Source: Brevibacterium siliguriense (GTDB lineage Bacteria; Actinomycetota; Actinomycetes; Actinomycetales; Brevibacteriaceae). Taken from it: DNA of 64,000 nucleotides. Where the stretch lies: positions 1,116,001 to 1,180,000 of the forward strand of contig NZ_LT629766.1 of assembly GCF_900105315.1 (NCBI RefSeq), in the 5' to 3' direction. The position numbers and the translations under genes were made by a program. The notes under the pieces are model-generated. The model did not search any database. It was not told the origin of the DNA and saw nothing but the letters and a program-made list of their open reading frames with translations. This document shows, in pieces, positions 1 to 64,000 of the stretch. Positions within the stretch are counted from its first letter, which is position 1, and each line of letters begins with the position of its first letter.

Positions 1-29
1 AGGCACACCGTGGCAATCGAGGTTCTCAT
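1..29 (-). CDS. qsuB: 3-dehydroshikimate dehydratase, N-terminus only
   Basis: Only the first ten codons are in the window. They read MRTSIATVCL, which from memory matches the start of actinobacterial QsuB-type 3-dehydroshikimate dehydratases, enzymes that convert 3-dehydroshikimate to protocatechuate. The ATG overlaps the stop of the adjacent carrier gene as ATGA, so the two are probably translationally coupled. The quinate/shikimate genes beside it support the call, but ten residues cannot prove it. Confidence 0.6.
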
Positions 30-1363
30 CGTGACCTTTCCTCGTGGACGATATCGATCTCTTCCAGGCTCAGTCCCCTCGTCTCCTTCGCCGTCATCGC
101 GACAAGGCCGACGATGATGCAGACGCCCGCGGTGACGGCAGCGACCGAGACCCAGTTCTCTCCTCCGGCACCGGCGACAGCGGAGGCGAGCACCGGAGCC
201 AGGCCCCCGGACACCGCGAATCCGACCTGAGTTCCCAGGGCCAGCCCTGTCACTCGTGCCGTTGTCGGGAACATCTCGGCGTAGTACGAGGGCCAGACGG
301 AATTGGCCAGCGAATACGCGCAGCCGGACATGATGGCACCGAAGAGGAAGATGAGCGGCCAGTTTCCGGCCGAGACTGCACCCAGGTACGGGAACATCAT
401 CAGCCCCGCACCGACGGCGCCGGTGATGAAGACCGGCTTCCGGCCGAATCGGTCGGAGAGCAGGGCGGCCGCCGGGATCGCGAACAGGGCGACACCATTG
501 GCAACGACCGAGACGAGCAGCATGGTCGATCGTTCGAGGCCGACGATCGACGTGGCGAACGACAGCGACCAGACGGTGAAGACCATGTTCACGGTGTTGA
601 CCATGGCGCACGCGGCCACGCGGACGACCGCGGCCTTGTGCCACCGGAAGACCTGCATGAGCGGAGGCTTGTCGGCACGTGCTTCCTTGAATGCCGGCGG
701 TTCTTCGAGCCCGCGACGGATGAGCCAGGCGGTGAGCACGACGAGCGCCGATAGCCAGAAGGGCACGCGCCAACCCCAGCTGAACAGTGCCTCGTCGGGC
801 AGGAATGCAGTGAAGGGGATGAACACGGCAGTGGCCAAAAGGGTGCCGAACTGCGTGCCGTGCAGGGTCCAGCTCGTCGTCCATGACCGCTTCTCCTCGG
901 CAGAATGCTCGAGGGAGACGGAGATCGCGCTCGCCTGTTCGCCCGAAGCCGACAGGCCCTGGATGATGCGACAGAGCACGAGCAGGATCGGAGCCAGAAT
1001 TCCGACCTGGTCGTAGGTCGGCAGGCACCCGACGGCGAAGGTAGACACACCCATCATGAACAGAGTGAGCATGAGGACGAACTTGCGTCCGAATCGGTCA
1101 CCGAGCGGCCCCATGATGAGCGCACCCAGAGGGCGCACGACGTAGGCGACACCGACGGTGCCCATGGCCAGCAGAATAGCGATTCCCGGTGCGGTGGTCT
1201 CGGGGAAGAACAGAGTGTTGAGCACCAGTGCCGCCGCGGTTCCGTAGACCGCGAAGTCGTAGTACTCCAGCGCGGAGCCCGTCCAACTCGACAGTGCCGC
1301 GCGCAGCGGTGTCTTCTTCGTGGGGCGAGCTTCCTCGATCGCGTTGCTCATGCTTCCTCGCAT
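26..1363 (-). CDS. MFS metabolite:H+ symporter, probable shikimate/quinate carrier
   Basis: A 445-residue, 12-helix major facilitator of the metabolite:H+ symporter group (ShiA/KgtP/ProP-like). Seen: the YYDFAVYG motif near residues 34-41 in helix 1, the loop 2-3 signature GPLGDRFGRK (85-94), and its duplicate SDRFGRKPV in the second half. It lies between a QsuB start and, divergently, IclR-aroQ-qsuD genes, so shikimate, quinate or dehydroshikimate is the likely substrate (inference). A second possible start at 1351 (MSNAIEE) has a GAGGAAG ribosome site just before it and may be the true one. It would be cotranscribed with qsuB through an ATGA overlap. Confidence 0.85.
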   Translation of the reverse strand: MRGSMSNAIEEARPTKKTPLRAALSSWTGSALEYYDFAVYGTAAALVLNTLFFPETTAPGIAILLAMGTVGVAYVVRPLGALIMGPLGDRFGRKFVLMLTLFMMGVSTFAVGCLPTYDQVGILAPILLVLCRIIQGLSASGEQASAISVSLEHSAEEKRSWTTSWTLHGTQFGTLLATAVFIPFTAFLPDEALFSWGWRVPFWLSALVVLTAWLIRRGLEEPPAFKEARADKPPLMQVFRWHKAAVVRVAACAMVNTVNMVFTVWSLSFATSIVGLERSTMLLVSVVANGVALFAIPAAALLSDRFGRKPVFITGAVGAGLMMFPYLGAVSAGNWPLIFLFGAIMSGCAYSLANSVWPSYYAEMFPTTARVTGLALGTQVGFAVSGGLAPVLASAVAGAGGENWVSVAAVTAGVCIIVGLVAMTAKETRGLSLEEIDIVHEERSR

Positions 1364-1427
1364 TTCTCATTTTCAGGGACAAGGCGGCGGCCTCAGTGCT
1401 GTCCAGCGTTCATCAGACCGATCCAGT

Positions 1428-1446
1428 ATTGCCATAGTGTGGCAAT
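1428..1446. promoter_or_regulatory. Inverted repeat in divergent promoter region (site 1)
   Basis: A perfect 7-bp dyad, ATTGCCA-tagtg-TGGCAAT, in the spacer between the MFS gene and the IclR gene. It has the same 7-5-7 geometry as the dyad at 1454-1472. It is a candidate IclR or promoter-control site for both divergent units; regulator assignment is inference. Confidence 0.5.
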
Positions 1447-1453
1447 AGTTGTT

Positions 1454-1472
1454 ACACTGTGGTTTACAGTGT
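1454..1472. promoter_or_regulatory. Inverted repeat in divergent promoter region (site 2)
   Basis: A perfect dyad, ACACTGT-ggttt-ACAGTGT, 26 bp (start to start) from the dyad at 1428. Both lie in an AT-rich stretch standing out from the G+C-rich surroundings, as expected for a divergent promoter with paired operators. Confidence 0.5.
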
Positions 1473-1592
1473 GATTGAGATGACATAGCCTGTCAATGTG
1501 CAACAGGGGAATTCCGTCTTCCGGGTACACGCCCGTTCCGCAGGTACGTCCCAACACCACCGAACTGCCACAGCAACGCAAGGAGGCGAAGC

Positions 1593-2342
1593 ATGCCGCC
1601 CAAGGGCTCGAACTCGGTGACGAAGACCTTCGAGATGCTCGAACTCCTCGGCGAATCACCCGAGGGGATCAGCGCCGCTCAGGCCGCCGAGGCGACCGGC
1701 TACCCCTTCTCGACCGCCTATCGCCTCCTCGGCGGGCTCGTCGAATCCGGGTATGCCGGCTTCGATGCGCGCACAAAGATCTACACCCTCGGGATGGAGG
1801 TTTTCCGCCTTGCCCAGAAGGTCGCGCACCGGCAGGGACTGTCCGGAGCGACGAAGGATCTGCTGCAGGAACTGACGAAGTCCACCGGCGAATCGAGCAT
1901 CCTCGCCGTCCGTCGCGGCAATGCCGCACTGACCGTGCTCACCGTCGACGGCCCGCAGTTCCGCACGACCACCGACCCCGGGGACGAATCACCGCTGCAC
2001 ACCTCGGCGATCGGCCAGGCTCTGCTCGCTTATGATCCGCGCGTCGACACCACAATCGGCGCCCTCGACTTCGTCGCTCGCACCCCGAACTCGATCACCG
2101 ACCCTGCGCAGATGCGCACACGTCTCGAACAGATCCGCACCGACGGATGGGCAGGACAGTCCGAAGAGAACGACATCGGCATGAACGCCCTGGCCGTGCC
2201 CGTCTTCGATCTCGACGGCACCCTGCTGGCCTCGCTCGCGCTCGCTGCACCGGTCTTCCGCCGCAGCCTCGACGAGCTCATCGAATTCGTCCCCCGGCTG
2301 AACGAGACTGCGGCCTTGATCGCCGCCCGATTCCCGAGGTGA
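1593..2342 (+). CDS. IclR-family transcriptional regulator
   Basis: A 249-residue IclR protein. The N-terminal winged helix-turn-helix spans about residues 8-65 ([20 protein letters not shown] is the recognition region). The C-terminal effector domain covers about 80-245 and ends in the usual alternating hydrophobic segment. A strong AAGGAGG ribosome site precedes the ATG. It begins the operon with aroQ and the shikimate dehydrogenase gene, and two dyads lie upstream. It probably senses quinate, shikimate or protocatechuate and controls both divergent units. In Corynebacterium the analogous cluster uses a LysR protein, so the regulator type here differs. Confidence 0.88.
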
Positions 2343-2344
2343 CA

Positions 2345-2797
2345 ATGCCCGAGATCCTTGTCCTCAACGGACCCAACCTCAACCTCCTCGGGGAACGCGA
2401 ACCGGAGATCTACGGCCGCACCACCTTGACTGATATCGAGGCCCTGTGCGCCGATGCCGCCGCCGAGGCGGGGCTGGGTGTCCGCTGCATCCAGAGCAAC
2501 CACGAGGGCGGACTCATCGACGCCGTCCACGACGCCCGACACTCCACGGTCGGCGCGATCATCAACGCCGGAGCGTACACGCACACCTCCCTGGCACTGC
2601 ACGATGCGCTGAAATCCTATGACCACCCGATCATCGAGGTGCACCTGAGCAACCCGCATGCTCGGGAGGCCGTGCGCCACCACTCCTATCTCTCACCCGT
2701 GGCCGCGGCCGTCATCGCCGGAGCCGGTGCAAGAGGCTACGTCCACGCGGTCGAGATCCTCATCGACCACCTCAACAACGCGAAAGCGAGACTATGA
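2345..2797 (+). CDS. aroQ: Type II 3-dehydroquinate dehydratase
   Basis: A 150-residue protein of normal length for the dodecameric type II enzyme, which interconverts 3-dehydroquinate and 3-dehydroshikimate. Seen: NGPNLNLLG at residues 8-16, the catalytic Arg18 and Tyr23 in [18 protein letters not shown], and the EVHLSN loop with the second active-site histidine region. It begins two bases after the regulator stop and overlaps the next gene by ATGA. The catabolic neighbours suggest a role in quinate/shikimate breakdown (QsuC-like) rather than the main biosynthetic pathway. Confidence 0.93.
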
Positions 2798-3654
2798 CCT
2801 CATCCCTCCTCCTCGGCCTCATCGGCGACGGCATCTCCGCCTCCCGCACCCCGCGGATGCACGAGAACGAAGGTGCTGCGCACTCCATCCCCACCATCTA
2901 CCGCACCATCGACATCGCCGAACCTCACCTCGCCGAGGTGGGGCTCGAGGAGCTGCTCACCGGAGCGGTCCGGCTCGGCTTCGACGGACTCAACATCACC
3001 CACCCGTTCAAGCAGCAGGTCATCGGCCTCCTCGATGAGGTCGATCCCGTGGCCGCGCGCATCAATTCGGTCAACACCGTCGTCATCGACAGCACCGGGC
3101 GGACGACGGGACACAACACGGATGTCACCGGCTTCGCCGCCGGGTTCCTTGCCGGACTGGACGGCGCCGCCACCGAGGCGGTCGTGCAGATCGGTGCGGG
3201 CGGAGCCGGCCGCGCGGTCGGGTTCGCCCTCGCCGAACTCGGTGTCGGAGACCTCATCATCGCCGACACCGATGTCCAGCGTGCCGAAGGACTTGCCGCG
3301 GACATCGGTGAAGCGGCGTCGACCGGAACTCGAGCGCGAGCGATCGGGCTCGATGAGCTGGAAGGGGCGGCCGCCTCGGCGCAGGGGATCGTCAACGCCA
3401 CCCCGGTGGGGATGAAGGCGTATCCGGGAACACCGGTCGAGACCTCGGTATTCGGACCGGACACCTGGGTGGCCGAGGTCGTGTACTTCCCGCTCGAAAC
3501 ACAGCTGCTCGCAGAAGCCCGGGCCAAGGGATGCCGCACGCTCGACGGATCAGGAATGGCGGTCAATCAGGCCATCGACGCGTTCGAACTCTTCAGCGGA
3601 CAGAAGGCCGACCCGCAGCGCATGCGCGAGACGTTCCTGTCCTTCGGCGACTGA
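2794..3654 (+). CDS. Quinate/shikimate dehydrogenase (QsuD-like)
   Basis: A 286-residue AroE-family enzyme. Substrate-site residues Ser17 and Thr19 (SRTP), Lys73 (THPFKQQ), Asn94 and Asp110 (HNTDVTGF) are present. The Rossmann loop GAGGAGR is at 134-140, followed by a strand ending IADTD; the acidic residue suggests NAD rather than NADP. In QsuD-type enzymes this architecture oxidises quinate and shikimate. It overlaps aroQ by ATGA and ends the operon. A biosynthetic shikimate dehydrogenase is the alternative, but the SRTP motif in place of SLSP and the context favour the catabolic type. Confidence 0.87.
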
Positions 3655-3704
3655 CCCGAAGCGCCTGACGGGATCCGAGCCGGTCATCGGTCGGGCGTGA
3701 ATGC

Positions 3705-4436
3705 TCAGTCCTCGGCGGTGTCGCCTGCGGCTTTCTTCTGCTTGCGGTATTCCTTGAAGAAGCTGATGGCGAAGATGCCGACGATCAGGGCCAGAGTCAA
3801 CCACAGGGCGTACTTGTCGATGACCTCGAGGATGTCGACGGCGGCCTCGCCGAGCTGATAGCCCAGGAAGGTCCAGATGAGGGTGAAGGTGAGGCAGCCG
3901 AGGAGGTCGGCGACGAGGAAGAGCGACAGTCGCATCCGCGTCCACCCGGCGACGAGGTAGACGAGCGTGCCGGGGACGCCCGGGCAGCGCGAGATCAGCG
4001 TCATGAGGAACAGCGCCCAGTTCGGGATCTTCTTCAGTTGGTTGATGCGTTTGAGCTGACGTTCGTTCTGCGCGAAGAGCCGCAGCACACCGTCGCCCCA
4101 GCGGCGCCCGGCCAGCCAGAACGCCCAATCGAGTTTGGCCATGCCGATGAAGCCGGCGACGATGACCAGCCACAGCGGGATCTCACCGACTCGGGCATAG
4201 GCGGCGGCAGCGACGATCGAGGTCTTCGCGCCGTTGATGAATTCTTGGACGACCGGGGCATTGACGAGCATCCACGGTCGCAGCGGCATGAGGGCGAGGT
4301 AGATGAGAGGGACGCCGATGATGATGAACAGGAGCAGCTTGTCGAGGCCTTGGGCCTTGCCCTGCCAGGGTTTGAGGGCCACCCACGGGTTCTCCTTGGG
4401 CTCTGCCGCGTCGCGGTCCGCGCGATCATCGCTCAT
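3705..4436 (-). CDS. DedA/VTT-family membrane protein
   Basis: A 243-residue polytopic protein. Two DedA-like motifs are visible: LDWAFWLAGRRWG near residue 100 and SRCPGVPGTLVYLVAG near residue 150, corresponding to the family's GRxxG and RxxPxxRxxxxxxAG segments. There are about five hydrophobic segments and a charged C-terminal tail. DedA proteins are linked to lipid (undecaprenyl-phosphate or phosphatidylethanolamine) flipping and membrane homeostasis. It is divergent from the Asp-rich protein and two-component operon. The substrate cannot be told from sequence. Confidence 0.8.
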   Translation of the reverse strand: MSDDRADRDAAEPKENPWVALKPWQGKAQGLDKLLLFIIIGVPLIYLALMPLRPWMLVNAPVVQEFINGAKTSIVAAAAYARVGEIPLWLVIVAGFIGMAKLDWAFWLAGRRWGDGVLRLFAQNERQLKRINQLKKIPNWALFLMTLISRCPGVPGTLVYLVAGWTRMRLSLFLVADLLGCLTFTLIWTFLGYQLGEAAVDILEVIDKYALWLTLALIVGIFAISFFKEYRKQKKAAGDTAED

Positions 4437-4565
4437 CGGTGGGCTCCTGCGGGTCGTCGGGGCGGTCGGCGCTTACGGTACCACAGGCGCCCGAACGCCC
4501 GACTTAAGAAGACTCTCATCGCTTCCGGCTCGACTTTGCCGCAGGCCTTGGGCAGTGTGGTCGGT

Positions 4566-4988
4566 ATGGGTGGACGATCGAAGATCCTCGGCTGGGTTGT
4601 GGCCGGTCTCGTCATCATGCTCGCCCTGCTGACCGTGCTCATCGTCCGCAACACCACCCAACCGGAACAGCCGGACCTCAGTCCGGTGGAAGTCACCCCC
4701 GAACCGACGACATCGCCGTCGCAGACGGCCGACCCTGATACCGACAGTTCTGCCGAGGCAGACTCCAGCGGCAGTGCATCCGACGGCAGCACATCAGGGG
4801 GCAGAGACTCCGGAGGTGCGGACTCGAAGGACCCGCAGGAGATCGAGCACTCCTACGAACCCGTGCCCAATCCGCCTCGCGAAGTCCCTGCCGCCGACGA
4901 CGATGGGGACGACGATGATGACGGCGACGACGACGGCGACGACGACGGCGATGATGACGGGGATGACGGGGACGATGATGACGACTGA
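4566..4988 (+). CDS. Membrane-anchored protein with poly-Asp tail
   Basis: A 140-residue protein starting MGGRSKILG. One transmembrane segment (about residues 7-26) is followed by a Pro/Thr/Ser/Glu-rich spacer. The last 30 residues are almost only Asp with Gly interruptions. With a short positive N-terminus, the tail should lie outside the membrane. I recognise no family. Acidic runs of this sort bind divalent cations or cationic peptides in other proteins; that is inference here. Its end overlaps the start of the sensor kinase, so a role in signal input or cation buffering for that kinase is plausible. Confidence 0.75.
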   Translation: MGGRSKILGWVVAGLVIMLALLTVLIVRNTTQPEQPDLSPVEVTPEPTTSPSQTADPDTDSSAEADSSGSASDGSTSGGRDSGGADSKDPQEIEHSYEPVPNPPREVPAADDDGDDDDDGDDDGDDDGDDDGDDGDDDDD

Positions 4989-6477
4989 ACGGCGAGTCGG
5001 GCTGACCGTTCAGAATCGGCTGACCATCGCCGTCGCCGCACTGTCCGTGCTCACGCTCTCCATCGTCGGACTCATCCTCTACACCGTGGAGTCGAACAAC
5101 GTCTCCAGCCGGACCACCGCCTCGATGTCCCAGGAAGTCGACGAGATGCGGACGTTCTCCGAGAACGGGATCGATCCGCAGACGGGCAGACCATTCACCT
5201 CCGTCGATGAGATCCTCAGCAATTTCCTCGGCCAGAACAGGCCGGATGAGGACGAGACGCTCTTCGCCTTCCTCACCGACGGCAGGGTGCTCTACCAGGG
5301 GGAACCGAAGGGTCTCCTCGGCGGCTCGAGCGCATTCGAAAAGGCCGTGGCGGGGGCGGCCGAGAAAGGCGGGGAGATCAGCCTGACCGTCGGTGGCGTC
5401 GAGTACGAAGGCTTCGTCCTGCCCATCACCGGCGCCGAGGCGGGAGCGAGCACGAACACGGACACCCAGGCCGCGCCTACCGATTCGACGCCCCGGACGA
5501 AGGGCGTCACCGAGGTAGCGGGCGGAGTGACCGCGACGAACGGAGTCGGAGCATTCGTCGTCGTCCACAACGCCTCGGCCAGCCATGCCGACCTCGTGCA
5601 GATCATGCAGATCTACGTCGTCGTCGCACTCGCCGCCACTCTGCTCATCGCGGGCCTCTCCTCACTCCTCGCGCGACGGCTGCTGTCACCTGTGACCGAG
5701 CTGAGACGAACCGCGCAGTCGATCTCCGGCGGCGATCTCAGCAGTCGACTGGAGACGAAGGGCCACGACGACATCGCCGAACTCGGGCACACCTTCAATG
5801 ACATGCTCGACCGTCTCGAAGCGGCGTTCGAAGCGCAGCGGCGGTTCCTCGATGACGTCGGGCATGAGCTGCGCACCCCCTTGACCATCCTCGGCGGTCA
5901 TCTCGAGACGATGAACGCAGAAGACGTCGACGATGTCGAGGAGACTCGGACGATGCTGCTCGACGAGACGGACCGGATGGGCCGCCTCGTCGAAGAGCTG
6001 CTCCTGCTTGCCCGCGCCCGACGCCCCGACTTCGTGCGCTTCGCGGAGGTGGACCTCAGCGGGGTCGTGTCCGACTCCCTGGCGAAGGCCAAGGGGCTGG
6101 GGGACCGGGAATGGGGCCTCGATGTCCCTGAATCGCTGAGCTTCCGCGGGGACCGGCAGCGACTGACGCAGGCGCTCCTGCAGCTGGCGGCTAATGCCGT
6201 CGAGCACACCGAGGACGGTCAGGCGATCGTGTTCGGCGCCCGGGATGACGCCGAATCCGTCCACATCTGGGTCCGCGACGACGGTGAAGGGGTGCCCGAC
6301 GAAATCGCCGAGGACATCTTCGACCGATTCTGCCGCGGGTCGACGGACGGGGCCGGATTCGGGCTGGGGCTGTCGATCATCTCCGCCATCGCCGAGGCGC
6401 ACGGAGGTGCGGTCGCCCTCGACCGGACCACCGTCGGTGCACAGTTCCGCATGATCCTGCCGAAAGGACAGAAGTGA
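4978..6477 (+). CDS. Sensor histidine kinase
   Basis: A 499-residue membrane kinase. Transmembrane helix 1 spans about 14-36, an extracytoplasmic sensor region about 37-208, helix 2 about 209-231, and HAMP about 232-285. The HisKA box has phosphoacceptor His near 296 in HELRTPL. The HATPase domain has N box LAANAVEH, G1 box DDGEGVPDE and G2 box GFGLGLSI. The start is within the end of the Asp-rich gene; an ATG three bases earlier is equally possible. It overlaps the response regulator by GTGA. The downstream glycosyltransferase/exporter operon suggests it senses an envelope condition. Confidence 0.9.
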   Translation: MTTERRVGLTVQNRLTIAVAALSVLTLSIVGLILYTVESNNVSSRTTASMSQEVDEMRTFSENGIDPQTGRPFTSVDEILSNFLGQNRPDEDETLFAFLTDGRVLYQGEPKGLLGGSSAFEKAVAGAAEKGGEISLTVGGVEYEGFVLPITGAEAGASTNTDTQAAPTDSTPRTKGVTEVAGGVTATNGVGAFVVVHNASASHADLVQIMQIYVVVALAATLLIAGLSSLLARRLLSPVTELRRTAQSISGGDLSSRLETKGHDDIAELGHTFNDMLDRLEAAFEAQRRFLDDVGHELRTPLTILGGHLETMNAEDVDDVEETRTMLLDETDRMGRLVEELLLLARARRPDFVRFAEVDLSGVVSDSLAKAKGLGDREWGLDVPESLSFRGDRQRLTQALLQLAANAVEHTEDGQAIVFGARDDAESVHIWVRDDGEGVPDEIAEDIFDRFCRGSTDGAGFGLGLSIISAIAEAHGGAVALDRTTVGAQFRMILPKGQK

Positions 6478-7133
6478 AGAGCATTCTCGTGATCGAGGAC
6501 GAACAGCGGATCTCCGCCTTCATCTCGAAGGGGCTGACCGCCGCCGGGTTCAGTCCGCAGACCGCCGCCGACGGCCTCACCGGGCGGGACCTTGCTTTGA
6601 CGGGAGACTTCGCGCTCGTCATCCTCGACATCGGTCTGCCCGGACTCGACGGCTTCTCCGTGCTGAGTCAGCTGCGTGAACGGCGACCGGAACTCCCAGT
6701 GCTCGTGCTCACCGCCCGTGACAACCCGGACGACACGATCTACGCGCTCGAGTCCGGTGCGGTCGACTACATGATCAAACCTTTCCGGTTCGCGGAGCTG
6801 CTGGCTCGGGTCCGCCTTCGGCTCAAGGAGAGCCCACAGGAACAGGCCGTCACGGAGCTCATCCGCAATGAGGTGCGCATCGACCTGCTCAAACGGCAGG
6901 TGTGGGTCAACGACCGACTCGTCGAACTCTCGGCTCGGGAACTGTCCTTGGCCGAGATCCTGCTGCGCAACCGCGGCAACGTCCTCTCACGAGAGCAGCT
7001 GCTCTCTCATGTGTGGGGATTCGACTTCGACCCCGGCTCGAACGTCGTCGACGTCTACATCGGATACCTGCGCAAGAAGCTCGGCTCCGATTTCGTCACC
7101 ACCGTGCGCGGCTTCGGATACCGAGTGGACTGA
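6474..7133 (+). CDS. OmpR/PhoB-family response regulator
   Basis: A 219-residue regulator with a GTG start overlapping the kinase stop. The receiver domain (1-115) has the acidic pair Glu8/Asp9 (IEDE), phosphoacceptor Asp52, Thr80 and Lys102. The C-terminal winged helix (about 125-219) ends in the typical VTTVRGFGYRVD hairpin. It is the cognate partner of the preceding kinase. A direct repeat with 11-bp period at 7157-7175, the format bound by dimers of this family, lies between it and the glycosyltransferase operon, which it probably controls. Confidence 0.93.
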   Translation: MKSILVIEDEQRISAFISKGLTAAGFSPQTAADGLTGRDLALTGDFALVILDIGLPGLDGFSVLSQLRERRPELPVLVLTARDNPDDTIYALESGAVDYMIKPFRFAELLARVRLRLKESPQEQAVTELIRNEVRIDLLKRQVWVNDRLVELSARELSLAEILLRNRGNVLSREQLLSHVWGFDFDPGSNVVDVYIGYLRKKLGSDFVTTVRGFGYRVD

Positions 7134-7156
7134 ACCTAAGATCTTTCTCATCCGCG

Positions 7157-7175
7157 TCTTAATCGCATCTTAATC
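7157..7175 (+). promoter_or_regulatory. Direct repeat TCTTAATC x2, candidate response-regulator site
   Basis: TCTTAATC occurs at 7157-7164 and again at 7168-7175, exactly 11 bp apart (one helical turn). It sits 22 bp before the ATG of the glycosyltransferase operon. OmpR/PhoB regulators bind tandem repeats in this arrangement. A related CTTAAGA lies at 4503-4509, upstream of the Asp-rich gene, which may indicate autoregulation. Confidence 0.55.
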
Positions 7176-7196
7176 ACAGCCGACAAGCTGAGATGT

Positions 7197-8489
7197 ATGA
7201 GAAGACGATTGAGAGTCGCACTGTTCTCCCACGACTCGCTGGGACTGGGCCACATCCGCCGCAATCGGGCTCTGGCATTTGCGCTGGCCCGGGACCTGCC
7301 GGCACTGACCGGCCGAGAGGTCTCCGGTCTGCTCATCGCCAGCAGTCCTGAGGCCACGCGATTCGACCTGCCGGATGGCTGGGACTGGGTGATCCTGCCC
7401 GGAGTCACTCCCGGCCCCGGCGGCTATGTGCCACGGGCGCTCGCCTCCTCGATGCAGGGTCTGCGGGGACTGCGCGCGGCGGCGATCTCGGCGATCCTCG
7501 ACCAGCAGCGACCCGAGCTCTTCATCGTCGACCGACATCCCTTCGGCATCGGCGGCGAACTCGCCGAGGCGATCGACCAGGTCCGCGATCACGGCTGCCG
7601 CACGGTCCTCGGCCTGCGCGAAGTCCTCGATACCCCGTCCGTCATCGATGCCGAATGGGAGAAGGTCGGAGGGCCCGCACGCGTGGCCGATTCCTTCGAC
7701 GAAGTCTGGATCTACGGTGACCCGGATGTCTACGATCCCCGGGCCACCGGCGAAGTGCCCTCGACGCTGGCGGCCAAAGCCGTCGCCACCGGCTACCTGT
7801 CACACAACCGCCCCGACGACGGCGGGATCCCACCAGCCGGCGTTCAGGCGGCAGGGGGAGAATCGGCAGGATTCGAGTCCGAGCGTTTCGTCCTCACCTG
7901 CCTCGGCGGGGGATCCGACGGCGGCAGCCTCGCCTCGATCGCCGTGGAATCCGAACCGCCCGACGGCCACCGCCACCTCATCGTCACCGGTCCCCAGATG
8001 GACACCGAGGAGTTCGATCGACTGCGTGCGCGTGCCGGTGCGGCCACCACCGTCATCCGCCACTGCGACGACATTCCCGGACTCGTCGCCGCCGCCGAGG
8101 CGGTCGTATGCATGGGCGGGTACAACACTCTGGCCGAGCTGATGGCCACTGACACCCCCGCACTCGTCGTCCCCCGCAAGGGGCACCGGGCCGAGCAGCC
8201 CAGGCGGGCATTCGCCCTCGCCGCGGCCGGCGCCGTCGATGCCCACACGATCGAGCGCCTCGACGCCGATGTGCTCAGCGAATGGTTCGTCGACAGTGTC
8301 GGACGTCTCACCGATCGTTCCCATATCGACCTCACGGGACTGGCCACCGTGCCACGCCTGGCCGCCGAACTCATCGCTGACACCTACACCGAACGGCACT
8401 CGACGGTCGCCGACCTCGCCTCCGAACCGGCCGCCGGAACGACCACTAGTTTCCCCACCACACTCGAGGAGACCCGCCATGCTGTCTGA
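7197..8489 (+). CDS. COG4671-type predicted glycosyltransferase
   Basis: A 430-residue protein with a GT-B, MurG-like layout. The N-terminal motif SHDSLGLGHIRRN (about 11-23) is characteristic of the predicted glycosyltransferases of COG4671. The C-terminal half has a nucleotide-sugar binding region, CMGGYNTLAELM, followed by PALVVPRKGHRAEQ. It is the first gene of a five-gene overlapping operon (11-bp overlap with the next gene). Donor and acceptor are unknown. The last 35 residues are low-complexity and probably disordered. Confidence 0.78.
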   Translation: MRRRLRVALFSHDSLGLGHIRRNRALAFALARDLPALTGREVSGLLIASSPEATRFDLPDGWDWVILPGVTPGPGGYVPRALASSMQGLRGLRAAAISAILDQQRPELFIVDRHPFGIGGELAEAIDQVRDHGCRTVLGLREVLDTPSVIDAEWEKVGGPARVADSFDEVWIYGDPDVYDPRATGEVPSTLAAKAVATGYLSHNRPDDGGIPPAGVQAAGGESAGFESERFVLTCLGGGSDGGSLASIAVESEPPDGHRHLIVTGPQMDTEEFDRLRARAGAATTVIRHCDDIPGLVAAAEAVVCMGGYNTLAELMATDTPALVVPRKGHRAEQPRRAFALAAAGAVDAHTIERLDADVLSEWFVDSVGRLTDRSHIDLTGLATVPRLAAELIADTYTERHSTVADLASEPAAGTTTSFPTTLEETRHAV

Positions 8490-9876
8490 CACCACCCCGG
8501 CACGCCGATCTGCCGGTCGCCGCGCCTATGTGCTCAAGATGTACCCGCGGTTCTCCGAGACCTTCATCGTCTCCGAGATCCTCGCACGCGAAGCCGCCGG
8601 AGAGGACCTCGTGATCTTCTCCCTGCGCCCGAGCACGGACGCCCGCTTCCACCCCGAACTCGCCCGTGTCCGCGCCGAGGTCATCCACATCGACCGGCCC
8701 TCGAGCGCCCGCAGCTTCTGGCAGACCTTCGCCGAGGTCGCAGCGGAACCGCGCATGGCTGCGGCAGTGCCGGACCACCTCGGCGACCTCGTGGACCTGG
8801 GCCACGATGATGCGATCCAAGCCCTCACCCTCGCCCGTCTGGCGCTCGACCACGATGTGACGCACCTGCACGCACACTTCGCGTCGGTGGCGACGACTGT
8901 GGCCCGGGCCGCCTCGGCGCTGACGGGGATCCCGTATTCCTTCACCACGCATGCGAAGGACATCTTCCACGAAGATGTCGTGCTCACCGACCTGGCCCGC
9001 AAGACCGCTGATGCGGACCACGTGATCGCAATCAGCGAATTCAACCGCCGCTACCTGACGACCGTGCTCGGACCCGAGCTGGCCGACCGGGTCGTCGTCG
9101 TGCGCAACGGCCTCGAACTCGATCGCTTCCCCTACCGGCTCCGGCAGGGAGCAATGGGTGAGGCTCCCTCACTGCTGGCCGTCGGCCGACTCGTCGAGAA
9201 GAAGGGATTCACCCACCTCCTCGACGCGCTCGCCCGCCTCCGCGGCGAGGGAACGAGCTGCCACCTCGATCTCGTGGGCACCGGCCCCCTGGAGGAACAG
9301 CTGCGCGCGCAGTCCCGCAGGCTCGGACTCGACGACCTCGTCACCTTCCACGGAGCGCTGACCCAGGCCGAGGTCCGTGACATGCTCACCGACCACGACA
9401 TCCTCGTCGCCCCGTTCGTCATCGGCTCCGACGGCAACGCCGACGGCCTGCCCACCGTGCTGCTGGAGGGCATGGCCACCGGCATTCCCTGCATCGCCGG
9501 CACCGTCACCGCGGTGCCCGAGGTCATCGACCACGGCTGCACCGGATGGCTCGTCGACGGCACCGATGTGGCGAACATCGCCTCCACCATCGCCGAGGTG
9601 GTCGTCGCATTCCGTACGGATCCCGCCGGAATCCGCGCCGTCACCGATGCCGCCCGTGACCGCGTGAGCCGACTGCACGATTCGACCGTCCAAGCCGAGC
9701 AGCTCGGACGTCTCGCGGAGGCGGCCGCCGACCGCGCTGCCAACCGGGCCGGTGCCGCGGGCGGTTCGGCAGGCGCATCCGCCGCCTCCGGAGCCGTCGA
9801 ACCTCACACCGAGGCCATGGAGACCGACGCAGCGAACACAGTCCCGACGGTCCGTGAGATGGAGTCAGTGTCATGA
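8479..9876 (+). CDS. GT4-family glycosyltransferase
   Basis: A 465-residue retaining GT-B enzyme. The N-terminal domain begins AYVLKMYPRFSETFI, typical of GT4 proteins of surface-glycan loci. The C-terminal domain has LLAVGRLVEKKGF (about residue 230) and the donor-site segment DGLPTVLLEGMATGIP (about 330). I chose the ATG at 8479 because GAGGAG precedes it by seven bases. It overlaps both neighbours. The final 60 residues are Ala/Gly-rich. It probably adds one sugar in the pathway ending with the ABC exporter. Confidence 0.85.
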   Translation: MLSDTTPARRSAGRRAYVLKMYPRFSETFIVSEILAREAAGEDLVIFSLRPSTDARFHPELARVRAEVIHIDRPSSARSFWQTFAEVAAEPRMAAAVPDHLGDLVDLGHDDAIQALTLARLALDHDVTHLHAHFASVATTVARAASALTGIPYSFTTHAKDIFHEDVVLTDLARKTADADHVIAISEFNRRYLTTVLGPELADRVVVVRNGLELDRFPYRLRQGAMGEAPSLLAVGRLVEKKGFTHLLDALARLRGEGTSCHLDLVGTGPLEEQLRAQSRRLGLDDLVTFHGALTQAEVRDMLTDHDILVAPFVIGSDGNADGLPTVLLEGMATGIPCIAGTVTAVPEVIDHGCTGWLVDGTDVANIASTIAEVVVAFRTDPAGIRAVTDAARDRVSRLHDSTVQAEQLGRLAEAAADRAANRAGAAGGSAGASAASGAVEPHTEAMETDAANTVPTVREMESVS

Positions 9877-11155
9877 GAATCGCCTATGTCCTCCTCGACC
9901 CCGGCATCGGAGTCTTCGGCACCAAGGGTGCCAGCGTCCATGTCCAGGAAGTCGTGCGCACCTTCCGCGCACTCGGCCACGAGGTCAGCATCTTCTGCAC
10001 CCGTACCGATGACGATGTGCCCACCGACCTCGCCGATATCGACGTCACCCGACTCGAGGTGCCGCGCGGTCTCGACCGCTCCCAGCGTGAGATCGCCCTG
10101 CTGCGCCTGTCCGATTTGCTCGCCGACTTGGTCACGGACACGGTGGCTGCCTCGGGGCAGGGATTCGACCTCGTCTACGAACGCTATTCTCTGTTCTCCA
10201 CCGCCGGCGCACGGATCAGTCAGCGCCTCGACGTGCCCCTGATCATGGAGGTCAATGCGCCTCTGCTCGAGGAACAGCGGACCCACCGCGGACTCGTCCA
10301 TGCCGAACATGCGGCCCGCGCCACCGCTGCCGGTTTCGCCGGAGCCGCACGCATCGTCTGCGTGAGCGAACTCGTCGCCGACTGGGTGCGCACCGACTAT
10401 CCCGGCCTTGACGATGTCAGCGTCGTCCCGAACGGAGTGAACACACAACGCATCACTCCACGCAACGGCGCCGGCTACCTCGGCGATGGAACCTCTCAGC
10501 AGCACGGCCCGGTGCGGATCGGGTTCGTCGGCACGCTCAAACCCTGGCACGGCACGGATCGGCTCATCGCCGCCTGCGCCGGACTGGTCGGGGACTTCCG
10601 CGTCGACATCGTCGGCCACGGTCCCGAAGCCGAGGCGCTCGAGAACCAAGTGCGCAGGCTCGGGCTGGGACGGCACGTACGCTTCCACGGAGCGCTGGCG
10701 CCGGAAGCCGTGCCAGAGGCGCTGCGCGAGTTCGATATCGCGGTCGCCCCGTACCCGGCGGGTGAGAACTACTTCTCACCTCTCAAAGTCTACGAATACT
10801 TGGCGGCAGGGCTGCCGGTCATCGCATCAGGCGTCGGCGCGATCCCCGGCTTACTCGCAGACACCGGGGCCGCGATCCTCACCGATCCGGCCGACACCAC
10901 GGACCTCACCCGCGCTCTGCAGAGACTCATCGACGACGCCGAACTGCGGGCGACGATGGGTGGGAGAGCTCGGGAAGAGGCTCTGACCAGCCATTCCTGG
11001 ACCCGCCGGTGCCAACAGATCCTCGCGCCGGTGACAGGCACTACCGCGGTCGAAACTGCAGCCGGTGAAACCGTTGCTGCCGTCGAAACCGGTGCCGCAC
11101 CCATCGATGAGGGCCCGTCCGTGTCGGGACGGCGCCCCGCCTCGGCGGTGAGAGC

Positions 11156-11159
<4 letters not shown>
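9873..11159 (+). CDS. GT4-family glycosyltransferase
   Basis: A 428-residue GT4 enzyme starting MRIAYVLLDPGIGVFGTKG, the glycine-rich acceptor-side loop of the family. The second domain shows IGFVGTLKPWHGTDRL and the donor-binding segment APYPAGENYFSPLKVYEYLAAGLPVIAS with the usual EX7E-like spacing. It overlaps the preceding and following genes by ATGA, which implies coupled translation and fixed stoichiometry in the cluster. The Thr/Ala-rich tail (from about residue 390) looks disordered. Sugar specificity cannot be read. Confidence 0.85.
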
Positions 11160-13053
<1,894 letters not shown>

Positions 13054-13057
<4 letters not shown>

Positions 13058-15510
13058 CCGCATCGATCTCCGATCCAGTGGGCGACTGTGTGGACACACG
13101 GTTCGCCCTGCTGCCCTATATCGACGAACTGCGATCGGCCGAGGGCCTCTCCCGGCGTCTCGGCTTCGCGGTTCGGCCCCGCCGGATCCGTGTCAAACCG
13201 GGGCAGAGCGCCATCGTCGCGTGGCAGCGGGAGGAGCGCGGCCGCCTCGGCGAGTTCGAGGACTGGGGTTTCACTGCGGTGATGACGAGTCCGGACAAGC
13301 TCGCCAATGCGCGACGGCGGGCCGCTCGGCACGGGCAGGAACTGACTGTCCACGAGGCGGCCGACTCGCTTTCGGTTGGCGACCCCTGTGCGGCTGGCGC
13401 GACCGGCGCCGTGCTGGTCAGCGGCGGCGTGTTGGCTGACCCCAGGATCGGCAAGCAAGTCGCGCGGACGCTCGACCACCTCGGCGGGGATCTGGAGATC
13501 ATCGGATACAACCCTGCCAGGCGGCTGCTGCTCAAGCACACCCCGGTCGACGGGGTGCCGGAGCTCGTGAGGATCGCCGCCGAATCCCAGGTCCACCTCG
13601 CTGAGGCGGCCGAACGGTGGAAGCGGGCGGAGCTGCCGAGCCTGCCGGTCGAGTTCGTCGGAGGGCATGACACGGCCACCCGCTCGCCCTGGTGGGGGGC
13701 CGGTGACCTGCGTAATCGCCCGGATCCGAATATCGCCGAGGAGGTCGGCGTGATCATCGCCGAACTGCACAGAACCGCTGCGGCAGGCCACGACGGTCCG
13801 GCAGATCACGTGGGCCGACCGGTAACGGAAGCGGGCGGTCCGGCAGAAAGCGCGGCCACCTCGGCGGGGGAGGACGGAGGTGCGATCGGCTCTCCGATCT
13901 CCCAACTCGAGACCGTCAGCCGGTCACTGGTTCGCCTGCTCCCGGAGCGGGAGACGGACATCGCTGGACTGCTTGCCGAACTGAGCCGACGCCTCGGGGC
14001 GAGCCGGGAACTGCGGGAGATCCATGGCGACCTCAGCCCCGACCAGGTGCTTCTGGCGAATTCCGAGTGCCGGATCATCGACCTCGATCGAACCGGGTAT
14101 GGGCCGGTCGGGGTGGATCTGGGGCGGTGGATCGCTGCCTGCCGAGTCGACCCCGAGTTGAATGGACTCGAACGGTCGTTCCTCGACGGCTACCGTTGCG
14201 CGGGCGGCGAGGTGGGCGACCTGGGTGCCTGGACGGCATGGGCGATGCTCGTGGCCGCACTCGGACCATGGCGCAGCTGCTCGGCGACCTGGAGAGACGA
14301 GACCAAGAGGATCGTCGACCTCGCACGCTCCGCTCTGGACGGGAACCTAACGACGACGCAGACCGTGAGGAAGCCCGGTGAGACGAAGCGGGCCACGGCT
14401 AGGGCTCCAGCTCTGCACATTCCCGATGCAGTGACGATCGACGGACAGGATCGGACCGTGCGTCGGGCCTGGCCTGCCGGCGACGGCCGTATCGCGTGGG
14501 AGGCGGTGCTTCCAGACTTCGGAATCCGGGTCGGGTACCTCGACGAACACGGTGTGAGGGTCCTCGACGTGGATCGCGACCAGAAGCTGCCGGGACTCGC
14601 TGGGTTGCTCGAATCAGGGGGCACGCTGGTTTCTCACCGGCCAGGCAGACGCGCCGTCGTGCGCCTGGCCGACGGCAGCTTCGCCAAATGTGTCCGCGAC
14701 GGAAAGGCCTCCGACATCCTCGCAGGTCAGCGCAGGGCGGCCGGGTTCCTTCGCGGCTTCGCCCTCCCGCAGGTCCTCCGGTCCGATTCCTCGACCGTTG
14801 TGCTCGGCGCGGTGCCCGGAATCGAACTCCACGAGCCCGTCGAACTCGGCACGGATTGGTCTCGTGCCTGGGCCGAAACCCTCGACGCCTGGGCTCATGC
14901 AGAGGCGCGCCTGTCGCCGGTGGCGTACTCATCGTCGATGCCGATCCATGATGCTGCGGCCGAGGTCGAGGTTCTCCATAACTGGCGTGAGCGCGCTCGC
15001 CCCCTGCTCGAAACCGCGGTCAGCGCGCGGGCACAGACGCTGCACCAGGCGCCGCCACTGCACCAGACGCAGACCCTGCTGGCGGATCTGGACGCACTCC
15101 TCGCGGAGATCGCGGCCGAACTCGACGACGGGGCCGCCTCGGCGAGGGAAAAATCGATCGGACTCATCCACCGGGATCTGCACGACAAGCAGATCATGTG
15201 GGACCCGATCGCCGGACCGGGACTGCTCGACGTCGACACGGCGTGCCTGGGTGAACGCGCACTCGATCTCGGCAACCTCCGCGCGCACGCCCGATGGCGC
15301 ACCGCGCAGGGACTGTGGACCCCTGCCGAGTCGGCCGTGGTCATCGACGAGATCGCCCGGGTCGCCTCGGTGACAGGGATCGACCCGGCCAGGGTGAGCG
15401 CATATGAAAGGGCCACCCTCATTCGGCTCGCCTGCGTCTACGCTTTCCGGCCGCCTTGGCACGACCGGATCGGGTGGCTGCTCGAAACGGCACGGTCACT
15501 GCGGGACTGA
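13054..15510 (+). CDS. Tandem APH-fold phosphotransferase, 818 residues
   Basis: An unusually long protein with two aminoglycoside-phosphotransferase-like domains. The first has catalytic loop HGDLSPDQ (His near 324) and metal loop DLDRTG (near 343). The second has HRDLHDKQ (near 706) and DVDTAC (near 726). Both keep the HxDxxxxN/Q-type catalytic Asp and the metal-binding Asp, so both may be active. Single APH proteins are usually 250-350 residues. The ATG overlaps the exporter stop by ATGA. It ends the glycan operon and may phosphorylate the product, an intermediate or a sugar precursor (inference). Confidence 0.8.
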
Positions 15511-15563
15511 GGAAATGGGCGCAGCGGGGCTGGCGCAGTCGTCCTATCGGCCGCGTCGTCGCC

Positions 15564-16604
15564 TCACTCGGCGGTGCTGCGGCGGGCGTCTCCCCAGATG
15601 TCGACGCCGGAATCGACGGCGAACTCGTCAATCGCCCTCAGCTCTTCATCGCTCAAGGGCGCGGCGTCGAGGGCCGCGACATTGTGCTCGAGCTGTTCGA
15701 CCCGGCTGGCTCCGATGACCAGCGACGACACTCGCTCATCGCGCAGCGCCCAGGCCAACGCCATCTGAGCCAGGGACTGACCGCGGGCAGCGGCGATGTC
15801 GTTCAGCGACCGGATCCGGGAGAGGTTGTCGGCGCTGAGGAACCCGTCCTTGAACGACGGCTTCGCCTTTCCGGCCCGCGAATCGTCTGGAACTCCACCG
15901 AGATACTTGTCCGTGAGCAGGCCCTGGGCGAGCGGGGAGAAGCAGATGACGCCGAGTCCCTCGTCGTCCGTGGTCGCGAGCAGCCCGTCATCTTCGATCC
16001 ACCGGTTGATCATCGAGTACGACGGCTGGTGGATGAGCAGGGGAGTGCCCAGGTCGCGAGCGATCTGCGAAGCCCGGGCCGTATCGGCTGCCGAGTATGA
16101 GGAGATGCCTGCGTAGAGGGCACGACCCGACCGCACCGCGGTGTCGAGCGCGCCTATCGTCTCCTCGAGAGGCGTCGAAGCATCGGGGCGGTGGGAGTAG
16201 AAGATGTCGACATAGTCGAGGCCCATCCGGCGCAAGGACGCATCAAGGCTGGCCAGCAGGTATTTGCGGCTGCCGCCGGGACCACCATAGGGGCCGCCGT
16301 GCATGTTCCAGCCAGCCTTCGTCGAGATGATGAGCTCATCGCGGTAGGGGTGGAGGTCTTCGCGCAGCAGTCGGCCGAAGTTCGTCTCCGCCGAGCCCGG
16401 AGGCGGACCGTAGTTGTTCGCCAGGTCGAAGTGCGCGATGCCCATGTCGAAGGCCCGACGGACGATGTCGCGTTGGTTCTGGAAAGCGACGTCGTCGCCG
16501 AAGTTGTGCCACAGTCCCAGCGACAGGGCGGGAAGGACGAGTCCGGACCGGCCGACCGGGCGGAAGGTCATCGAATCGTAGCGGTTCTCGGCGGCTTGGT
16601 ACAC
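15564..16604 (-). CDS. Aldo/keto reductase, YghZ/GAP-reductase type
   Basis: A 346-residue (beta/alpha)8 oxidoreductase. The catalytic tetrad is visible: Asp60 and Tyr65 (FDLANNYG), Lys96 (STKAG) and His138 (SHRPD). The cofactor tail is IGASRVEQLEHN. The N-terminus (MYQAAENRYDSM...GRSGLVLP) matches the L-glyceraldehyde-3-phosphate reductase/YghZ branch. These are NADPH-dependent aldehyde reductases that detoxify reactive carbonyls. It is a single gene converging on the glycan operon, with no functional link visible. Confidence 0.88.
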   Translation of the reverse strand: MYQAAENRYDSMTFRPVGRSGLVLPALSLGLWHNFGDDVAFQNQRDIVRRAFDMGIAHFDLANNYGPPPGSAETNFGRLLREDLHPYRDELIISTKAGWNMHGGPYGGPGGSRKYLLASLDASLRRMGLDYVDIFYSHRPDASTPLEETIGALDTAVRSGRALYAGISSYSAADTARASQIARDLGTPLLIHQPSYSMINRWIEDDGLLATTDDEGLGVICFSPLAQGLLTDKYLGGVPDDSRAGKAKPSFKDGFLSADNLSRIRSLNDIAAARGQSLAQMALAWALRDERVSSLVIGASRVEQLEHNVAALDAAPLSDEELRAIDEFAVDSGVDIWGDARRSTAE

Positions 16605-16717
16605 GCGTCCTCCTGGGTTGCACGAATGTCTGTGCTCTCAGCCTAGTATGCGTGGACGCAGCCAGAGAGCCGCCGCTGTTCTATCCGGCAGCGTCCTGAT
16701 GACCGCCGGCGGCGAAG

Positions 16718-17380
16718 TCAGGATCGTCCGGCCAGCGTGCACACGCATGCACGATTGCCGTCGGCATCGGAAAGGACGGTGAACGACGGCGCCTGGGACT
16801 CGTCGACGATCGTGCCTCCGGCATCCACCGCGGCCTTGATCCGTTCCGGTGCGACCGCCGCCGGCACGGAGACGTCGACGTGCAGACGCTGGTGCGGAAC
16901 CTCGTGCTCTTCGCAGTCCTGGAACCACAGCAGCGGCATCTGCCCGGCGGGATCTGTGACGTCAGGTCCGGAGACGTTGCTTGCATCCCCGGTCAGGAGC
17001 GCCGCCCAGAACGGGGCGATGGCCTCCTTGTTCGCAGTGTCGAGACCGAGCTCGAGCAGCGCGGGGACACTCGGGTCCGCCTCCACCCCCGCCGAGGCGG
17101 CCAGCTGGCTGATCTGCCCAGCGAGGTTGAGGTCGCGTTCGGTCACGGCGCCGGTGTCGTGGCTGGTCAGTCGGATGTCGACGTGCGGGAACGTCAGGGT
17201 CACATCGGGATGGTGGCCCGCTTCCTCGGCGCGCTCGCCGATGCGTGCGACGAGGTCGAGCCCAGTTGCGAAGTCGCCGGTGAGGAACCGGGCGCCGATG
17301 CAGTCCGGCAGGCCCTGCCAGTCGCCGAGTCCCTTGGAGTCGAGCGCGTCGAGCAGCTTCTGTCCGGTATATGCAGTCAT
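16718..17380 (-). CDS. PCD-like domain fused to VOC domain
   Basis: A 220-residue fusion. The first 100 residues resemble pterin-4a-carbinolamine dehydratase: HHPDV at 56-60, then HVDIRLTSHDTGAVTERD with His74. Residues about 108-220 form a glyoxalase/VOC half-fold (FWAALLTGD... LHVDVSVP... DADGNRACVC). Such fusions are common in actinobacteria and their substrates are unassigned. The PCD histidine triad looks intact. It is monocistronic, facing away from the GntR gene. Confidence 0.8.
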   Translation of the reverse strand: MTAYTGQKLLDALDSKGLGDWQGLPDCIGARFLTGDFATGLDLVARIGERAEEAGHHPDVTLTFPHVDIRLTSHDTGAVTERDLNLAGQISQLAASAGVEADPSVPALLELGLDTANKEAIAPFWAALLTGDASNVSGPDVTDPAGQMPLLWFQDCEEHEVPHQRLHVDVSVPAAVAPERIKAAVDAGGTIVDESQAPSFTVLSDADGNRACVCTLAGRS

Positions 17381-17548
17381 GGCTTCATGCTAAGGACTTT
17401 CTGTTCCCGCGTGAACCCCTCTGCCTCCACCGAATGAGGCATCGCACGGGCTGCAAGTGCGTCGATCAAGCGCAAGCGCGGAAATCGCGTCGTCGGCGAC
17501 GACATATCCGCGCCAACCTTTGAGCGACCGGAAGCCGCAGCTCAAAGT

Positions 17549-17561
17549 AGACCAGTGGTCT
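17549..17561. promoter_or_regulatory. Candidate GntR operator
   Basis: AGACCA-g-TGGTCT is a perfect 6-bp dyad with a one-base spacer, 36 bp before the GTG of the GntR gene. It uses the same half-site bases as HutC/DasR-type operators of amino-sugar regulators but in inverted order. It is probably the autoregulatory operator of the MurNAc operon. Confidence 0.5.
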
Positions 17562-17596
17562 TGATTTCGTGATGTGTCCTGTGCCTCAATAGGGGT

Positions 17597-18397
17597 GTGA
17601 CGAAATTCCATGCGATCCGCGACCAGCTCCTCGACCGACTCGAGGGCATGGCCGCCGGTGAGCAGTTCCCGCCAGAACGACAGCTCGCCGAGACCCTGGG
17701 CATCTCGCGGATGACCCTGCGCCGAGCCATCGACGAACTCGTCGCCAAGGGCATGGTCCGCAGACGTCACGGCACGGGCGTGTTCGCCCTCGGCCCGAAA
17801 CTCGACCAGCCGCTGGCAGCAAGCTCCTTCACCGAAGACATGATCGCCCGCGGAATGCGCCCCGGGTCCCATATCCTCAGCTTCGACACCGCTCCGGCAG
17901 GTGCTCATATCGCCCGGAGACTCCACATCGCTGAAGGTGATCGGGTCATTGCGATCCTGCGTCTGCGCCTGGCCGATGACGAACCGATCGCCCTTGAAGA
18001 ACTCCACGTCCCCTCAGCCCTCGTCCCGGGGCTGAGCGCCGACGACCTCGAGAACCAGTCCTTCTACGAACTGCTGCGCCGCAACTTCGGCATCAGCCTC
18101 AACCACAGCGTGCAGACGATCGAACCGACCCTCCTCGACGCAGGCGAAGCTCAACACCTCGGCGTCGACGAACTCTCACCGGCACTGCTGTTCGAGCGCA
18201 TCTCCCGCGGCGCCGACGACCGGCCATTCGAATTCGTCCGCTCCGTCTACCGCGGCGACCGGTACAAGGTCCGCACCGAACTCACCATCCCCGCCCCGCC
18301 GGTCACCAGTCTGACGGTTCCAGCCGACGCCGACCCCACCACAGACGCCGCTCCCACATCCACAGTCCCCGCACACACAGGAGGAGAGCAGCCATGA
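17597..18397 (+). CDS. GntR/HutC-family regulator with UTRA domain
   Basis: A 266-residue regulator with a GTG start. The winged helix occupies about residues 1-70 (PPERQLAETLGISRMTLRRAID is the helix-turn-helix). The UTRA effector domain runs from about 80 to 235, with the conserved IAILRLRLADDEPIALEE strand pair. It overlaps anmK by ATGA, so it is the first gene of the amino-sugar operon. HutC-group members near MurQ/NagK genes usually sense phosphorylated amino sugars; MurNAc-6-P or GlcNAc-6-P is my inferred ligand. The C-terminal 30 residues are low-complexity. Confidence 0.88.
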   Translation: MTKFHAIRDQLLDRLEGMAAGEQFPPERQLAETLGISRMTLRRAIDELVAKGMVRRRHGTGVFALGPKLDQPLAASSFTEDMIARGMRPGSHILSFDTAPAGAHIARRLHIAEGDRVIAILRLRLADDEPIALEELHVPSALVPGLSADDLENQSFYELLRRNFGISLNHSVQTIEPTLLDAGEAQHLGVDELSPALLFERISRGADDRPFEFVRSVYRGDRYKVRTELTIPAPPVTSLTVPADADPTTDAAPTSTVPAHTGGEQP

Positions 18398-19637
18398 TCA
18401 TCGCCGGACTCATGACCGGAACCTCCGCCGATGGCCTCGACCTCGTCATCGCCGAATTCATGCCCGACCCCACCGTCGGCTCCGACCTCGTCGGCGCGGA
18501 TCCCACCACACTGACCGTGCGGATCCTCGCCGAACGCGAAACCCCGTTCGACGTCGAACTCTCCGCCGACATCCTCCGCCTCCTCGAACCCGCCGACATT
18601 CCGCTGTCCCTGGTCAGCAGCATCGACGCCCGGCTCGGACGCTTCTGTGCCGAAGCTCTGTCCGAACTCTGCACCGCCCATGACCTTTCACCCGACCTCG
18701 TCGTCAGCCACGGACAGACGGTCAGACACGACATCACCGACGGACAGGTCACCTCGACCCTCCAGCTCGGGCAGCCGGCCTTCATCGCCGAACGACTGGG
18801 CGTTCCAGTGCTCTCCGATGTCCGCTCCCGCGACGTCGCGGCCGGGGACAGGGAGCCCCGCTCGTCGGGCTGCTCGATTCCCTTTTGCTCTCCGACGTCG
18901 AGGCTCCGACCGCAGTGCTCAACCTCGGCGGAATCGCGAACATCACCGTCATCACTCCCGGTCAGGACCCCATCGCCTTCGACACCGGCCCGGCCAACGC
19001 CCTCATCGACATCCTCGCCCGCCGCATCACCGACGGCCGGCAGAGCTATGACCGCGATGGCGCACTCGCCGCAGCCGGCACCGTCGACGATGACCTGCTC
19101 ACCGCGCTCCTCACCGAGCCCTTCTACGGACGCCCGGCCCCGAAATCGACCGGCAAGGAACTCTTCCACGCCGCCTATCTCGATTCATTCCTCGAATCCC
19201 ATCCCCACCTCGGCGAGCATGATCAGATCGCCACGGTCACAGCGCTGACCGCGCGCACCATCGCCGAGGCGCTCCGACTTCACGAAGTCACCACCGTCAT
19301 CGCCTCGGGAGGTGGGACGAGGAATCCGGAACTCATGCGCCGCCTCGGCGAGGAACTGGGCGAGGGCGTGACTCTCACGAGCACGGATGACGCTTTCGGA
19401 CTGCCCGAAGGAAGCAAGGAAGCGCTGCTCATGTCTCTCCTCGGATGGCTGAGCTGGCACGGACTCGACGGCACCGCGCCGAGCCTGACCGGGGCGACCG
19501 GACCGCGTATCGCGGGTCGGTTCACTCCCGGTGACGGGCCGCTGCACCTGCCCGAACCCCTCCACCGACGGCCCACCCGGCTGAGGCTGACGGACGCAAA
19601 CTCACCGACGGAACCCGACACACTCCACACCCCCTAA
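18394..19637 (+). pseudogene. anmK: Anhydro-N-acetylmuramic acid kinase, frameshifted
   Basis: The coding potential of AnmK, which phosphorylates 1,6-anhydro-MurNAc to MurNAc-6-P, is split between two frames. The first part (GLMTGTSADGLD near residue 5, then SHGQTVRHD and GQPAFIAERLG) reads correctly to about 18843. The second part (VLNLGGIANIT, FDTGPAN, SGGGTRNPELM) reads in the next frame to 19637. The break is in the run of four Gs at 18844-18847; five Gs would restore GGQGAPLVG and one ORF of family length. Either a real single-base deletion or a sequencing error; the rest of both parts looks undecayed. Confidence 0.85.
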
Positions 19638-19664
19638 CAAGACACCCCCAACAAGGAGAGACCA

Positions 19665-21179
19665 ATGCAGATCATCGACCTCCTGGTGATCATCGCCTAT
19701 CTCGTCGCGACGGCGTGGCTGGGACTGGCGCTGAGCGGAAAGCAGAGCAGCCTCAAGGGCTACTTCCTCGGCGGGCGCGACCTGCCGTGGTGGGCCGTCT
19801 GCCTGTCCGTCGTCGCCACTGAGACGAGCGCACTCACCGTCATCGGCATCCCCGTCATGAGCTACCTCGGCGACCTCAACTACCTGCAGCTGGGACTCGG
19901 CTACATCCTCGGCCGCGTCATCGTCGCCTACTTCATGCTGCCGCGCTACTACGACGGTGAGATGATCACCGCCTACGCCTACCTCGGCAAACGCTTCGGC
20001 CAGTCGACGCAGACCACGGCCGGCGTGACGTTCCTCTTCACCCGACTGCTCGCCGACGGCATCCGCGTGCTCGCCGCGGCCATCCCGCTCAAGGTCATCC
20101 TCGACGGGCTCGGCATCCACACGAACTACTTCGTCATCATCGTCGTCCTCTCGCTGGTCACGATCGTGTACACGTTCATCGGCGGTATCAAGGCCGTGGT
20201 CTGGGTCGACGTGGCACAGATGATCCTCTACGTCCTCGGCGGGATCCTCGCGATCATCATCATCTCCGCATCGATCGGCGGTGGCTGGTTCGCCGAGGCG
20301 GTCGAAGCCGGAAAGACGAATATCTTCGTCTTCGAGGGCAATCCGATCTCTGCAGACACCTCGTTCATTCCCTCGGTGCTCGGCGGTGCCGTGTTCGCCA
20401 TGGCCTCGCACGGGTCCGATCAGCTCATCGTTCAGCGGCTGCTGTCGTGCCGGTCGAAGATCGAGGCGCAGAAGGCCCTCATCACCTCGGGCTTCGTCGT
20501 GGTCGTTCAGTTCGCGATCTTCCTCCTCGTCGGACTGGCGCTGTGGGCGTACTACGATCACGCGCTGCCGGCAGACCTCGGTCTGACCCGCGACGACGAG
20601 ATCTTCCCGCTGTTCATCATCGAAGGCCTGCCCACGGGAATCTCCGGACTGATGCTGGCCGGCATCCTCGCCGCCGCGATGTCGACGCTGTCCTCGTCGC
20701 TGTCGGCCCTGTCGTCATCGACGGTCAACGACGTGTACGCGAAGTTCAAACGCACCCCGATGACCGACGAGCAGGGATTCAAGGTCGGCCGCTGGGCGAC
20801 GATCGGCTGGGGCATCGCGTTCATCCTGCCCGCTACGGTCTTCGAATCCGACTCCGGCAACATCGTCATCCTCGCACTCGGCATCGCCGGAATCACCTAC
20901 GGCGGTCTGCTCGGTGCCTTCGTCTTCGGCATCGTCAACAAACGGGCCCGGGCCGTCGATGCGAACATCGCCTTCGCCCTCGCCGTGGCCGTCAACGCGT
21001 TCTTCTTCGTCATGGAGAAGTACGTCACCGGAGAGGTATGGGTGGCGTGGCAGTGGTACCCGCTGCTCGGCATCATCGTCACCTTCATCGTCGGCGGCCT
21101 GCTCGGCCTGCGCCACAAGACGAAGGTCGTCGAAGAGCCCACCACCCCCGCCGAGGCGGAAGGAAGCACCCGTCCATGA
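19665..21179 (+). CDS. Sodium:solute symporter (SSS family)
   Basis: A 504-residue protein with about 13 helices. Family features include FLGGRDLPWWAVCLSVVATETSALT in helices 1-2 and the AAAMSTLSSSLSALSSS segment in helix 8, which carries the sodium-site serines. It starts after a GGAGAG ribosome site and overlaps murQ by ATGA. SSS carriers next to murQ or nan genes take up sialic acids or other amino sugars; MurNAc or anhydro-MurNAc uptake is inferred from the operon. Confidence 0.87.
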   Translation: MQIIDLLVIIAYLVATAWLGLALSGKQSSLKGYFLGGRDLPWWAVCLSVVATETSALTVIGIPVMSYLGDLNYLQLGLGYILGRVIVAYFMLPRYYDGEMITAYAYLGKRFGQSTQTTAGVTFLFTRLLADGIRVLAAAIPLKVILDGLGIHTNYFVIIVVLSLVTIVYTFIGGIKAVVWVDVAQMILYVLGGILAIIIISASIGGGWFAEAVEAGKTNIFVFEGNPISADTSFIPSVLGGAVFAMASHGSDQLIVQRLLSCRSKIEAQKALITSGFVVVVQFAIFLLVGLALWAYYDHALPADLGLTRDDEIFPLFIIEGLPTGISGLMLAGILAAAMSTLSSSLSALSSSTVNDVYAKFKRTPMTDEQGFKVGRWATIGWGIAFILPATVFESDSGNIVILALGIAGITYGGLLGAFVFGIVNKRARAVDANIAFALAVAVNAFFFVMEKYVTGEVWVAWQWYPLLGIIVTFIVGGLLGLRHKTKVVEEPTTPAEAEGSTRP

Positions 21180-22150
21180 CCTCCTTCCAGCGTCCCCTGT
21201 CGCCGACCGAGCAACGCAATCCCGCCAGCTCCGGACTCGATGACCTCGACACCCTCGGGGTGCTGCGGGTCCTCAACACCGAAGACCGCGCCGTCATCGA
21301 TGCGGTCGCCGCCGCCCTGCCGCAGCTGGCCGAACTCGTCGACATCGCGGCGGAACGAATGCGCCGAGGCGGCCGTGTCCACTACTTCGGTGCGGGCACC
21401 TCGGGGCGGTTGGGTGTCCTCGACGCGAGCGAACTGCTGCCGACGTTCAACCTCGAGCCGGGCCGGGTCATCGGACATATCGCCGGAGGTCAGGCGGCGT
21501 TGGTCAACGCCGTCGAGAACGCCGAGGACTCCGGTGCTGACGGATCTGCGGCTGGTGCGGAGCTCGGACCCGATGACGTGGCCATCGGCATCGCAGCGAG
21601 CGGGTCGACCCCGTACGTCGGCGGGGCGCTCGATGCGGCACGGGCGAACGGCGCCCACACGGTGCTCATCTCGAACAATCCGCACGCCTCCCTGGCCGAA
21701 AAGGCCGATGACCATATCGTGCTCGACACCGGTCCCGAGGTGATCACCGGATCCACCCGCCTCAAAGCCGGCACCGCGCAGAAGCTCACCCTCAACGGGT
21801 TCTCGACCGCGCTCATGGTCGCCCTCGGCCGCACCTGGGATAACCTCATGGTCTCGGTCGTCGCGACGAACGCGAAGCTGCGCGAACGCACCGTGCGCAT
21901 CCTCCGCGAAGCAGCCGACCTGGGCGATGCCGACGCGCGGGCTCTGCTCGAGAGCTGCGACGGCGATCTCAAGACCGCCATCGTCGTCTCCTTCACCGAG
22001 GCGGCCCCCGCCCTGGCCGGGTCGACCTTGGAGACCCATGACGGATCGGTCAGGGCCGCGATCGCCGAACTCGTCGGAACACGTGCGCACTCCGAAGCTG
22101 GTCAGGCCTCCGGGGCGGACGACGCCGGCCCGGGTACCGTGGGCACATGA
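21176..22150 (+). CDS. murQ: N-acetylmuramic acid 6-phosphate etherase
   Basis: A 324-residue SIS-domain lyase that cleaves the D-lactyl ether of MurNAc-6-P to give GlcNAc-6-P and lactate. Seen: HYFGAGTSGRLGVLDASE near residue 70, GIAASGSTPYV, and the catalytic-region motif SEL/AE around ENAEDSG. It is linked by ATGA overlaps to the symporter and to the sugar kinase. The start at 21176 is set by the overlap. The C-terminal 20 residues are Gly/Ala-rich. Confidence 0.93.
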   Translation: MTSFQRPLSPTEQRNPASSGLDDLDTLGVLRVLNTEDRAVIDAVAAALPQLAELVDIAAERMRRGGRVHYFGAGTSGRLGVLDASELLPTFNLEPGRVIGHIAGGQAALVNAVENAEDSGADGSAAGAELGPDDVAIGIAASGSTPYVGGALDAARANGAHTVLISNNPHASLAEKADDHIVLDTGPEVITGSTRLKAGTAQKLTLNGFSTALMVALGRTWDNLMVSVVATNAKLRERTVRILREAADLGDADARALLESCDGDLKTAIVVSFTEAAPALAGSTLETHDGSVRAAIAELVGTRAHSEAGQASGADDAGPGTVGT

Positions 22151-23208
22151 GCCAGATCCTCGGCATCGACATCGGCGGCACCGGCAGCCGGGCCGCGCTC
22201 GGCGAGAGCGATGATTCGGGTTCCGTCCCGCGCATCGTCGAGCAGCTCATCGGCCCGCGCATCGAGATCGGGTCGAACGGCAGCACTGTCCTCGACGTGG
22301 TCCGCGAGGTCGTGACCTCGGCCGCGGAGACATGGCACGAACGGTTCTCCGAAGTCAGTGGAATCGGCATCGGTGCGACCGGCATCGCCTCCCTCGCCGA
22401 AGATCCTTCCGTTGTCCTGGCGGAGATCTCGGCCGAGCTCGGGGTGCCGGCGGTCGCGGCCATCGATGCCGTCACCGCCCACCTCGGCGCTCTCGGTGGG
22501 ACCGGCGGGGCAATTACCGTGCTCGGTACGGGAGCGATCGCCATCGCTCACCCGGGGCCGGACGCTTCGGGCAGATGGTCGGACAATTGGTCACGCGCAG
22601 ATGGCTGGGGGCACCTCTTCGGCGATCGCGGGGGAGGAGCCTGGCTCGGCCGTCAGGGCCTCGAACTCGCTCTGCGCACTCATGACGGACTCGACGAACG
22701 AGGGCGTGCGCTGCTCGAAGCGGGCACTCGACGTTTCGGACCATCCACCTCGTGGCCGGGTCAGTTCTATACCCGCAACGATCGGGCCGGACTGCTCGCC
22801 GAATTCGCCGTCGACATCGCCGAAGCGGCTCGCGCCGGCGACGCAGCGTCGGCCGACCTGCTCCGCAGCGCCGGTGAGGAGGCCGCGCGCAGTGCGCTCG
22901 CTGCAAGTCGAACTGCCCACCGAATCGACGCTTCGTCGACGTCGGCCCCTGCCGACGGCACCCCGCCTTCTGCTGCCGCATCTGCAGACTATCGAAGTGC
23001 AGATGAACCCGTGCGCATCGCTCTCACCGGGGGACTCGCAGCTGCGGGAGACCATCTCGTTGAGGGATTCCGCACCGAAACCGGACACCTGGACCCGAAC
23101 GCCACCATCGTCGAACCCGCAGGCGGACCCCTCGTCGGGGCACTCACTCTCGGCCGCCTCGGTGCCGGTGGGAAGCTGAGCGCGCAGGACAGGGTCATCT
23201 GGACCTGA
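22147..23208 (+). CDS. BadF/BadG-family amino-sugar kinase
   Basis: A 353-residue ASKHA kinase. The phosphate-1 motif is LGIDIGGTGSRAAL (residues 4-17). The catalytic-region motif IDAVTAHLGAL, the LGTGAIAI phosphate-2 segment and WGHLFGDRGGGAWLG are seen, then TGGLAAAG (adenosine motif). In this operon it resembles the MurNAc/GlcNAc kinase MurK of Gram-positive recycling clusters, making MurNAc-6-P or GlcNAc-6-P. A low-complexity insert lies around residues 262-285. It ends just before a long hairpin. Confidence 0.83.
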   Translation: MSQILGIDIGGTGSRAALGESDDSGSVPRIVEQLIGPRIEIGSNGSTVLDVVREVVTSAAETWHERFSEVSGIGIGATGIASLAEDPSVVLAEISAELGVPAVAAIDAVTAHLGALGGTGGAITVLGTGAIAIAHPGPDASGRWSDNWSRADGWGHLFGDRGGGAWLGRQGLELALRTHDGLDERGRALLEAGTRRFGPSTSWPGQFYTRNDRAGLLAEFAVDIAEAARAGDAASADLLRSAGEEAARSALAASRTAHRIDASSTSAPADGTPPSAAASADYRSADEPVRIALTGGLAAAGDHLVEGFRTETGHLDPNATIVEPAGGPLVGALTLGRLGAGGKLSAQDRVIWT

Positions 23209-23218
23209 CAGAGTGCCG

Positions 23219-23278
23219 GTCAACGCGAAACTCGAAACAGTCGTCTCCAGCGACGACTATTTCGCACTTCGCGTTGAC
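23219..23278 (+). terminator. 60-nt imperfect hairpin between convergent genes
   Basis: Arms of 27 nt (23219-23245 and 23252-23278) flank a 6-nt loop, tccagc. 23 of 27 positions pair, including an uninterrupted outer 11 bp and inner 7 bp. It lies between the sugar kinase stop and the convergent GNAT gene stop, with no T-tract. It is probably a bidirectional terminator or 3'-end stabiliser. Confidence 0.7.
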
Positions 23279-23288
23279 TGAGGCAAAT

Positions 23289-23840
23289 TCAATCCTCTGC
23301 TTGGCGCACCATCCGCATTTCGCGTACTCCGTCGTACTCGTCGGTCTTGATGGTGCCGTCGGAGATGAAGCCGTTCTTCGAATAGAACGCCTGGGCACGG
23401 GGATTCGGATCGGCTACCCACAGCGCGGTCGTCGCAGTCGGATCGACGACGGCGTCGAGCAGGTCCTGGCCGACGCCTGTGCCGTGCATGGACTGATAGG
23501 CGTAGAGGACATAGAGGTGCCGATCCTCGGGACAGGCTGCCCGGCTCGGCTCGTGCTCGAGGCCGTTATCGTCATTCGGGTTTTCGCCGCTTTCCGGCGG
23601 TCCGGACATGGCGATGCCGACCAACCGGCCATCGGATTCGGCGACGACGCAGGTGAATTTCGATGGGGCCGCCTCGGCGAGGATCTGCGTCCACATACGC
23701 TGCCTGCGGTCGAGGAGATCGGGAGCGTCGAGGAGTTCGTTGGGCATGATCCCGCGGTAGGTCTCACTCCAGGTGTCGACATGGACGCGGGCCATGGCTG
23801 CGGCATCGGCGGGCTCAGGCGGGCGGACTGTGTGGGCCAT
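23289..23840 (-). CDS. GNAT-family N-acetyltransferase
   Basis: A 183-residue acyl-CoA N-acyltransferase. The N-terminal RPPEPADAAAMARVHVDTWSETYRGIMP is common in the family. The acetyl-CoA loop region is LYAYQSMHGTGVGQDLLDAV, a close variant of Q/RxxGxG/A, and the C-terminal strand has AQAFYSKNGF. Substrate unknown. It converges on the MurNAc operon and is divergent from the GT2 gene. Confidence 0.85.
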   Translation of the reverse strand: MAHTVRPPEPADAAAMARVHVDTWSETYRGIMPNELLDAPDLLDRRQRMWTQILAEAAPSKFTCVVAESDGRLVGIAMSGPPESGENPNDDNGLEHEPSRAACPEDRHLYVLYAYQSMHGTGVGQDLLDAVVDPTATTALWVADPNPRAQAFYSKNGFISDGTIKTDEYDGVREMRMVRQAED

Positions 23841-23955
23841 GACTGGATGCTACCGGCCGAGGCGGGTGATCGGAACGGACTCGGGCACGAAAAGTTCACC
23901 TGACCTGCATCTTCCGACAAACCGCTGTCCAGTCGGGGCACTCAGGATCGAAAGA

Positions 23956-25683
23956 GTGAGAGCGAACCGCGAACCAGCCACCGTCGTCGAAACACACTCT
24001 GCACGTCCACGGATCTCTGTGGGCCCCAAAGCGAGTTCCGATCCCGGACTTCCATCCACCGACCTCGAGCTTCCGACAGGGCAGCGGACTCTCGCGTACC
24101 GGTTCTTCGAAGCTCTGCCGGCGGCGATCAGCTTCACAGCGGTCGGCCTCGTGTTCATCCTCCCGTTCGTCGATGCGATGCTCGGCGCCGTCTACGTGCT
24201 CTCCATCGTCGGGTTGATGTTCGTCCGCGCCATGCTCGGTGCCGTCGACGTCGCCCGCGGATTCCTCCGCTTTCGCCGCAGCGCCCGCGTCGACTGGGCA
24301 GCCAGACTCACCGACCTCGAACGAGCCATGGACGGCCGCCCATCATTGGCACACCCACGCGGCGGATTCCGCGCCGCCGACCACGCCGCACTGGTCGATC
24401 AGGTCAGCGCCGACCCGCACTCGATTATGCGGCCCTCGACACTGCTCCACGCGGTCGTCGTGGCCGCATACAACGAACCCTACCCGGTCATCGCCGACAC
24501 CATCCGCACCCTGCTGCACACCTCGACGAAGCCCGAACAGCTCCTCGTCTTCTTCGCCCATGAGGAACGCGGCGGGCCCGCCATGGCCGAGACCGCGCGT
24601 CGGCTTGAAGCCGAATACGGCCACCGCTTCGGAGCCTTCGTCCTCGTCGAACATCCGGCCGGACTGCCCGACGAGATCGCCGGCAAAGGCGCGAACATCA
24701 CGTACGCCGGTCACCGCCTGGCCGAATGGGTCCGTGACCAGGCCATCGACCCACGCAGGGTGATCGTCACGAGCCTCGATTGTGACAACATTCCGCACGA
24801 GTCCTACTTCGACTGCGTCGCCTACGAATACGCGCTCGCCCCGGACCGGGAGCGTTTGTCATTCCAGCCGATCAGCCTCTACGTCACGAACATCTGGGAC
24901 GTGCCGGCACCGTCGCGAGTGGTCGCCAGCGCGAACTGCTTCTGGAACCTCACGACCACAGTCCGGCGGCTCGCGCTGCGCAACTTCGCCTCCCATGCGC
25001 AGCCGCTGACCGCGCTGGTCGGGATGGGCTTCTGGTCGAAGCGGACCATCGTCGAGGACGGCCACCAGTACTGGCGCAGCTGGTTCCATTTCGACGGTGA
25101 CTATCGGGTCGTACCCATCCACGTCCCGATCTTCCAGGACGCCGTGCAGGCCGGAACGTTCAAGGCCACGATGGTCGCTCAGTTCAAACAGCTCAGCCGT
25201 TGGTCCTACGGCGCCTCCGACGTTCCCTATGTCGGGGTGCGGGTCTTCGCTCCCACGGCCCGGTCGCCTTTCTGGCCGGGGGTGCTCCGGTTCTTCTCCC
25301 TGCTCGAGGGTCACGTCAGCCTCGCGTCGATCTCGATCATCATCGCCATCGGCGGCTGGATCCCCTTCGTTGTGGCCACGCAGACTGGGCAGGTCACCTC
25401 GTTGGTGGAGCGCATGCCAATGACCGTGGGCATCATTCAGCAGATCGGCATGATCGGTCTCATCGTCTCCATCGTCGTGTTCAACGCACTTCTGCCGCCC
25501 AGACCGATCCACGTCCCGCGCGAACGCCGCCTGACGATGTGGCTGCAGTGGCTGCTCTATCCGCTCACGCTGCTCGTGTTCAACTCGTCGACCGCGCTGT
25601 ACTCGCAGTGGTGCCTGCTCACCGGCCGCTACCGGGAACGCTTCGATGTCACGGAGAAGATGGCCGGCGGACGGTCGAGCTGA
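23956..25683 (+). CDS. Membrane GT2-family glycosyltransferase
   Basis: A 575-residue inverting glycosyltransferase. Two N-terminal helices lie at about 55-95, and the catalytic domain at about 155-430 has VVVAAYNEP, the metal-binding SLDCDN, EDGHQYWRSW and QFKQLSRW (a QxxRW variant). Four C-terminal helices follow. This is the processive/polysaccharide-synthase style layout. I chose the GTG at 23956, preceded by AGGA; longer frames would overlap the GNAT gene. No other glycan gene is adjacent. It probably makes or extends a cell-surface glycan. Confidence 0.82.
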   Translation: MRANREPATVVETHSARPRISVGPKASSDPGLPSTDLELPTGQRTLAYRFFEALPAAISFTAVGLVFILPFVDAMLGAVYVLSIVGLMFVRAMLGAVDVARGFLRFRRSARVDWAARLTDLERAMDGRPSLAHPRGGFRAADHAALVDQVSADPHSIMRPSTLLHAVVVAAYNEPYPVIADTIRTLLHTSTKPEQLLVFFAHEERGGPAMAETARRLEAEYGHRFGAFVLVEHPAGLPDEIAGKGANITYAGHRLAEWVRDQAIDPRRVIVTSLDCDNIPHESYFDCVAYEYALAPDRERLSFQPISLYVTNIWDVPAPSRVVASANCFWNLTTTVRRLALRNFASHAQPLTALVGMGFWSKRTIVEDGHQYWRSWFHFDGDYRVVPIHVPIFQDAVQAGTFKATMVAQFKQLSRWSYGASDVPYVGVRVFAPTARSPFWPGVLRFFSLLEGHVSLASISIIIAIGGWIPFVVATQTGQVTSLVERMPMTVGIIQQIGMIGLIVSIVVFNALLPPRPIHVPRERRLTMWLQWLLYPLTLLVFNSSTALYSQWCLLTGRYRERFDVTEKMAGGRSS

Positions 25684-25759
25684 CCCGGTGTCCTCAGACT
25701 ACGCTGGGACGTGAACGCTGCCCATCGAATCCATCGAGCCGAGAGCCGAGGAGGGTGTC

Positions 25760-27097
25760 ATGGCCGACACCGCAACTGACATCGACAGCAAGCACGCCAC
25801 CGGACACGACGTCGAACACGTCGACTGCATCATCAGCGGGGGCGGCCCCGCGGGGATCGTCGCCGGTCTCCTGCTCGCCCGCGGCGGGGTGAAGGTCGTG
25901 GTGCTCGAGAAGCACGAGGACTTCTTCCGCGACTTCCGCGGCGACACCATCCATCCCTCGACCCTGCGACTGCTCGACGAACTCGGGCTCTACCACCGTT
26001 TCGTGCGGATCACCCATCGCAAGGTGAACAACATCAGTCTCGTCGACAGACAAGGGGAGGAATTCGTCCTCGGTGACCTGTCACGTCTGAATACCCCGCA
26101 TCCATTCATGACCATCGCCCCGCAGTGGGACTTCCTCAACCTTCTCGCCGAGGCGGGGGCCGACGAAGAGGGATTCGACCTGCGTATGGGCACCGAGATG
26201 ACCTCCCTTATCTGGGACGGCGACCGCGTGGTCGGCGTCCGCGCTCAGGAGACTGTCCACACGGATGCCCACCAAGCCGCCCGCGCGGCCGATCACACGG
26301 CTGATCGCACAGTCGACGGCGTGGTCGAATTCCGCGCTCCTCTCGTCGTCGCTGCCGACGGGCGGTGGTCGAGGGCCCGCGAAGAGGCGGGACTTTCGGT
26401 CCGCGAACTCCACTCCGGGATCGACGTGTGGTGGTTCCGGATCGACACCGAGGCCGAGCTGCCTGACTCCGTCGCGCCTCGTTCCCACGGAGCAGGCGTC
26501 TTCGTTGCAATTCCCCGCGACGGGCACGTGCAGATCGCCCGACTCATACCGAAGGGGGCGGACGCGAGACTTCGGGCTGAGGGCGTCGAGGCGCTTCGCC
26601 GCTCTGTGGCTGAGACGTTCCCCGCGCTTGCCGAGGACGTCGACGCGATCAACCTCGATGACGTGAAGCTGCTCGACGTCCGTAGGAACGAGGCGCCGAG
26701 GTGGTTCATCGACGGCTTGCTGTGCATCGGCGATGCGGTGCACGCGATGAGTCCGCTCGGCGGGGTCGGCGTCAACCTCGCCGTTCAGGACGGAACGGCC
26801 GTTGCTCGACTGCTGGCGGAACAGCTGCGCGTCGGCGCCGTCTCGAAAGCTCAGCTCCGACGTGTACAGCGCCGGCGGCTGCTGACGACCAAAGTCGTCG
26901 AACTTCTGCAATCGGGAATCCACCGGATGATCGAACCCGTCATCTACAACGGTGGAGACATCCATCCGCCCGCACCCTTGGAGTGGCTGCTCAGGACTTT
27001 CCCGGCTCTCACAGCGATGCCAGCGCACATTCTGGGTATGGGTGTCACTGCCGAACACGCCCCGGACTTCGCACGCCGGAATCCGGCGAAAGTCTGA
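25760..27097 (+). CDS. FAD-dependent aromatic-hydroxylase-like monooxygenase
   Basis: A 445-residue flavoprotein of the PHBH superfamily. Seen: the dinucleotide loop ISGGGPAGIVAGLLLARGG (about 30-48), an internal VVAADGRWSRAREEAG (the DG motif near 205), and the late FAD motif CIGDAVHAMSPLGGVGVNLAVQD near 330. A GAGGAGGG ribosome site precedes the ATG. A His/Asp/Thr-rich insert (about 170-190) is unusual. It stands alone, ending three bases before the convergent PH-MarR gene. Substrate is unknown. Confidence 0.85.
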   Translation: MADTATDIDSKHATGHDVEHVDCIISGGGPAGIVAGLLLARGGVKVVVLEKHEDFFRDFRGDTIHPSTLRLLDELGLYHRFVRITHRKVNNISLVDRQGEEFVLGDLSRLNTPHPFMTIAPQWDFLNLLAEAGADEEGFDLRMGTEMTSLIWDGDRVVGVRAQETVHTDAHQAARAADHTADRTVDGVVEFRAPLVVAADGRWSRAREEAGLSVRELHSGIDVWWFRIDTEAELPDSVAPRSHGAGVFVAIPRDGHVQIARLIPKGADARLRAEGVEALRRSVAETFPALAEDVDAINLDDVKLLDVRRNEAPRWFIDGLLCIGDAVHAMSPLGGVGVNLAVQDGTAVARLLAEQLRVGAVSKAQLRRVQRRRLLTTKVVELLQSGIHRMIEPVIYNGGDIHPPAPLEWLLRTFPALTAMPAHILGMGVTAEHAPDFARRNPAKV

Positions 27098-27100
27098 GCC

Positions 27101-28324
27101 TCACTCCGTGGCTCTGCGTTGCCGGGACAGCAGAGCCGTCAGCTGGTGGCATTCGGACGTGGACATCGTGCCCAGTCCGAAGCGGATATCTGCGACGAGG
27201 TGGCTGGCCCGGTCGGTCAAGGCACGTCCCTTCGGGGTGAGCTCGGCGACGACCTCTCCGTCGTCTCCGGGTTCCAGGGTCCTTTCGATGAGGCAGTTCT
27301 CCTCAAGCCACCTCACCGAGTGGAAGGACGAGCTGGCTTCGACCTGCAGCCGGTCGGTGAGTTCGACGAGGGGCAGGGCTCCGCTGGACTCGAAAAACAG
27401 AAGGAGCAGGATCTCGTACCTTGCGTAGGTCAGGCCCAGAGGGCGCAGCTTCTCATCGAGATCGGTGATGAGGCGTCGATGGGCGTGCATGAGTTCAGTG
27501 GCGGCCTGCATCCGGTTGCGTTCCGGCCAGCGCAGCTCCCATTCGCCTGCTGCAGCTGAGATGGAGTCCTCGAAGACAGGCAGCGCACTACCGACTCTGA
27601 ATTCTTCGGACGCGGCATCGCGGTAGCCGACGTCGAGTTCCATCGTGTTCCACTCTTCGGTGTCGACCGTCGATTCGGCGCCGGTGTCGAAGACGCGCTC
27701 GCTCAACTCGCCGCTCTCTGCGTGAGAGTCGTGAGCAGTGAGGTCCTCATCGGTCAGGAGGTCATCGACTGTGCTGTCGTCGTCATCATCGTCCTCGGCC
27801 CCGGAATTGAAGGATTTGATGGTCGCCCGCAGGCCGGAACGCTGGATGACCGTCTGGATGGTCAGATCCCGTTCGTCGGGCCGACCGACGTATCTGATGT
27901 CGCGCAGTCCCTGGTCTTGGGCGGCCGATTCGAAGACGAAGTGACCGTAACGGAAGATCCGACCCATGAGTGGTTTGTGCACTGAGATGTCGAGGATTCG
28001 CGCCATCGGCATCGTTGCCTTGTGCTGTGTGAAGATCCCATGAATCCGGAACACTCGCATGTTAGTGATGACGAAGCGGTCCATATGCACGAAGAGCGCG
28101 CGGTAGACGCCGAAGAGCATGACGACGCAGCCGATGCCCAAAGGGATCGTGGCGAACTCGGGCGGAATGACGAAGGACAGGGCAGCGACTGCCAGCCCCA
28201 GGAGGATGATGAGCGTGGGAGTGACGAAGGCAAGCGGGTGACGCCGCACTTCGTCGACGATGACCTCACCTTCTTCGCTGATGAGGTGGTTCTCGACCTG
28301 TGGGTCGGTCAGCGAACTCAACAC
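27101..28324 (-). CDS. PH-domain membrane protein fused to MarR regulator
   Basis: One continuous 407-residue frame with two unrelated halves. Residues 1-170 hold two transmembrane helices (about 30-75) and a bacterial PH domain (bPH2-like: FVITNMRVFRIHGIFTQHKATMPMARI). Residues about 175-255 are a highly acidic linker with a six-Asp run. Residues about 258-407 form a full MarR protein (LRPLGLTYARYEILLLL, then wing and dimer helices). If made as one chain, it is a membrane-tethered DNA-binding protein. An in-frame ATG at 27643 could also give free MarR. GTG start; a small membrane-protein gene lies upstream. Confidence 0.8.
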   Translation of the reverse strand: MLSSLTDPQVENHLISEEGEVIVDEVRRHPLAFVTPTLIILLGLAVAALSFVIPPEFATIPLGIGCVVMLFGVYRALFVHMDRFVITNMRVFRIHGIFTQHKATMPMARILDISVHKPLMGRIFRYGHFVFESAAQDQGLRDIRYVGRPDERDLTIQTVIQRSGLRATIKSFNSGAEDDDDDDSTVDDLLTDEDLTAHDSHAESGELSERVFDTGAESTVDTEEWNTMELDVGYRDAASEEFRVGSALPVFEDSISAAAGEWELRWPERNRMQAATELMHAHRRLITDLDEKLRPLGLTYARYEILLLLFFESSGALPLVELTDRLQVEASSSFHSVRWLEENCLIERTLEPGDDGEVVAELTPKGRALTDRASHLVADIRFGLGTMSTSECHQLTALLSRQRRATE

Positions 28325-28345
28325 TGTCGCCTGCGCACGGATCCG

Positions 28346-28510
28346 CTATGCGGAGAGTGAGGTGAAGAACGTGACCAATGAGCCGACGCCGGTGCCGACT
28401 GCGGCAAAGGCGGTCCTGACCGCCTCGGCGGAATCCTCCGGACGGCTGAACAGGTAGAACGCCACGAAGATGACGACGAGTGTGAGGATGGCTTTCTTAA
28501 CCCACTTCAC
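28346..28510 (-). CDS. Small single-helix membrane protein, 54 residues
   Basis: GTG start at 28510 with GAGGAG seven bases before it. The protein starts KWVKKAILTLVVIFVAFYLF after the initiator: a positive N-terminus, then one hydrophobic helix, then an amphipathic Ala/Val-rich tail. A longer reading to 28573 lacks a ribosome site. It is the first gene of a two-gene unit with the PH-MarR fusion 21 bases downstream. Function unknown; it could be a partner of the PH-domain membrane part. Confidence 0.65.
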   Translation of the reverse strand: MKWVKKAILTLVVIFVAFYLFSRPEDSAEAVRTAFAAVGTGVGSLVTFFTSLSA

Positions 28511-28772
28511 AATGGACTCCTCTGTGCCGCGTCGCTGAGGCAGCGGAAGCGGACATTTGGTTGCACAACTCATCTAGCGTAACTGCCCCGGTGCTCTCGA
28601 GTCCGGCTGACGCGCCAAGGAATTGTGATCGCTGTCTCATTGACTGAGATATGAGCTGGTATAGGGATTCGGCCCGAAATGCTCCTGGCGGTGCTCGATT
28701 CCGGTTTTCCTCAATCGGTCTCGACGGTCAGCACCAGTGCCTTCGTGAGGGCAGATTCGTAGAGTCGAAGAC

Positions 28773-29024
28773 ATGAACTCACTATTCGACTCCATCCGCA
28801 GAATCGGTTTCCGTCGCGGCCCCGACCGCATCCTCGGCGGTATCGCCGGGGGCCTTTCTCAGACGACCGGCATCAACGTCTGGGTCATGCGACTCATCGT
28901 CCTCGCCTCGTTCCTGCTGCCCGTGCTCGGAATCGGCGCCTACCTCGTCGCGTGGATCCTCACACCGTGGCAGGACGATTCGATCCCGCTGCAGCAGGTC
29001 TTCGGCGGTCGCACAATCGAGTGA
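28773..29024 (+). CDS. PspC-domain small membrane protein
   Basis: An 83-residue protein with the PspC core: GPDRILGGIAGGLSQTTGINVWVMRLI at about 16-42, then a hydrophobic helix ending YLVAWILTPW. PspC-domain proteins act in phage-shock/envelope-stress responses or as toxin-antitoxin-like membrane regulators. The sequence is short but complete for single-domain actinobacterial members. No pspA-like gene is nearby. Confidence 0.85.
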   Translation: MNSLFDSIRRIGFRRGPDRILGGIAGGLSQTTGINVWVMRLIVLASFLLPVLGIGAYLVAWILTPWQDDSIPLQQVFGGRTIE

Positions 29025-29089
29025 CAGCGGGTCGGCGGTCGCTCGAATGACTCCCAGGCTGCGATCGGTCGATGCGCAAGTGTGAGGGC

Positions 29090-29505
29090 ATGAGCGAAAG
29101 CAAATCCTCTCCGCCGGCTAACCGCTACCCGGCGGCCGACGAATGGCAGGTAGTCGACAGGTACTTCACTGACCCTCTCGTCGGTGAAGACGACGCGCTC
29201 ATTGCAACCCGTAGGTCAGGTGCTGCGACGTCAACGCCCAATGCCGAGGTCGCAGCCAACCAAGGAGCGTTCCTCGGGCTCCTGGTGAAGATCGCCGGGG
29301 CGAAACGCGTCTTCGAATTCGGCACACTGGCAGGCTATTGGCCATCTGGCTCGCGCAAGCCGCGGGAGAGGGCGGACACGTCGTCACACTCGAACTCGAA
29401 TCGCAGAATGCGGCAATCGCTAGGAACCCCGATCTGGAGGCCACGGCACTCCAGACCGTCGGCGAGAAGGGATGGGACGGACTCATCATCGCGCGTCGGC
29501 GGTGA
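29090..29505 (+). pseudogene. Decayed SAM-dependent O-methyltransferase
   Basis: The N-terminal part (VDRYFTDPLV... QGAFLGLLVKIAGAKRVFEFGTLAGY) matches class I O-methyltransferases of the catechol/caffeoyl-CoA group. After 29338 the frame is shifted by one missing base; in the next frame AIWLAQAAGEGGHVVTLELE continues the Rossmann fold. Near 29425-29432 the sequence jumps directly to the family's C-terminal end (LEATALQTVGEKGWDGL). About 100 central residues are therefore missing. The gene cannot make an active enzyme. Confidence 0.8.
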
Positions 29506-29525
29506 TGCGAATTAGAGCGCAGGAT

Positions 29526-30005
29526 CTACCAAGCCTGCGGCGGCCGCCGATAATAGACGTCGATCGGATCCAGGTCCATCGTCGGTGCATCGAAGAGAAT
29601 CCAGATGAGCAGCACGACGGTGATCGGGAAGAACGCGACCGCCAGATAGCGCGTCATGCCCCTCCAGAGCCCGACTCGCCTGCCGCTGTGCTTGAGAGTG
29701 ACGACTCCGCACAGCACCTGGCCGAGGGAGAGCGTACAGCCGTAGAGGGCACCGAACACCAGAGCCATCAGCGGATAGCTGATGAGAGCGACTTTGGCGG
29801 CATCGTCGATCGAGATGATGTTCACCGTGGTCAGGGCCAGCGCAATGCCGATGACCAGACCGGAGAAGAGGAGGACGAAGACCGCGTCGAGGATCCTCGC
29901 CCACCAGCGACGAACCGATGGCGCCGGTGTCAGCGGTCCGCGATTGCGCCAAGGACCGGGGCCGTGGACGGCAAGCCCAGCTTGGGCGCGGTAGTTCGAA
30001 CTCAT
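29526..30005 (-). CDS. RDD-family membrane protein
   Basis: A 159-residue protein whose first helix begins RRWWARILDAVF, the Arg...Asp pattern that names the family. Three hydrophobic segments follow, with KHSGRRVGLWRGMTRY between helices 2 and 3. RDD proteins are poorly defined; some act in sodium/proton exchange or membrane stress. The hydrophilic N-terminal 30 residues are Pro/Gly-rich. It converges on the broken methyltransferase. Confidence 0.8.
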   Translation of the reverse strand: MSSNYRAQAGLAVHGPGPWRNRGPLTPAPSVRRWWARILDAVFVLLFSGLVIGIALALTTVNIISIDDAAKVALISYPLMALVFGALYGCTLSLGQVLCGVVTLKHSGRRVGLWRGMTRYLAVAFFPITVVLLIWILFDAPTMDLDPIDVYYRRPPQAW

Positions 30006-30427
30006 TGAGCGTATCCTCCTCGCCGCTGACCGGTCGATGACTCCGACTCTATGCGGTTGATCGTCTGCTTGGGGTGTTCGTCAGGAAACAATCTGTGTCA
30101 GACCCGGCACAGCACCTCTTGACCTCCCGAACGGTCAGGGAAAGAAAGATCGTGGACGCGTTCGCCCTAGCTGGGCGTGAATCCTGCCCGCTTTAGGAGC
30201 TTCACCTTGAGACGGTGCTGATGAAGAGATAGGTGAAATATTGCTGTCAGAAGCGTGTCCGACGACAGCCTTGACGCGGGTCTGAAGTTCTTGGACCGTG
30301 GGTCGAACATTCAGGCCGAATCAGTGACAGCGACGAATCCAGGCCCGGGTCGGTTCGACTTATTTGGTTATCGTAGTCCCGAGTTCCGATTTCTAATGCT
30401 CAGGCGCGTACCCAGGTAAGGAGCCTC
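30006..30427. other. Non-coding stretch before the Nudix-LOG gene
   Basis: No credible gene was found. The stretch is visibly richer in A+T than the surroundings and contains no long repeat, apart from a short TGACC/GGTCA dyad near 30120. It presumably holds the promoters of the RDD gene and, at its right end, of the Nudix-LOG gene, and may be remnant DNA of an islet near the tRNA. Confidence 0.4.
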
Positions 30428-31408
30428 ATGTCCGATCAGATTCTCGTCAGTGCGGTTGTCTTCAGTGACGAAGCCGGCCGCATACTCACCGTACGGAAGC
30501 GGGGCGCCGAGTTGCTCATGTTCCCAGGCGGGAAGCCAGAAACTGGCGAGTCCTCGGAGCAGGCGGCAGTTCGTGAAGTTGCAGAGGAGCTGGGGGTCGA
30601 GTTGGACGCTACCTGCCTTCGCCTGATTGGGGAATTTACGGCCCCGGCTGCGAACGAACCCGGCCAGGATGTGCGTGCCACCGTTTTCGAGCACCCTTGG
30701 GTCAGGGTCGATTCACCGCGGGCGGAAATTGAGCAGATCGAGTGGGTTCACCCGTCCGCCGAGGCGGCGAATCTCGCTCCGCTTCTGCGCGAAACAGTCT
30801 TTCCGAGGCTGAGAAACCGGCACCGTCTCGGGACCGTGGCAGTTTTCACCGGCTCTGCGTTCGGAAACACTCCGGAATTCGCACAAGCTGCAGAAGTTTT
30901 CGCGCGTAAAGTCGCAACCGCCGGAATTTCGATCGTGTACGGAGGCGGCGAGGTCGGATTGATGGGGGTCGTAGCTGACTCTGCGCTGGCTGTTGGAGGC
31001 ACTGTCCACGGGGTGATTCCCCAAAGCCTTGTCGACGGTGAGATCGGGCATTCGGGTCTTACGCGGCTCGACGTCGTTGCTGACATGCATGCTCGGAAGA
31101 GCCGGATGGCGGAGCTGGCCGATGGCTTCGTTGCCCTGCCCGGCGGGGCTGGGACGTTGGAAGAACTTTTCGAGGTTTGGACCTGGCAGCAATTGGGCCT
31201 ACATACTAAGCCCATCGCCTTATATGACGTAGGCGGTTTCTGGCAGCCGTTTTTGGCGATGGTCGATCAGATGGTAGCGAGCGGCTTCATCTCGTCGCGG
31301 TTTCGCGATTCACTCATCGTCAGTGAAGAACCCGATGCCCTTCTCGCGGAGTTGGCACGTTGGCGTCCGCAAGCTCCGAAGTGGGATGGCTCAGTCGACA
31401 AAGATTAG
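30428..31408 (+). CDS. Nudix hydrolase fused to LOG-family phosphoribohydrolase
   Basis: A 326-residue two-domain enzyme. Residues 1-130 are a Nudix domain with a complete box: GGKPETGE, then REVAEELGVE with the metal-binding glutamates. Residues about 138-320 are a LOG/TIGR00730 Rossmann domain with GGGEVGLMG and the catalytic PGGAGTLEE. LOG enzymes split nucleoside 5'-monophosphates into base and ribose-5-phosphate. Together the halves could turn a nucleoside di- or triphosphate to monophosphate and then to free base (inference). Base composition is visibly less G+C-rich than neighbours, suggesting transfer. Confidence 0.85.
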   Translation: MSDQILVSAVVFSDEAGRILTVRKRGAELLMFPGGKPETGESSEQAAVREVAEELGVELDATCLRLIGEFTAPAANEPGQDVRATVFEHPWVRVDSPRAEIEQIEWVHPSAEAANLAPLLRETVFPRLRNRHRLGTVAVFTGSAFGNTPEFAQAAEVFARKVATAGISIVYGGGEVGLMGVVADSALAVGGTVHGVIPQSLVDGEIGHSGLTRLDVVADMHARKSRMAELADGFVALPGGAGTLEELFEVWTWQQLGLHTKPIALYDVGGFWQPFLAMVDQMVASGFISSRFRDSLIVSEEPDALLAELARWRPQAPKWDGSVDKD

Positions 31409-31529
31409 ACCATTTCGTCGACTGTCGCATGTTGTCTGATGTTGCCACTTTTAGCTGTTGCTGGCTGCGAGGTTGTTGTCGCTGAATCGGTGGTCTCCTG
31501 GCGGCTAGGGTTATGGCGGTTAGCGCGTT

Positions 31530-31691
31530 GTGCCCGTCCGCGCTCGCGTTGAGTGGGAGAAGGACGGCCCCGAATGGATGGACGGTGAAGCGGTGCGCAT
31601 TGATCGCCGCGACGGCGCGATATTCGTCCGCCTTCATGACGGCAGATGCTCGACTCTTGGTGCGTGGTTGACCCCTGATGACCTGTGGTGA
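31530..31691 (+). CDS. Possible 53-residue protein
   Basis: A GTG-started frame reading PVRARVEWEKDGPEWMDGE after the initiator, with further Trp/Asp/Arg-rich residues and ending AWLTPDDLW. The composition is protein-like and resembles small basic/Trp-rich proteins carried by actinobacterial mobile DNA. No ribosome site is obvious and an in-frame stop lies just upstream (31521). It may be a genuine small gene or the tail of an older gene. It sits between the Nudix-LOG gene and the 3' side of tRNA-Lys, a common integration zone. Confidence 0.35.
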   Translation: MPVRARVEWEKDGPEWMDGEAVRIDRRDGAIFVRLHDGRCSTLGAWLTPDDLW

Positions 31692-31736
31692 GAGGGGGAG
31701 AGTGGGATTGCTTGTCAAAAATCTGTCAAAAATGAT

Positions 31737-31767
31737 GCAACCCCGAACCTGTGAGCTTCGGGGTTGC
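31737..31767 (-). terminator. Rho-independent terminator of tRNA-Lys
   Basis: A perfect 11-bp stem (GCAACCCCGAA / TTCGGGGTTGC) with a 9-nt loop. On the minus strand it is followed by a T-rich run (atcattttt). It begins 26 bases after the tRNA 3' end. Confidence 0.85.
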
Positions 31768-31793
31768 GGGGTATCGTGCCTGGTCAGGCTGGG

Positions 31794-31866
31794 TGGGCCC
31801 CGTGGGGATCGAACCCACGACCCGCGGATTAAAAGTCCGCTGCTCTACCAACTGAGCTAGAGGCCC
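31794..31866 (-). tRNA. tRNA-Lys (anticodon TTT)
   Basis: A 73-nt cloverleaf read on the minus strand. The acceptor arm GGGCCTC pairs with GGGGCCC (one G-T pair), the D arm is GCTCAGTTGGTAGAGC, and the anticodon stem GCGGA/TCCGC encloses loop CTTTTAA. The T arm is CGTGGGTTCGATCCCCACG with the invariant TTCGA, and the discriminator base is A. CCA is not encoded. The local DNA on its 3' side looks like accessory sequence. Confidence 0.97.
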
Positions 31867-31966
31867 CGCCCCATCACAAGCGCAGGACACAGGCCTGCTG
31901 ACGCATGATGGAGACGAACCAATAGTAGAGGTTCGCGCCCGAATTACTCAAACCAGCGCCCGCCGT

Positions 31967-31996
31967 CGTCGGGAGACCTTCGAACCCCTCCCGACG
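31967..31996 (-). terminator. Hairpin after the conserved hypothetical gene
   Basis: A perfect 9-bp stem (CGTCGGGAG / CTCCCGACG) with a 12-nt loop, 12 bases beyond the stop of the 32009-32947 gene. There is no T-tract. A second weaker dyad (CGAACC/GGTTCG) follows at 31915-31935. It probably protects or ends the mRNA before the tRNA gene. Confidence 0.55.
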
Positions 31997-32008
31997 CGGC
32001 CCCGCGGA

Positions 32009-32947
32009 TCACTTCTCCAGTCCGCGCTGATCCTCACCTGTGTAGGTGCGAGGCAGGCCGTCCGGAGACTCCAGCTCTTCGGGATCAAGGGGCTCGATGA
32101 CTTCGGACTCGATGGCCTTGTCTTTCTTCAGCTTCCCGGCCAGAGCACGGACATTGCGCAGGCCCGCAAGCAACTTCCGGTCCTTCTTCGGAGCGACGTA
32201 TTCCGGCTCGGTTTCGATGGGGAAGACCGTTGGAGCGGCACCGAAGGCCTCCTTCGATTCGGCGGCGACCTTCCGCGCCATCTGCGCGTTCACCACAGCG
32301 CCGATGACCGCGCCGATGCCGAAGGGCAGCAGACGGCCGACGAACGATCCGCCTGCACGGGCGGCGAATTTGCGGATGAAGGTCTTGCGCAGCTTGCGCA
32401 CGAGCAGATCGACCAGGGGAGTGGGCAGCTGCTTGGTCACAGTGGCACCCCAGCTGCCGAACATCGACTCCACGCCCCCGTTCTGCTTGCCGAATTTCTG
32501 GATGAGGTTCTTCCCGTCCTTGCCCAGCATGAGGCCGAGCACCAGGGCGTTCGCGCGCTTAGCGTCGGCTACCGGCAGTCCGTGGATCTCTGCGATCGCC
32601 TGCGCGAACAGGGCAGTGCCTTCGAGGAAGCCGGCGGTCTCCGCTCCAGCCACACCGAGCGCGGCAGTCGTACCCAGCCCCGGAACGGCCGCAGTCGCAC
32701 CGACCGCGGCGCCGCCCGAGGTGGTCAGGGCCAGGTAGTGCCGGCGAATGATCTTGATGAGCTCTTCGGGGGTCGCATCCGGGTGCCTCCGGCGCAGACT
32801 GCGCACGTATGCCAGGGCGACGGGTCGCTGCACGGACAGCAGACGCGACAACATCGACTGGGCGCGAGGATTGAGGGTGCCGTCGTCATTGACTGCCAAC
32901 TTCGCAGCCTTGTCGAGGCCCTTCTTCGCCACTGATGATTTTGCCAC
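32009..32947 (-). CDS. Conserved hypothetical protein with glycine-rich hydrophobic core
   Basis: A 312-residue protein I cannot place in a characterised family. Residues about 75-110 form a Gly/Ala-rich hydrophobic segment (GGAAVGATAAVPGLGTTAAL) reminiscent of EcsC/DUF697-type membrane-associated proteins. A second one lies near 205-225 (RLLPFGIGAVIGAVVNAQMA). The ends are Lys/Arg- and acid-rich. It looks like a peripheral or re-entrant membrane protein. It is divergent from the 33123 gene. Confidence 0.6.
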   Translation of the reverse strand: MAKSSVAKKGLDKAAKLAVNDDGTLNPRAQSMLSRLLSVQRPVALAYVRSLRRRHPDATPEELIKIIRRHYLALTTSGGAAVGATAAVPGLGTTAALGVAGAETAGFLEGTALFAQAIAEIHGLPVADAKRANALVLGLMLGKDGKNLIQKFGKQNGGVESMFGSWGATVTKQLPTPLVDLLVRKLRKTFIRKFAARAGGSFVGRLLPFGIGAVIGAVVNAQMARKVAAESKEAFGAAPTVFPIETEPEYVAPKKDRKLLAGLRNVRALAGKLKKDKAIESEVIEPLDPEELESPDGLPRTYTGEDQRGLEK

Positions 32948-33122
32948 GAGAGTTCCTCCTCGTTTCGGTCACTCGCGGCTGCGGGTCGCAGTCACGAATC
33001 AGACCTCAGTTTAATAGCGTCTGTTGTGAGTCCGGGGAGCAGAACCTGACCGTGCGGCGAAAGCGCGAATGTGCTCCACGTCCTAGTCCGCGCGCCCTCG
33101 CAGGGACTAAACTGCCCTGACC

Positions 33123-33710
33123 ATGTCACAGCGCGCATTCCACCGTCCCGTTCCCCTGGCCGACCTCGACTCCGTCGGTGCCGTCGACGATCCCGTCGCC
33201 CGCTCGGAGACCTCGCACGCCACCGCGGCACTGCTGCTCGGCGATGCGCACGGCAACCGCGATGAGGCTGCCACTAGGCGCTTCGTCGAACTCGCCGATG
33301 ACATCGGCTTCGAAATCATCGCCGAGATGTGGTCCGCCGCCCCCGCCGTCTCCGCACCCGGCGCACTGTGGCGCCTCTACGCCCTGCGCCAATGGATCAG
33401 AACCGCACCTCGCGAACTTGCCGAGATGTTCTCCGACGGCCAACGCCGCGTCACCGAAGGCATCGGCTACGACGAGATCCTCGCCGGCGTCGAACTGCCC
33501 GCCGGACCCGACGAGGTGGCCCACGCCATCGATGAGATCCTCGTCGGAGCCTTCCGAGGCGACGTCGTCATCGCGCTGCTGCGCGCCGCCGCCTTCGTCG
33601 GCATCTGTGCGTCCGGCACCGACGACCACGACACCGCAGTACGCCTGCACCAGCTCTCCGAAGACCTGTCCGATGCCGCCGTCGCCCATCGCCGAGGCGG
33701 CCTCGACTGA
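33123..33710 (+). CDS. Conserved actinobacterial hypothetical protein
   Basis: A 195-residue, mainly helical acidic protein with no transmembrane segment or motif I recognise. The middle (ALWRLYALRQWIRTAPRELAEMFSDGQ) resembles a fold of four or five helices, and the C-terminal half (EVAHAIDEILVGAFRGDVVIALLRAAAFVGICASG) is a conserved hydrophobic helix pair. The stop lies just after a copy of CGCCGAGGCGG read as Arg-Arg-Gly-Gly. It is upstream of the DUF47-Pit unit, but a 340-base spacer separates them. Confidence 0.65.
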   Translation: MSQRAFHRPVPLADLDSVGAVDDPVARSETSHATAALLLGDAHGNRDEAATRRFVELADDIGFEIIAEMWSAAPAVSAPGALWRLYALRQWIRTAPRELAEMFSDGQRRVTEGIGYDEILAGVELPAGPDEVAHAIDEILVGAFRGDVVIALLRAAAFVGICASGTDDHDTAVRLHQLSEDLSDAAVAHRRGGLD

Positions 33711-34050
33711 TCACGACCACACCGGCAGAACCCTCGCCGAGGCGGTCCCGCCCGACCGTATGAGCGCGGTCCCCACGGGGGCCGGATATTTTCACCCGAA
33801 CACGATATCGACTGTGAGATTCTCAACGACCGATCTGCCGCCTCGGCGGTGGATTCATGAGCATGAACGAGTATCGTAGGGGATGGCCTTCGGGCCACCG
33901 GACGCTGGATCGCTGAAGCCCCGGGCTCCAAATTCAGCCGCTTCGAGCGGCCTTCCGCCGAGAGGCGCTCTCGGTCCAGCGTTCGGCCTATACCACCCAG
34001 GCACCATGCAGATTCGTCCGGCTCGTCCGGGCCCCGGGCAGGAGGAGCGC
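33711..34050. other. Spacer before the DUF47-Pit unit with two 11-mer copies
   Basis: No credible gene is present. The spacer carries one copy of CGCCGAGGCGG (33735-33745) and one palindromic copy, CCGCCTCGGCGG (33838-33849). A relatively A+T-rich stretch (about 33785-33890) could hold the promoter for the phosphate transporter unit. Confidence 0.45.
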
Positions 34051-34671
34051 ATGCGGCTCAAGCGGGTACCGCAGGACAAAGTGTTCTACGAGCGATTATC
34101 CGACCTCGTCTCTCAGATGCGGCAGTGCAACCTGGTGCTCGCCGAACTCTCCGGAATCGAAATCAGCGAACGACGCGATGTCGCCGACCGCCTCCGCGAG
34201 ATCGGGGACAGGGCCGATGAGGACATGGGCGCGATGCTGCGCGCACTGCGCGAGAACTACATCACCCCGTTCGACCGCAACGACCTGTACCTGCTCAGCC
34301 ACCACATGCGCGATATCTGCCACCGGCTGCACGGAGTCGGTTATGTTCTCGCTTCCGGAGCCTTCGACCCGCTGCCGTCCGGCGTCCCCGAGACCTTGGC
34401 CGTGCTGTCGAACCAGACCGATCACACCTCGCGGATGATCACCCGACTGCCGGGCAAACTCGATCAGTGGGACTACGTTGACTCCATCAACCGGCTGACC
34501 TACCAGGTGGAGAGCCTGCAGTGGCGGATGTCGGACGCGGTGCCGAACTCCAAGCGCGGGCTGACGTATATGGCTGCAGTATCCCAACTCGGGCAGGCCT
34601 TCGTCCGCGCCGCCCACGGGTTCACCGAACTCGGCAAGGTCGTCGCAGCCATCGCGATCAAGGAGTCGTAG
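34051..34671 (+). CDS. DUF47/PhoU-like Pit accessory protein
   Basis: A 206-residue all-helical protein starting MRLKRVPQDKVFYERL, with GGAGGAG before the ATG at 34051; upstream in-frame codons have no ribosome site. PhoU-like features are the repeated helices with charged faces (e.g. DVADRLREIGDRADEDMGAML) that bind metal in the family. DUF47 proteins partner Pit permeases and may gate them. It ends four bases before pit. Confidence 0.85.
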   Translation: MRLKRVPQDKVFYERLSDLVSQMRQCNLVLAELSGIEISERRDVADRLREIGDRADEDMGAMLRALRENYITPFDRNDLYLLSHHMRDICHRLHGVGYVLASGAFDPLPSGVPETLAVLSNQTDHTSRMITRLPGKLDQWDYVDSINRLTYQVESLQWRMSDAVPNSKRGLTYMAAVSQLGQAFVRAAHGFTELGKVVAAIAIKES

Positions 34672-34674
34672 TCC

Positions 34675-35688
34675 GTGGAGCTGCTCTTGGCGGCAGTCGT
34701 CATCGCCGCGGTGATCTTCGCCGGCTCGAACGGATTCCATGACGCTGCCCTGACTGTCGGCAACGCGGTCGTCGGACGAGCGATGCGACCCGGGTGGGCG
34801 CTGAGCCTGGCCGTCATCTTCAACTTCATCGGTGCGCTCCTCGGCGAGGGGATCGCCATCGTCGTGGCCAACCAGATCGTGCTCTTCTCCGGCTCGGCCG
34901 ACCTCATCCTCACCAGCCTCATCATCGCCTTCGTGGCAGCGACGACGTGGAGCCTATTCACCTACTACTTGGCGCTGCCGGTGTCATCGACCCACTGCCT
35001 CATCGGCGGTCTCCTCGGCGCGGGAATCGTCTTCGGCTTCTCCGTCAACGTCGAGCACGCCATGAACAACGTGGTGTGGCCGCTGGTGCTCTCACCCATC
35101 CTCGGGTTCATCCTGGCGTGGGTGCTCACGCTCATCCTGTCGAAGACTCTGGCTTCCACCCCGCCGAAGCCGCTGTTCCGCGGCGCACGCATGGTCGATT
35201 CCGTGCTCACCGCGTCTCTGTCGCTCGTCCACGGAGTCCAGGACGCACAGAAGGTCGCGGCCCTGGTCATGGTCGGAATCCTCGCCGTTGAGGCGACCCC
35301 GCACGACGGTCTGTCCATCGTCGAGATCTCCTGGCCGGTGCGGATCCTCATCGCTGCGGCACTGGCTGCGGGCACCGGGCTGAGCGGGTGGCGAGTGGTC
35401 CAGACGCTGTCGGTGCGCATGGTCCGCCTCGACCCGCTCAAATCCTCCATCGCCGATGGCGCGGCCACGATCCTCATGTACACCGCAGCCCTGATCATGC
35501 GGGTTCCGGTGTCGCTGACCTTCGTCCTCGGCTCCTCGATCCTCGGCACCCAATACGCCGGACGCAAGGGCCACGCCAGAGCACGGTACTTCGTGCCGAT
35601 GTTCGGAGTCTGGCTCCTGACGATCCCGGCCGCAGCGCTGCTGGCGGTCGTTCTCGGGTGGATCGTCAAAGCCTCCGTCGGGTTCTGA
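34675..35688 (+). CDS. pit: Pit-family low-affinity phosphate permease
   Basis: A 337-residue polytopic transporter. The duplicated family signatures are GSNGFHDAALTVGNAV in helix 1 and SLVHGVQDAQKVAALVM in the second half, plus LALPVSSTHCLIGGLLGAG. It moves divalent metal-phosphate with protons. The GTG start is four bases after the DUF47 stop, so the pair form one unit. A second, high-affinity phosphate system (pst) lies 2.7 kb away. Confidence 0.9.
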   Translation: MELLLAAVVIAAVIFAGSNGFHDAALTVGNAVVGRAMRPGWALSLAVIFNFIGALLGEGIAIVVANQIVLFSGSADLILTSLIIAFVAATTWSLFTYYLALPVSSTHCLIGGLLGAGIVFGFSVNVEHAMNNVVWPLVLSPILGFILAWVLTLILSKTLASTPPKPLFRGARMVDSVLTASLSLVHGVQDAQKVAALVMVGILAVEATPHDGLSIVEISWPVRILIAAALAAGTGLSGWRVVQTLSVRMVRLDPLKSSIADGAATILMYTAALIMRVPVSLTFVLGSSILGTQYAGRKGHARARYFVPMFGVWLLTIPAAALLAVVLGWIVKASVGF

Positions 35689-35715
35689 CGTCCGGCCCGT
35701 TCTGGCACGCTCATA

Positions 35716-35757
35716 GGCGCCGGCCTGGCGCGCTCGCGGGCGCGCCGGGCCGGCGCC
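35716..35757 (+). terminator. 18-bp hairpin between convergent genes
   Basis: Arms 35716-35733 and 35740-35757 pair over 18 positions with one G-U pair and a 6-nt loop (tcgcgg). The stem is almost pure G+C. It lies between the pit stop and the convergent DUF4383 gene, has no T-tract, and probably ends transcripts from both sides. Confidence 0.75.
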
Positions 35758-35787
35758 GACGAAATCACTGACCACGTCACTGACGAA

Positions 35788-36246
35788 TCAGCCTCGTGAG
35801 TTCCGTCCGAAGACGAAACCGGTGGTGATCATGGCTGCAGCGAGGACGAAGTGCAGCCAGTTGTCGGCGGTGTTGAGTCCGACGAAGTTGCCCATCGACT
35901 CCATCGGAATCACCATTCCGTAGATCCACAGCACCGCGTAGATGATGCCGCCGACGATGAGATAGCTCTTCGCCAGCGGGCGTGAACGCAGTCCTAGCAT
36001 TCCGACGATGCCGAAGAGCAGATGGACGATATTGTGGAGCACCGTGACCTGGAAGAGTCCGAGCAGCGCGGCGTCCGTGTGATGTCCGGCGAAGCTGATC
36101 GAACCGAGGTTCGCGGTGATGCCCGGGACGAATCCGAGGATGCCCACGAGCAGGAACACCGCACCGAAGAGCCCGGAGACCATCTGCACCTGCGAACGGG
36201 TGCTGCGTGCAGCGGCGGGTGAATGTGACGACTTCGAGATATTCAT
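35788..36246 (-). CDS. DUF4383-family membrane protein
   Basis: A 152-residue four-helix protein. The start MNISKSSHSP is preceded by AAAGGA six bases upstream; longer forms are unlikely. The family pattern is seen in VTVLHNIVHLLFGIVGMLGLRS after helix 2, and LNTADNWLHFVLAAAMITTGF in helix 4, with His/Asn residues in membrane segments. Function is unknown in all members I know. It is monocistronic. Confidence 0.8.
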   Translation of the reverse strand: MNISKSSHSPAAARSTRSQVQMVSGLFGAVFLLVGILGFVPGITANLGSISFAGHHTDAALLGLFQVTVLHNIVHLLFGIVGMLGLRSRPLAKSYLIVGGIIYAVLWIYGMVIPMESMGNFVGLNTADNWLHFVLAAAMITTGFVFGRNSRG

Positions 36247-36338
36247 GACGATCCTTTCCCAAAGGTGGCTGACACCGATGATTCGGAGCCGATGCCGATT
36301 CGGATGGCTCATGGACGAAGTCTTTTGACAGCGGCCTC

Positions 36339-36931
36339 ATGCCAGTCCGCCGCTGTAGTCTGGTGGCTTTGGGAGCTTGGGCGGCGAAGCTGTGGCGCAG
36401 ACTGCTGGTCCTTCTGATTGGAGGGGTCGTCGCTGTGCCCTACATCGCGGTCATCATCTGGGCCGCGACCGCGTGGATCCAGATCAGTGATCGCTCTCTG
36501 GCACTGAGCATGCTCGCCTTCAGCATCATCGTCTTCATCCTGCTGTGCATTCCCACGTTCCTCGCCGTGATCCGCGCACTCGAGTGGACCTTGGCCGAAC
36601 AGCTCCTCGAACTGTCCATCCCCACCCCGCCGAGGCGGCCGACCTGGTCCGATCGTCTGCGCGGTGCCCGGTTCTACTTCGGGCGGATCCGCCGACCGAC
36701 CCGGAGGCCGTCATCGTTCTCTCGGCCGGACTCGTCCAGGTCCTTGCACCCTTGGCACCCCTTCTTCTCGTGGCCATAGTCATCGCCGAAGGCTACTTCC
36801 TGCCGCACTGCGCGCAGATCCTGCTCGGCCCCTCGGTGTCTGAGGCTGGTCCCAGGGATGGAACCGCCTTGAACGCGGCGTTGATATCGAGGAGGATCCA
36901 CCTGCAGGATCAGCGGGCGAATGGACCGTAG
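36339..36931 (+). pseudogene. Broken sensor-domain (kinase N-terminus) remnant
   Basis: The first frame (to about 36690) encodes two membrane helices and a RALEWTLAEQLLELSIPTPPRR loop like the putative-sensor domain of actinobacterial histidine kinases. After the RGARFYFGRI segment the continuation (VIVLSAGLVQVLAPLAPLLLVAIVIAEGYF) lies in another frame, so one frameshift has occurred. No kinase core follows; the sequence runs into the stop region of the next, oppositely oriented gene. I see no good ribosome site. It is a non-functional remnant. Confidence 0.6.
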
Positions 36932-37470
36932 GTGGCCAGCAGGTTGCCCTTGCTGGTTTGCTGTACGTCTTTGAGTGTCAGCCGTGTCGTCGATCCGCCT
37001 TCGAAGAGGGGGCGTCCGCTGCCGGCGACGACCGGGTGGATGGCCACAGTCAGTTCGTCGACGAGGTTCGCTTCGACGAGCTGACGGACAATCGACATCG
37101 ATCCCTCGACGGCGATCTTGCCTCCTTCGCCCGCTTTGAGTTCGCGAACGAAGTCAACGAGGTCGCCCTTGATGAGTGTCGAGTTCTCCCACTTGAGGTC
37201 GGGCTGTGACAGCGTCGTCGAGGCGATGTGCTTGGGAGTCGAGTTGATGAAGTCCGCGAACGGTGCGTCCTCGCCTTCGGTGTGATTCGGCCAGTGCCCT
37301 TCCCATTCCTGATACGTGACTCGGCCGAGGATGCAGTCGTCGACTCCTCCGATGACCGTGGTCATCCACTCGCCCATCTCCTGGTCGAAAGAATCGAATT
37401 GGAAGTTGAACGGATCGGATGCGATCCCGTCGAGTGACTGGAACAGAGCGGCGATGACTGTGCGGGGCAT
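36910..37470 (-). CDS. DHFR/RibD-C-like reductase
   Basis: A 186-residue protein of the dihydrofolate-reductase-like RibD C-terminal family, starting MPRTVIAALFQSLDGIA with GAGGAG six bases before the ATG at 37470. Family marks are SLDGIASDP, LGRVTYQEW and IAVEGSMSIVRQLVEANLVDEL, then HPVVAGSGRPLF. These proteins bind NADPH; most lone members have unknown substrates. It is divergent from the HxlR gene, which may regulate it. Confidence 0.85.
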   Translation of the reverse strand: MPRTVIAALFQSLDGIASDPFNFQFDSFDQEMGEWMTTVIGGVDDCILGRVTYQEWEGHWPNHTEGEDAPFADFINSTPKHIASTTLSQPDLKWENSTLIKGDLVDFVRELKAGEGGKIAVEGSMSIVRQLVEANLVDELTVAIHPVVAGSGRPLFEGGSTTRLTLKDVQQTSKGNLLATYGPFAR

Positions 37471-37518
37471 GGTGATCTCCTCAGTGAGTATTCGTTCGAG
37501 CCGTTGCGTTTCGTGCAG

Positions 37519-37566
37519 TGGTTCCAATAACTTCTAAGTTTAGAAAATAAACTATGGTTTCAATAA
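37519..37566. promoter_or_regulatory. Repeat-rich divergent promoter of the HxlR and DHFR-like genes
   Basis: An A+T-rich island in G+C-rich DNA. It contains a direct repeat TGGTTCCAATAA (37519-37530) and TGGTTTCAATAA (37555-37566), 36 bp apart. Between them is a dyad AGTTTA-gaaaa-TAAACT (37537-37553). Both divergent promoters must lie here; the repeats are candidate HxlR sites. Confidence 0.5.
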
Positions 37567-37593
37567 TGAACTCGCCTTGCTATGCTGTCAAGC

Positions 37594-38247
37594 ATGAAGT
37601 CGTACGGACAGTTCTGCGGTCTGGCTCGGGCCGCCGAGGTGCTGGGGGAGCGATGGTCATTCATCATCCTTCGAGACCTCCTCGTCGGTCCGAAGCGCTT
37701 CAATGAGCTTCGGCAGGGAAATCCCGGTATTCCCTCGAACCTCCTGACCACACGATTGCGCGAGCTCGAGGCTGCCGAGATCGTCGAGCGCAGCATCGAC
37801 GGGCGCAGCGTCGTCTACCGTCTCAGCGAATACGGTTCGGACCTCGGCCCCGTGCTCATCGAACTCGGACGCTGGGGCTCACGTCGCATGATTGAGGCGC
37901 GTGAGGGTGAGATTCCGACCGACAGTTCCTTGGCGGCCGCGCTGCTCACCTCTCGAACCGAGTCGAAGGTGCAGCCGTTCAGCGTCGAAGTGACCGCCGG
38001 TCCTGCGATCGCCCACGCTGAGGTGAGCGAGTCGGGGGTGCAGGTGGAAGAAGGCGCCGATCCGACCGCACAGCTCTTCGTCAGCGGTCCGGGTCTGCGG
38101 AGACTCCTCGCCGACGGTAATGCGGAGGCGGCCGTGGCGGCCGGAACGGTGACTGTCGACGGGGACGAGTCCCTGCTGAACGAGTTCATTCGCTCTTTCC
38201 ACGCGCCCCTGGACGACAGTGTCGGCAACGCGGCGCCCGAGAAATAG
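37594..38247 (+). CDS. HxlR-family regulator with SCP2-like C-terminal domain
   Basis: A 217-residue protein. The HxlR winged helix covers about 1-100 (CGLARAAEVLGERWSFIILRDLL, then FNELRQGNPGIPSNLLTTRLREL). Residues about 110-210 look like a sterol-carrier/SCP2-type domain (VTAGPAIAHAEVSESG... TVTVDGDESLLNEF), an arrangement common in actinobacteria. The ATG at 37594 is preferred (MKSYGQFC); one four codons earlier is possible. It probably controls the divergent DHFR-like gene in response to a hydrophobic or redox-active ligand. Confidence 0.83.
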   Translation: MKSYGQFCGLARAAEVLGERWSFIILRDLLVGPKRFNELRQGNPGIPSNLLTTRLRELEAAEIVERSIDGRSVVYRLSEYGSDLGPVLIELGRWGSRRMIEAREGEIPTDSSLAAALLTSRTESKVQPFSVEVTAGPAIAHAEVSESGVQVEEGADPTAQLFVSGPGLRRLLADGNAEAAVAAGTVTVDGDESLLNEFIRSFHAPLDDSVGNAAPEK

Positions 38248-38306
38248 GCCTCGACCGTTCAAGCTGCGGTTGAATCACGACAGCACCCACCCCCGCTCAA
38301 ACGCAG

Positions 38307-38359
38307 AGTGGTCGTTCTGGTCACGTTCTGCTGAGCAGGGCGTGACCAGAACGACCACT
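38307..38359 (+). terminator. 19-bp perfect hairpin between convergent genes
   Basis: Arms 38307-38325 and 38341-38359 are perfectly complementary over 19 bp. The 15-nt loop itself contains a CTGC/GCAG mini-stem. It lies between the HxlR stop and the pstB stop, with no T-tract. Probable bidirectional terminator. Confidence 0.75.
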
Positions 38360-38397
38360 GAGCGACGCGCATTGAGCCGCAGCGACGGAACTTCAGA

Positions 38398-39177
38398 TCA
38401 TCCGAAGCGACCGGAGATGTAGTTCTCGGTCTCTTCCTTGTTCGGGTTGGAGAAGATCGCCGAGGTCTCGTTGAACTCGATGAGCTTTCCCGGCTTGCCG
38501 GTGCCGGCGATGTTGAAGAACGCGGTCTTGTCGGACACACGAGCGGCCTGCTGCATGTTGTGTGTGACGATGACGACCGTGTATTTGTCCTTGAGGTCGT
38601 TGATGAGGTCCTCGATCGCCAGGGTCGAGATCGGGTCGAGAGCCGAGCAGGGTTCGTCCATGAGCAGAACCTGCGGCTCGACGGCGATGGCGCGAGCGAT
38701 GCACAGACGCTGCTGCTGACCACCGGAGAGACCCGAACCGGGCAGGTTGAGTCGATCCTTGACTTCGTTCCACAGGTTTGCGCCGCGCAGGGCTCGCTCG
38801 GTGAGATCGTCCGCTTCTGTCTTCGTCAGGCGCTTGTTGTTCAGACGCACACCGGCGAGCACGTTCTCCTTGATGCTCATCGTCGGGAACGGGTTCGCCC
38901 GCTGGAAGACCATGCCCACCTCGCGGCGGACGTTGACCGGGTCGACGTCGGCACCGTAGATGTCGTTGCCGTCCATGAGGACCTCACCGGCGACCGTGGC
39001 GCCGGGGATGACCTCGTGCATGCGGTTGAGGGTGCGCAGCACCGTCGACTTGCCGCAGCCGGAGGGACCGATGAAAGCGGTGACGGAGCGCGGCTTGATC
39101 TGCATCTCCACTCCGTCGACGGCGCGGAAGTCGCCGTAGAAGATGTCGAGATCCTTGATGTCGATCTGCTTGGACAT
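38398..39177 (-). CDS. pstB: Phosphate ABC transporter ATPase
   Basis: A 259-residue ATPase of the Pst complex. Walker [10 protein letters not shown] (near 33), signature [14 protein letters not shown] (near 150), Walker [14 protein letters not shown] and H-loop VTHNMQ are present; the [14 protein letters not shown] segment is typical of PstB. It is the last gene of the pstSCAB operon. It powers high-affinity phosphate uptake through PstC/PstA. No phoU gene follows; the next gene is convergent. Confidence 0.96.
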
Positions 39178-39232
39178 TGTGTTTCCTATCCGTGGAAATG
39201 GGTGAGTCTGGAAGTCTGTGGAAAGTCGCCGG

Positions 39233-40381
39233 TCAGCGGCCGGCCTTCGGAGCGAGCACCTTCGCGATGATGCGGGCGAGCAGGTTGAGCATCATGACGA
39301 GGGCGACGAGCACAAGGGCCGCGGCCCATGCGCGCTCCGAGCTGGCCAGAGCGGCGGCTCCTGGTGAGACCGGGCGCAGCTGCGAATCGTAGATGAACGT
39401 CGGCAGCGTCGACATCCAGCCGGAGAAGAGGTTCCAGTTGAGTGTCTTAGCGAACCCGGCGGTGACCATGATGGGTGCGGTCTCACCGATGACGCGGGCG
39501 ATGGCGATAGTGACACCGGAGAGGATTCCCGACACCGAGGTGGGCAGAACGATCTTCACGATCGTCTTCCACTTCGGCACGCCGAGGGCGTAGGAAGCCT
39601 CGCGCAGGTCCATCGGCACCAGGCGGAGGATCTCCTCCGTATTGCGCACGACGATCGGGATCATCAGCACAGACAGCGCGACGGCCGCAGTGAAGCCGGT
39701 CTTCGCGATTCCCGCGGAACCGGGCATGAGCACGTTCGCGATCGTGGAGAACAGGGCGAAGGCGAAGAGACCGGCGACGATCGAGGGGATACCGGTCATC
39801 ACGTCGACGAGAAAGGTGATCGCCTTGCCCAGACGGTTCCTGTTCGAGTACTCGACGAGGTAGATGGCGGTGAGGACGCCGATCGGAATCGAGATGATGC
39901 AGGCGGCGAGCGTGATGAGTACGGTGCCGACGATCGCGTGGTAGAAGCCGCCGGCCAGGGTGGCCTCACCGGCGACGTACTGCTGGTCGAGGACGCCCTT
40001 CATGCCGAGCATGGTGCGGGTGAGCAGGTCGCCGCTGATGGCGGCCCCGCCCTTCGACACGGTCAGCCACAGCAGCGAGATGAGGGGAACACATGCGAGG
40101 ACGAACGTCGAGGTGACGACGGTGGTCGCGATCCGGTCGACGGCCTTGCGGCGGCCTTCATATGATGCGGAGACCGCGAAGACGGCGATCGCATTGATGA
40201 GTCCGGCGAGGATCGCCACGACGGGGATGTTGAAGCCGCCGAATGCGACGAAGCTGATGACGATCGCCACGATGATCGAAGTGACGGCGACGACCCACGG
40301 GGTGGCCTTCGGCAGCTGCTTGGAGGTCAGCTTCGCCGGTTTGGAGACGGCCGCCTCGGTGGTGGTGTTCATGGTGGTCAT
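39233..40381 (-). CDS. pstA: Phosphate ABC transporter permease PstA
   Basis: A 382-residue permease. An N-terminal pair of helices (about 30-80) precedes the usual six-helix core, making it longer than the Escherichia coli protein, as is common in actinobacteria. The permease-ATPase contact loop reads [29 protein letters not shown]. It begins five bases after pstC ends; MTTMNTTTE allows either of two ATGs. It forms the channel with PstC. Confidence 0.94.
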
Positions 40382-40386
40382 TGCTC

Positions 40387-41409
40387 TCAGCTTCCCTTCA
40401 CCGAGGTGCGGGCGACGATGGCGCGGGCTCCCATGTTCACCAGCAGGGTGATGACGAAGAGCACGAGGCCGACGGTGATGAGCTCGGATAGGCGCAGTCC
40501 CGCGGCCTCGGGGAAGTTCTGCGCGATCTCGGATGCGATGGTCTGGTTGCCGCTGACGAGGAGCGAAGCGGTGAGGACGCCGGGCGAGAGGATCATGGCC
40601 ACAGCCATGGTCTCACCGAGCGCTCGTCCGAGGCCGAGCATCGTGGCCGAGACGATTCCGGACTTGCCGAAGGGCAGCACGGCCATGCGGATCATCTCCC
40701 AGCGGGTGGCGCCGAGGGCCAGCGCCGCCTCTTCCTGCAGGCGCGGGGTCTGGAGGAAGATCTCGCGGGTCAGGGAGGTGATGATCGGCAGGATCATGAT
40801 CGACAGGACGAGAGAGGCCGTCAGCAGGGTGCGGCCCGTCTGCGACACGGAGCCGTCTGCGCCCGGGGCGAAGATCGGAATCCATCCAAACCACTTCGAC
40901 AGCCACAGGTAGAAGCCGGTGAGGTTGCCGGCCAGAGCGATGCCCCACAGGCCGTAGACGACCGAGGGGATGGCGGCGAGCAGGTCGATGACGTAGCCGA
41001 GCATCGGAGCGAGTTTGCGCGGTGCCATATGCGTGGTGAACAGCGCGATTCCCAGCGAGAAGGGGGTCGCGACGATCAGCGCGATGGCTGCGGAGATGAG
41101 CGTGCCGATGACCAGCGGCCAGACGTAGGAGAAGAAGCCCTTTCCGCCGGTGATCTGAGAAGGATCACTGATCTGGGCGGCGATGGTGTCCTTCGACTGT
41201 GCGAGAAGGAACAGGGCGACTCCGGCGAGGATCACCAGGATCATGATGCCGGCGATGAGCGTGGCAGCGGAGAAGATGCGGTCGCCGGGGCGGACGACGG
41301 CCTTCTGCTGCCGAGGTGCGGGACTGCTGCTCTTCGGCGGAGTTCCGGGCTCTGGTGGGGAGTCGGGCCCTGTGGGACCTGACTCAGTGGTCTGTGTGCT
41401 GATCGGCAC
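40387..41409 (-). CDS. pstC: Phosphate ABC transporter permease PstC
   Basis: A 340-residue permease with a Pro/Ser-rich N-terminal extension (about 35 residues) and six helices. The coupling loop is EEAALALGATRWEMIRMAVLPFGKSGIVS; VYGLWGIALAG and LGRALGETMAVAM are family marks. It follows pstS after a 115-base gap that holds a terminator-like hairpin. It pairs with PstA. Confidence 0.94.
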   Translation of the reverse strand: MPISTQTTESGPTGPDSPPEPGTPPKSSSPAPRQQKAVVRPGDRIFSAATLIAGIMILVILAGVALFLLAQSKDTIAAQISDPSQITGGKGFFSYVWPLVIGTLISAAIALIVATPFSLGIALFTTHMAPRKLAPMLGYVIDLLAAIPSVVYGLWGIALAGNLTGFYLWLSKWFGWIPIFAPGADGSVSQTGRTLLTASLVLSIMILPIITSLTREIFLQTPRLQEEAALALGATRWEMIRMAVLPFGKSGIVSATMLGLGRALGETMAVAMILSPGVLTASLLVSGNQTIASEIAQNFPEAAGLRLSELITVGLVLFVITLLVNMGARAIVARTSVKGS

Positions 41410-41464
41410 AAGTACTCCTCATGTGACTTGTGGTGAAACCGGTGTGGTTCTACAGGCGCGGAAA

Positions 41465-41489
41465 AGCGGCGCAGGGCTTCTGCGCCGCT
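41465..41489 (-). terminator. Attenuator-like hairpin between pstS and pstC
   Basis: A perfect 10-bp stem (AGCGGCGCAG / CTGCGCCGCT) with a 5-nt loop. On the minus strand the stem ends in TTTT. It lies 35 bases after the pstS stop and before pstC, so it probably ends part of the transcripts and raises PstS relative to the membrane subunits. Confidence 0.75.
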
Positions 41490-41524
41490 CCCGACTGGCT
41501 ATTTCTCAAGGTCAGAGACTGTGA

Positions 41525-42652
41525 TCAGCCTGCAACCTTGATCGAGTCGATGACTTCTTCGATCTGCTTGCGCAGGTCGTCCGACAGCGGTGCGGACCCG
41601 GCGGAATCAGCAGCGGACTTCTGTCCCTCTTCCGAGACCACGAACCTCTCCCAAGCCTTGACCATGTCCACGGTCTCCTGGTCCTTGTAGGACGAGCAGA
41701 CGAGGTGGTAGGAGACGAGCACGATCGGGTAGGCGCCGGATTCGGTGGTGTCGCGGGCCAGATCGAAGGCGAGGTCGCCTTCGCTGCGACCCTTGACCTT
41801 CTCGGAGGCGTCGACGACCTTGGTCGCGGCTTCCGGGGAGAGTTCGACGAATTCGTCGCCGACCTTGACCTTGGCGGTGGAGAGCTCACCGACGGCCGAG
41901 GCATCCGCGTAGCCGATGGCTCCGTCGGTGTCGGAGACGGTCTGGATGACACCGTCGGTGCCCTGCGCAGCCTCGCCGCCGTACTCCTTCGGGAAGTTTC
42001 CGTCGACCTCGGCGTCCCAGTCCTTCTCGGCGGTGGCTTTGAGGTACTCGGCGAAGTTCTCCGTGGTGCCCGAGTCATCGGCGCGGTGAACGGCGGTGAT
42101 CTTGGTGTCAGGCAGCTTCGCGTCCGGGTTGTCGGCCTTGATCGCCTTGTCGTTCCACTTCGTGATGTCGCCCTTGAAGATCTTCGCGATCGTCTCGGGG
42201 GAGAGGTTGAGCTCGTCGACGCCCTTGACGTTGAAGGTCACGGCGATGGGCGAGATGTAGACGGGGAACTCGTAGGCTCCGTCGGCGCCGCAGGCTTCCT
42301 TTCCTGCCTTGACCTCTTCGTCGTCGAGATGGGCGTCGGATCCGGCGAACTGCGCGTTGCCGGCGAGGAACTGCTCACGGCCGGCACCCGATCCGTCGGG
42401 GGAGTAGTTGACGGTCACGCCGGAGTTCTCAGAGGTGAAGTCCGCTGTCCACGCATCCATGGCCGCCTTCTGCGAGGAGGCGCCGATGCCGGTCAGGGTG
42501 CCCTGCAGGTCGCTGCTGCCGCCGGAGGCCTCTTCGCCGGTAGCGGACTGTCCGCCGCAAGCCGAGAGGGTGATGGCGCCGACCGCGAGGATCGCAGCGG
42601 AGGGGGCGAGATGCTTCATCTTCACGAAGATGCCTTTCATGTTTGTGGACAC
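41525..42652 (-). CDS. pstS: Phosphate-binding lipoprotein PstS
   Basis: A 375-residue binding protein with a signal peptide ending in lipobox LSAC, so it is lipid-anchored outside the membrane. Phosphate-site segments are GSGAGREQF, FAGSD and HRADDSGTTENF. The start is uncertain: MSTNMKGIFVKMKHLAPSA has three ATGs, and the third (MKHLAP) gives the most typical signal peptide. It is first in the operon, with candidate PHO boxes upstream and an attenuator-like hairpin downstream. Confidence 0.94.
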   Translation of the reverse strand: MSTNMKGIFVKMKHLAPSAAILAVGAITLSACGGQSATGEEASGGSSDLQGTLTGIGASSQKAAMDAWTADFTSENSGVTVNYSPDGSGAGREQFLAGNAQFAGSDAHLDDEEVKAGKEACGADGAYEFPVYISPIAVTFNVKGVDELNLSPETIAKIFKGDITKWNDKAIKADNPDAKLPDTKITAVHRADDSGTTENFAEYLKATAEKDWDAEVDGNFPKEYGGEAAQGTDGVIQTVSDTDGAIGYADASAVGELSTAKVKVGDEFVELSPEAATKVVDASEKVKGRSEGDLAFDLARDTTESGAYPIVLVSYHLVCSSYKDQETVDMVKAWERFVVSEEGQKSAADSAGSAPLSDDLRKQIEEVIDSIKVAG

Positions 42653-42715
42653 AGCTCGAGAATTCTCGATTGCTCGTGGTCCACGCTAAGGATCACGCGT
42701 GAAGCGCAAGGAGTT

Positions 42716-42737
42716 GGAACATGAATGGAAAGTGAAT
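42716..42737 (-). promoter_or_regulatory. Candidate PHO box pair upstream of pstS
   Basis: Read on the minus strand, two adjacent 11-mers ATTCACTTTCC and ATTCATGTTCC share eight or more positions. Tandem 11-bp units with a TTCA core are the format recognised by PhoP/PhoB-type regulators in actinobacteria. They are 64-85 bases before the first pstS start. Confidence 0.6.
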
Positions 42738-42916
42738 GAGCGGCGAAGGGTTGGAACCGCCGTGAGTGCTCGATCACAGGCTTCGTCGGTTTCATGAAAG
42801 GATCATTGTCGGGACCGACATTCCCTCGCCGAGGCGGCCCGCCCGGTACGCGTGCACGCGCGCTGAGGTTCGCCGATCCCTTGCTCCGCACGACCCTTGT
42901 CCCTACGATCGCCGCC

Positions 42917-43726
42917 ATGAAGGAACAGAACCGATACGTCCTCGGAGAATCCGAAACCGAACAATTACGACTGCGCGACCAGTCGGTCGTGCTCGACCCA
43001 CTGACCAGACAGCTGCACACCGAAGCGGGAATCACTGCGGGCATGAGCGTCCTCGACATCGGCACCGGTGCCGGACACGTCGCTGCCATCGCCGCCGATC
43101 TCGTCGGTCCCAGCGGACACGTGCTCGCCGTCGACCGCAATCCCGAGGCTCTCGACGGGGCCCGAGACCGCCTGGGGCATCGAAGAGAGATCGAATTCGC
43201 CGAGGCGGACCTCGACTCCCTCGACCTCGACCAGCAGTTCGACGCGGTCGTCGGCAGGGCCGTGCTCATGCACGTGAGCAGCCCGGTCGAGGTGCTGAGA
43301 CGACTCGGCCGGCACCTGCGACCCGGAGGACTGTTGGTCATGCACGAACTCGACGTCTCACAGGAGTGGGCGAGCGTGAACACGCCGCTGCTCGAGAGAG
43401 TGAGAGAACTGATTCTGCAGGCCTTCGGAATCTTCGGGATCGACAGCAGGGCGGGACGAGACCTCTTCGCGGCTTACCGTTCCGCCGGGCTGCCCGATCC
43501 GCACCTGACCTTGAGCGCACCGGCGGGAGGCGGGGCGGAAGCTCCGAGCTTCGGCTGGGTCAACGCCCTGGCCGCTCTGCTTCCCTACCTCGAACAGCAG
43601 GGGATCGTGACCGCCGATGAGCTCGGAATCGACTCACTCACGCAGCGCCTCACCGATGAACTGGATGCCGAGGACGCCACCCTCCTCGGACCGCTGTTGT
43701 ACGGCGCTTACTGCACCGTCGACTGA
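42917..43726 (+). CDS. SAM-dependent methyltransferase
   Basis: A 269-residue class I methyltransferase. The SAM-binding motif I is VLDIGTGAGHVAAIA (about 44-58), motif II VLAVDRNPEAL, and a motif III-like segment DLDQQFDAVVGRAVLMHV. The C-terminal part is family-specific. The ATG at 42917 is chosen because the longer frame runs through spacer carrying a CGCCGAGGCGG copy. No ribosome site is clear. Substrate unknown; UbiE-like or small-molecule methylation is possible. Confidence 0.82.
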   Translation: MKEQNRYVLGESETEQLRLRDQSVVLDPLTRQLHTEAGITAGMSVLDIGTGAGHVAAIAADLVGPSGHVLAVDRNPEALDGARDRLGHRREIEFAEADLDSLDLDQQFDAVVGRAVLMHVSSPVEVLRRLGRHLRPGGLLVMHELDVSQEWASVNTPLLERVRELILQAFGIFGIDSRAGRDLFAAYRSAGLPDPHLTLSAPAGGGAEAPSFGWVNALAALLPYLEQQGIVTADELGIDSLTQRLTDELDAEDATLLGPLLYGAYCTVD

Positions 43727-43802
43727 GAACCGTCCCCTCGCCGAGGTGGCCCGTCCGCACCGGTGAAACCGTTCGTCCCGACAGGTGGGTGGAACCACCA
43801 GA

Positions 43803-44777
43803 TCAGCTGTCGATGGGGCGGACGCGTTCGATCTCGACGATGCGCGGCACCGGTCCGGGGCGCACATAGGCGATGAGGACCTCGCCGGGCTTGAGGTAGG
43901 GGTCTTCCTTCGGCAGCTTCTCCGCCACCCGCTTCGGGGAATGAGCAGCGTAGACGGAGAAGATCGTCGGCAGCACCGGACGGTGCGTGCAGTAGATGAC
44001 GGGTTTGCCCTTCGCCAGCAGCTTCTCGATATAGCGGGCGGTCTTGTCCGGGTTCGCTGCGGTCGCCTTCTCGCTGAGCGTCGGCACCTTCTTGATCGAC
44101 TTGCCCGTCGCCGCCGACAGCGGAGTCAGCGTCGCCATGCACCGCTTCCACGGACTCGAGACGAGCTTGCGGACACCCCATGCTCCCAGCAGTCCGGTCA
44201 GCGCCATGGCCTGTCGGGTGCCGAGTTTGAGCAGCGGCCGCACGTGCTCGGTCTCGTACCATTTCGCACGTGGGAACGCCTTCCCATGGCGGACGAGGAT
44301 GAGCGGCCACGCCCGCAGAGCGTCCGTCTCAGCGAACTTCTCCAGTGCGTCGAGCTGCTCCCGATCCGCGAACGACGTCAGCTTCGATCGAGCCTTGTCG
44401 ACCGGGAGCCATTCGGCACGGTCGACCTCTCGAGCGTTCATCGGGGCGAAGTCAGACTCGTCCTTGACTTCGGCCGACCAGTAGAAGACCTTCTTCAGAG
44501 TGTTCTTGCCGACCGTGTACCCGGCGGAGGGAAGCGGGATGCCGAGGTGGATGTCGAACCCCGTCTCCTCTTTGACCTCGCGGATCGCAGCCTCCGGCAA
44601 GGTCTCTCCTGGGTCGACCTTGCCCTTGGGCCACGACCAGTCGTTGTACTTCGGGCGATGGATGAGCACCACCTCGAGTCCTTTCGGACCGCGCCTCCAG
44701 CACACTGCTCCGGCGGCGAGGACATCGGCAGTGACGCGCGATGACGCCTGTGCCGATGCGACTTCGGACGGGCTCAC
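43803..44777 (-). CDS. mutT1: Nudix hydrolase fused to histidine phosphatase (MutT1-like)
   Basis: A 324-residue two-domain protein like mycobacterial MutT1. The Nudix domain (about 18-150) has the box [22 protein letters not shown]. The C-terminal phosphoglycerate-mutase-like domain (about 165-320) has [12 protein letters not shown] with the phosphohistidine and STHRPVL-type second histidine (YCTHRPVLP). MutT1 acts on 8-oxo-GTP/dGTP and diadenosine polyphosphates. A GTG start overlaps the ppk1 stop (GTGA), so it is the last gene of the glnR-mshD-ppk1-mutT1 unit. Confidence 0.88.
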
Positions 44778-46918
44778 GCCTCATCCCCGATTCGCCGACG
44801 GTTCCGGTGCCGACGGATGAGCTCCGTCTGATAATCGGCGAGCAGGTTGCCCTCGTCGTCGTGTGTCCGACGTGTCCACTTGCCGTCGCCGGCCAGATCG
44901 AACGCCGAGGTGGTCGGTGCGAAGGCGAGATCGAAGAGTTCGATGATCTCCGCCCGATGCCCGTCGTCGACGATCTGCACGAGCGCTTCGACCCGGCGGT
45001 CGAGGTTGCGGTGCATCATATCGGCCGAACCGATGTAGACGATCGGATCGCCGCCGTTGCCGAAGACGAAGGCACGGGAGTGTTCGAGGAAGCGTCCGAG
45101 CACGGAACGGACGGTGATGTTCTCGCTCAGCCCTTCGATGCCTGGGCGCAGGGCGCAGATCCCGCGGACGAAGACTTCGACGCTGACCCCCGCCTGGGAC
45201 GCCCGGTAGAGGGCATCGATGACGGCTTCGTCGACGATCGAGTTGACCTTGATCCGCACCTGCGCCTGTCCGCCGGACTGTGCGATCGCGATCTCGGATT
45301 CGATGAGGTCGATGAGTCCGGTGCGCACATTGTTCGGGGCGACGAGGAACCGCGAGTATTCGGACTTGGGCGCGTAGCCGGAGAGCTGGTTGAACAGCTT
45401 CGTCAGATCATCGGCGACCGCCCGATCGCGTGTCAGCAGCCCGAAATCCTCGTACCCGCGGGCGGTCTTCGGGTGGTAGTTGCCGGTGCCGACGTGGCAG
45501 TACCGGGCCAGCCCGTCGGCTTCCTGGCGGACGACGAGGGAGAGCTTCGCATGTGTCTTGAGGCCGACGATTCCGTAGACGACGTGGACTCCGGCCCTTT
45601 CCAGCTTGCGGGCCCACGTGATGTTGGCCTCCTCGTCGAAGCGGGCCTTGATCTCGACGACGGCGAGCACCTGGATCCCAGCCTGCGCGGCATCGACGAG
45701 GGCGTCGATGATCGGCGAATCTCCGGAGGTGCGGTAGAGCGTCTGCTTGATCGCCAGCACGTTCTTGTCCGATGCGGCCTGCTCGAGGAAAGCCTGCACG
45801 CTCGTGGAAAACGAATCGTAGGGGTGATGCAGCAGGATGTCCCGGCTGGCCACAGCGTCGAAGACGTCGACCTGGTCGCTGGACTCCCGCAGCGACAGGT
45901 CCTTGTTCATCTGCGGGACCATCTTCGGATAGTGCAGATCATCGCGCGGCACATCGGCGATATCGGACATGCCCGACAGGTCCAGCGGGCTGGGCAAGTG
46001 GTAGATCTCCGAGTCGTGGATGCCCAGTTCGTCCTTGAGCATCTCGAGGACGCGGGGGTGGATGGTCTCTGTGATCTCCATCCGCACGGCCGGACCGAAA
46101 CGCCTGCGCAGGAGCTCCTTCTCCAGAGCCTTGAGCAGGTTCTCCGCATCGTCCTCCTCGACCTCGAGGTCCTCATTGCGAGTGACGCGGAAGGTCGAAT
46201 GGTGGACGATCTCCATGCCGTCGAACAGGGTGCCGAGGTGTTCGGCGATGATGTCCTCGAGGGCGACGAAGCGGGCTGGGACGTCGCGTCCGGCGGGTCG
46301 GTCGGTCACCTCGGCGACGTTGAAGAACCGGGGCAGACGCGGGGGAACCTTGACGCGGGCGAAGAACTCCTTGCCCGTCTCCGGTGCCCGCAGGAGCACA
46401 CCGAGGTTGAGTGAGAGGCCCGAGATATATGGGAACGGGTGGGCCGGATCGACGGCCAGCGGGGTCAGCACAGGGTAGACGTGACCGAAGAAGAATTCGT
46501 CGACACGGTGCCGCTCATCCTCGGTGAGGTCTTCGACCTGGACCTTCGTGATCGATTCCTCGTCGAGGCGGGGCCCGATATCGTCCTTGAGCAGGGCGGC
46601 ATGCCGGCTCATCAGCTCGAATGCACGCACCCCGATGTCGTGCATGACCTGCGCGGGCATGCGGCCGGTGACGCTCGGCACGGCCAGGCCGGTATTGATG
46701 CGGCGTTTGAGGCCGGCGACGCGGACCATGAAGAACTCGTCGAGGTTGGTCGCGAAGATCGAGAGGAACCGGACGCGTTCGAGCAGCGGGATCTCCGGAT
46801 CCGAAGCAAGGTCGAGGACGCGTTCATTGAAGGCCAGCCAGCTGAGTTCGCGGTCGAGGAAGCGATCTGCCGGTTCGGGCAGACCCAGTTCCTTGCCCGA
46901 CGCTGCGATGTCGTACAA
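44774..46918 (-). CDS. ppk1: Polyphosphate kinase 1
   Basis: A 714-residue enzyme that makes polyphosphate from ATP. Family segments: [29 protein letters not shown], the autophosphorylated histidine region [15 protein letters not shown] and [13 protein letters not shown], and [16 protein letters not shown] place the start at a TTG (46918, LYDIAASGK), because AAGGAG lies eight bases upstream, within the mshD stop region. Longer forms run back into mshD in another frame. It overlaps mutT1. Confidence 0.93.
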
Positions 46919-46922
46919 CGCT

Positions 46923-47894
46923 CTACTCCTTCTCGTTCGTCGTCGTGCTCGCAGAATCTGTGCCGGTGACCTCTGCAGAGGCCGGTGCATAGGCCACGTG
47001 CGCGACCGCGACATGGAATCCCAGTCGCTCGTACAAGCCTAGCGCCGGGGCGTTGTCCGATTCGACGTAGAGTTCGATCGTCTCGGCGCCGTCGGCCACC
47101 ATCCGCCGCATCCCCTCGATCGTCAGGGCCTTGCCCACGCCCTTGGCATGGATGCGCGGGTCGACTCCGACGACATAGACCTCGCCGAGGCGGCCCTCGG
47201 TTTCCGTGTCCGTGATCTTCGTCTGGTGGAATCCGATGACCTCACCGTCGCGGGCGGCGATGACGAAGGTGTCGGGGTCGAAGTCTGACGCCGTGACGAC
47301 GGCGTCGATATCGGCACGGGTCTGGCCGCCCTGTTCGGGGTGCCAGTCGAATGCGGAGTTGTTCACCGACAGCCAGCCGTCCTCGTCGCCGGGAGCGAAG
47401 GAGCGGATCTCGACACCCTCGGGACTCTGCGTCTCGGGGAGGGCGGCGAGGCTCAGGCCGGTGTCGGTGCGCATCTGATAGAGCACCCGGTCGCGGCCGA
47501 GTCCGTGCTTCTGCGCGAGGTGCTCCGCGGCCGGATGGTCACCGTGGGACCAGCACCAGGCCTCGGGTTCCTCGTCGAGGATCGTTCTCAGCAGCTGTTC
47601 GCCGAGGCCCTGGCCGCGGTGGTCGGGGGCGATGAGGAATTCGGCGGCATGGCGATCACCCTGCAGGGCCCGGACGCCGAAGCCGATGAGGGTCTCACCG
47701 TCGAATATGCGCCACACGCTCGAGGCGGTCTGCGCCTTGTGGCCGGTGTCCTCACCGGTGGCGATGGCCATGAGTCCGCCGGAGATCTCGGGGGCGCCGT
47801 CGGTCGCTGCCACGTCGTCGAGGAATTTCAGCTCATCCTCGGTGAGGGTGTCGATCGGGGTGGAAGCGGTAGCTCCGCTGGCCTGGATTCTCAT
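46923..47894 (-). CDS. mshD: Mycothiol synthase
   Basis: A 323-residue protein with two GNAT domains. The first has [19 protein letters not shown], the second [22 protein letters not shown]; only the second is the acetyl-transfer site in known MshD. It acetylates Cys-GlcN-Ins to complete mycothiol, the actinobacterial redox thiol. It overlaps the upstream regulator by ATGA. The glnR-mshD order matches what I know of mycobacteria (Rv0818-Rv0819). Confidence 0.9.
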
Positions 47895-48802
47895 ACCGTC
47901 ACGTCCTCTGAATCTGTGTCGGTGACGCTGTCGGCGCTGAAACGGTAGCCGACGTTGCGTACGGTGTGGATGGCGTTCTCAAGGTCTTTGCCGAGTTTCG
48001 CACGGAGGCGGCGAACATGCACGTCAACGGTGCGGGTGCCCCCGAAGTAGTCATCGCCCCACACGGCGAGGAGGATCTCGTCGCGGGTGAAGACGCGTTC
48101 GGGATGCATTGCGAAGAACTTCAGCAGGGCGAATTCTCGGTAGGTGAGGTCGAGGCTGCGTCCGCCGAGCTCGGCGGTGAATGCGGTCTCGTCGATGCGC
48201 AGGTCGCCGGTGACGACGACCATCGGTTCGCCGTCGGCATTCCACGGGCCTTCACTCGATTCGCCCGCAACGCCTGCGCGGCCCGACGTGCCGTATCCGC
48301 TGCTCCGGGAGGTGCCGGCGGGGCCGCGACCGGTGCGAACCGGTCCCCAGCCCCCTGCGCTGCCCTTCGCCTTGAGGTGGCCTGATCCGGAATGCGTCCC
48401 GCCGGGGAACCCGTCGCCGGAATGGGCGGACGAGGTGGCGATGTGACGGTCACGGGCCACGCGCAGCCGTGCTTCCACCTCGGCAGGTCCGGCCGTGGTG
48501 AGGATGAGGTCGGAGACGTTCCATTTCGCCGAGGCCGTCGCCAGTCCGCCCTCGCCGAGGACGACGATGACGGGTGCGGTGATCCGCGCCTCGGCGAGGA
48601 GTTCGGAGATGCGCGGGGCGAGTGACAGGTCGAGGCAGGCATCGGCGATGACGACATCGACCTCGGCAGATTCCGACCGGCCGGGCAGGTCCTCGGCACC
48701 GCAGCGGTCGATCCGGTGGCCGAGGTACTGCAGGGATTCGGGAGCCAGAGGAGCGTCGAGTCTGGCCGTGGGGCAGATGTGCAGAATCCGCATGTGCTGC
48801 AT
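47891..48802 (-). CDS. glnR: GlnR-like OmpR-family regulator
   Basis: A 303-residue regulator. The N-terminal receiver-like domain (MRILHICPT... VDVVIADACLD... VIVVLGE) lacks the usual acidic pair near its start, as in atypical GlnR proteins. A long Gly/Ser-rich linker (about 120-185) is unusual. The C-terminal winged helix (about 200-290) has DLTYREFALLKFFAMHPERVFTRDEIL and VRRLRAKLG. The position directly before mshD matches GlnR in mycobacteria, where it controls nitrogen genes. The start at 48802 follows GGAGG; an ATG three codons later is possible. Confidence 0.75.
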   Translation of the reverse strand: MQHMRILHICPTARLDAPLAPESLQYLGHRIDRCGAEDLPGRSESAEVDVVIADACLDLSLAPRISELLAEARITAPVIVVLGEGGLATASAKWNVSDLILTTAGPAEVEARLRVARDRHIATSSAHSGDGFPGGTHSGSGHLKAKGSAGGWGPVRTGRGPAGTSRSSGYGTSGRAGVAGESSEGPWNADGEPMVVVTGDLRIDETAFTAELGGRSLDLTYREFALLKFFAMHPERVFTRDEILLAVWGDDYFGGTRTVDVHVRRLRAKLGKDLENAIHTVRNVGYRFSADSVTDTDSEDVTV

Positions 48803-48953
48803 CCACCTCCTCGGCGCCCGTCGTCTGAGGGAGATTATAGCGAGGCGATCGGGATGTCCTTCGTGCGGAACGAGACTGCGAGACGGTGGACGGCTCCGAC
48901 GCGCAATCAAGGGTGGTTACCGCGAGTGTCTCGGGATAAGGCACGATAGTGCT

Positions 48954-49757
48954 GTGATCAGATGGATTCGAGTAGCCGTCGCCCTGGTGCTGGTGTTGGC
49001 CCTCAGCGCTTCCGTGTACTGGGGCTATACGCTGTTCCTGCTGGCGACCGGGCTCATCGTCTTCGGCGTCGCCTACGGTTGGCCGCGCCTGACGGACTCC
49101 CCGCAGCCGCGGGCGACCTCGATCATGCTCGCTCTCTTCGGAGTCGGCGGCCTCTTCGCCGCCTGGCAGGACTCCACGGCTCCCTACCTCGACTGGCTGC
49201 CTGTGCTCGCCGGCCTGGGCCTGCTGTGGACCTTCGTACAGAACCTCACCCGCGGAATCGGCGCCTCCTACGCGGTGGCGAACGTGTCCGCTCAGGTCTC
49301 CGGTCTCGTCATCGTGCTGTCGGCCAGCACTTGGGTCGCAGCGATCACGGTCCCCGGTGACAAGGAGGCCATCGTCATCGGCCTCGCCTCGCTCATCGTG
49401 GCGCAGTGCATGACCGCGCTGCCGTGGCCGGCGATCTACACCTCGCCCTTGGCCATCGCGATGTCCACGGCCGTGGCGGGGATTCTGACGGTGCTCGTGT
49501 TCGCACCCGCGATCTCCCTGGCCAGTTCGCTCAGCCTCGGTGTCGTCATGGGGCTGCTCGTCGCGGCGGTCGATCGGATGCTCGGGCTCGTCGCCTATGC
49601 GAAGTTCCAGGCCGCCAACCTGGAGGCCTCGCAGAACATCGAGGTGAAGAAGAACGTCGAGAAGGCCCGCAGCTTCGCCGTTCAGCTCGCCCTCGGTGCC
49701 GCTCCGATCGCACTCGGCGGAGTCGTCGTCTACGCACTCGAACGCGTCGCTTCCTGA
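48954..49757 (+). CDS. Actinobacterial multi-pass membrane protein
   Basis: A 267-residue protein with about seven hydrophobic helices and a GTG start. It contains no motif I can tie to a function. A charged loop (AKFQAANLEASQNIEVKKNVEKARS) separates the last two helices. It is divergent from the GlnR operon. Similar proteins are widespread as conserved hypotheticals in this phylum. A permease or envelope role is possible but unsupported. Confidence 0.65.
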   Translation: MIRWIRVAVALVLVLALSASVYWGYTLFLLATGLIVFGVAYGWPRLTDSPQPRATSIMLALFGVGGLFAAWQDSTAPYLDWLPVLAGLGLLWTFVQNLTRGIGASYAVANVSAQVSGLVIVLSASTWVAAITVPGDKEAIVIGLASLIVAQCMTALPWPAIYTSPLAIAMSTAVAGILTVLVFAPAISLASSLSLGVVMGLLVAAVDRMLGLVAYAKFQAANLEASQNIEVKKNVEKARSFAVQLALGAAPIALGGVVVYALERVAS

Positions 49758-49804
49758 TCCGGGCTGAATGCACATCGCTTTGTCAGGAACTGTAGACTGA
49801 GAGT

Positions 49805-49921
49805 ATGGAAAATCTTGTTGCTCTCGAAATCGTCTTCTCCAGCCTCGTCGGCATCGCCGCTCTCGGTGCCCTGGGTGTCGGAGTCAAGGTCGTCACATCG
49901 CTGTTCAAAGACAACCGCTGA
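49805..49921 (+). CDS. 38-residue hydrophobic microprotein
   Basis: ATG at 49805 to TGA at 49921. The protein starts MENLVALEIVFSSLVGIAAL, continues with a Gly/Val-rich hydrophobic helix and ends KVVTSLFKDNR. One transmembrane helix with a basic C-terminus. It lies six bases before the nitrobindin-like gene, which lacks its own ribosome site, so coupling is likely. Function unknown. Confidence 0.55.
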   Translation: MENLVALEIVFSSLVGIAALGALGVGVKVVTSLFKDNR

Positions 49922-49927
49922 TCCCTT

Positions 49928-50530
49928 ATGGTGATCGAACTCGATGACTCGGTCCATTCCGAGCTCGTCCCGCTGTCCTGGCTGATCGGGTCGTGGGAAG
50001 GCGTCGGCGTCGTCGGCTATGCGGACACTCCTGAGAAGCAGTTCGGCCAGCGCATCGACTTCGTCGCGCATGAGGGCACACCCTTCCTGCAGTACACTGC
50101 GCATGCCTGGCTGCTCAGCGAATCCGGGGAACTCGAGTCGACCCTGACTCTCGAAACCGGGATCTGGCAGCTCGTGCGTCAGCACGACGCCGGTGACGTC
50201 GGACCGGGCATGATGGTGCCGACCGAACCGCAGAGCTTCACCACCGCTGCCGCGGTCGAGACCCTGCGCACGAACGACGAAGCCTTCGAGATCGAAGCCG
50301 AGATCGTCCACCCGCACGGAGTCATGGAACTCTACGCCGGCACCGTCAAGGGCCCGCGCATCGATCTGGCCACCGACGTGGTGGCCCGGACCAAGACCGC
50401 GAAGGAGTACACCGCCTCGACGCGGATGTACGGGCTTGTCGGCGGCGAACTCATGTGGGCCTGGGATATGGCAGCCATGGGCCACGAACTCGCCTCCCAC
50501 TCCTCTGCCAGATTGAAGAAGCTGTCTTAA
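49928..50530 (+). CDS. FABP/nitrobindin-like heme-binding protein
   Basis: A 200-residue beta-barrel protein of the DUF1794 family. The family motif GSWEGVG lies near residue 21, and the C-terminal AWDMAAMGHELASHSSARLKK carries the histidine that binds heme in nitrobindins. These proteins handle peroxynitrite or NO. It directly precedes ygfZ (one base between stop and ATG), a pairing I know from other actinobacteria. Confidence 0.85.
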   Translation: MVIELDDSVHSELVPLSWLIGSWEGVGVVGYADTPEKQFGQRIDFVAHEGTPFLQYTAHAWLLSESGELESTLTLETGIWQLVRQHDAGDVGPGMMVPTEPQSFTTAAAVETLRTNDEAFEIEAEIVHPHGVMELYAGTVKGPRIDLATDVVARTKTAKEYTASTRMYGLVGGELMWAWDMAAMGHELASHSSARLKKLS

Positions 50531-50531
50531 G

Positions 50532-51743
50532 ATGACTGATCCCGTGTCGCCGAATTCTGATTCCCACGATTCGCCGTCGCCGGAGAACACCGACACCCAC
50601 ACCGAGGCGGCTCGTCGCTCGTCGCTGGCGCGCGGACTGAGCTCGACCGCGGTGCTCGGGGCCGGCGACCTCGCCGAGACTCCCATCCACTACGGAGCCT
50701 CCCTGCGCGAGCAGCGCGTGCTTGAGGAGAAGGACGGTCTCGTCGACCTCGCCCACCTCCGCGTGCTGCGTCTGAGCGGACCCGACCGTCTGACCTGGCT
50801 GAACTCGATCACCACGCAGAAGATCGACACCCTGGCGCCCGGCGTGTCCACGGAAACACTCGTGCTCGACCCGAACGGCCGCATCGAGGGCTGGCTCAGG
50901 CTCGTCGACGACGGTGAAGCGCTGTGGGCGATCAGCGATCTCCATACCGATGAGACTCTGGACTTCCTGCGCAAGATGGTCTTCATGATGCGCGTCGAGA
51001 TCGAGGATCTCAGCGACGACTATCAGTGCTTCGGCGCCATCACCTCTCTGCCCGAAGCCCTGCCCGTCACCCGGACCTGGTCCGATCCGTGGCCGCATAT
51101 CGGTGCCGGTTCGGCCTCCTACGCGCAGATCGACATCGGTCAGGAAGTCGCCGCCACGAACCATCCCGGTCTCGAGACTCCGTTCGTCATCGGAATCGTC
51201 AAGCGCTCCGACCTGCAGGGACTGTCTGCGAAGAACTTCGACATGGTCGGCTTCGATGCCTGGGAGGCGCTGCGGATCGCCGCGTGGCGACCGGGCCGGA
51301 ACGAAATCGACCATAAGGCCCTCGTCGGCGAACTCGACCTGCTGCGCACGGCCGTGCATCTGGCCAAGGGCTGCTACCGGGGACAGGAAGCGGTGGCACG
51401 CGTTCACAATCTGGGTCAGCCGCCCAGGCGATTGACCTTCGTTCATCTCGACGGGTCCGGGCACATCGCTCCGGATCCCGGCACCGAGGCGTTCGCCGAG
51501 GTCCGCGGGTCCGAACGATCCGTGGGCACTCTGACCTCGGTGACCGTGCACTGGGAGCTCGGACCGATCGGCCTGGCCGTGGTCAAACGGAACCTGGCAC
51601 CCGAGGCGCAGCTGAGCTTCGAAATCGGTGACAGCGAACGCGTCATCGGCGCTCAGGAGACGATCGTCGTGCCGATGCGCGAGCACGAGCGCGTGCTTCC
51701 GGAGCGGAATAAGGACGTCGACGCCCGCAGCCAGAACCGCTGA
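50532..51743 (+). CDS. ygfZ: Folate-binding YgfZ/GcvT-like protein
   Basis: A 403-residue aminomethyltransferase-fold protein. The diagnostic motif KGCYRGQEAVAR, with the conserved cysteine, is near residue 278. The preceding DLAHLRVLRLSGPDRLTWLNSITTQ is the folate-binding N-terminal region. YgfZ uses tetrahydrofolate to help assemble or repair Fe-S proteins. The N-terminal 55 residues are low-complexity. It is coupled to the nitrobindin-like gene, which fits a joint role in oxidative or nitrosative damage. Confidence 0.9.
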   Translation: MTDPVSPNSDSHDSPSPENTDTHTEAARRSSLARGLSSTAVLGAGDLAETPIHYGASLREQRVLEEKDGLVDLAHLRVLRLSGPDRLTWLNSITTQKIDTLAPGVSTETLVLDPNGRIEGWLRLVDDGEALWAISDLHTDETLDFLRKMVFMMRVEIEDLSDDYQCFGAITSLPEALPVTRTWSDPWPHIGAGSASYAQIDIGQEVAATNHPGLETPFVIGIVKRSDLQGLSAKNFDMVGFDAWEALRIAAWRPGRNEIDHKALVGELDLLRTAVHLAKGCYRGQEAVARVHNLGQPPRRLTFVHLDGSGHIAPDPGTEAFAEVRGSERSVGTLTSVTVHWELGPIGLAVVKRNLAPEAQLSFEIGDSERVIGAQETIVVPMREHERVLPERNKDVDARSQNR

Positions 51744-51766
51744 CTCGGGCGAGCATCGGTCACGGT

Positions 51767-51783
51767 TCGAATCGGCGATTCGA
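51767..51783. promoter_or_regulatory. Dyad between ygfZ and gabT
   Basis: TCGAATC-ggc-GATTCGA is a perfect 7-bp dyad 24 bases after the ygfZ stop. It could be a short terminator for ygfZ or an operator for gabT; the short stem makes a protein site as likely. Confidence 0.4.
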
Positions 51784-51918
51784 GGGTCGGTGCAGGGCAA
51801 CGGATTTCGTACCCGATCGGGGCCGAATCGTCGGGTTCGTCTCCGCGCGGAGGGCGGTTATGCTCAGCCCTCGGACGGTAAGTGACAAAAACCGTCGATT
51901 GCCCCTATTCTTCCCCTT

Positions 51919-53283
51919 ATGACAGCTTTGGAGATTGGCGGCGAAGCTCTGCCGCAGGAACGTAAGATCGTCACTGAGATTCCGGGACCGAAGTCCCGTG
52001 AGATCGAGGAACGTCGCAAGTCTGCCGTGGCGACCGGTGTCGGTTCGAGCCTGCCCGCCTATGTGGTGGCGGCCGGCGGCGGCATCCTCAAGGACGCCGA
52101 CGGCAACCAGCTCATCGACCTCGGCTCCGGCATCGCCGTGACCACGGCCGGCAATTCGAACCCACGCGTGGTCGAGAACGCGAAGGCTCAGCTCGAGGCC
52201 TTCACCCACACCTGCTTCATGGTCAACCCGTACGAGAGCTACGTCGAGGTAGCAGAAGCTCTCAACCGGCTGACCCCCGGTGACCACGAGAAGCGCACCG
52301 TGCTGCTCAACTCCGGTGCCGAGGCCGTCGAGAACGCAGTGAAGATCGCTCGCGCCCACACCGGCCGCGACGCCGTCGTCGTCTTCGACCACGCCTACCA
52401 CGGGCGCACCAACCTGACCATGGCGATGACCGCGAAGGCCGCCCCCTACAAGGCTGGCTTCGGTCCCTTCGCCGGTGAGGTCTACCGCGCACCTATGTCC
52501 TACCCGTTCCGCGACAACGATGCAGCCGGAACGAAGATCAGCGGTGAGGATGCGGCCAAGCGCGTCATCACGATGATCGAGAAGCAGATCGGCTCCGAGT
52601 ACGTCGCCGCGATCGTCATCGAACCCATCCAGGGTGAGGGCGGCTTCATCGTCCCGGCCGAGGGCTTCCTGCCCACGCTCGTCGACTACGCCCGCGAAAA
52701 GGGCATCGTCTTCGTCGCCGACGAAGTGCAGGCCGGATTCGCCCGCACCGGCAAGATGTTTGCCTCCGAGTGGGAGGGCATCGTGCCCGACCTCATCACC
52801 ACGGCCAAGGGCATCGCCGGCGGTCTGCCGCTGTCGGCTGTGACCGGTCGCGCGGACATCATGGACTCGGTCGGACCGGGCCGCCTCGGCGGAACCTACG
52901 GCGGCAACCCCACCGCCTGCGCCGCTGCCCTCGGTGCGATCGCCGCCTACGAAGAAGACGGACTGGCTGATCGGGCAGGACACATCGGTGAGATCATCGT
53001 CGACCGCCTGACGAAGCTGCAGTCGAAGTACCCCGAGGTCGGCGACATCCGCGGCCGCGGAGCCATGATCGCCGCCGAGTTCGTCGAGCACGACTCGATC
53101 GAGCCGAACGCGGATCTGGTCAAGAAGATCGCGGATTACTGTGCGAAAAACGGCGTCCTCGTGCTCACCACGGGAACCTTCAGCAACATCCTGCGCTTCC
53201 TGCCGCCGCTGACGATCTCCGACGAGCTCCTCCACGACGCCTTCGACGTCATCGAGGCCGGCCTCGCCGAACTCCTCGGCTAA
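51919..53283 (+). CDS. gabT: 4-aminobutyrate aminotransferase
   Basis: A 454-residue class III PLP aminotransferase of the GabT branch. It converts GABA plus 2-oxoglutarate to succinate semialdehyde plus glutamate. Seen: LLNSGAEAVENAVKIAR, the DEVQAGFARTGKMF cofactor Asp region, and the PLP lysine in TTAKGIAGGLPL. No ribosome site precedes the ATG; the upstream sequence is pyrimidine-rich, with TATTCT at 51903-51908 suitably placed as a -10 box, so the mRNA may be leaderless. A PucR regulator two genes downstream is a candidate controller. Confidence 0.92.
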   Translation: MTALEIGGEALPQERKIVTEIPGPKSREIEERRKSAVATGVGSSLPAYVVAAGGGILKDADGNQLIDLGSGIAVTTAGNSNPRVVENAKAQLEAFTHTCFMVNPYESYVEVAEALNRLTPGDHEKRTVLLNSGAEAVENAVKIARAHTGRDAVVVFDHAYHGRTNLTMAMTAKAAPYKAGFGPFAGEVYRAPMSYPFRDNDAAGTKISGEDAAKRVITMIEKQIGSEYVAAIVIEPIQGEGGFIVPAEGFLPTLVDYAREKGIVFVADEVQAGFARTGKMFASEWEGIVPDLITTAKGIAGGLPLSAVTGRADIMDSVGPGRLGGTYGGNPTACAAALGAIAAYEEDGLADRAGHIGEIIVDRLTKLQSKYPEVGDIRGRGAMIAAEFVEHDSIEPNADLVKKIADYCAKNGVLVLTTGTFSNILRFLPPLTISDELLHDAFDVIEAGLAELLG

Positions 53284-53299
53284 AAACCTCCCAATTACC

Positions 53300-53351
53300 A
53301 CCTGACGGCGGCCCAGCAACCTTGCGCGAGGTTGCTGGGCCGCCGTCAGGT
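53300..53351 (+). terminator. Perfect 23-bp hairpin after gabT
   Basis: Arms 53300-53322 and 53329-53351 are exactly complementary over 23 bp around a 6-nt loop (tgcgcg). The stem begins 17 bases after the gabT stop. There is no T-tract, and it is the most perfect inverted repeat in the window. It separates gabT from the downstream kinase gene on the same strand. Confidence 0.8.
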
Positions 53352-53403
53352 AGTTCTGGAGGGTCTGTTCGACGGAACTGACAGATGTAGCACAATGGAG
53401 GCC

Positions 53404-54828
53404 ATGACTTCAGAGTTCGACAGAGGGACCGGCGCCCCGGCCCGAGTATGGCGCTTCCTCCGGGGGCCGCGCTTCATCGATCTGCCGATCCGCCTGCTGG
53501 CCCTCATCATGGGCCTGACGATCCTCGTGCCCGGCTCCTTCGAGATCACGGAGCCCCGTTACTCGGCCCTGCTCATCCTCGCCTACGCGCTCATCGTCCT
53601 CGCTGCGTTCCTGCCGCTGAGCATCGTCATCGCGACGACCGGTCTGGGCATTGCGTTCTCCACGCTCTACCCGGACCTGGAGAACATGTTCCCCGAGGCG
53701 CTCATCCTCGCCACCGCAGTCCTGATCAGCCGCCGCCGTTGGATCGGCTTCGCGATCGGCACCATCGGGCTGGTGGTCTATCTCGGTGCATCGACCCGGC
53801 TCGGATCGTATGACGCCGGTTTCGAAGGACTCACCGACCTGGGCTACGGCTGGCTGACCTACTCGATCCTCGGTCTGTGCGCGTCCTTCGTCGAGGCCCG
53901 CATCCGCAGCGAGATCGAGCGTCGCGAACGCGCCGCCGTCGACCACCAGAAGTCGCTCGACGCCATGCGTGCCCGGTTCACCAGCGACATGCACGACACC
54001 ATCTCGCACTCTCTGACCACCGAGTCCGCGATCATCCGCACCTTGGCGAAGGAAAGCGATTCGGAGACCGCGGACCGCCTCCTCGCCGAGCTGGCGCTGG
54101 TCAACGCGGAAGCCACCAAACGGCTCCGGCAGCTGGTGACGAGCCTGAGCCAGTGGGAGACCGAGAGCTGCACCGGGGACTCCGCGACCTCCCGGATCCG
54201 ATTCCGCACCGAGGCGGAGCAGCTGACGACCGCGATCGAAGACGGGTGCGCGGCCGGTTCCGTTCCGCTGACCACCGAGCTCTCCCAGCTGCCGACATTC
54301 GCGACCGGCACGCTGTCGCACCATTTCCGAGCCGTCATGCTCGAGCTCGCCACGAACGTCATCCGCCACTCCGCCCCGGGCACACCCTCCACCCTCGCCG
54401 TCGAGATGCGAGGCGGCAGCGGGGACCGCGGCGAGCTGCTCTGCCGCAGCACGAACGAATCCCCGACCGCGCTGACCCAGGCACCTCGATCGCTGTCCCG
54501 CCGAGCCACGGCCGTTGGCGGCGTCTGCCAGGTGGGCGCAGATGATCGGAAGAGAACCGTCGTCGAGGTGGCCCTGCCGATCCGCTTCATCTCCCCCTCC
54601 GCGCAGGCTTCTTCGAACGCAGACATGATCGACGTCGTCGATGAGGACTTCGACACCAGCGCCGAGGTGCTCGGCGCGAGCCCGACTTCTGCTCCGATCG
54701 TCGGTTCCACCGGCCCCACCGGCTTCGTTGGCTCCGACGCCACCGGTTCAGATGTCGCAGGCGGAGAGACCGACCGCCGCGGCAATGGTCGCCGCACGAA
54801 GGGCGACCGAGACAAGGTCGACGCCTGA
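53404..54828 (+). CDS. NarL-type sensor kinase with degenerate ATP-binding domain
   Basis: A 474-residue membrane protein. Four or five helices fill residues about 25-165, followed by a linker and a DHp-like helix (RFTSDMHDTISHSLTTESAI, with His near 200). The ATPase region has an N-box-like ELATNVIRHS, but the DxGxG and GxGLxG boxes are absent; the aligned part reads RSLSRRATAVGG. A long acidic/Gly tail follows. An ATG three codons earlier (53395) is an alternative start. It overlaps the response regulator (TGATG), so it should be its partner, but activity may be altered. Confidence 0.8.
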   Translation: MTSEFDRGTGAPARVWRFLRGPRFIDLPIRLLALIMGLTILVPGSFEITEPRYSALLILAYALIVLAAFLPLSIVIATTGLGIAFSTLYPDLENMFPEALILATAVLISRRRWIGFAIGTIGLVVYLGASTRLGSYDAGFEGLTDLGYGWLTYSILGLCASFVEARIRSEIERRERAAVDHQKSLDAMRARFTSDMHDTISHSLTTESAIIRTLAKESDSETADRLLAELALVNAEATKRLRQLVTSLSQWETESCTGDSATSRIRFRTEAEQLTTAIEDGCAAGSVPLTTELSQLPTFATGTLSHHFRAVMLELATNVIRHSAPGTPSTLAVEMRGGSGDRGELLCRSTNESPTALTQAPRSLSRRATAVGGVCQVGADDRKRTVVEVALPIRFISPSAQASSNADMIDVVDEDFDTSAEVLGASPTSAPIVGSTGPTGFVGSDATGSDVAGGETDRRGNGRRTKGDRDKVDA

Positions 54829-55496
54829 TGGCCTCGGAATCCGCCGATCGCACCTCCGTCCTCGTCGTCGACGACGATTCATGGACGACTCGTGCAGTCA
54901 CAGCGACACTCGATGAAGAGGGTTCCTTCCGCGTCCTCGACCCCGTCCACTCCGGGGAGGAGGCCATCGCGGCCTTCGACGCCGAACGTCCCGACCTCGT
55001 CCTCATGGACGTCAACATGCCGCCGGGAATGAGCGGCGTCGATGCGACGGCGGCGATCATGGACCTCGACCCCGAGGCCCGCGTCGTGCTGCTGACGACC
55101 GTGTCACCCGGGCCCGGAATCGCCCGTGGGCTCGAGGCAGGCGCACTCGCCGTTCTCAACAAAGCGGCCGGGGAGAGGGAACTCGTCTCGATCGTGCGGG
55201 CCGCTTCGGCGGGGGAGAGCCCCGAACTGCTCAGAGGGCTGGCCGAGGACATCGTCATCAGCGGCGATCACTTACCCGACGCCCCCGGAGAGGCGCCGCA
55301 GCTGACCGCCCGCGAGATGGATCTGCTCACCCTGCTCTGCCAGGGCCACGGCTACGAGGAGATCGCCGCGGCCCAATCGGTGGCCATGTCCACCGTGAAA
55401 TCGCACGCACGCAACCTGCGCCTCAAACTGGGAGCGCGCAACCTCGCCCAGCTCGTGGTCCGTGCGCTTCAGTTCAAATTCTTCTCCCCGGAATGA
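54828..55496 (+). CDS. NarL/LuxR-family response regulator
   Basis: A 222-residue regulator. The receiver domain has the acidic cluster VVDDD, phosphoacceptor Asp in LVLMDVNMP, and the LTT and LNKAA switch residues. The LuxR helix-turn-helix is at about 165-215 (LTAREMDLLTLLCQGHGYEEIAAAQSVAMSTVKSHARNLRLKLG). It overlaps the kinase gene by one base (TGATG). Targets are unknown; no clear tandem or dyad operator is visible next to it. Confidence 0.9.
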   Translation: MASESADRTSVLVVDDDSWTTRAVTATLDEEGSFRVLDPVHSGEEAIAAFDAERPDLVLMDVNMPPGMSGVDATAAIMDLDPEARVVLLTTVSPGPGIARGLEAGALAVLNKAAGERELVSIVRAASAGESPELLRGLAEDIVISGDHLPDAPGEAPQLTAREMDLLTLLCQGHGYEEIAAAQSVAMSTVKSHARNLRLKLGARNLAQLVVRALQFKFFSPE

Positions 55497-55662
55497 CCCT
55501 CGCCGCCGAGGCGGCCCCTCCCTCGCAACCTCGCCCTCGCCGAGGCGGCCCGCCCAGCCCTCGCGACCCTGCACCCACCGAGGCGGCCCATCCCACCGAA
55601 GCAGCCGGTCCTGCCTGAGCGGTCCTTCCCGGCCGCGGTCGGTCGTTGACTACAGTGGGAGG
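55497..55662. repeat. Degenerate tandem array of the CCGAGGCGGCCC motif
   Basis: The spacer between the response regulator and the PucR gene holds three copies of CCGAGGCGGCCC (from 55507, 55541 and 55578) and a decayed fourth (CCGAAGCAGCC). They are about 34-37 bases apart and embedded in C-rich sequence with repeated CCCTCGC. No gene is apparent. It is a local cluster of the dispersed 11-mer. Confidence 0.65.
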
Positions 55663-57492
55663 ATGACCGACACCGCGAGCCTCAGACTGTCCCGCCTGAT
55701 CCGGGACACGGAGGGGGTCCTCCTGCCGCTGACCGAGATGGCCGACGATGTCGTGGTCGCTCGAGTCGAATTCGGGTTCGATCTGCCGCAGGCTCCGATC
55801 AGTACGCCTGCCGCCGCGCACACTGCCTCGCTCGCCGAGGCGGCAGACCACGGCTCGCTGGGCGGAACCGTGGTCCTCATCACCGAAACGCTGCGCAGCC
55901 CTGCCGGGGTCGCTGCGGTGCTGACCGATTATGCGGGAGCCGCCGCCCTCGTCGTTCCGCCGGGAACGCACAGCCACCTCGGCGATAGGGTCCACCGGCA
56001 GGGGAGTGCGGACCGGGTCCCTGCCCTCCTCGAACGCTCACCCCATGTGACGTGGTCGGAGATCCTCGTGCATCTGCGGCAGCTCACCGAAGGCGCGACG
56101 AGCGCGCTGGCCTGGCCCGACGTCGACGACCTGAGCGCCCTGGCCGCCGTCATCGCCGAAACCACCGACGCTTCGATCACGATCGAAGACCCTGCCTCGC
56201 GTGTGCTCGCACATGCCAACCTCGGCGGCGAACTCGATGAGATCCGACGCGAGACGATCCTGTCCGGGGCCATCCCCGACTGGCGGATCGCCGAGCTCGA
56301 GGAATCCGGTTTTCTCGACATGGTCCGCCGGTCGACCGACGTCGTCGAACGCCCCGCCGAAGGCACCTCACCGGCTCGATCGGTCATCGCTCTGCGCAGC
56401 GAAGGCGAGCTCATCGGCACGATCTGGGCGGCGTACCCGGCCGAGGTCGACCCGGAACCGCTGCGCGAGGTGCTGCGCGACGCAGCCCGTGCGGCCCTGC
56501 CCGTGATGCTGCGGACCCTGCGCAGATCACCCTTCGAGAAGCGCATCCGCAGGGAGGCGCTCGGTGCGATCCTCGCCGGTTCGGCCGACCTCGGGCCGTC
56601 GGCGACCCTGTTGTCGCTGCCGTTCTCGGGCAGCTACTGCGTCCTCGCCTTCACCGAGGTGGCCCCCGAGCGAGAACCGGTCCTGCGGTTCCATCTGCGG
56701 GCCGCCTTCGCCGATGCCGTACTCGCGCACTTAAGCTCCGCAGGAGGCAGTTCCGTCCGGACCAGTCCGGCACACGCCGGCCAGACGAATATCGGCCAGG
56801 CAGGCAACGGCCTTGCACATATCGGTGCGGATCGAGCAGAGGCAGGGCAGGGGAGGCACCTTGCCGCTTTGGTGCAGATGAGCGAGCCGATGAACGCCGA
56901 ACGGGTGCGCGATCACGTGATCGCTGTCCTGCGGAGGTCTCTGCCGACGGCGGAGACTCTGCGCTTCGGAGTGGGCACCCCGGTCGACAGGCTCGACGTC
57001 GTACACCGGTCATGGACCGAGGCCGCCTATATCGTCGACGCCGTGCGAAACAGCACCGAGGACGACCCCGGTTCCGACGACGGTGGCGTCGCGGACACGC
57101 AGACACCCAAGGGCTCGGACGCCCAGGGCGGCCCGGGTGCCCGCGGCCGGATCGTCGGCGCGACCATCCGCGACGTCTCTGCGAGGGTTGCCGGTCTGCA
57201 GGTCGCCGATGTGCTGCTGTCCGCCGATGAGCGGACGAGCAGCAGAGTGCTCGCTCCGGCCCAGGCGCTGGCCGCACACGACGGGAAGCACAACGGCAGC
57301 CTGCTCGACACGCTTCGCGTCTACTTCGCCACGGTCGGCAATTCGGCCGAGGCTTCCCGCCGCCTCCATGTGCACACGAATTCACTGCGGCACCGCCTCG
57401 GCCGCATCGAGGAGATCACCGGCCTCTCGACGGCGGAACCGGCCGAGCGCCTCTGGCTCGAACTCTCGGTGCTCGTTTACGACCGGTCGTGA
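55663..57492 (+). CDS. PucR-family transcriptional regulator
   Basis: A 609-residue regulator. The N-terminal domain (about 20-130) resembles the PucR/CdaR ligand domain. A GGDEF-like central part follows, and the C-terminal helix-turn-helix (HTH_30) reads LLDTLRVYFATVGNSAEASRRLHVHTNSLRHRLGRIEEITGL. Two Ser/Gly-rich inserts lie at about 365-405 and 465-490. GGAGG precedes the ATG. PucR-family proteins control purine, GABA or amino-acid catabolism; gabT and the adjacent decarboxylase are candidate targets. Confidence 0.85.
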   Translation: MTDTASLRLSRLIRDTEGVLLPLTEMADDVVVARVEFGFDLPQAPISTPAAAHTASLAEAADHGSLGGTVVLITETLRSPAGVAAVLTDYAGAAALVVPPGTHSHLGDRVHRQGSADRVPALLERSPHVTWSEILVHLRQLTEGATSALAWPDVDDLSALAAVIAETTDASITIEDPASRVLAHANLGGELDEIRRETILSGAIPDWRIAELEESGFLDMVRRSTDVVERPAEGTSPARSVIALRSEGELIGTIWAAYPAEVDPEPLREVLRDAARAALPVMLRTLRRSPFEKRIRREALGAILAGSADLGPSATLLSLPFSGSYCVLAFTEVAPEREPVLRFHLRAAFADAVLAHLSSAGGSSVRTSPAHAGQTNIGQAGNGLAHIGADRAEAGQGRHLAALVQMSEPMNAERVRDHVIAVLRRSLPTAETLRFGVGTPVDRLDVVHRSWTEAAYIVDAVRNSTEDDPGSDDGGVADTQTPKGSDAQGGPGARGRIVGATIRDVSARVAGLQVADVLLSADERTSSRVLAPAQALAAHDGKHNGSLLDTLRVYFATVGNSAEASRRLHVHTNSLRHRLGRIEEITGLSTAEPAERLWLELSVLVYDRS

Positions 57493-57590
57493 GAAACCTA
57501 CAACCTGCGTGTGCGAAGATTGGCGAAATATCGGCCGTTCTTCGAGGTCAGCCGTCCTAGAGTGACAACAGCTCTCGAACAAAGGACGTT

Positions 57591-59006
57591 ATGCCCAGCC
57601 ATCACCATGCGATCCCGAATCGTCGCGCCCGAGCCATCCGAGCGATCGCAGAGAACAGCGGGGCACGTGGTCGCCCCGCCGCCCCCGCGCTGACCGATGA
57701 GACTGCCGTGCTCGGCCTCATGGATCTCGACTGTGTCGACACCGCCTTCGAACGACTGACCTCGGCATTCGCATCGGATCGCGAGGTGCTCCACGCGGTG
57801 GCGTGCAAGGCCGTGCCGCTGCCGTCGCTGCTACGCCGCTTCGCCGCGGCGGGAGCCGGCTGCGAGGTCGCCAGCCCCGGCGAACTCGAACTCGCACTCT
57901 CGGCCGGGTTCGCCCCCGACCGCATCGTCTTCGACTCCCCGGCCAAGACCTGGGCCGAGCTGCGCAGGGCCGTCGACCTCGGCGTTTCGATCAATGTCGA
58001 CAATTTCGACGAACTGACCCGTCTCGACACGATCCTGTCGGGACGGAACGACCTGGCCGCCTCGGCGAGGATCGGAATCCGCATCAATCCCCAGTCGGGC
58101 ACGGGCGCGATCGGCGCGCTGAGCACCGCCACCGAAACCTCGAAGTTCGGTATCGGCCTCGCCGACCCGGGCGCCCGGGAGGCCGTCATCGAGGCCTGCC
58201 TTGCTCGTCCCTGGCTGGGGCAGATCCACGTCCACTCGGGATCGCAGGGCATCAGCCTCGACAAGGCCGCCGTCGGAATCCGCGCCGCCGTCGACCTCGC
58301 CGAGGAGATCAACTCCCGTGCCTCGACCCGCCGGATCACGCGCATCGACATCGGCGGAGGACTGTCGGTGAACTTCGACGGCGAGAACGTCACCCCCACT
58401 TTCGCTGACTACCGCGCGGTGCTCGACAAGCACGTGCCGGGCCTGTTCGACTTCGACATCGTCACCGAATTCGGCCGCGCCCTCCTCGCCAAGGCTGGCA
58501 CCATCCTCACTCGCGTCGAATACGCGAAGACCACCGGCGGGCGTCGCATCGCGATGACCCAGGCCGGCGTCCAGGTCGCCACCCGCACCGCCTATGCCCC
58601 GAATGACTGGCCCCTGCGAATCCTGCCGTTCACCCCCGCCGGGAACCCCAAGACAGCCGAGGCGGCCGACACCGAGATCGTCCCGACCGACGTCGCCGGT
58701 CCCGCCTGCTTCTCCGGAGATCTCCTGGCCAGGAATCGGATGCTGCCGCGTCTCGAGGCCGGCGACCTCGTCGCCGTTCCCGAGACAGGTGCCTACTACT
58801 TCTCGAACCCGTTCTCCTACAACCTGCTCCCGCGTGTGCCCATCTTCGGATACCGCACCGCCCCGGACGGCGGCACGGAGTTCTTCCTCATCCGCCGCGT
58901 GCAGACGATCGCTGAAGTCCTCGCCGAGGCGGGGGAGCCCGAACTGCGCCCGCTGAGTTCGGACGACCGTGACTCCGCTGCCGAACCGATCGCGCGCGTG
59001 GGCTGA
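57591..59006 (+). CDS. PLP-dependent decarboxylase/racemase-fold enzyme
   Basis: A 471-residue fold-type III PLP enzyme like diaminopimelate/ornithine decarboxylases. The PLP lysine is in HAVACKAVPLPSLL (near 73). HVHSGSQG, DIGGGLSVNF, and the C-terminal active-site cysteine in GPACFSGDLL are present. LysA itself normally has a different substrate-specificity loop, so I leave the substrate open. AAAGGA precedes the ATG. It follows the PucR gene and precedes a peptide transporter; amino-acid or peptide catabolism fits. Confidence 0.82.
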   Translation: MPSHHHAIPNRRARAIRAIAENSGARGRPAAPALTDETAVLGLMDLDCVDTAFERLTSAFASDREVLHAVACKAVPLPSLLRRFAAAGAGCEVASPGELELALSAGFAPDRIVFDSPAKTWAELRRAVDLGVSINVDNFDELTRLDTILSGRNDLAASARIGIRINPQSGTGAIGALSTATETSKFGIGLADPGAREAVIEACLARPWLGQIHVHSGSQGISLDKAAVGIRAAVDLAEEINSRASTRRITRIDIGGGLSVNFDGENVTPTFADYRAVLDKHVPGLFDFDIVTEFGRALLAKAGTILTRVEYAKTTGGRRIAMTQAGVQVATRTAYAPNDWPLRILPFTPAGNPKTAEAADTEIVPTDVAGPACFSGDLLARNRMLPRLEAGDLVAVPETGAYYFSNPFSYNLLPRVPIFGYRTAPDGGTEFFLIRRVQTIAEVLAEAGEPELRPLSSDDRDSAAEPIARVG

Positions 59007-59021
59007 CGTTGAGAACTCGCA

Positions 59022-59044
59022 AGGCGGCTGATTCCGAGCCGCCT
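59022..59044 (+). terminator. Hairpin after the decarboxylase gene
   Basis: A perfect 8-bp stem (AGGCGGCT / AGCCGCCT) with a 7-nt loop, 15 bases after the stop codon. It has no T-tract. Probable terminator or mRNA-end stabiliser. Confidence 0.55.
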
Positions 59045-59214
59045 GTGGCATCTGCACAGTGACCGGCAAGCAGATTTGTGTGTTGTTGCGCCGTTTTTGA
59101 CTCACTTCGAACGTAGAGTGATGAAGAACACATCTGCTCTGACCCGGGGGAACACCCCGATTCGCCCGGGTCGGAGCGGCACAAGTGAATCACCGAAAGA
59201 GAAGAAAGACAAAG

Positions 59215-61035
59215 ATGTTCACTTCACACTCTCTGCGCAGAGGCTGGCAACGATGCCTGGCCGGCGTCGCAGCACTCGCCCTTGCCGGATCGATGGCCAC
59301 ATCTCCGGCACAGGCCGCCGCCTCGGAGGCTCCGTCCTCAGACAACGTGCTGCGGATCGCCACCGACGGGTTCATCGACTCCTTCAACCCGTTCACCTCC
59401 TTCTACCTCGTGCCGACGAACACCTTCCGGTACATGTACGAGAACCTCGTGGCCAACGACGCCAAGGACGGCTCGGTCACCGAGGGACTCGCCACCGAAT
59501 GGAACACGGACTCGGAAGGCAAAGTCTGGACGTACACGATCCGCCCGGACATGAAGTGGTCCGATGGTGAACCGCTGACCGCGAAAGATGTCGCCTGGAC
59601 CTACAACCAGATGATGAAGAAGGAAGAGATGGCGGTGGCCAACGGCAGCCTCGTCGAGAACTTCGACAAGGTCGAGGTCCCCGACGACGGCACCGTCAAG
59701 ATCACCCTGAAGAAACCGCAGGCGAACAACCCCGGCCAGGAGATCCCCGTCGTCCCCGAGCACGTGTGGTCGAAGATCGACAAACCCGGCGAGTTCAAGA
59801 ACGACAAGAAATCCGTCGGTTCAGGACCCTTCCAGCTCGAGAGCTACGAAGCGAACAAGTCGATCACGCTCAAGGCGAACCCGAACTTCTGGCGCGGCAA
59901 GCCGAAGCTCGATGAGATCCAGTACCGCTACTACACGAACTCCGACGCCCAGGTGCAGGCGATCCGCTCCGGCGAAGTCGACTTCATCACCGGGCTCAGC
60001 CCCGATCAGTTCACGGCGCTGGAGAACGCGGACAACGTCGAACTCAATGACGGCAATGGTCGCCGGTTCAACGGTATCTCCATCAATTCGGGCATCGCCG
60101 ATGCGAAAGGGAAGGAATTCGGCACCGGCCACGAGGCATTGAAGGACAAGAAGGTCCGCCAGGCCATCCGGGCCGGCATCGACACCGAGACCCTGCGCAA
60201 ACAGGTCATGCAGGACTACGCGCAGCCGGCCACGAGCTTCATTCCTGCCGTCTACCCGGACTGGGCGCTCAAGTCCGACAACTCCGTCATCAGCGGATTC
60301 GACGTCGACCGTGCGAAGAAGCTCCTCGACGACGCCGGCTGGAAGGAAGGATCCGGCGGCATCCGCGAGAAGGACGGCGAGAAGCTGCAGCTGCGCTTCC
60401 TCACCGATGCCGATGCGCCGATCGAGCAGAGCACCGCGAAGTTCCTGAAACCGTGGATGAAGGACATCGGCATCGACCTGAAGAACGAGTCCTCCGATGT
60501 CGACACGGTGTCCGAACGCACCACCAAGGGCGACTACGACATGTACTTCTCCGGCTGGTCGATCAACCCTGATCCGGACTACCAGCTGAGCATCAACACC
60601 TGCGGCCAGCGCCCCGATGCCGAAGGCAACGGCGGAACCAGCCAGGACGGCTGGTGCAACAAGGAATTCGACAAGCTCTACCAGGCACAGCACGTCGAGC
60701 TCGATCAGGCCAAGCGACAGGAGCTCGTGCAGAAGGCTCTGGCCATCCACTACGAGGAAGTGCCCTCGGTCACGCTGTGGTATCCGAACCAGCTCGAGGC
60801 CTACCGCTCCGACCGGTTCGACAACTTCACCAAACAGCCCAGCGACGGCGGTGCCATCGCCAACCAGGTCGGCTACTGGGGATACTCCTCGGTCGAACCA
60901 GTCAGTGAAGAGGAAGCCGCCGGCAGCGGAATGGGCGTCGGCGGGTGGATCGGAATCGCGGCCGCAGCCATCGTCGTCTTCGGCGGAGGCGGATGGCTGC
61001 TCAGCCGTCGCAAGAAGTCCGACGACCGCGAATAA
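59215..61035 (+). CDS. Peptide-type ABC substrate-binding protein with C-terminal anchor
   Basis: A 606-residue DppA/OppA-family protein (SBP_bac_5). The signal peptide ends TSPAQA-A without a lipobox cysteine. The binding domain has GLATEWNTDSEGKVWTYTIR, WSDGEPLTAKDVAWTY and VRQAIRAGID. Near the end a single helix (GGWIGIAAAAIVVFGGGGWLL) is followed by RRKK, so the protein is probably held by this C-terminal helix instead of a lipid. The ATG at 59215 is preferred; an upstream GTG (59185) would add ten charged residues. It heads a transporter operon. Confidence 0.88.
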   Translation: MFTSHSLRRGWQRCLAGVAALALAGSMATSPAQAAASEAPSSDNVLRIATDGFIDSFNPFTSFYLVPTNTFRYMYENLVANDAKDGSVTEGLATEWNTDSEGKVWTYTIRPDMKWSDGEPLTAKDVAWTYNQMMKKEEMAVANGSLVENFDKVEVPDDGTVKITLKKPQANNPGQEIPVVPEHVWSKIDKPGEFKNDKKSVGSGPFQLESYEANKSITLKANPNFWRGKPKLDEIQYRYYTNSDAQVQAIRSGEVDFITGLSPDQFTALENADNVELNDGNGRRFNGISINSGIADAKGKEFGTGHEALKDKKVRQAIRAGIDTETLRKQVMQDYAQPATSFIPAVYPDWALKSDNSVISGFDVDRAKKLLDDAGWKEGSGGIREKDGEKLQLRFLTDADAPIEQSTAKFLKPWMKDIGIDLKNESSDVDTVSERTTKGDYDMYFSGWSINPDPDYQLSINTCGQRPDAEGNGGTSQDGWCNKEFDKLYQAQHVELDQAKRQELVQKALAIHYEEVPSVTLWYPNQLEAYRSDRFDNFTKQPSDGGAIANQVGYWGYSSVEPVSEEEAAGSGMGVGGWIGIAAAAIVVFGGGGWLLSRRKKSDDRE

Positions 61036-61134
61036 CGCCCACGTCCGCAGTCCGGGTGCCGCATCACCCGCACGACCAGCGACACCTGCGGCACCCGGGC
61101 CCACCGGCCTGTCCCCACCATCTGGAGCACCACA

Positions 61135-62193
61135 GTGAGCACACCCACCCACGATCCCCATTCCGCCGAGGCGAATCCTGCGCACCCTGCCCCTGCGGAT
61201 ATGGATGAACCACCGGCAGGCGGATCATTCACCCGCTATCTCCTGCGCAAGCTCGGCGGGGCAGCGACTTCGATGATCCTCGTCATCGTGCTCGGCTTCT
61301 TCGCCTTCCGCATGCTGCCCGGCGACCCGGTGCTCAAGATCGCCAAGGAACGGCCGATGAGTCCGGCGCAGATCGCCGAGCTGCGAAGCCAGTACGGGCT
61401 CGACAAACCCGTCATCGTCCAGTTCTGGGACTATCTCGTGGGCATCGTCACCGGTGACCTGGGCGAGTCCTACGTCTACCGCAAGTCTGTGTCCGCGCTC
61501 ATCGGCGAATACCTCGGCCCGACCCTGCTGCTCACTGCCACCGCGGCGGTCATCGCCATCGCCCTGGGCCTGTGGCTCGGGCAGATCTCGGCCTGGCGAC
61601 GCAATTCCCTGTTCGACAAGCTCGCTTCCTCGACCTCGCTGATCTTCTGGTCGGTACCGACGTTCTGGCTCGGTCTCATCCTGCTCATGATCTTCGGCGG
61701 CACCCTGCAGTGGCTGCCCACCGGAGGCATGATCACCCCCGGCCTCGACCCGTGGTCACCGGCCGGGATGATCGACGTCGTCGAACACCTCATCCTGCCC
61801 GTCGTCTCGCTCGTCGCCGTCGTCTACGCACAGTTCCTCATGGTCATGCGCGCCTCCCTCCTCGAGGAGATGAATGAGGACTACCTCACCACGGCCCGCG
61901 CCAAGGGGCTCACCGAGGATGAGGTCCGCCGCCGTCACGCCGTGCCCAATGCGCTGCTGCCGACCGTCACGGTCGTCTTCCTCCATATCGGCGGGCTCAT
62001 CGCCGGTGCGGTCACCGTCGAAGCCGTGTTCTCGTGGCCGGGGCTGGGCAAGCTCACCTTCGAAGCCATCCGCGGACCCGACCTGCCGCTGCTGCAAGGC
62101 ACCTTCGTCGTGTTCTCGGCGATCATCATCGTGATGAACCTCGCCGCCGATATCGTCTACCGATTCCTCGATCCCCGCGTCAGGAGGGCCTGA
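61135..62193 (+). CDS. Dipeptide/oligopeptide ABC permease (DppB type)
   Basis: A 352-residue permease with a GTG start and a hydrophilic Pro-rich N-terminal extension of about 35 residues. Family marks: FAFRMLPGDPV after helix 1, and the coupling loop TTARAKGLTEDEVRRRHAVPNALLPTVT. It pairs with the next permease, which it overlaps by TGATG. Substrate is probably a peptide. Confidence 0.92.
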   Translation: MSTPTHDPHSAEANPAHPAPADMDEPPAGGSFTRYLLRKLGGAATSMILVIVLGFFAFRMLPGDPVLKIAKERPMSPAQIAELRSQYGLDKPVIVQFWDYLVGIVTGDLGESYVYRKSVSALIGEYLGPTLLLTATAAVIAIALGLWLGQISAWRRNSLFDKLASSTSLIFWSVPTFWLGLILLMIFGGTLQWLPTGGMITPGLDPWSPAGMIDVVEHLILPVVSLVAVVYAQFLMVMRASLLEEMNEDYLTTARAKGLTEDEVRRRHAVPNALLPTVTVVFLHIGGLIAGAVTVEAVFSWPGLGKLTFEAIRGPDLPLLQGTFVVFSAIIIVMNLAADIVYRFLDPRVRRA

Positions 62194-63176
62194 TGAGCGC
62201 TGACACCCCCGCCGAGGCGGCCCCCGGCCACTCAGCGAACGAACCGGATCCGCATGGGTCGGAATCCCGGGCATCAAGCCCCGCCGTCGACGGCGCGAAG
62301 CTCGTGCGCGAACGCCGGCTGAGGAATGCGAAGAAGAACTGGGCGCTCTTCCGCTCCGATGTGCCGGCGCTCATCGGCGCAATCGTGCTCCTCTTCTTCA
62401 TCGTCATCGCGATCGCAGCCCCGCTCATTGCGCCGGTGTCGATGCTGGACGTCACGAAGCAGCTCGACGTTCCCCGCTACGCCCCGCCGAGCCTCGACCA
62501 CCCCCTGGGCACCGACGACTTGGGACGAGAGCTGTGGGTGCGCATCCTCTGGGGAGCCCGCGTCTCGATCCTCGTCGGTGTCGCCGCGACCGTCATGTCG
62601 ATGGTCATCGGCACCATCATGGGCCTGGCCGCCGGTCACTTCACGGGACTGTTCGGCGGGATCATCATGCGCATCGTCGACTTCTTCATCGTGCTGCCCT
62701 CCCTGCTGCTCGCGATCGTGCTGTCCTCCGTGTTGGAGCGCGGAGTCTTCACGATCGTCGTCGCCATCGGACTGACCTCGTGGGCGTCGACGGCGCGGAT
62801 CGTGCGATCGCAGACCTTGAGCGTCGAATCCCGGCTCTACATCGAACGGGCGCGCATCCTCGGTGCCGGTCATTCCCATATCCTGTTCCGTCACCTGCTG
62901 CCGGCGGTGATGCCGCTCGTGCTTGCGAACACGACCCTGACCGTCGGTGGGGCGATCATCGCCGAATCGACGCTGTCGTTCCTCGGCCTCGGCGATACGT
63001 CGAAGGAATCGTGGGGCACGATCCTGAAGAACTCGATGGACGTCTCCGCGGCGACCTCCGGCTACTGGTGGTACGTGCTCACCCCGGGTATCGCAATCCT
63101 GCTGGTCGTGCTCGCGTTCACGATGGTCGGACGCGCATTCGAGGCCATCATCAACCCCGCCCTGAGGAGCCGCTGA
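62193..63176 (+). CDS. Dipeptide/oligopeptide ABC permease (DppC type)
   Basis: A 327-residue permease. The N-terminal 45 residues are hydrophilic (including a PAEAAPG segment encoded by a CGCCGAGGCGG copy). The DppC mark HPLGTDDLGRELWVRILWGARVS and the coupling loop ERARILGAGHSHILFRHLLPAVMP are present. It overlaps both neighbours by one base (TGATG). It forms the channel with the DppB-type protein. Confidence 0.92.
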   Translation: MSADTPAEAAPGHSANEPDPHGSESRASSPAVDGAKLVRERRLRNAKKNWALFRSDVPALIGAIVLLFFIVIAIAAPLIAPVSMLDVTKQLDVPRYAPPSLDHPLGTDDLGRELWVRILWGARVSILVGVAATVMSMVIGTIMGLAAGHFTGLFGGIIMRIVDFFIVLPSLLLAIVLSSVLERGVFTIVVAIGLTSWASTARIVRSQTLSVESRLYIERARILGAGHSHILFRHLLPAVMPLVLANTTLTVGGAIIAESTLSFLGLGDTSKESWGTILKNSMDVSAATSGYWWYVLTPGIAILLVVLAFTMVGRAFEAIINPALRSR

Positions 63177-64000
63177 TGACCGACCTTCAGTTCGAGAACG
63201 TCTCGATCACCTACCGATCCTCATCCGACCGCGGGGACGTCGTCGCCGTCAAGGACATCAGCCTCGACCTGCCCGCCGGTGCCACCCTGGGCATTGCGGG
63301 GGAGTCCGGATCGGGGAAGTCGACGCTGATCATGTCGGCTCTGCGTCTGCTGCCGAAGTCCGCTCGCCTTGACGGTCGGGTCCTCCTCGGCGGGCAGGAC
63401 ATCCGGGAGCTGAGCTTCGGCCAGATCCGTGCCGTCCGCTGGGCGCAGGCCTCGATCGTCTTCCAAGGTGCCCTGCACTCGCTCAACCCCGTCCGCGAAG
63501 TCGGGAGTCAGATCATCGAAGCCCTCGAACACCATTCGAAGGGCACATGGACGACTCCGCAGAAGCGCCGCGACCGGATGTTCGAACTCCTCTCCGAGGT
63601 CAATCTCGAAGCCGCGAAGTCGAGTGCGTATCCGCACGAGCTCTCCGGCGGGCAGAAGCAACGGATCATGATCGCCATGGCGCTCGCCTGCGACCCCGAC
63701 ATCATCATCGCCGATGAGCCGACCACCGCTCTCGACGTCATCGTGCAGCAGCAGATCCTCACCGGCCTGGCCCGCCTCGTCGCCGAACGCGGGATCTCGC
63801 TGCTGATGATCAGCCACGACCTCGCCGTGCTCTCGGCCGTCTGCGCGGACCTCGCGATCATGCGCCACGGCCGCCTCATCGAATACGGACCCAGCGACAC
63901 GGTGTGTCTGTCTCCCCAGGAGGACTACACGAAGCAGCTCGCCGGTGCGTTCCCGCAGATCGGGGACCCCGAATCCCGGCTGAATCCCCGGACGACCAAA
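63176..64000 (+). CDS. Oligopeptide ABC transporter ATPase (DppD/OppD type), 3' end outside window
   Basis: 275 codons are present and the frame is still open at the window end. Walker A GESGSGKST (near 42), Q-loop VFQGALHSLNPV, signature LSGGQKQRIMIAMAL (near 158), Walker B IIIADEPTTALD and H-loop MISHDLAVL are seen. The Asn-Pro-Val after the Q-loop is typical of the Dpp/Opp ATPases. ATG overlaps the DppC stop (TGATG). Many such genes are followed by, or fused to, a second ATPase; that cannot be seen here. Confidence 0.92.
   Translation, partial: MTDLQFENVSITYRSSSDRGDVVAVKDISLDLPAGATLGIAGESGSGKSTLIMSALRLLPKSARLDGRVLLGGQDIRELSFGQIRAVRWAQASIVFQGALHSLNPVREVGSQIIEALEHHSKGTWTTPQKRRDRMFELLSEVNLEAAKSSAYPHELSGGQKQRIMIAMALACDPDIIIADEPTTALDVIVQQQILTGLARLVAERGISLLMISHDLAVLSAVCADLAIMRHGRLIEYGPSDTVCLSPQEDYTKQLAGAFPQIGDPESRLNPRTTK

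Follow-up and report, generated by a model that had tools for sequence, protein, structure and literature searches.

The gene under study lies on the minus strand at positions 27101..28324 of the window, by which is meant the whole 64,000-nucleotide stretch of Brevibacterium siliguriense DNA that was analyzed, where a 407-codon open frame with a GTG start and no stop within it joins a PH-like domain to a MarR-fold domain (all parts of the gene given below are on the same strand). Its N-terminal part contains a predicted membrane hairpin (residues 30–81, 28082..28237), in which hydropathy and the AlphaFold model both give two helices, placed by the model at residues 30–51 and 59–81 and joined there by a short outer loop of residues 52–58; the attachment to the membrane by two helices that was proposed in a preliminary description of this DNA is thus also the prediction made here. 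The hairpin precedes a bPH_2 PH-like domain (residues 83–162, 27839..28078), for which Pfam PF03703 scores 40 bits over residues 83–150 against a cutoff of 22, and which is modeled as strands at residues 83–147 followed by a helix at 149–162. The PH half gave no match to PDB sequences up to an E-value of 1, and because MarR chains took up the results when the complete model was searched by fold, its PH part was hardly probed. The PH-like domain is followed by an acidic disordered linker (residues 166–252, 27569..27829; pLDDT below 50), which, measured from RSGLR to RWPER, comprises 98 residues with a net charge of −26, and the acidic character noted in the preliminary description is general, as the corresponding segment in all 15 fusions identified in the genus spans 85–133 residues and always carries a net charge of −18 to −28.

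The MarR-fold domain occupies residues 254–406 (27107..27565), as delimited by the AlphaFold model, the fold search, and phmmer. It includes an altered recognition helix (residues 330–342, 27299..27337), with W339 where unfused MarR proteins have arginine, and wing position 356 (27257..27259), where comparison with the columns of unfused MarR proteins shows that the arginine of the DxR motif is absent. The Pfam MarR models score below their cutoffs in the window protein (MarR, 13.3 vs. 24.6; HTH_27, 21.2 vs. 22.2), and of three other fusions that were scanned only the one at locus L096 passes (HTH_27, 23.3). The MarR relationship is nonetheless secure, because phmmer matches this half to Sco5413 (PDB 4b8x) with an E-value of 4.7e-21 and the AlphaFold model aligns well with known MarR structures, including 1lnw (Z 15.3, 138 residues aligned) and 4b8x (Z 14.9). 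The model was built from a 47-row alignment with a mean pLDDT of 74, and its pTM of 0.50 is too low to fix the mutual arrangement of the domains. The parts of the protein belong to known families, bPH_2 for the one and MarR, judged by ancestry and fold, for the other.

Just upstream of the fusion gene lies the gene for S75, a 75-amino-acid membrane peptide with one predicted helix (28346..28573, minus strand), and beyond it, in divergent orientation, a gene for an 83-amino-acid PspC-domain membrane protein (28773..29024, plus strand; Pfam PspC, 49.3 bits), with an inverted repeat, TCTCA-N5-TGAGA, between the two (28635..28649). S75 is present in all 15 carrier genomes, with a remnant in two others, and it lies directly upstream of the fusion in all ten carriers compared (the window and nine others) as well as upstream of many PH genes in other families. 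bPH_2 proteins occur in leaderless-bacteriocin clusters according to the available text of one report (PMC11580447); such a role for S75 and the PH protein was set aside, since S75 adjoins the PH gene in several families in the manner of a stable partner. In two genomes of the genus, G027 and G448, S75 is cut at about residue 62 (L207:5822-5986 and L208:5191-5355) and stops about 20 bases short of the end of a monooxygenase gene, a scar that likely reflects deletion of the fusion gene. The PspC gene occurs in 49 of the 57 genus genomes and is therefore not specific to the fusion; it is divergent from S75 in 9/10 carriers compared, and in G022 and G442 it is found on the opposite side of the fusion gene. 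In G028, a second PspC-like copy stands in tandem (L035:10316-10522), and a match there (G028:C1:1321315-1321527) contains three in-frame TGA codons. The frame at 29072-29515 of the window, which we take to be methyltransferase-like, matches its relatives at L031 and L032 in two pieces that lie farther apart there, which suggests that the window copy has lost an internal piece.

Among 57 Brevibacterium genomes, the fusion is present in 15, that of the window included, and no match to it was found in the other 42 at E ≤ 1e-30. Each frame was read, and all 15 are uninterrupted, with lengths of 395 to 442 residues (the shortest counted from a start three bases downstream of the initial guess), so that the single fused protein frame of the preliminary description holds in every carrier genome; separate genes for the two halves, the arrangement in close relatives that it had named as evidence against a fusion, were found in none of the 57 genomes at E ≤ 1e-30. 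Two near relatives, G013 and G035, are 91% and 89% identical to the window DNA, respectively. An assembly or sequencing error is ruled out by the uninterrupted frame common to 15 genomes. In 12 pairs chosen from the 105 possible, dN/dS was 0–0.085 in the PH domain, 0.014–0.297 in the MarR segment, and 0.25–1.4 in the fast-evolving linker, and the MarR segment is full-length, without stops or frameshifts, in 15/15 fusions. As these rates indicate, purifying selection preserves both the PH and the MarR domains, and with the charge of the linker kept while its length varies, this rules out a chance open frame. Judged from the same frames, the fusion is fixed in one Brevibacterium lineage; the 15 copies are not independent observations, as all descend from one event.

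The origin of the gene can be traced through its relatives in a scan of named genomes, from which the best 80 of 290 loci were kept. Ten of these 80 are fused, and all ten are from Brevibacterium; another 23 have a PH gene followed by a separate MarR gene on the same strand (Microlunatus and other Propionibacteriaceae, Nocardioides, Marmoricola, and other Propionibacteriales), and in 10/23 pairs a possible start of the MarR gene shares 1 or 4 bases with the stop of the PH gene; and 47, mainly from Microbacterium and Agromyces with some from Nocardioides, have the PH gene only, meaning that no MarR match (E ≤ 0.01) starts within 1.5 kb downstream, although some contigs end sooner. In family f38, the PH and MarR genes are likewise adjacent with a stop between them in all eight genomes inspected. 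Four MarR proteins of this family are 62–64% identical to the free Streptomyces-type MarR and 52–55% to the PH-adjacent MarR of Microlunatus, so PH neighbors are not limited to one MarR subfamily. Four apparent fusions outside Brevibacterium were ruled out because their DNA has a stop between the halves, namely a 434-amino-acid open frame in G272 and, in f38, those of G156 (412 amino acids), G253 (425), and G270 (450).

A tree of the MarR segments was built from 71 rows, namely the window and 70 of 119 loci; the 47 PH-only loci and the loci L177 and L178, which gave no usable MarR match, were left out, and f38 MarR proteins are absent both from the tree and from the 60 unfused rows compared below. 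The fused MarR segments form one clade (100/99), which is nested within the PH-adjacent MarR proteins of Propionibacteriaceae and whose sister is that of Microlunatus endophyticus (98/89, 95/91), and a supported branch (98/97) separates the PH-linked MarR proteins from 36 free ones. The stem of the fused clade is long (1.39 changes per column), and its exact placement is accordingly to be read with caution. The separate adjacent genes in relatives, together with the nesting of the fused clade among PH-adjacent MarR proteins, identify the gene as a derived operon fusion.

The DNA-binding residues of the MarR half were compared between the 15 fused proteins and 60 unfused ones, comprising 24 PH-adjacent MarR proteins, 18 class-level and 6 order-level relatives, and 12 free paralogues from Brevibacterium (the locus L027 was counted in the order-level group for the column, retention, and charge comparisons). 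Wing position 356 is arginine in 60/60 unfused proteins and in none of the fusions (G in 13, E in 2), position 329 is histidine in 60/60 vs. 0/15, position 334 is threonine in 59/60 vs. 0/15, and position 339 of the recognition helix is arginine in 59/60 unfused proteins, with lysine in the remaining one, vs. tryptophan in 15/15 fusions. In the SCO3205–DNA complex, as given in the available text of its description, Asp96 holds the wing residue Arg98, which reaches into the minor groove, while phosphates are contacted from the recognition helix by Arg81 and Ser76 among others (PMC3737563); positions 356, 339, and 334 correspond to Arg98, Arg81, and Ser76, respectively, and R348 to a phosphate-contacting arginine, by ungapped counting and not by a tool alignment. 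The change extends to charge, since the winged helix (residues 297–362) has a mean net charge of −8.8 in the fusions (range −10 to −4), whereas the four unfused groups average between +2.0 and +4.7 (individual proteins, 0 to +7). In contrast, the charge of helix 1, the first dimer helix, is unchanged (0.6 in fusions vs. 0.1–0.8), and helices 5–6 have not become acidic (+2.3 vs. −3.1 to +0.2). For the columns conserved among unfused proteins, retention in the fusions is 70% for helix 1, 83% for helix 2, 82% for helix 5, and complete for the single such column of helix 6, vs. 42% for the recognition helix and 57% for the wing; counted as complete losses, the changes show no significant enrichment in these last two regions taken together (4/13 vs. 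4/31 conserved columns, Fisher p 0.21).

Read from these columns, the MarR half has lost its DNA-face signature after fusion and most likely does not bind operator DNA. The full MarR regulator of the preliminary description is therefore upheld in its fold but not in its DNA-binding residues, and a working DNA-binding regulator is not supported, given the loss, in 15/15 fusions, of the wing arginine, the recognition-helix arginine, the histidine, the threonine, and the positive DNA face. Because the wing D-x-R arginine is a defining DNA-binding feature and is absent, the fusion is not called a MarR transcription factor here. DNA binding may persist in an altered form, given that R348 is retained in 15/15 fusions (as is S332) and D354 in 12/15, and that R338 is present in 14/15 (vs. 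4/24 of the PH-adjacent unfused proteins). A membrane-tethered transcription factor, whose MarR half would bind DNA with changed specificity either in place or after proteolytic release, would draw on these residues, on the intact MarR fold of the model, on the purifying selection on that domain, and on the inverted repeat, which is kept upstream, with no more than one mismatch, in 9/10 Brevibacterium loci. Such a factor is nevertheless rather unlikely in view of the missing wing arginine and the acidic winged helix, and the repeat itself is missing at L103, which has the fusion without a divergent PspC gene. Among the best 80 of 290 relatives, the repeat was found upstream of none of the 23 loci with separate PH and MarR genes and none of the 47 PH-only loci, and its exact sequence occurs at two sites in the whole genome, the other at G000:C1:3725265. 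The repeat follows the divergent PspC arrangement rather than the MarR domain and is not claimed as an operator of the fusion.

The altered residues could also belong to a decaying passenger, in which the MarR half drifts toward loss and the PH half alone is functional. The gene is missing from 42 of the 57 genus genomes, the truncated S75 of G027 and G448 is a likely deletion scar, and the stem branch of the fused clade is long, all of which would fit such a course, but the low dN/dS of the MarR segment, its full length in every fusion, and the conservation of the altered helix itself (for example, W339 in 15/15) make this reading very improbable.

The lost residues bear as well on how a free regulator might arise from the gene. 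The preliminary description had suggested that an internal in-frame ATG at 27643 (residue 228, 27641..27643, minus strand) could produce free MarR; the codon exists and is ATG in 14/15 fusions (ATA in G035), but a GGAG-type site within 20 bases upstream accompanies it in only 4/15, and initiation there is a possible but doubtful source of the free protein, which, if made, would carry the same DNA-binding losses. Given the same losses, there is also little left to argue for release by proteolysis. The ancestral start of the free MarR was considered similarly and rejected because it is not kept: across the 16-codon stretch that corresponds to the beginning of the free protein, GTG or TTG occurs in 9/15 fusions and ATG in 1/15, while 5/15 have none of the three.

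The reading that we favor, and consider probable though by no means assured, is that the fusion encodes a membrane-held MarR-fold module for dimerization or protein binding, derived from an operon fusion and without canonical DNA binding. An ancestral actinobacterial operon encoded the small membrane peptide S75, a PH-domain membrane protein, and a MarR regulator, and the last two genes were joined in a Brevibacterium ancestor. The helical hairpin would anchor the product with the N-terminus and both the PH domain and the MarR fold in the cytoplasm, a topology made probable by arginines on either side of the helices and by the available text of PMC2817789, which regards such PH domains as intracellular. 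The acidic disordered tether of roughly 85–130 residues links the PH domain to the MarR fold and would leave two folds free to pair; after the fusion, the MarR core and dimer helices were retained while the DNA-binding residues were lost and the DNA side turned acidic. Because the DNA face is acidic and lacks its key residues, we infer that the MarR fold pairs PH units or recruits a protein partner at the membrane.

A membrane-held anti-regulator is a different use of the same fold, in which the disarmed MarR would form mixed dimers with a DNA-binding partner or mimic DNA for it, for example keeping a free Sco5413-like MarR of the same cell off its operators. The same genome indeed encodes a free MarR whose DNA-binding residues are intact (G000:C1:3309337-3309657), which is one candidate partner for the favored module as well; the conserved positions of helices 1, 5, and 6 are kept in part or in full, and the winged helix and linker are both acidic. 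This free MarR is, however, from another subfamily and also occurs in genus genomes without the fusion, and an anti-regulator of this kind is unlikely. Equally speculative is a sensory form of capture, in which the membrane-held acidic MarR fold would hold a DNA-binding partner and release or withhold it depending on a signal sensed by the PH domain; if true, it would represent a new regulatory design arising from operon fusion and charge reversal of a DNA face.

For a membrane-held dimerization or protein-binding module, as favored here, several known systems provide points of comparison. CadC and ToxR carry a membrane anchor and a winged-helix domain of OmpR type in one chain. The fusion likewise joins a predicted membrane anchor and a winged helix in one chain, but it has no outer sensor domain (only the short loop of residues 52–58), its winged helix is of MarR and not OmpR type, and its DNA-binding residues are lost. 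The former DUF304 group of bacterial PH domains is described, in the available text of one study, as having a cytosolic PH-like domain adjoining membrane helices (PMC2817789); the fusion shares the placement of a PH domain next to membrane helices and adds the acidic tether and the MarR fold. Sco5413, a widespread actinomycete MarR and the nearest solved sequence relative of the MarR half, is free-standing, whereas the MarR half is membrane-linked in one chain; the 18 free relatives sampled in the class keep the wing arginine in 18/18 and the recognition arginine in 17 (lysine in one), both lost in the fusions, and have a neutral to positive winged helix where that of the fusions is acidic. 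No description of the fused architecture as a regulator, or of a disarmed MarR within it, was found in the part of the literature covered by the search, in agreement with the preliminary description, and no function was found here for the bPH_2 membrane protein or for Sco5413-like MarR proteins. If confirmed, the fusion would be an example from nature of a repressor fold that bound DNA and became a part without DNA binding once joined to a membrane protein. Such proteins could receive transcription-regulator labels in annotation.

Further counterparts are the PH and MarR pairs of Microlunatus, Nocardioides, and other Actinomycetes, which have the same domains in the same order and on the same strand, often with S75 upstream, but as two genes with a stop between them instead of one; their MarR proteins keep the wing and recognition arginines in 24/24 aligned sequences, and the fusions lack both. 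The fusion ties the bPH_2 membrane protein and the Sco5413-like MarR proteins into one system, found as adjacent genes in several families and as one chain in Brevibacterium, and so opens the role of the two-gene form to testing. In Microlunatus endophyticus (L105:4488-4830), the PH gene has a 79-residue tail with a net charge of −6, and the MarR lies in another frame with no ATG, GTG, or TTG start ahead of its conserved part, an arrangement that may be an intermediate, a frameshift, or an unusual start. Among the PH-only genes of Microbacterium (L111, L125, L128, and others), the frame often continues for about 90 residues past the PH match without a MarR domain.
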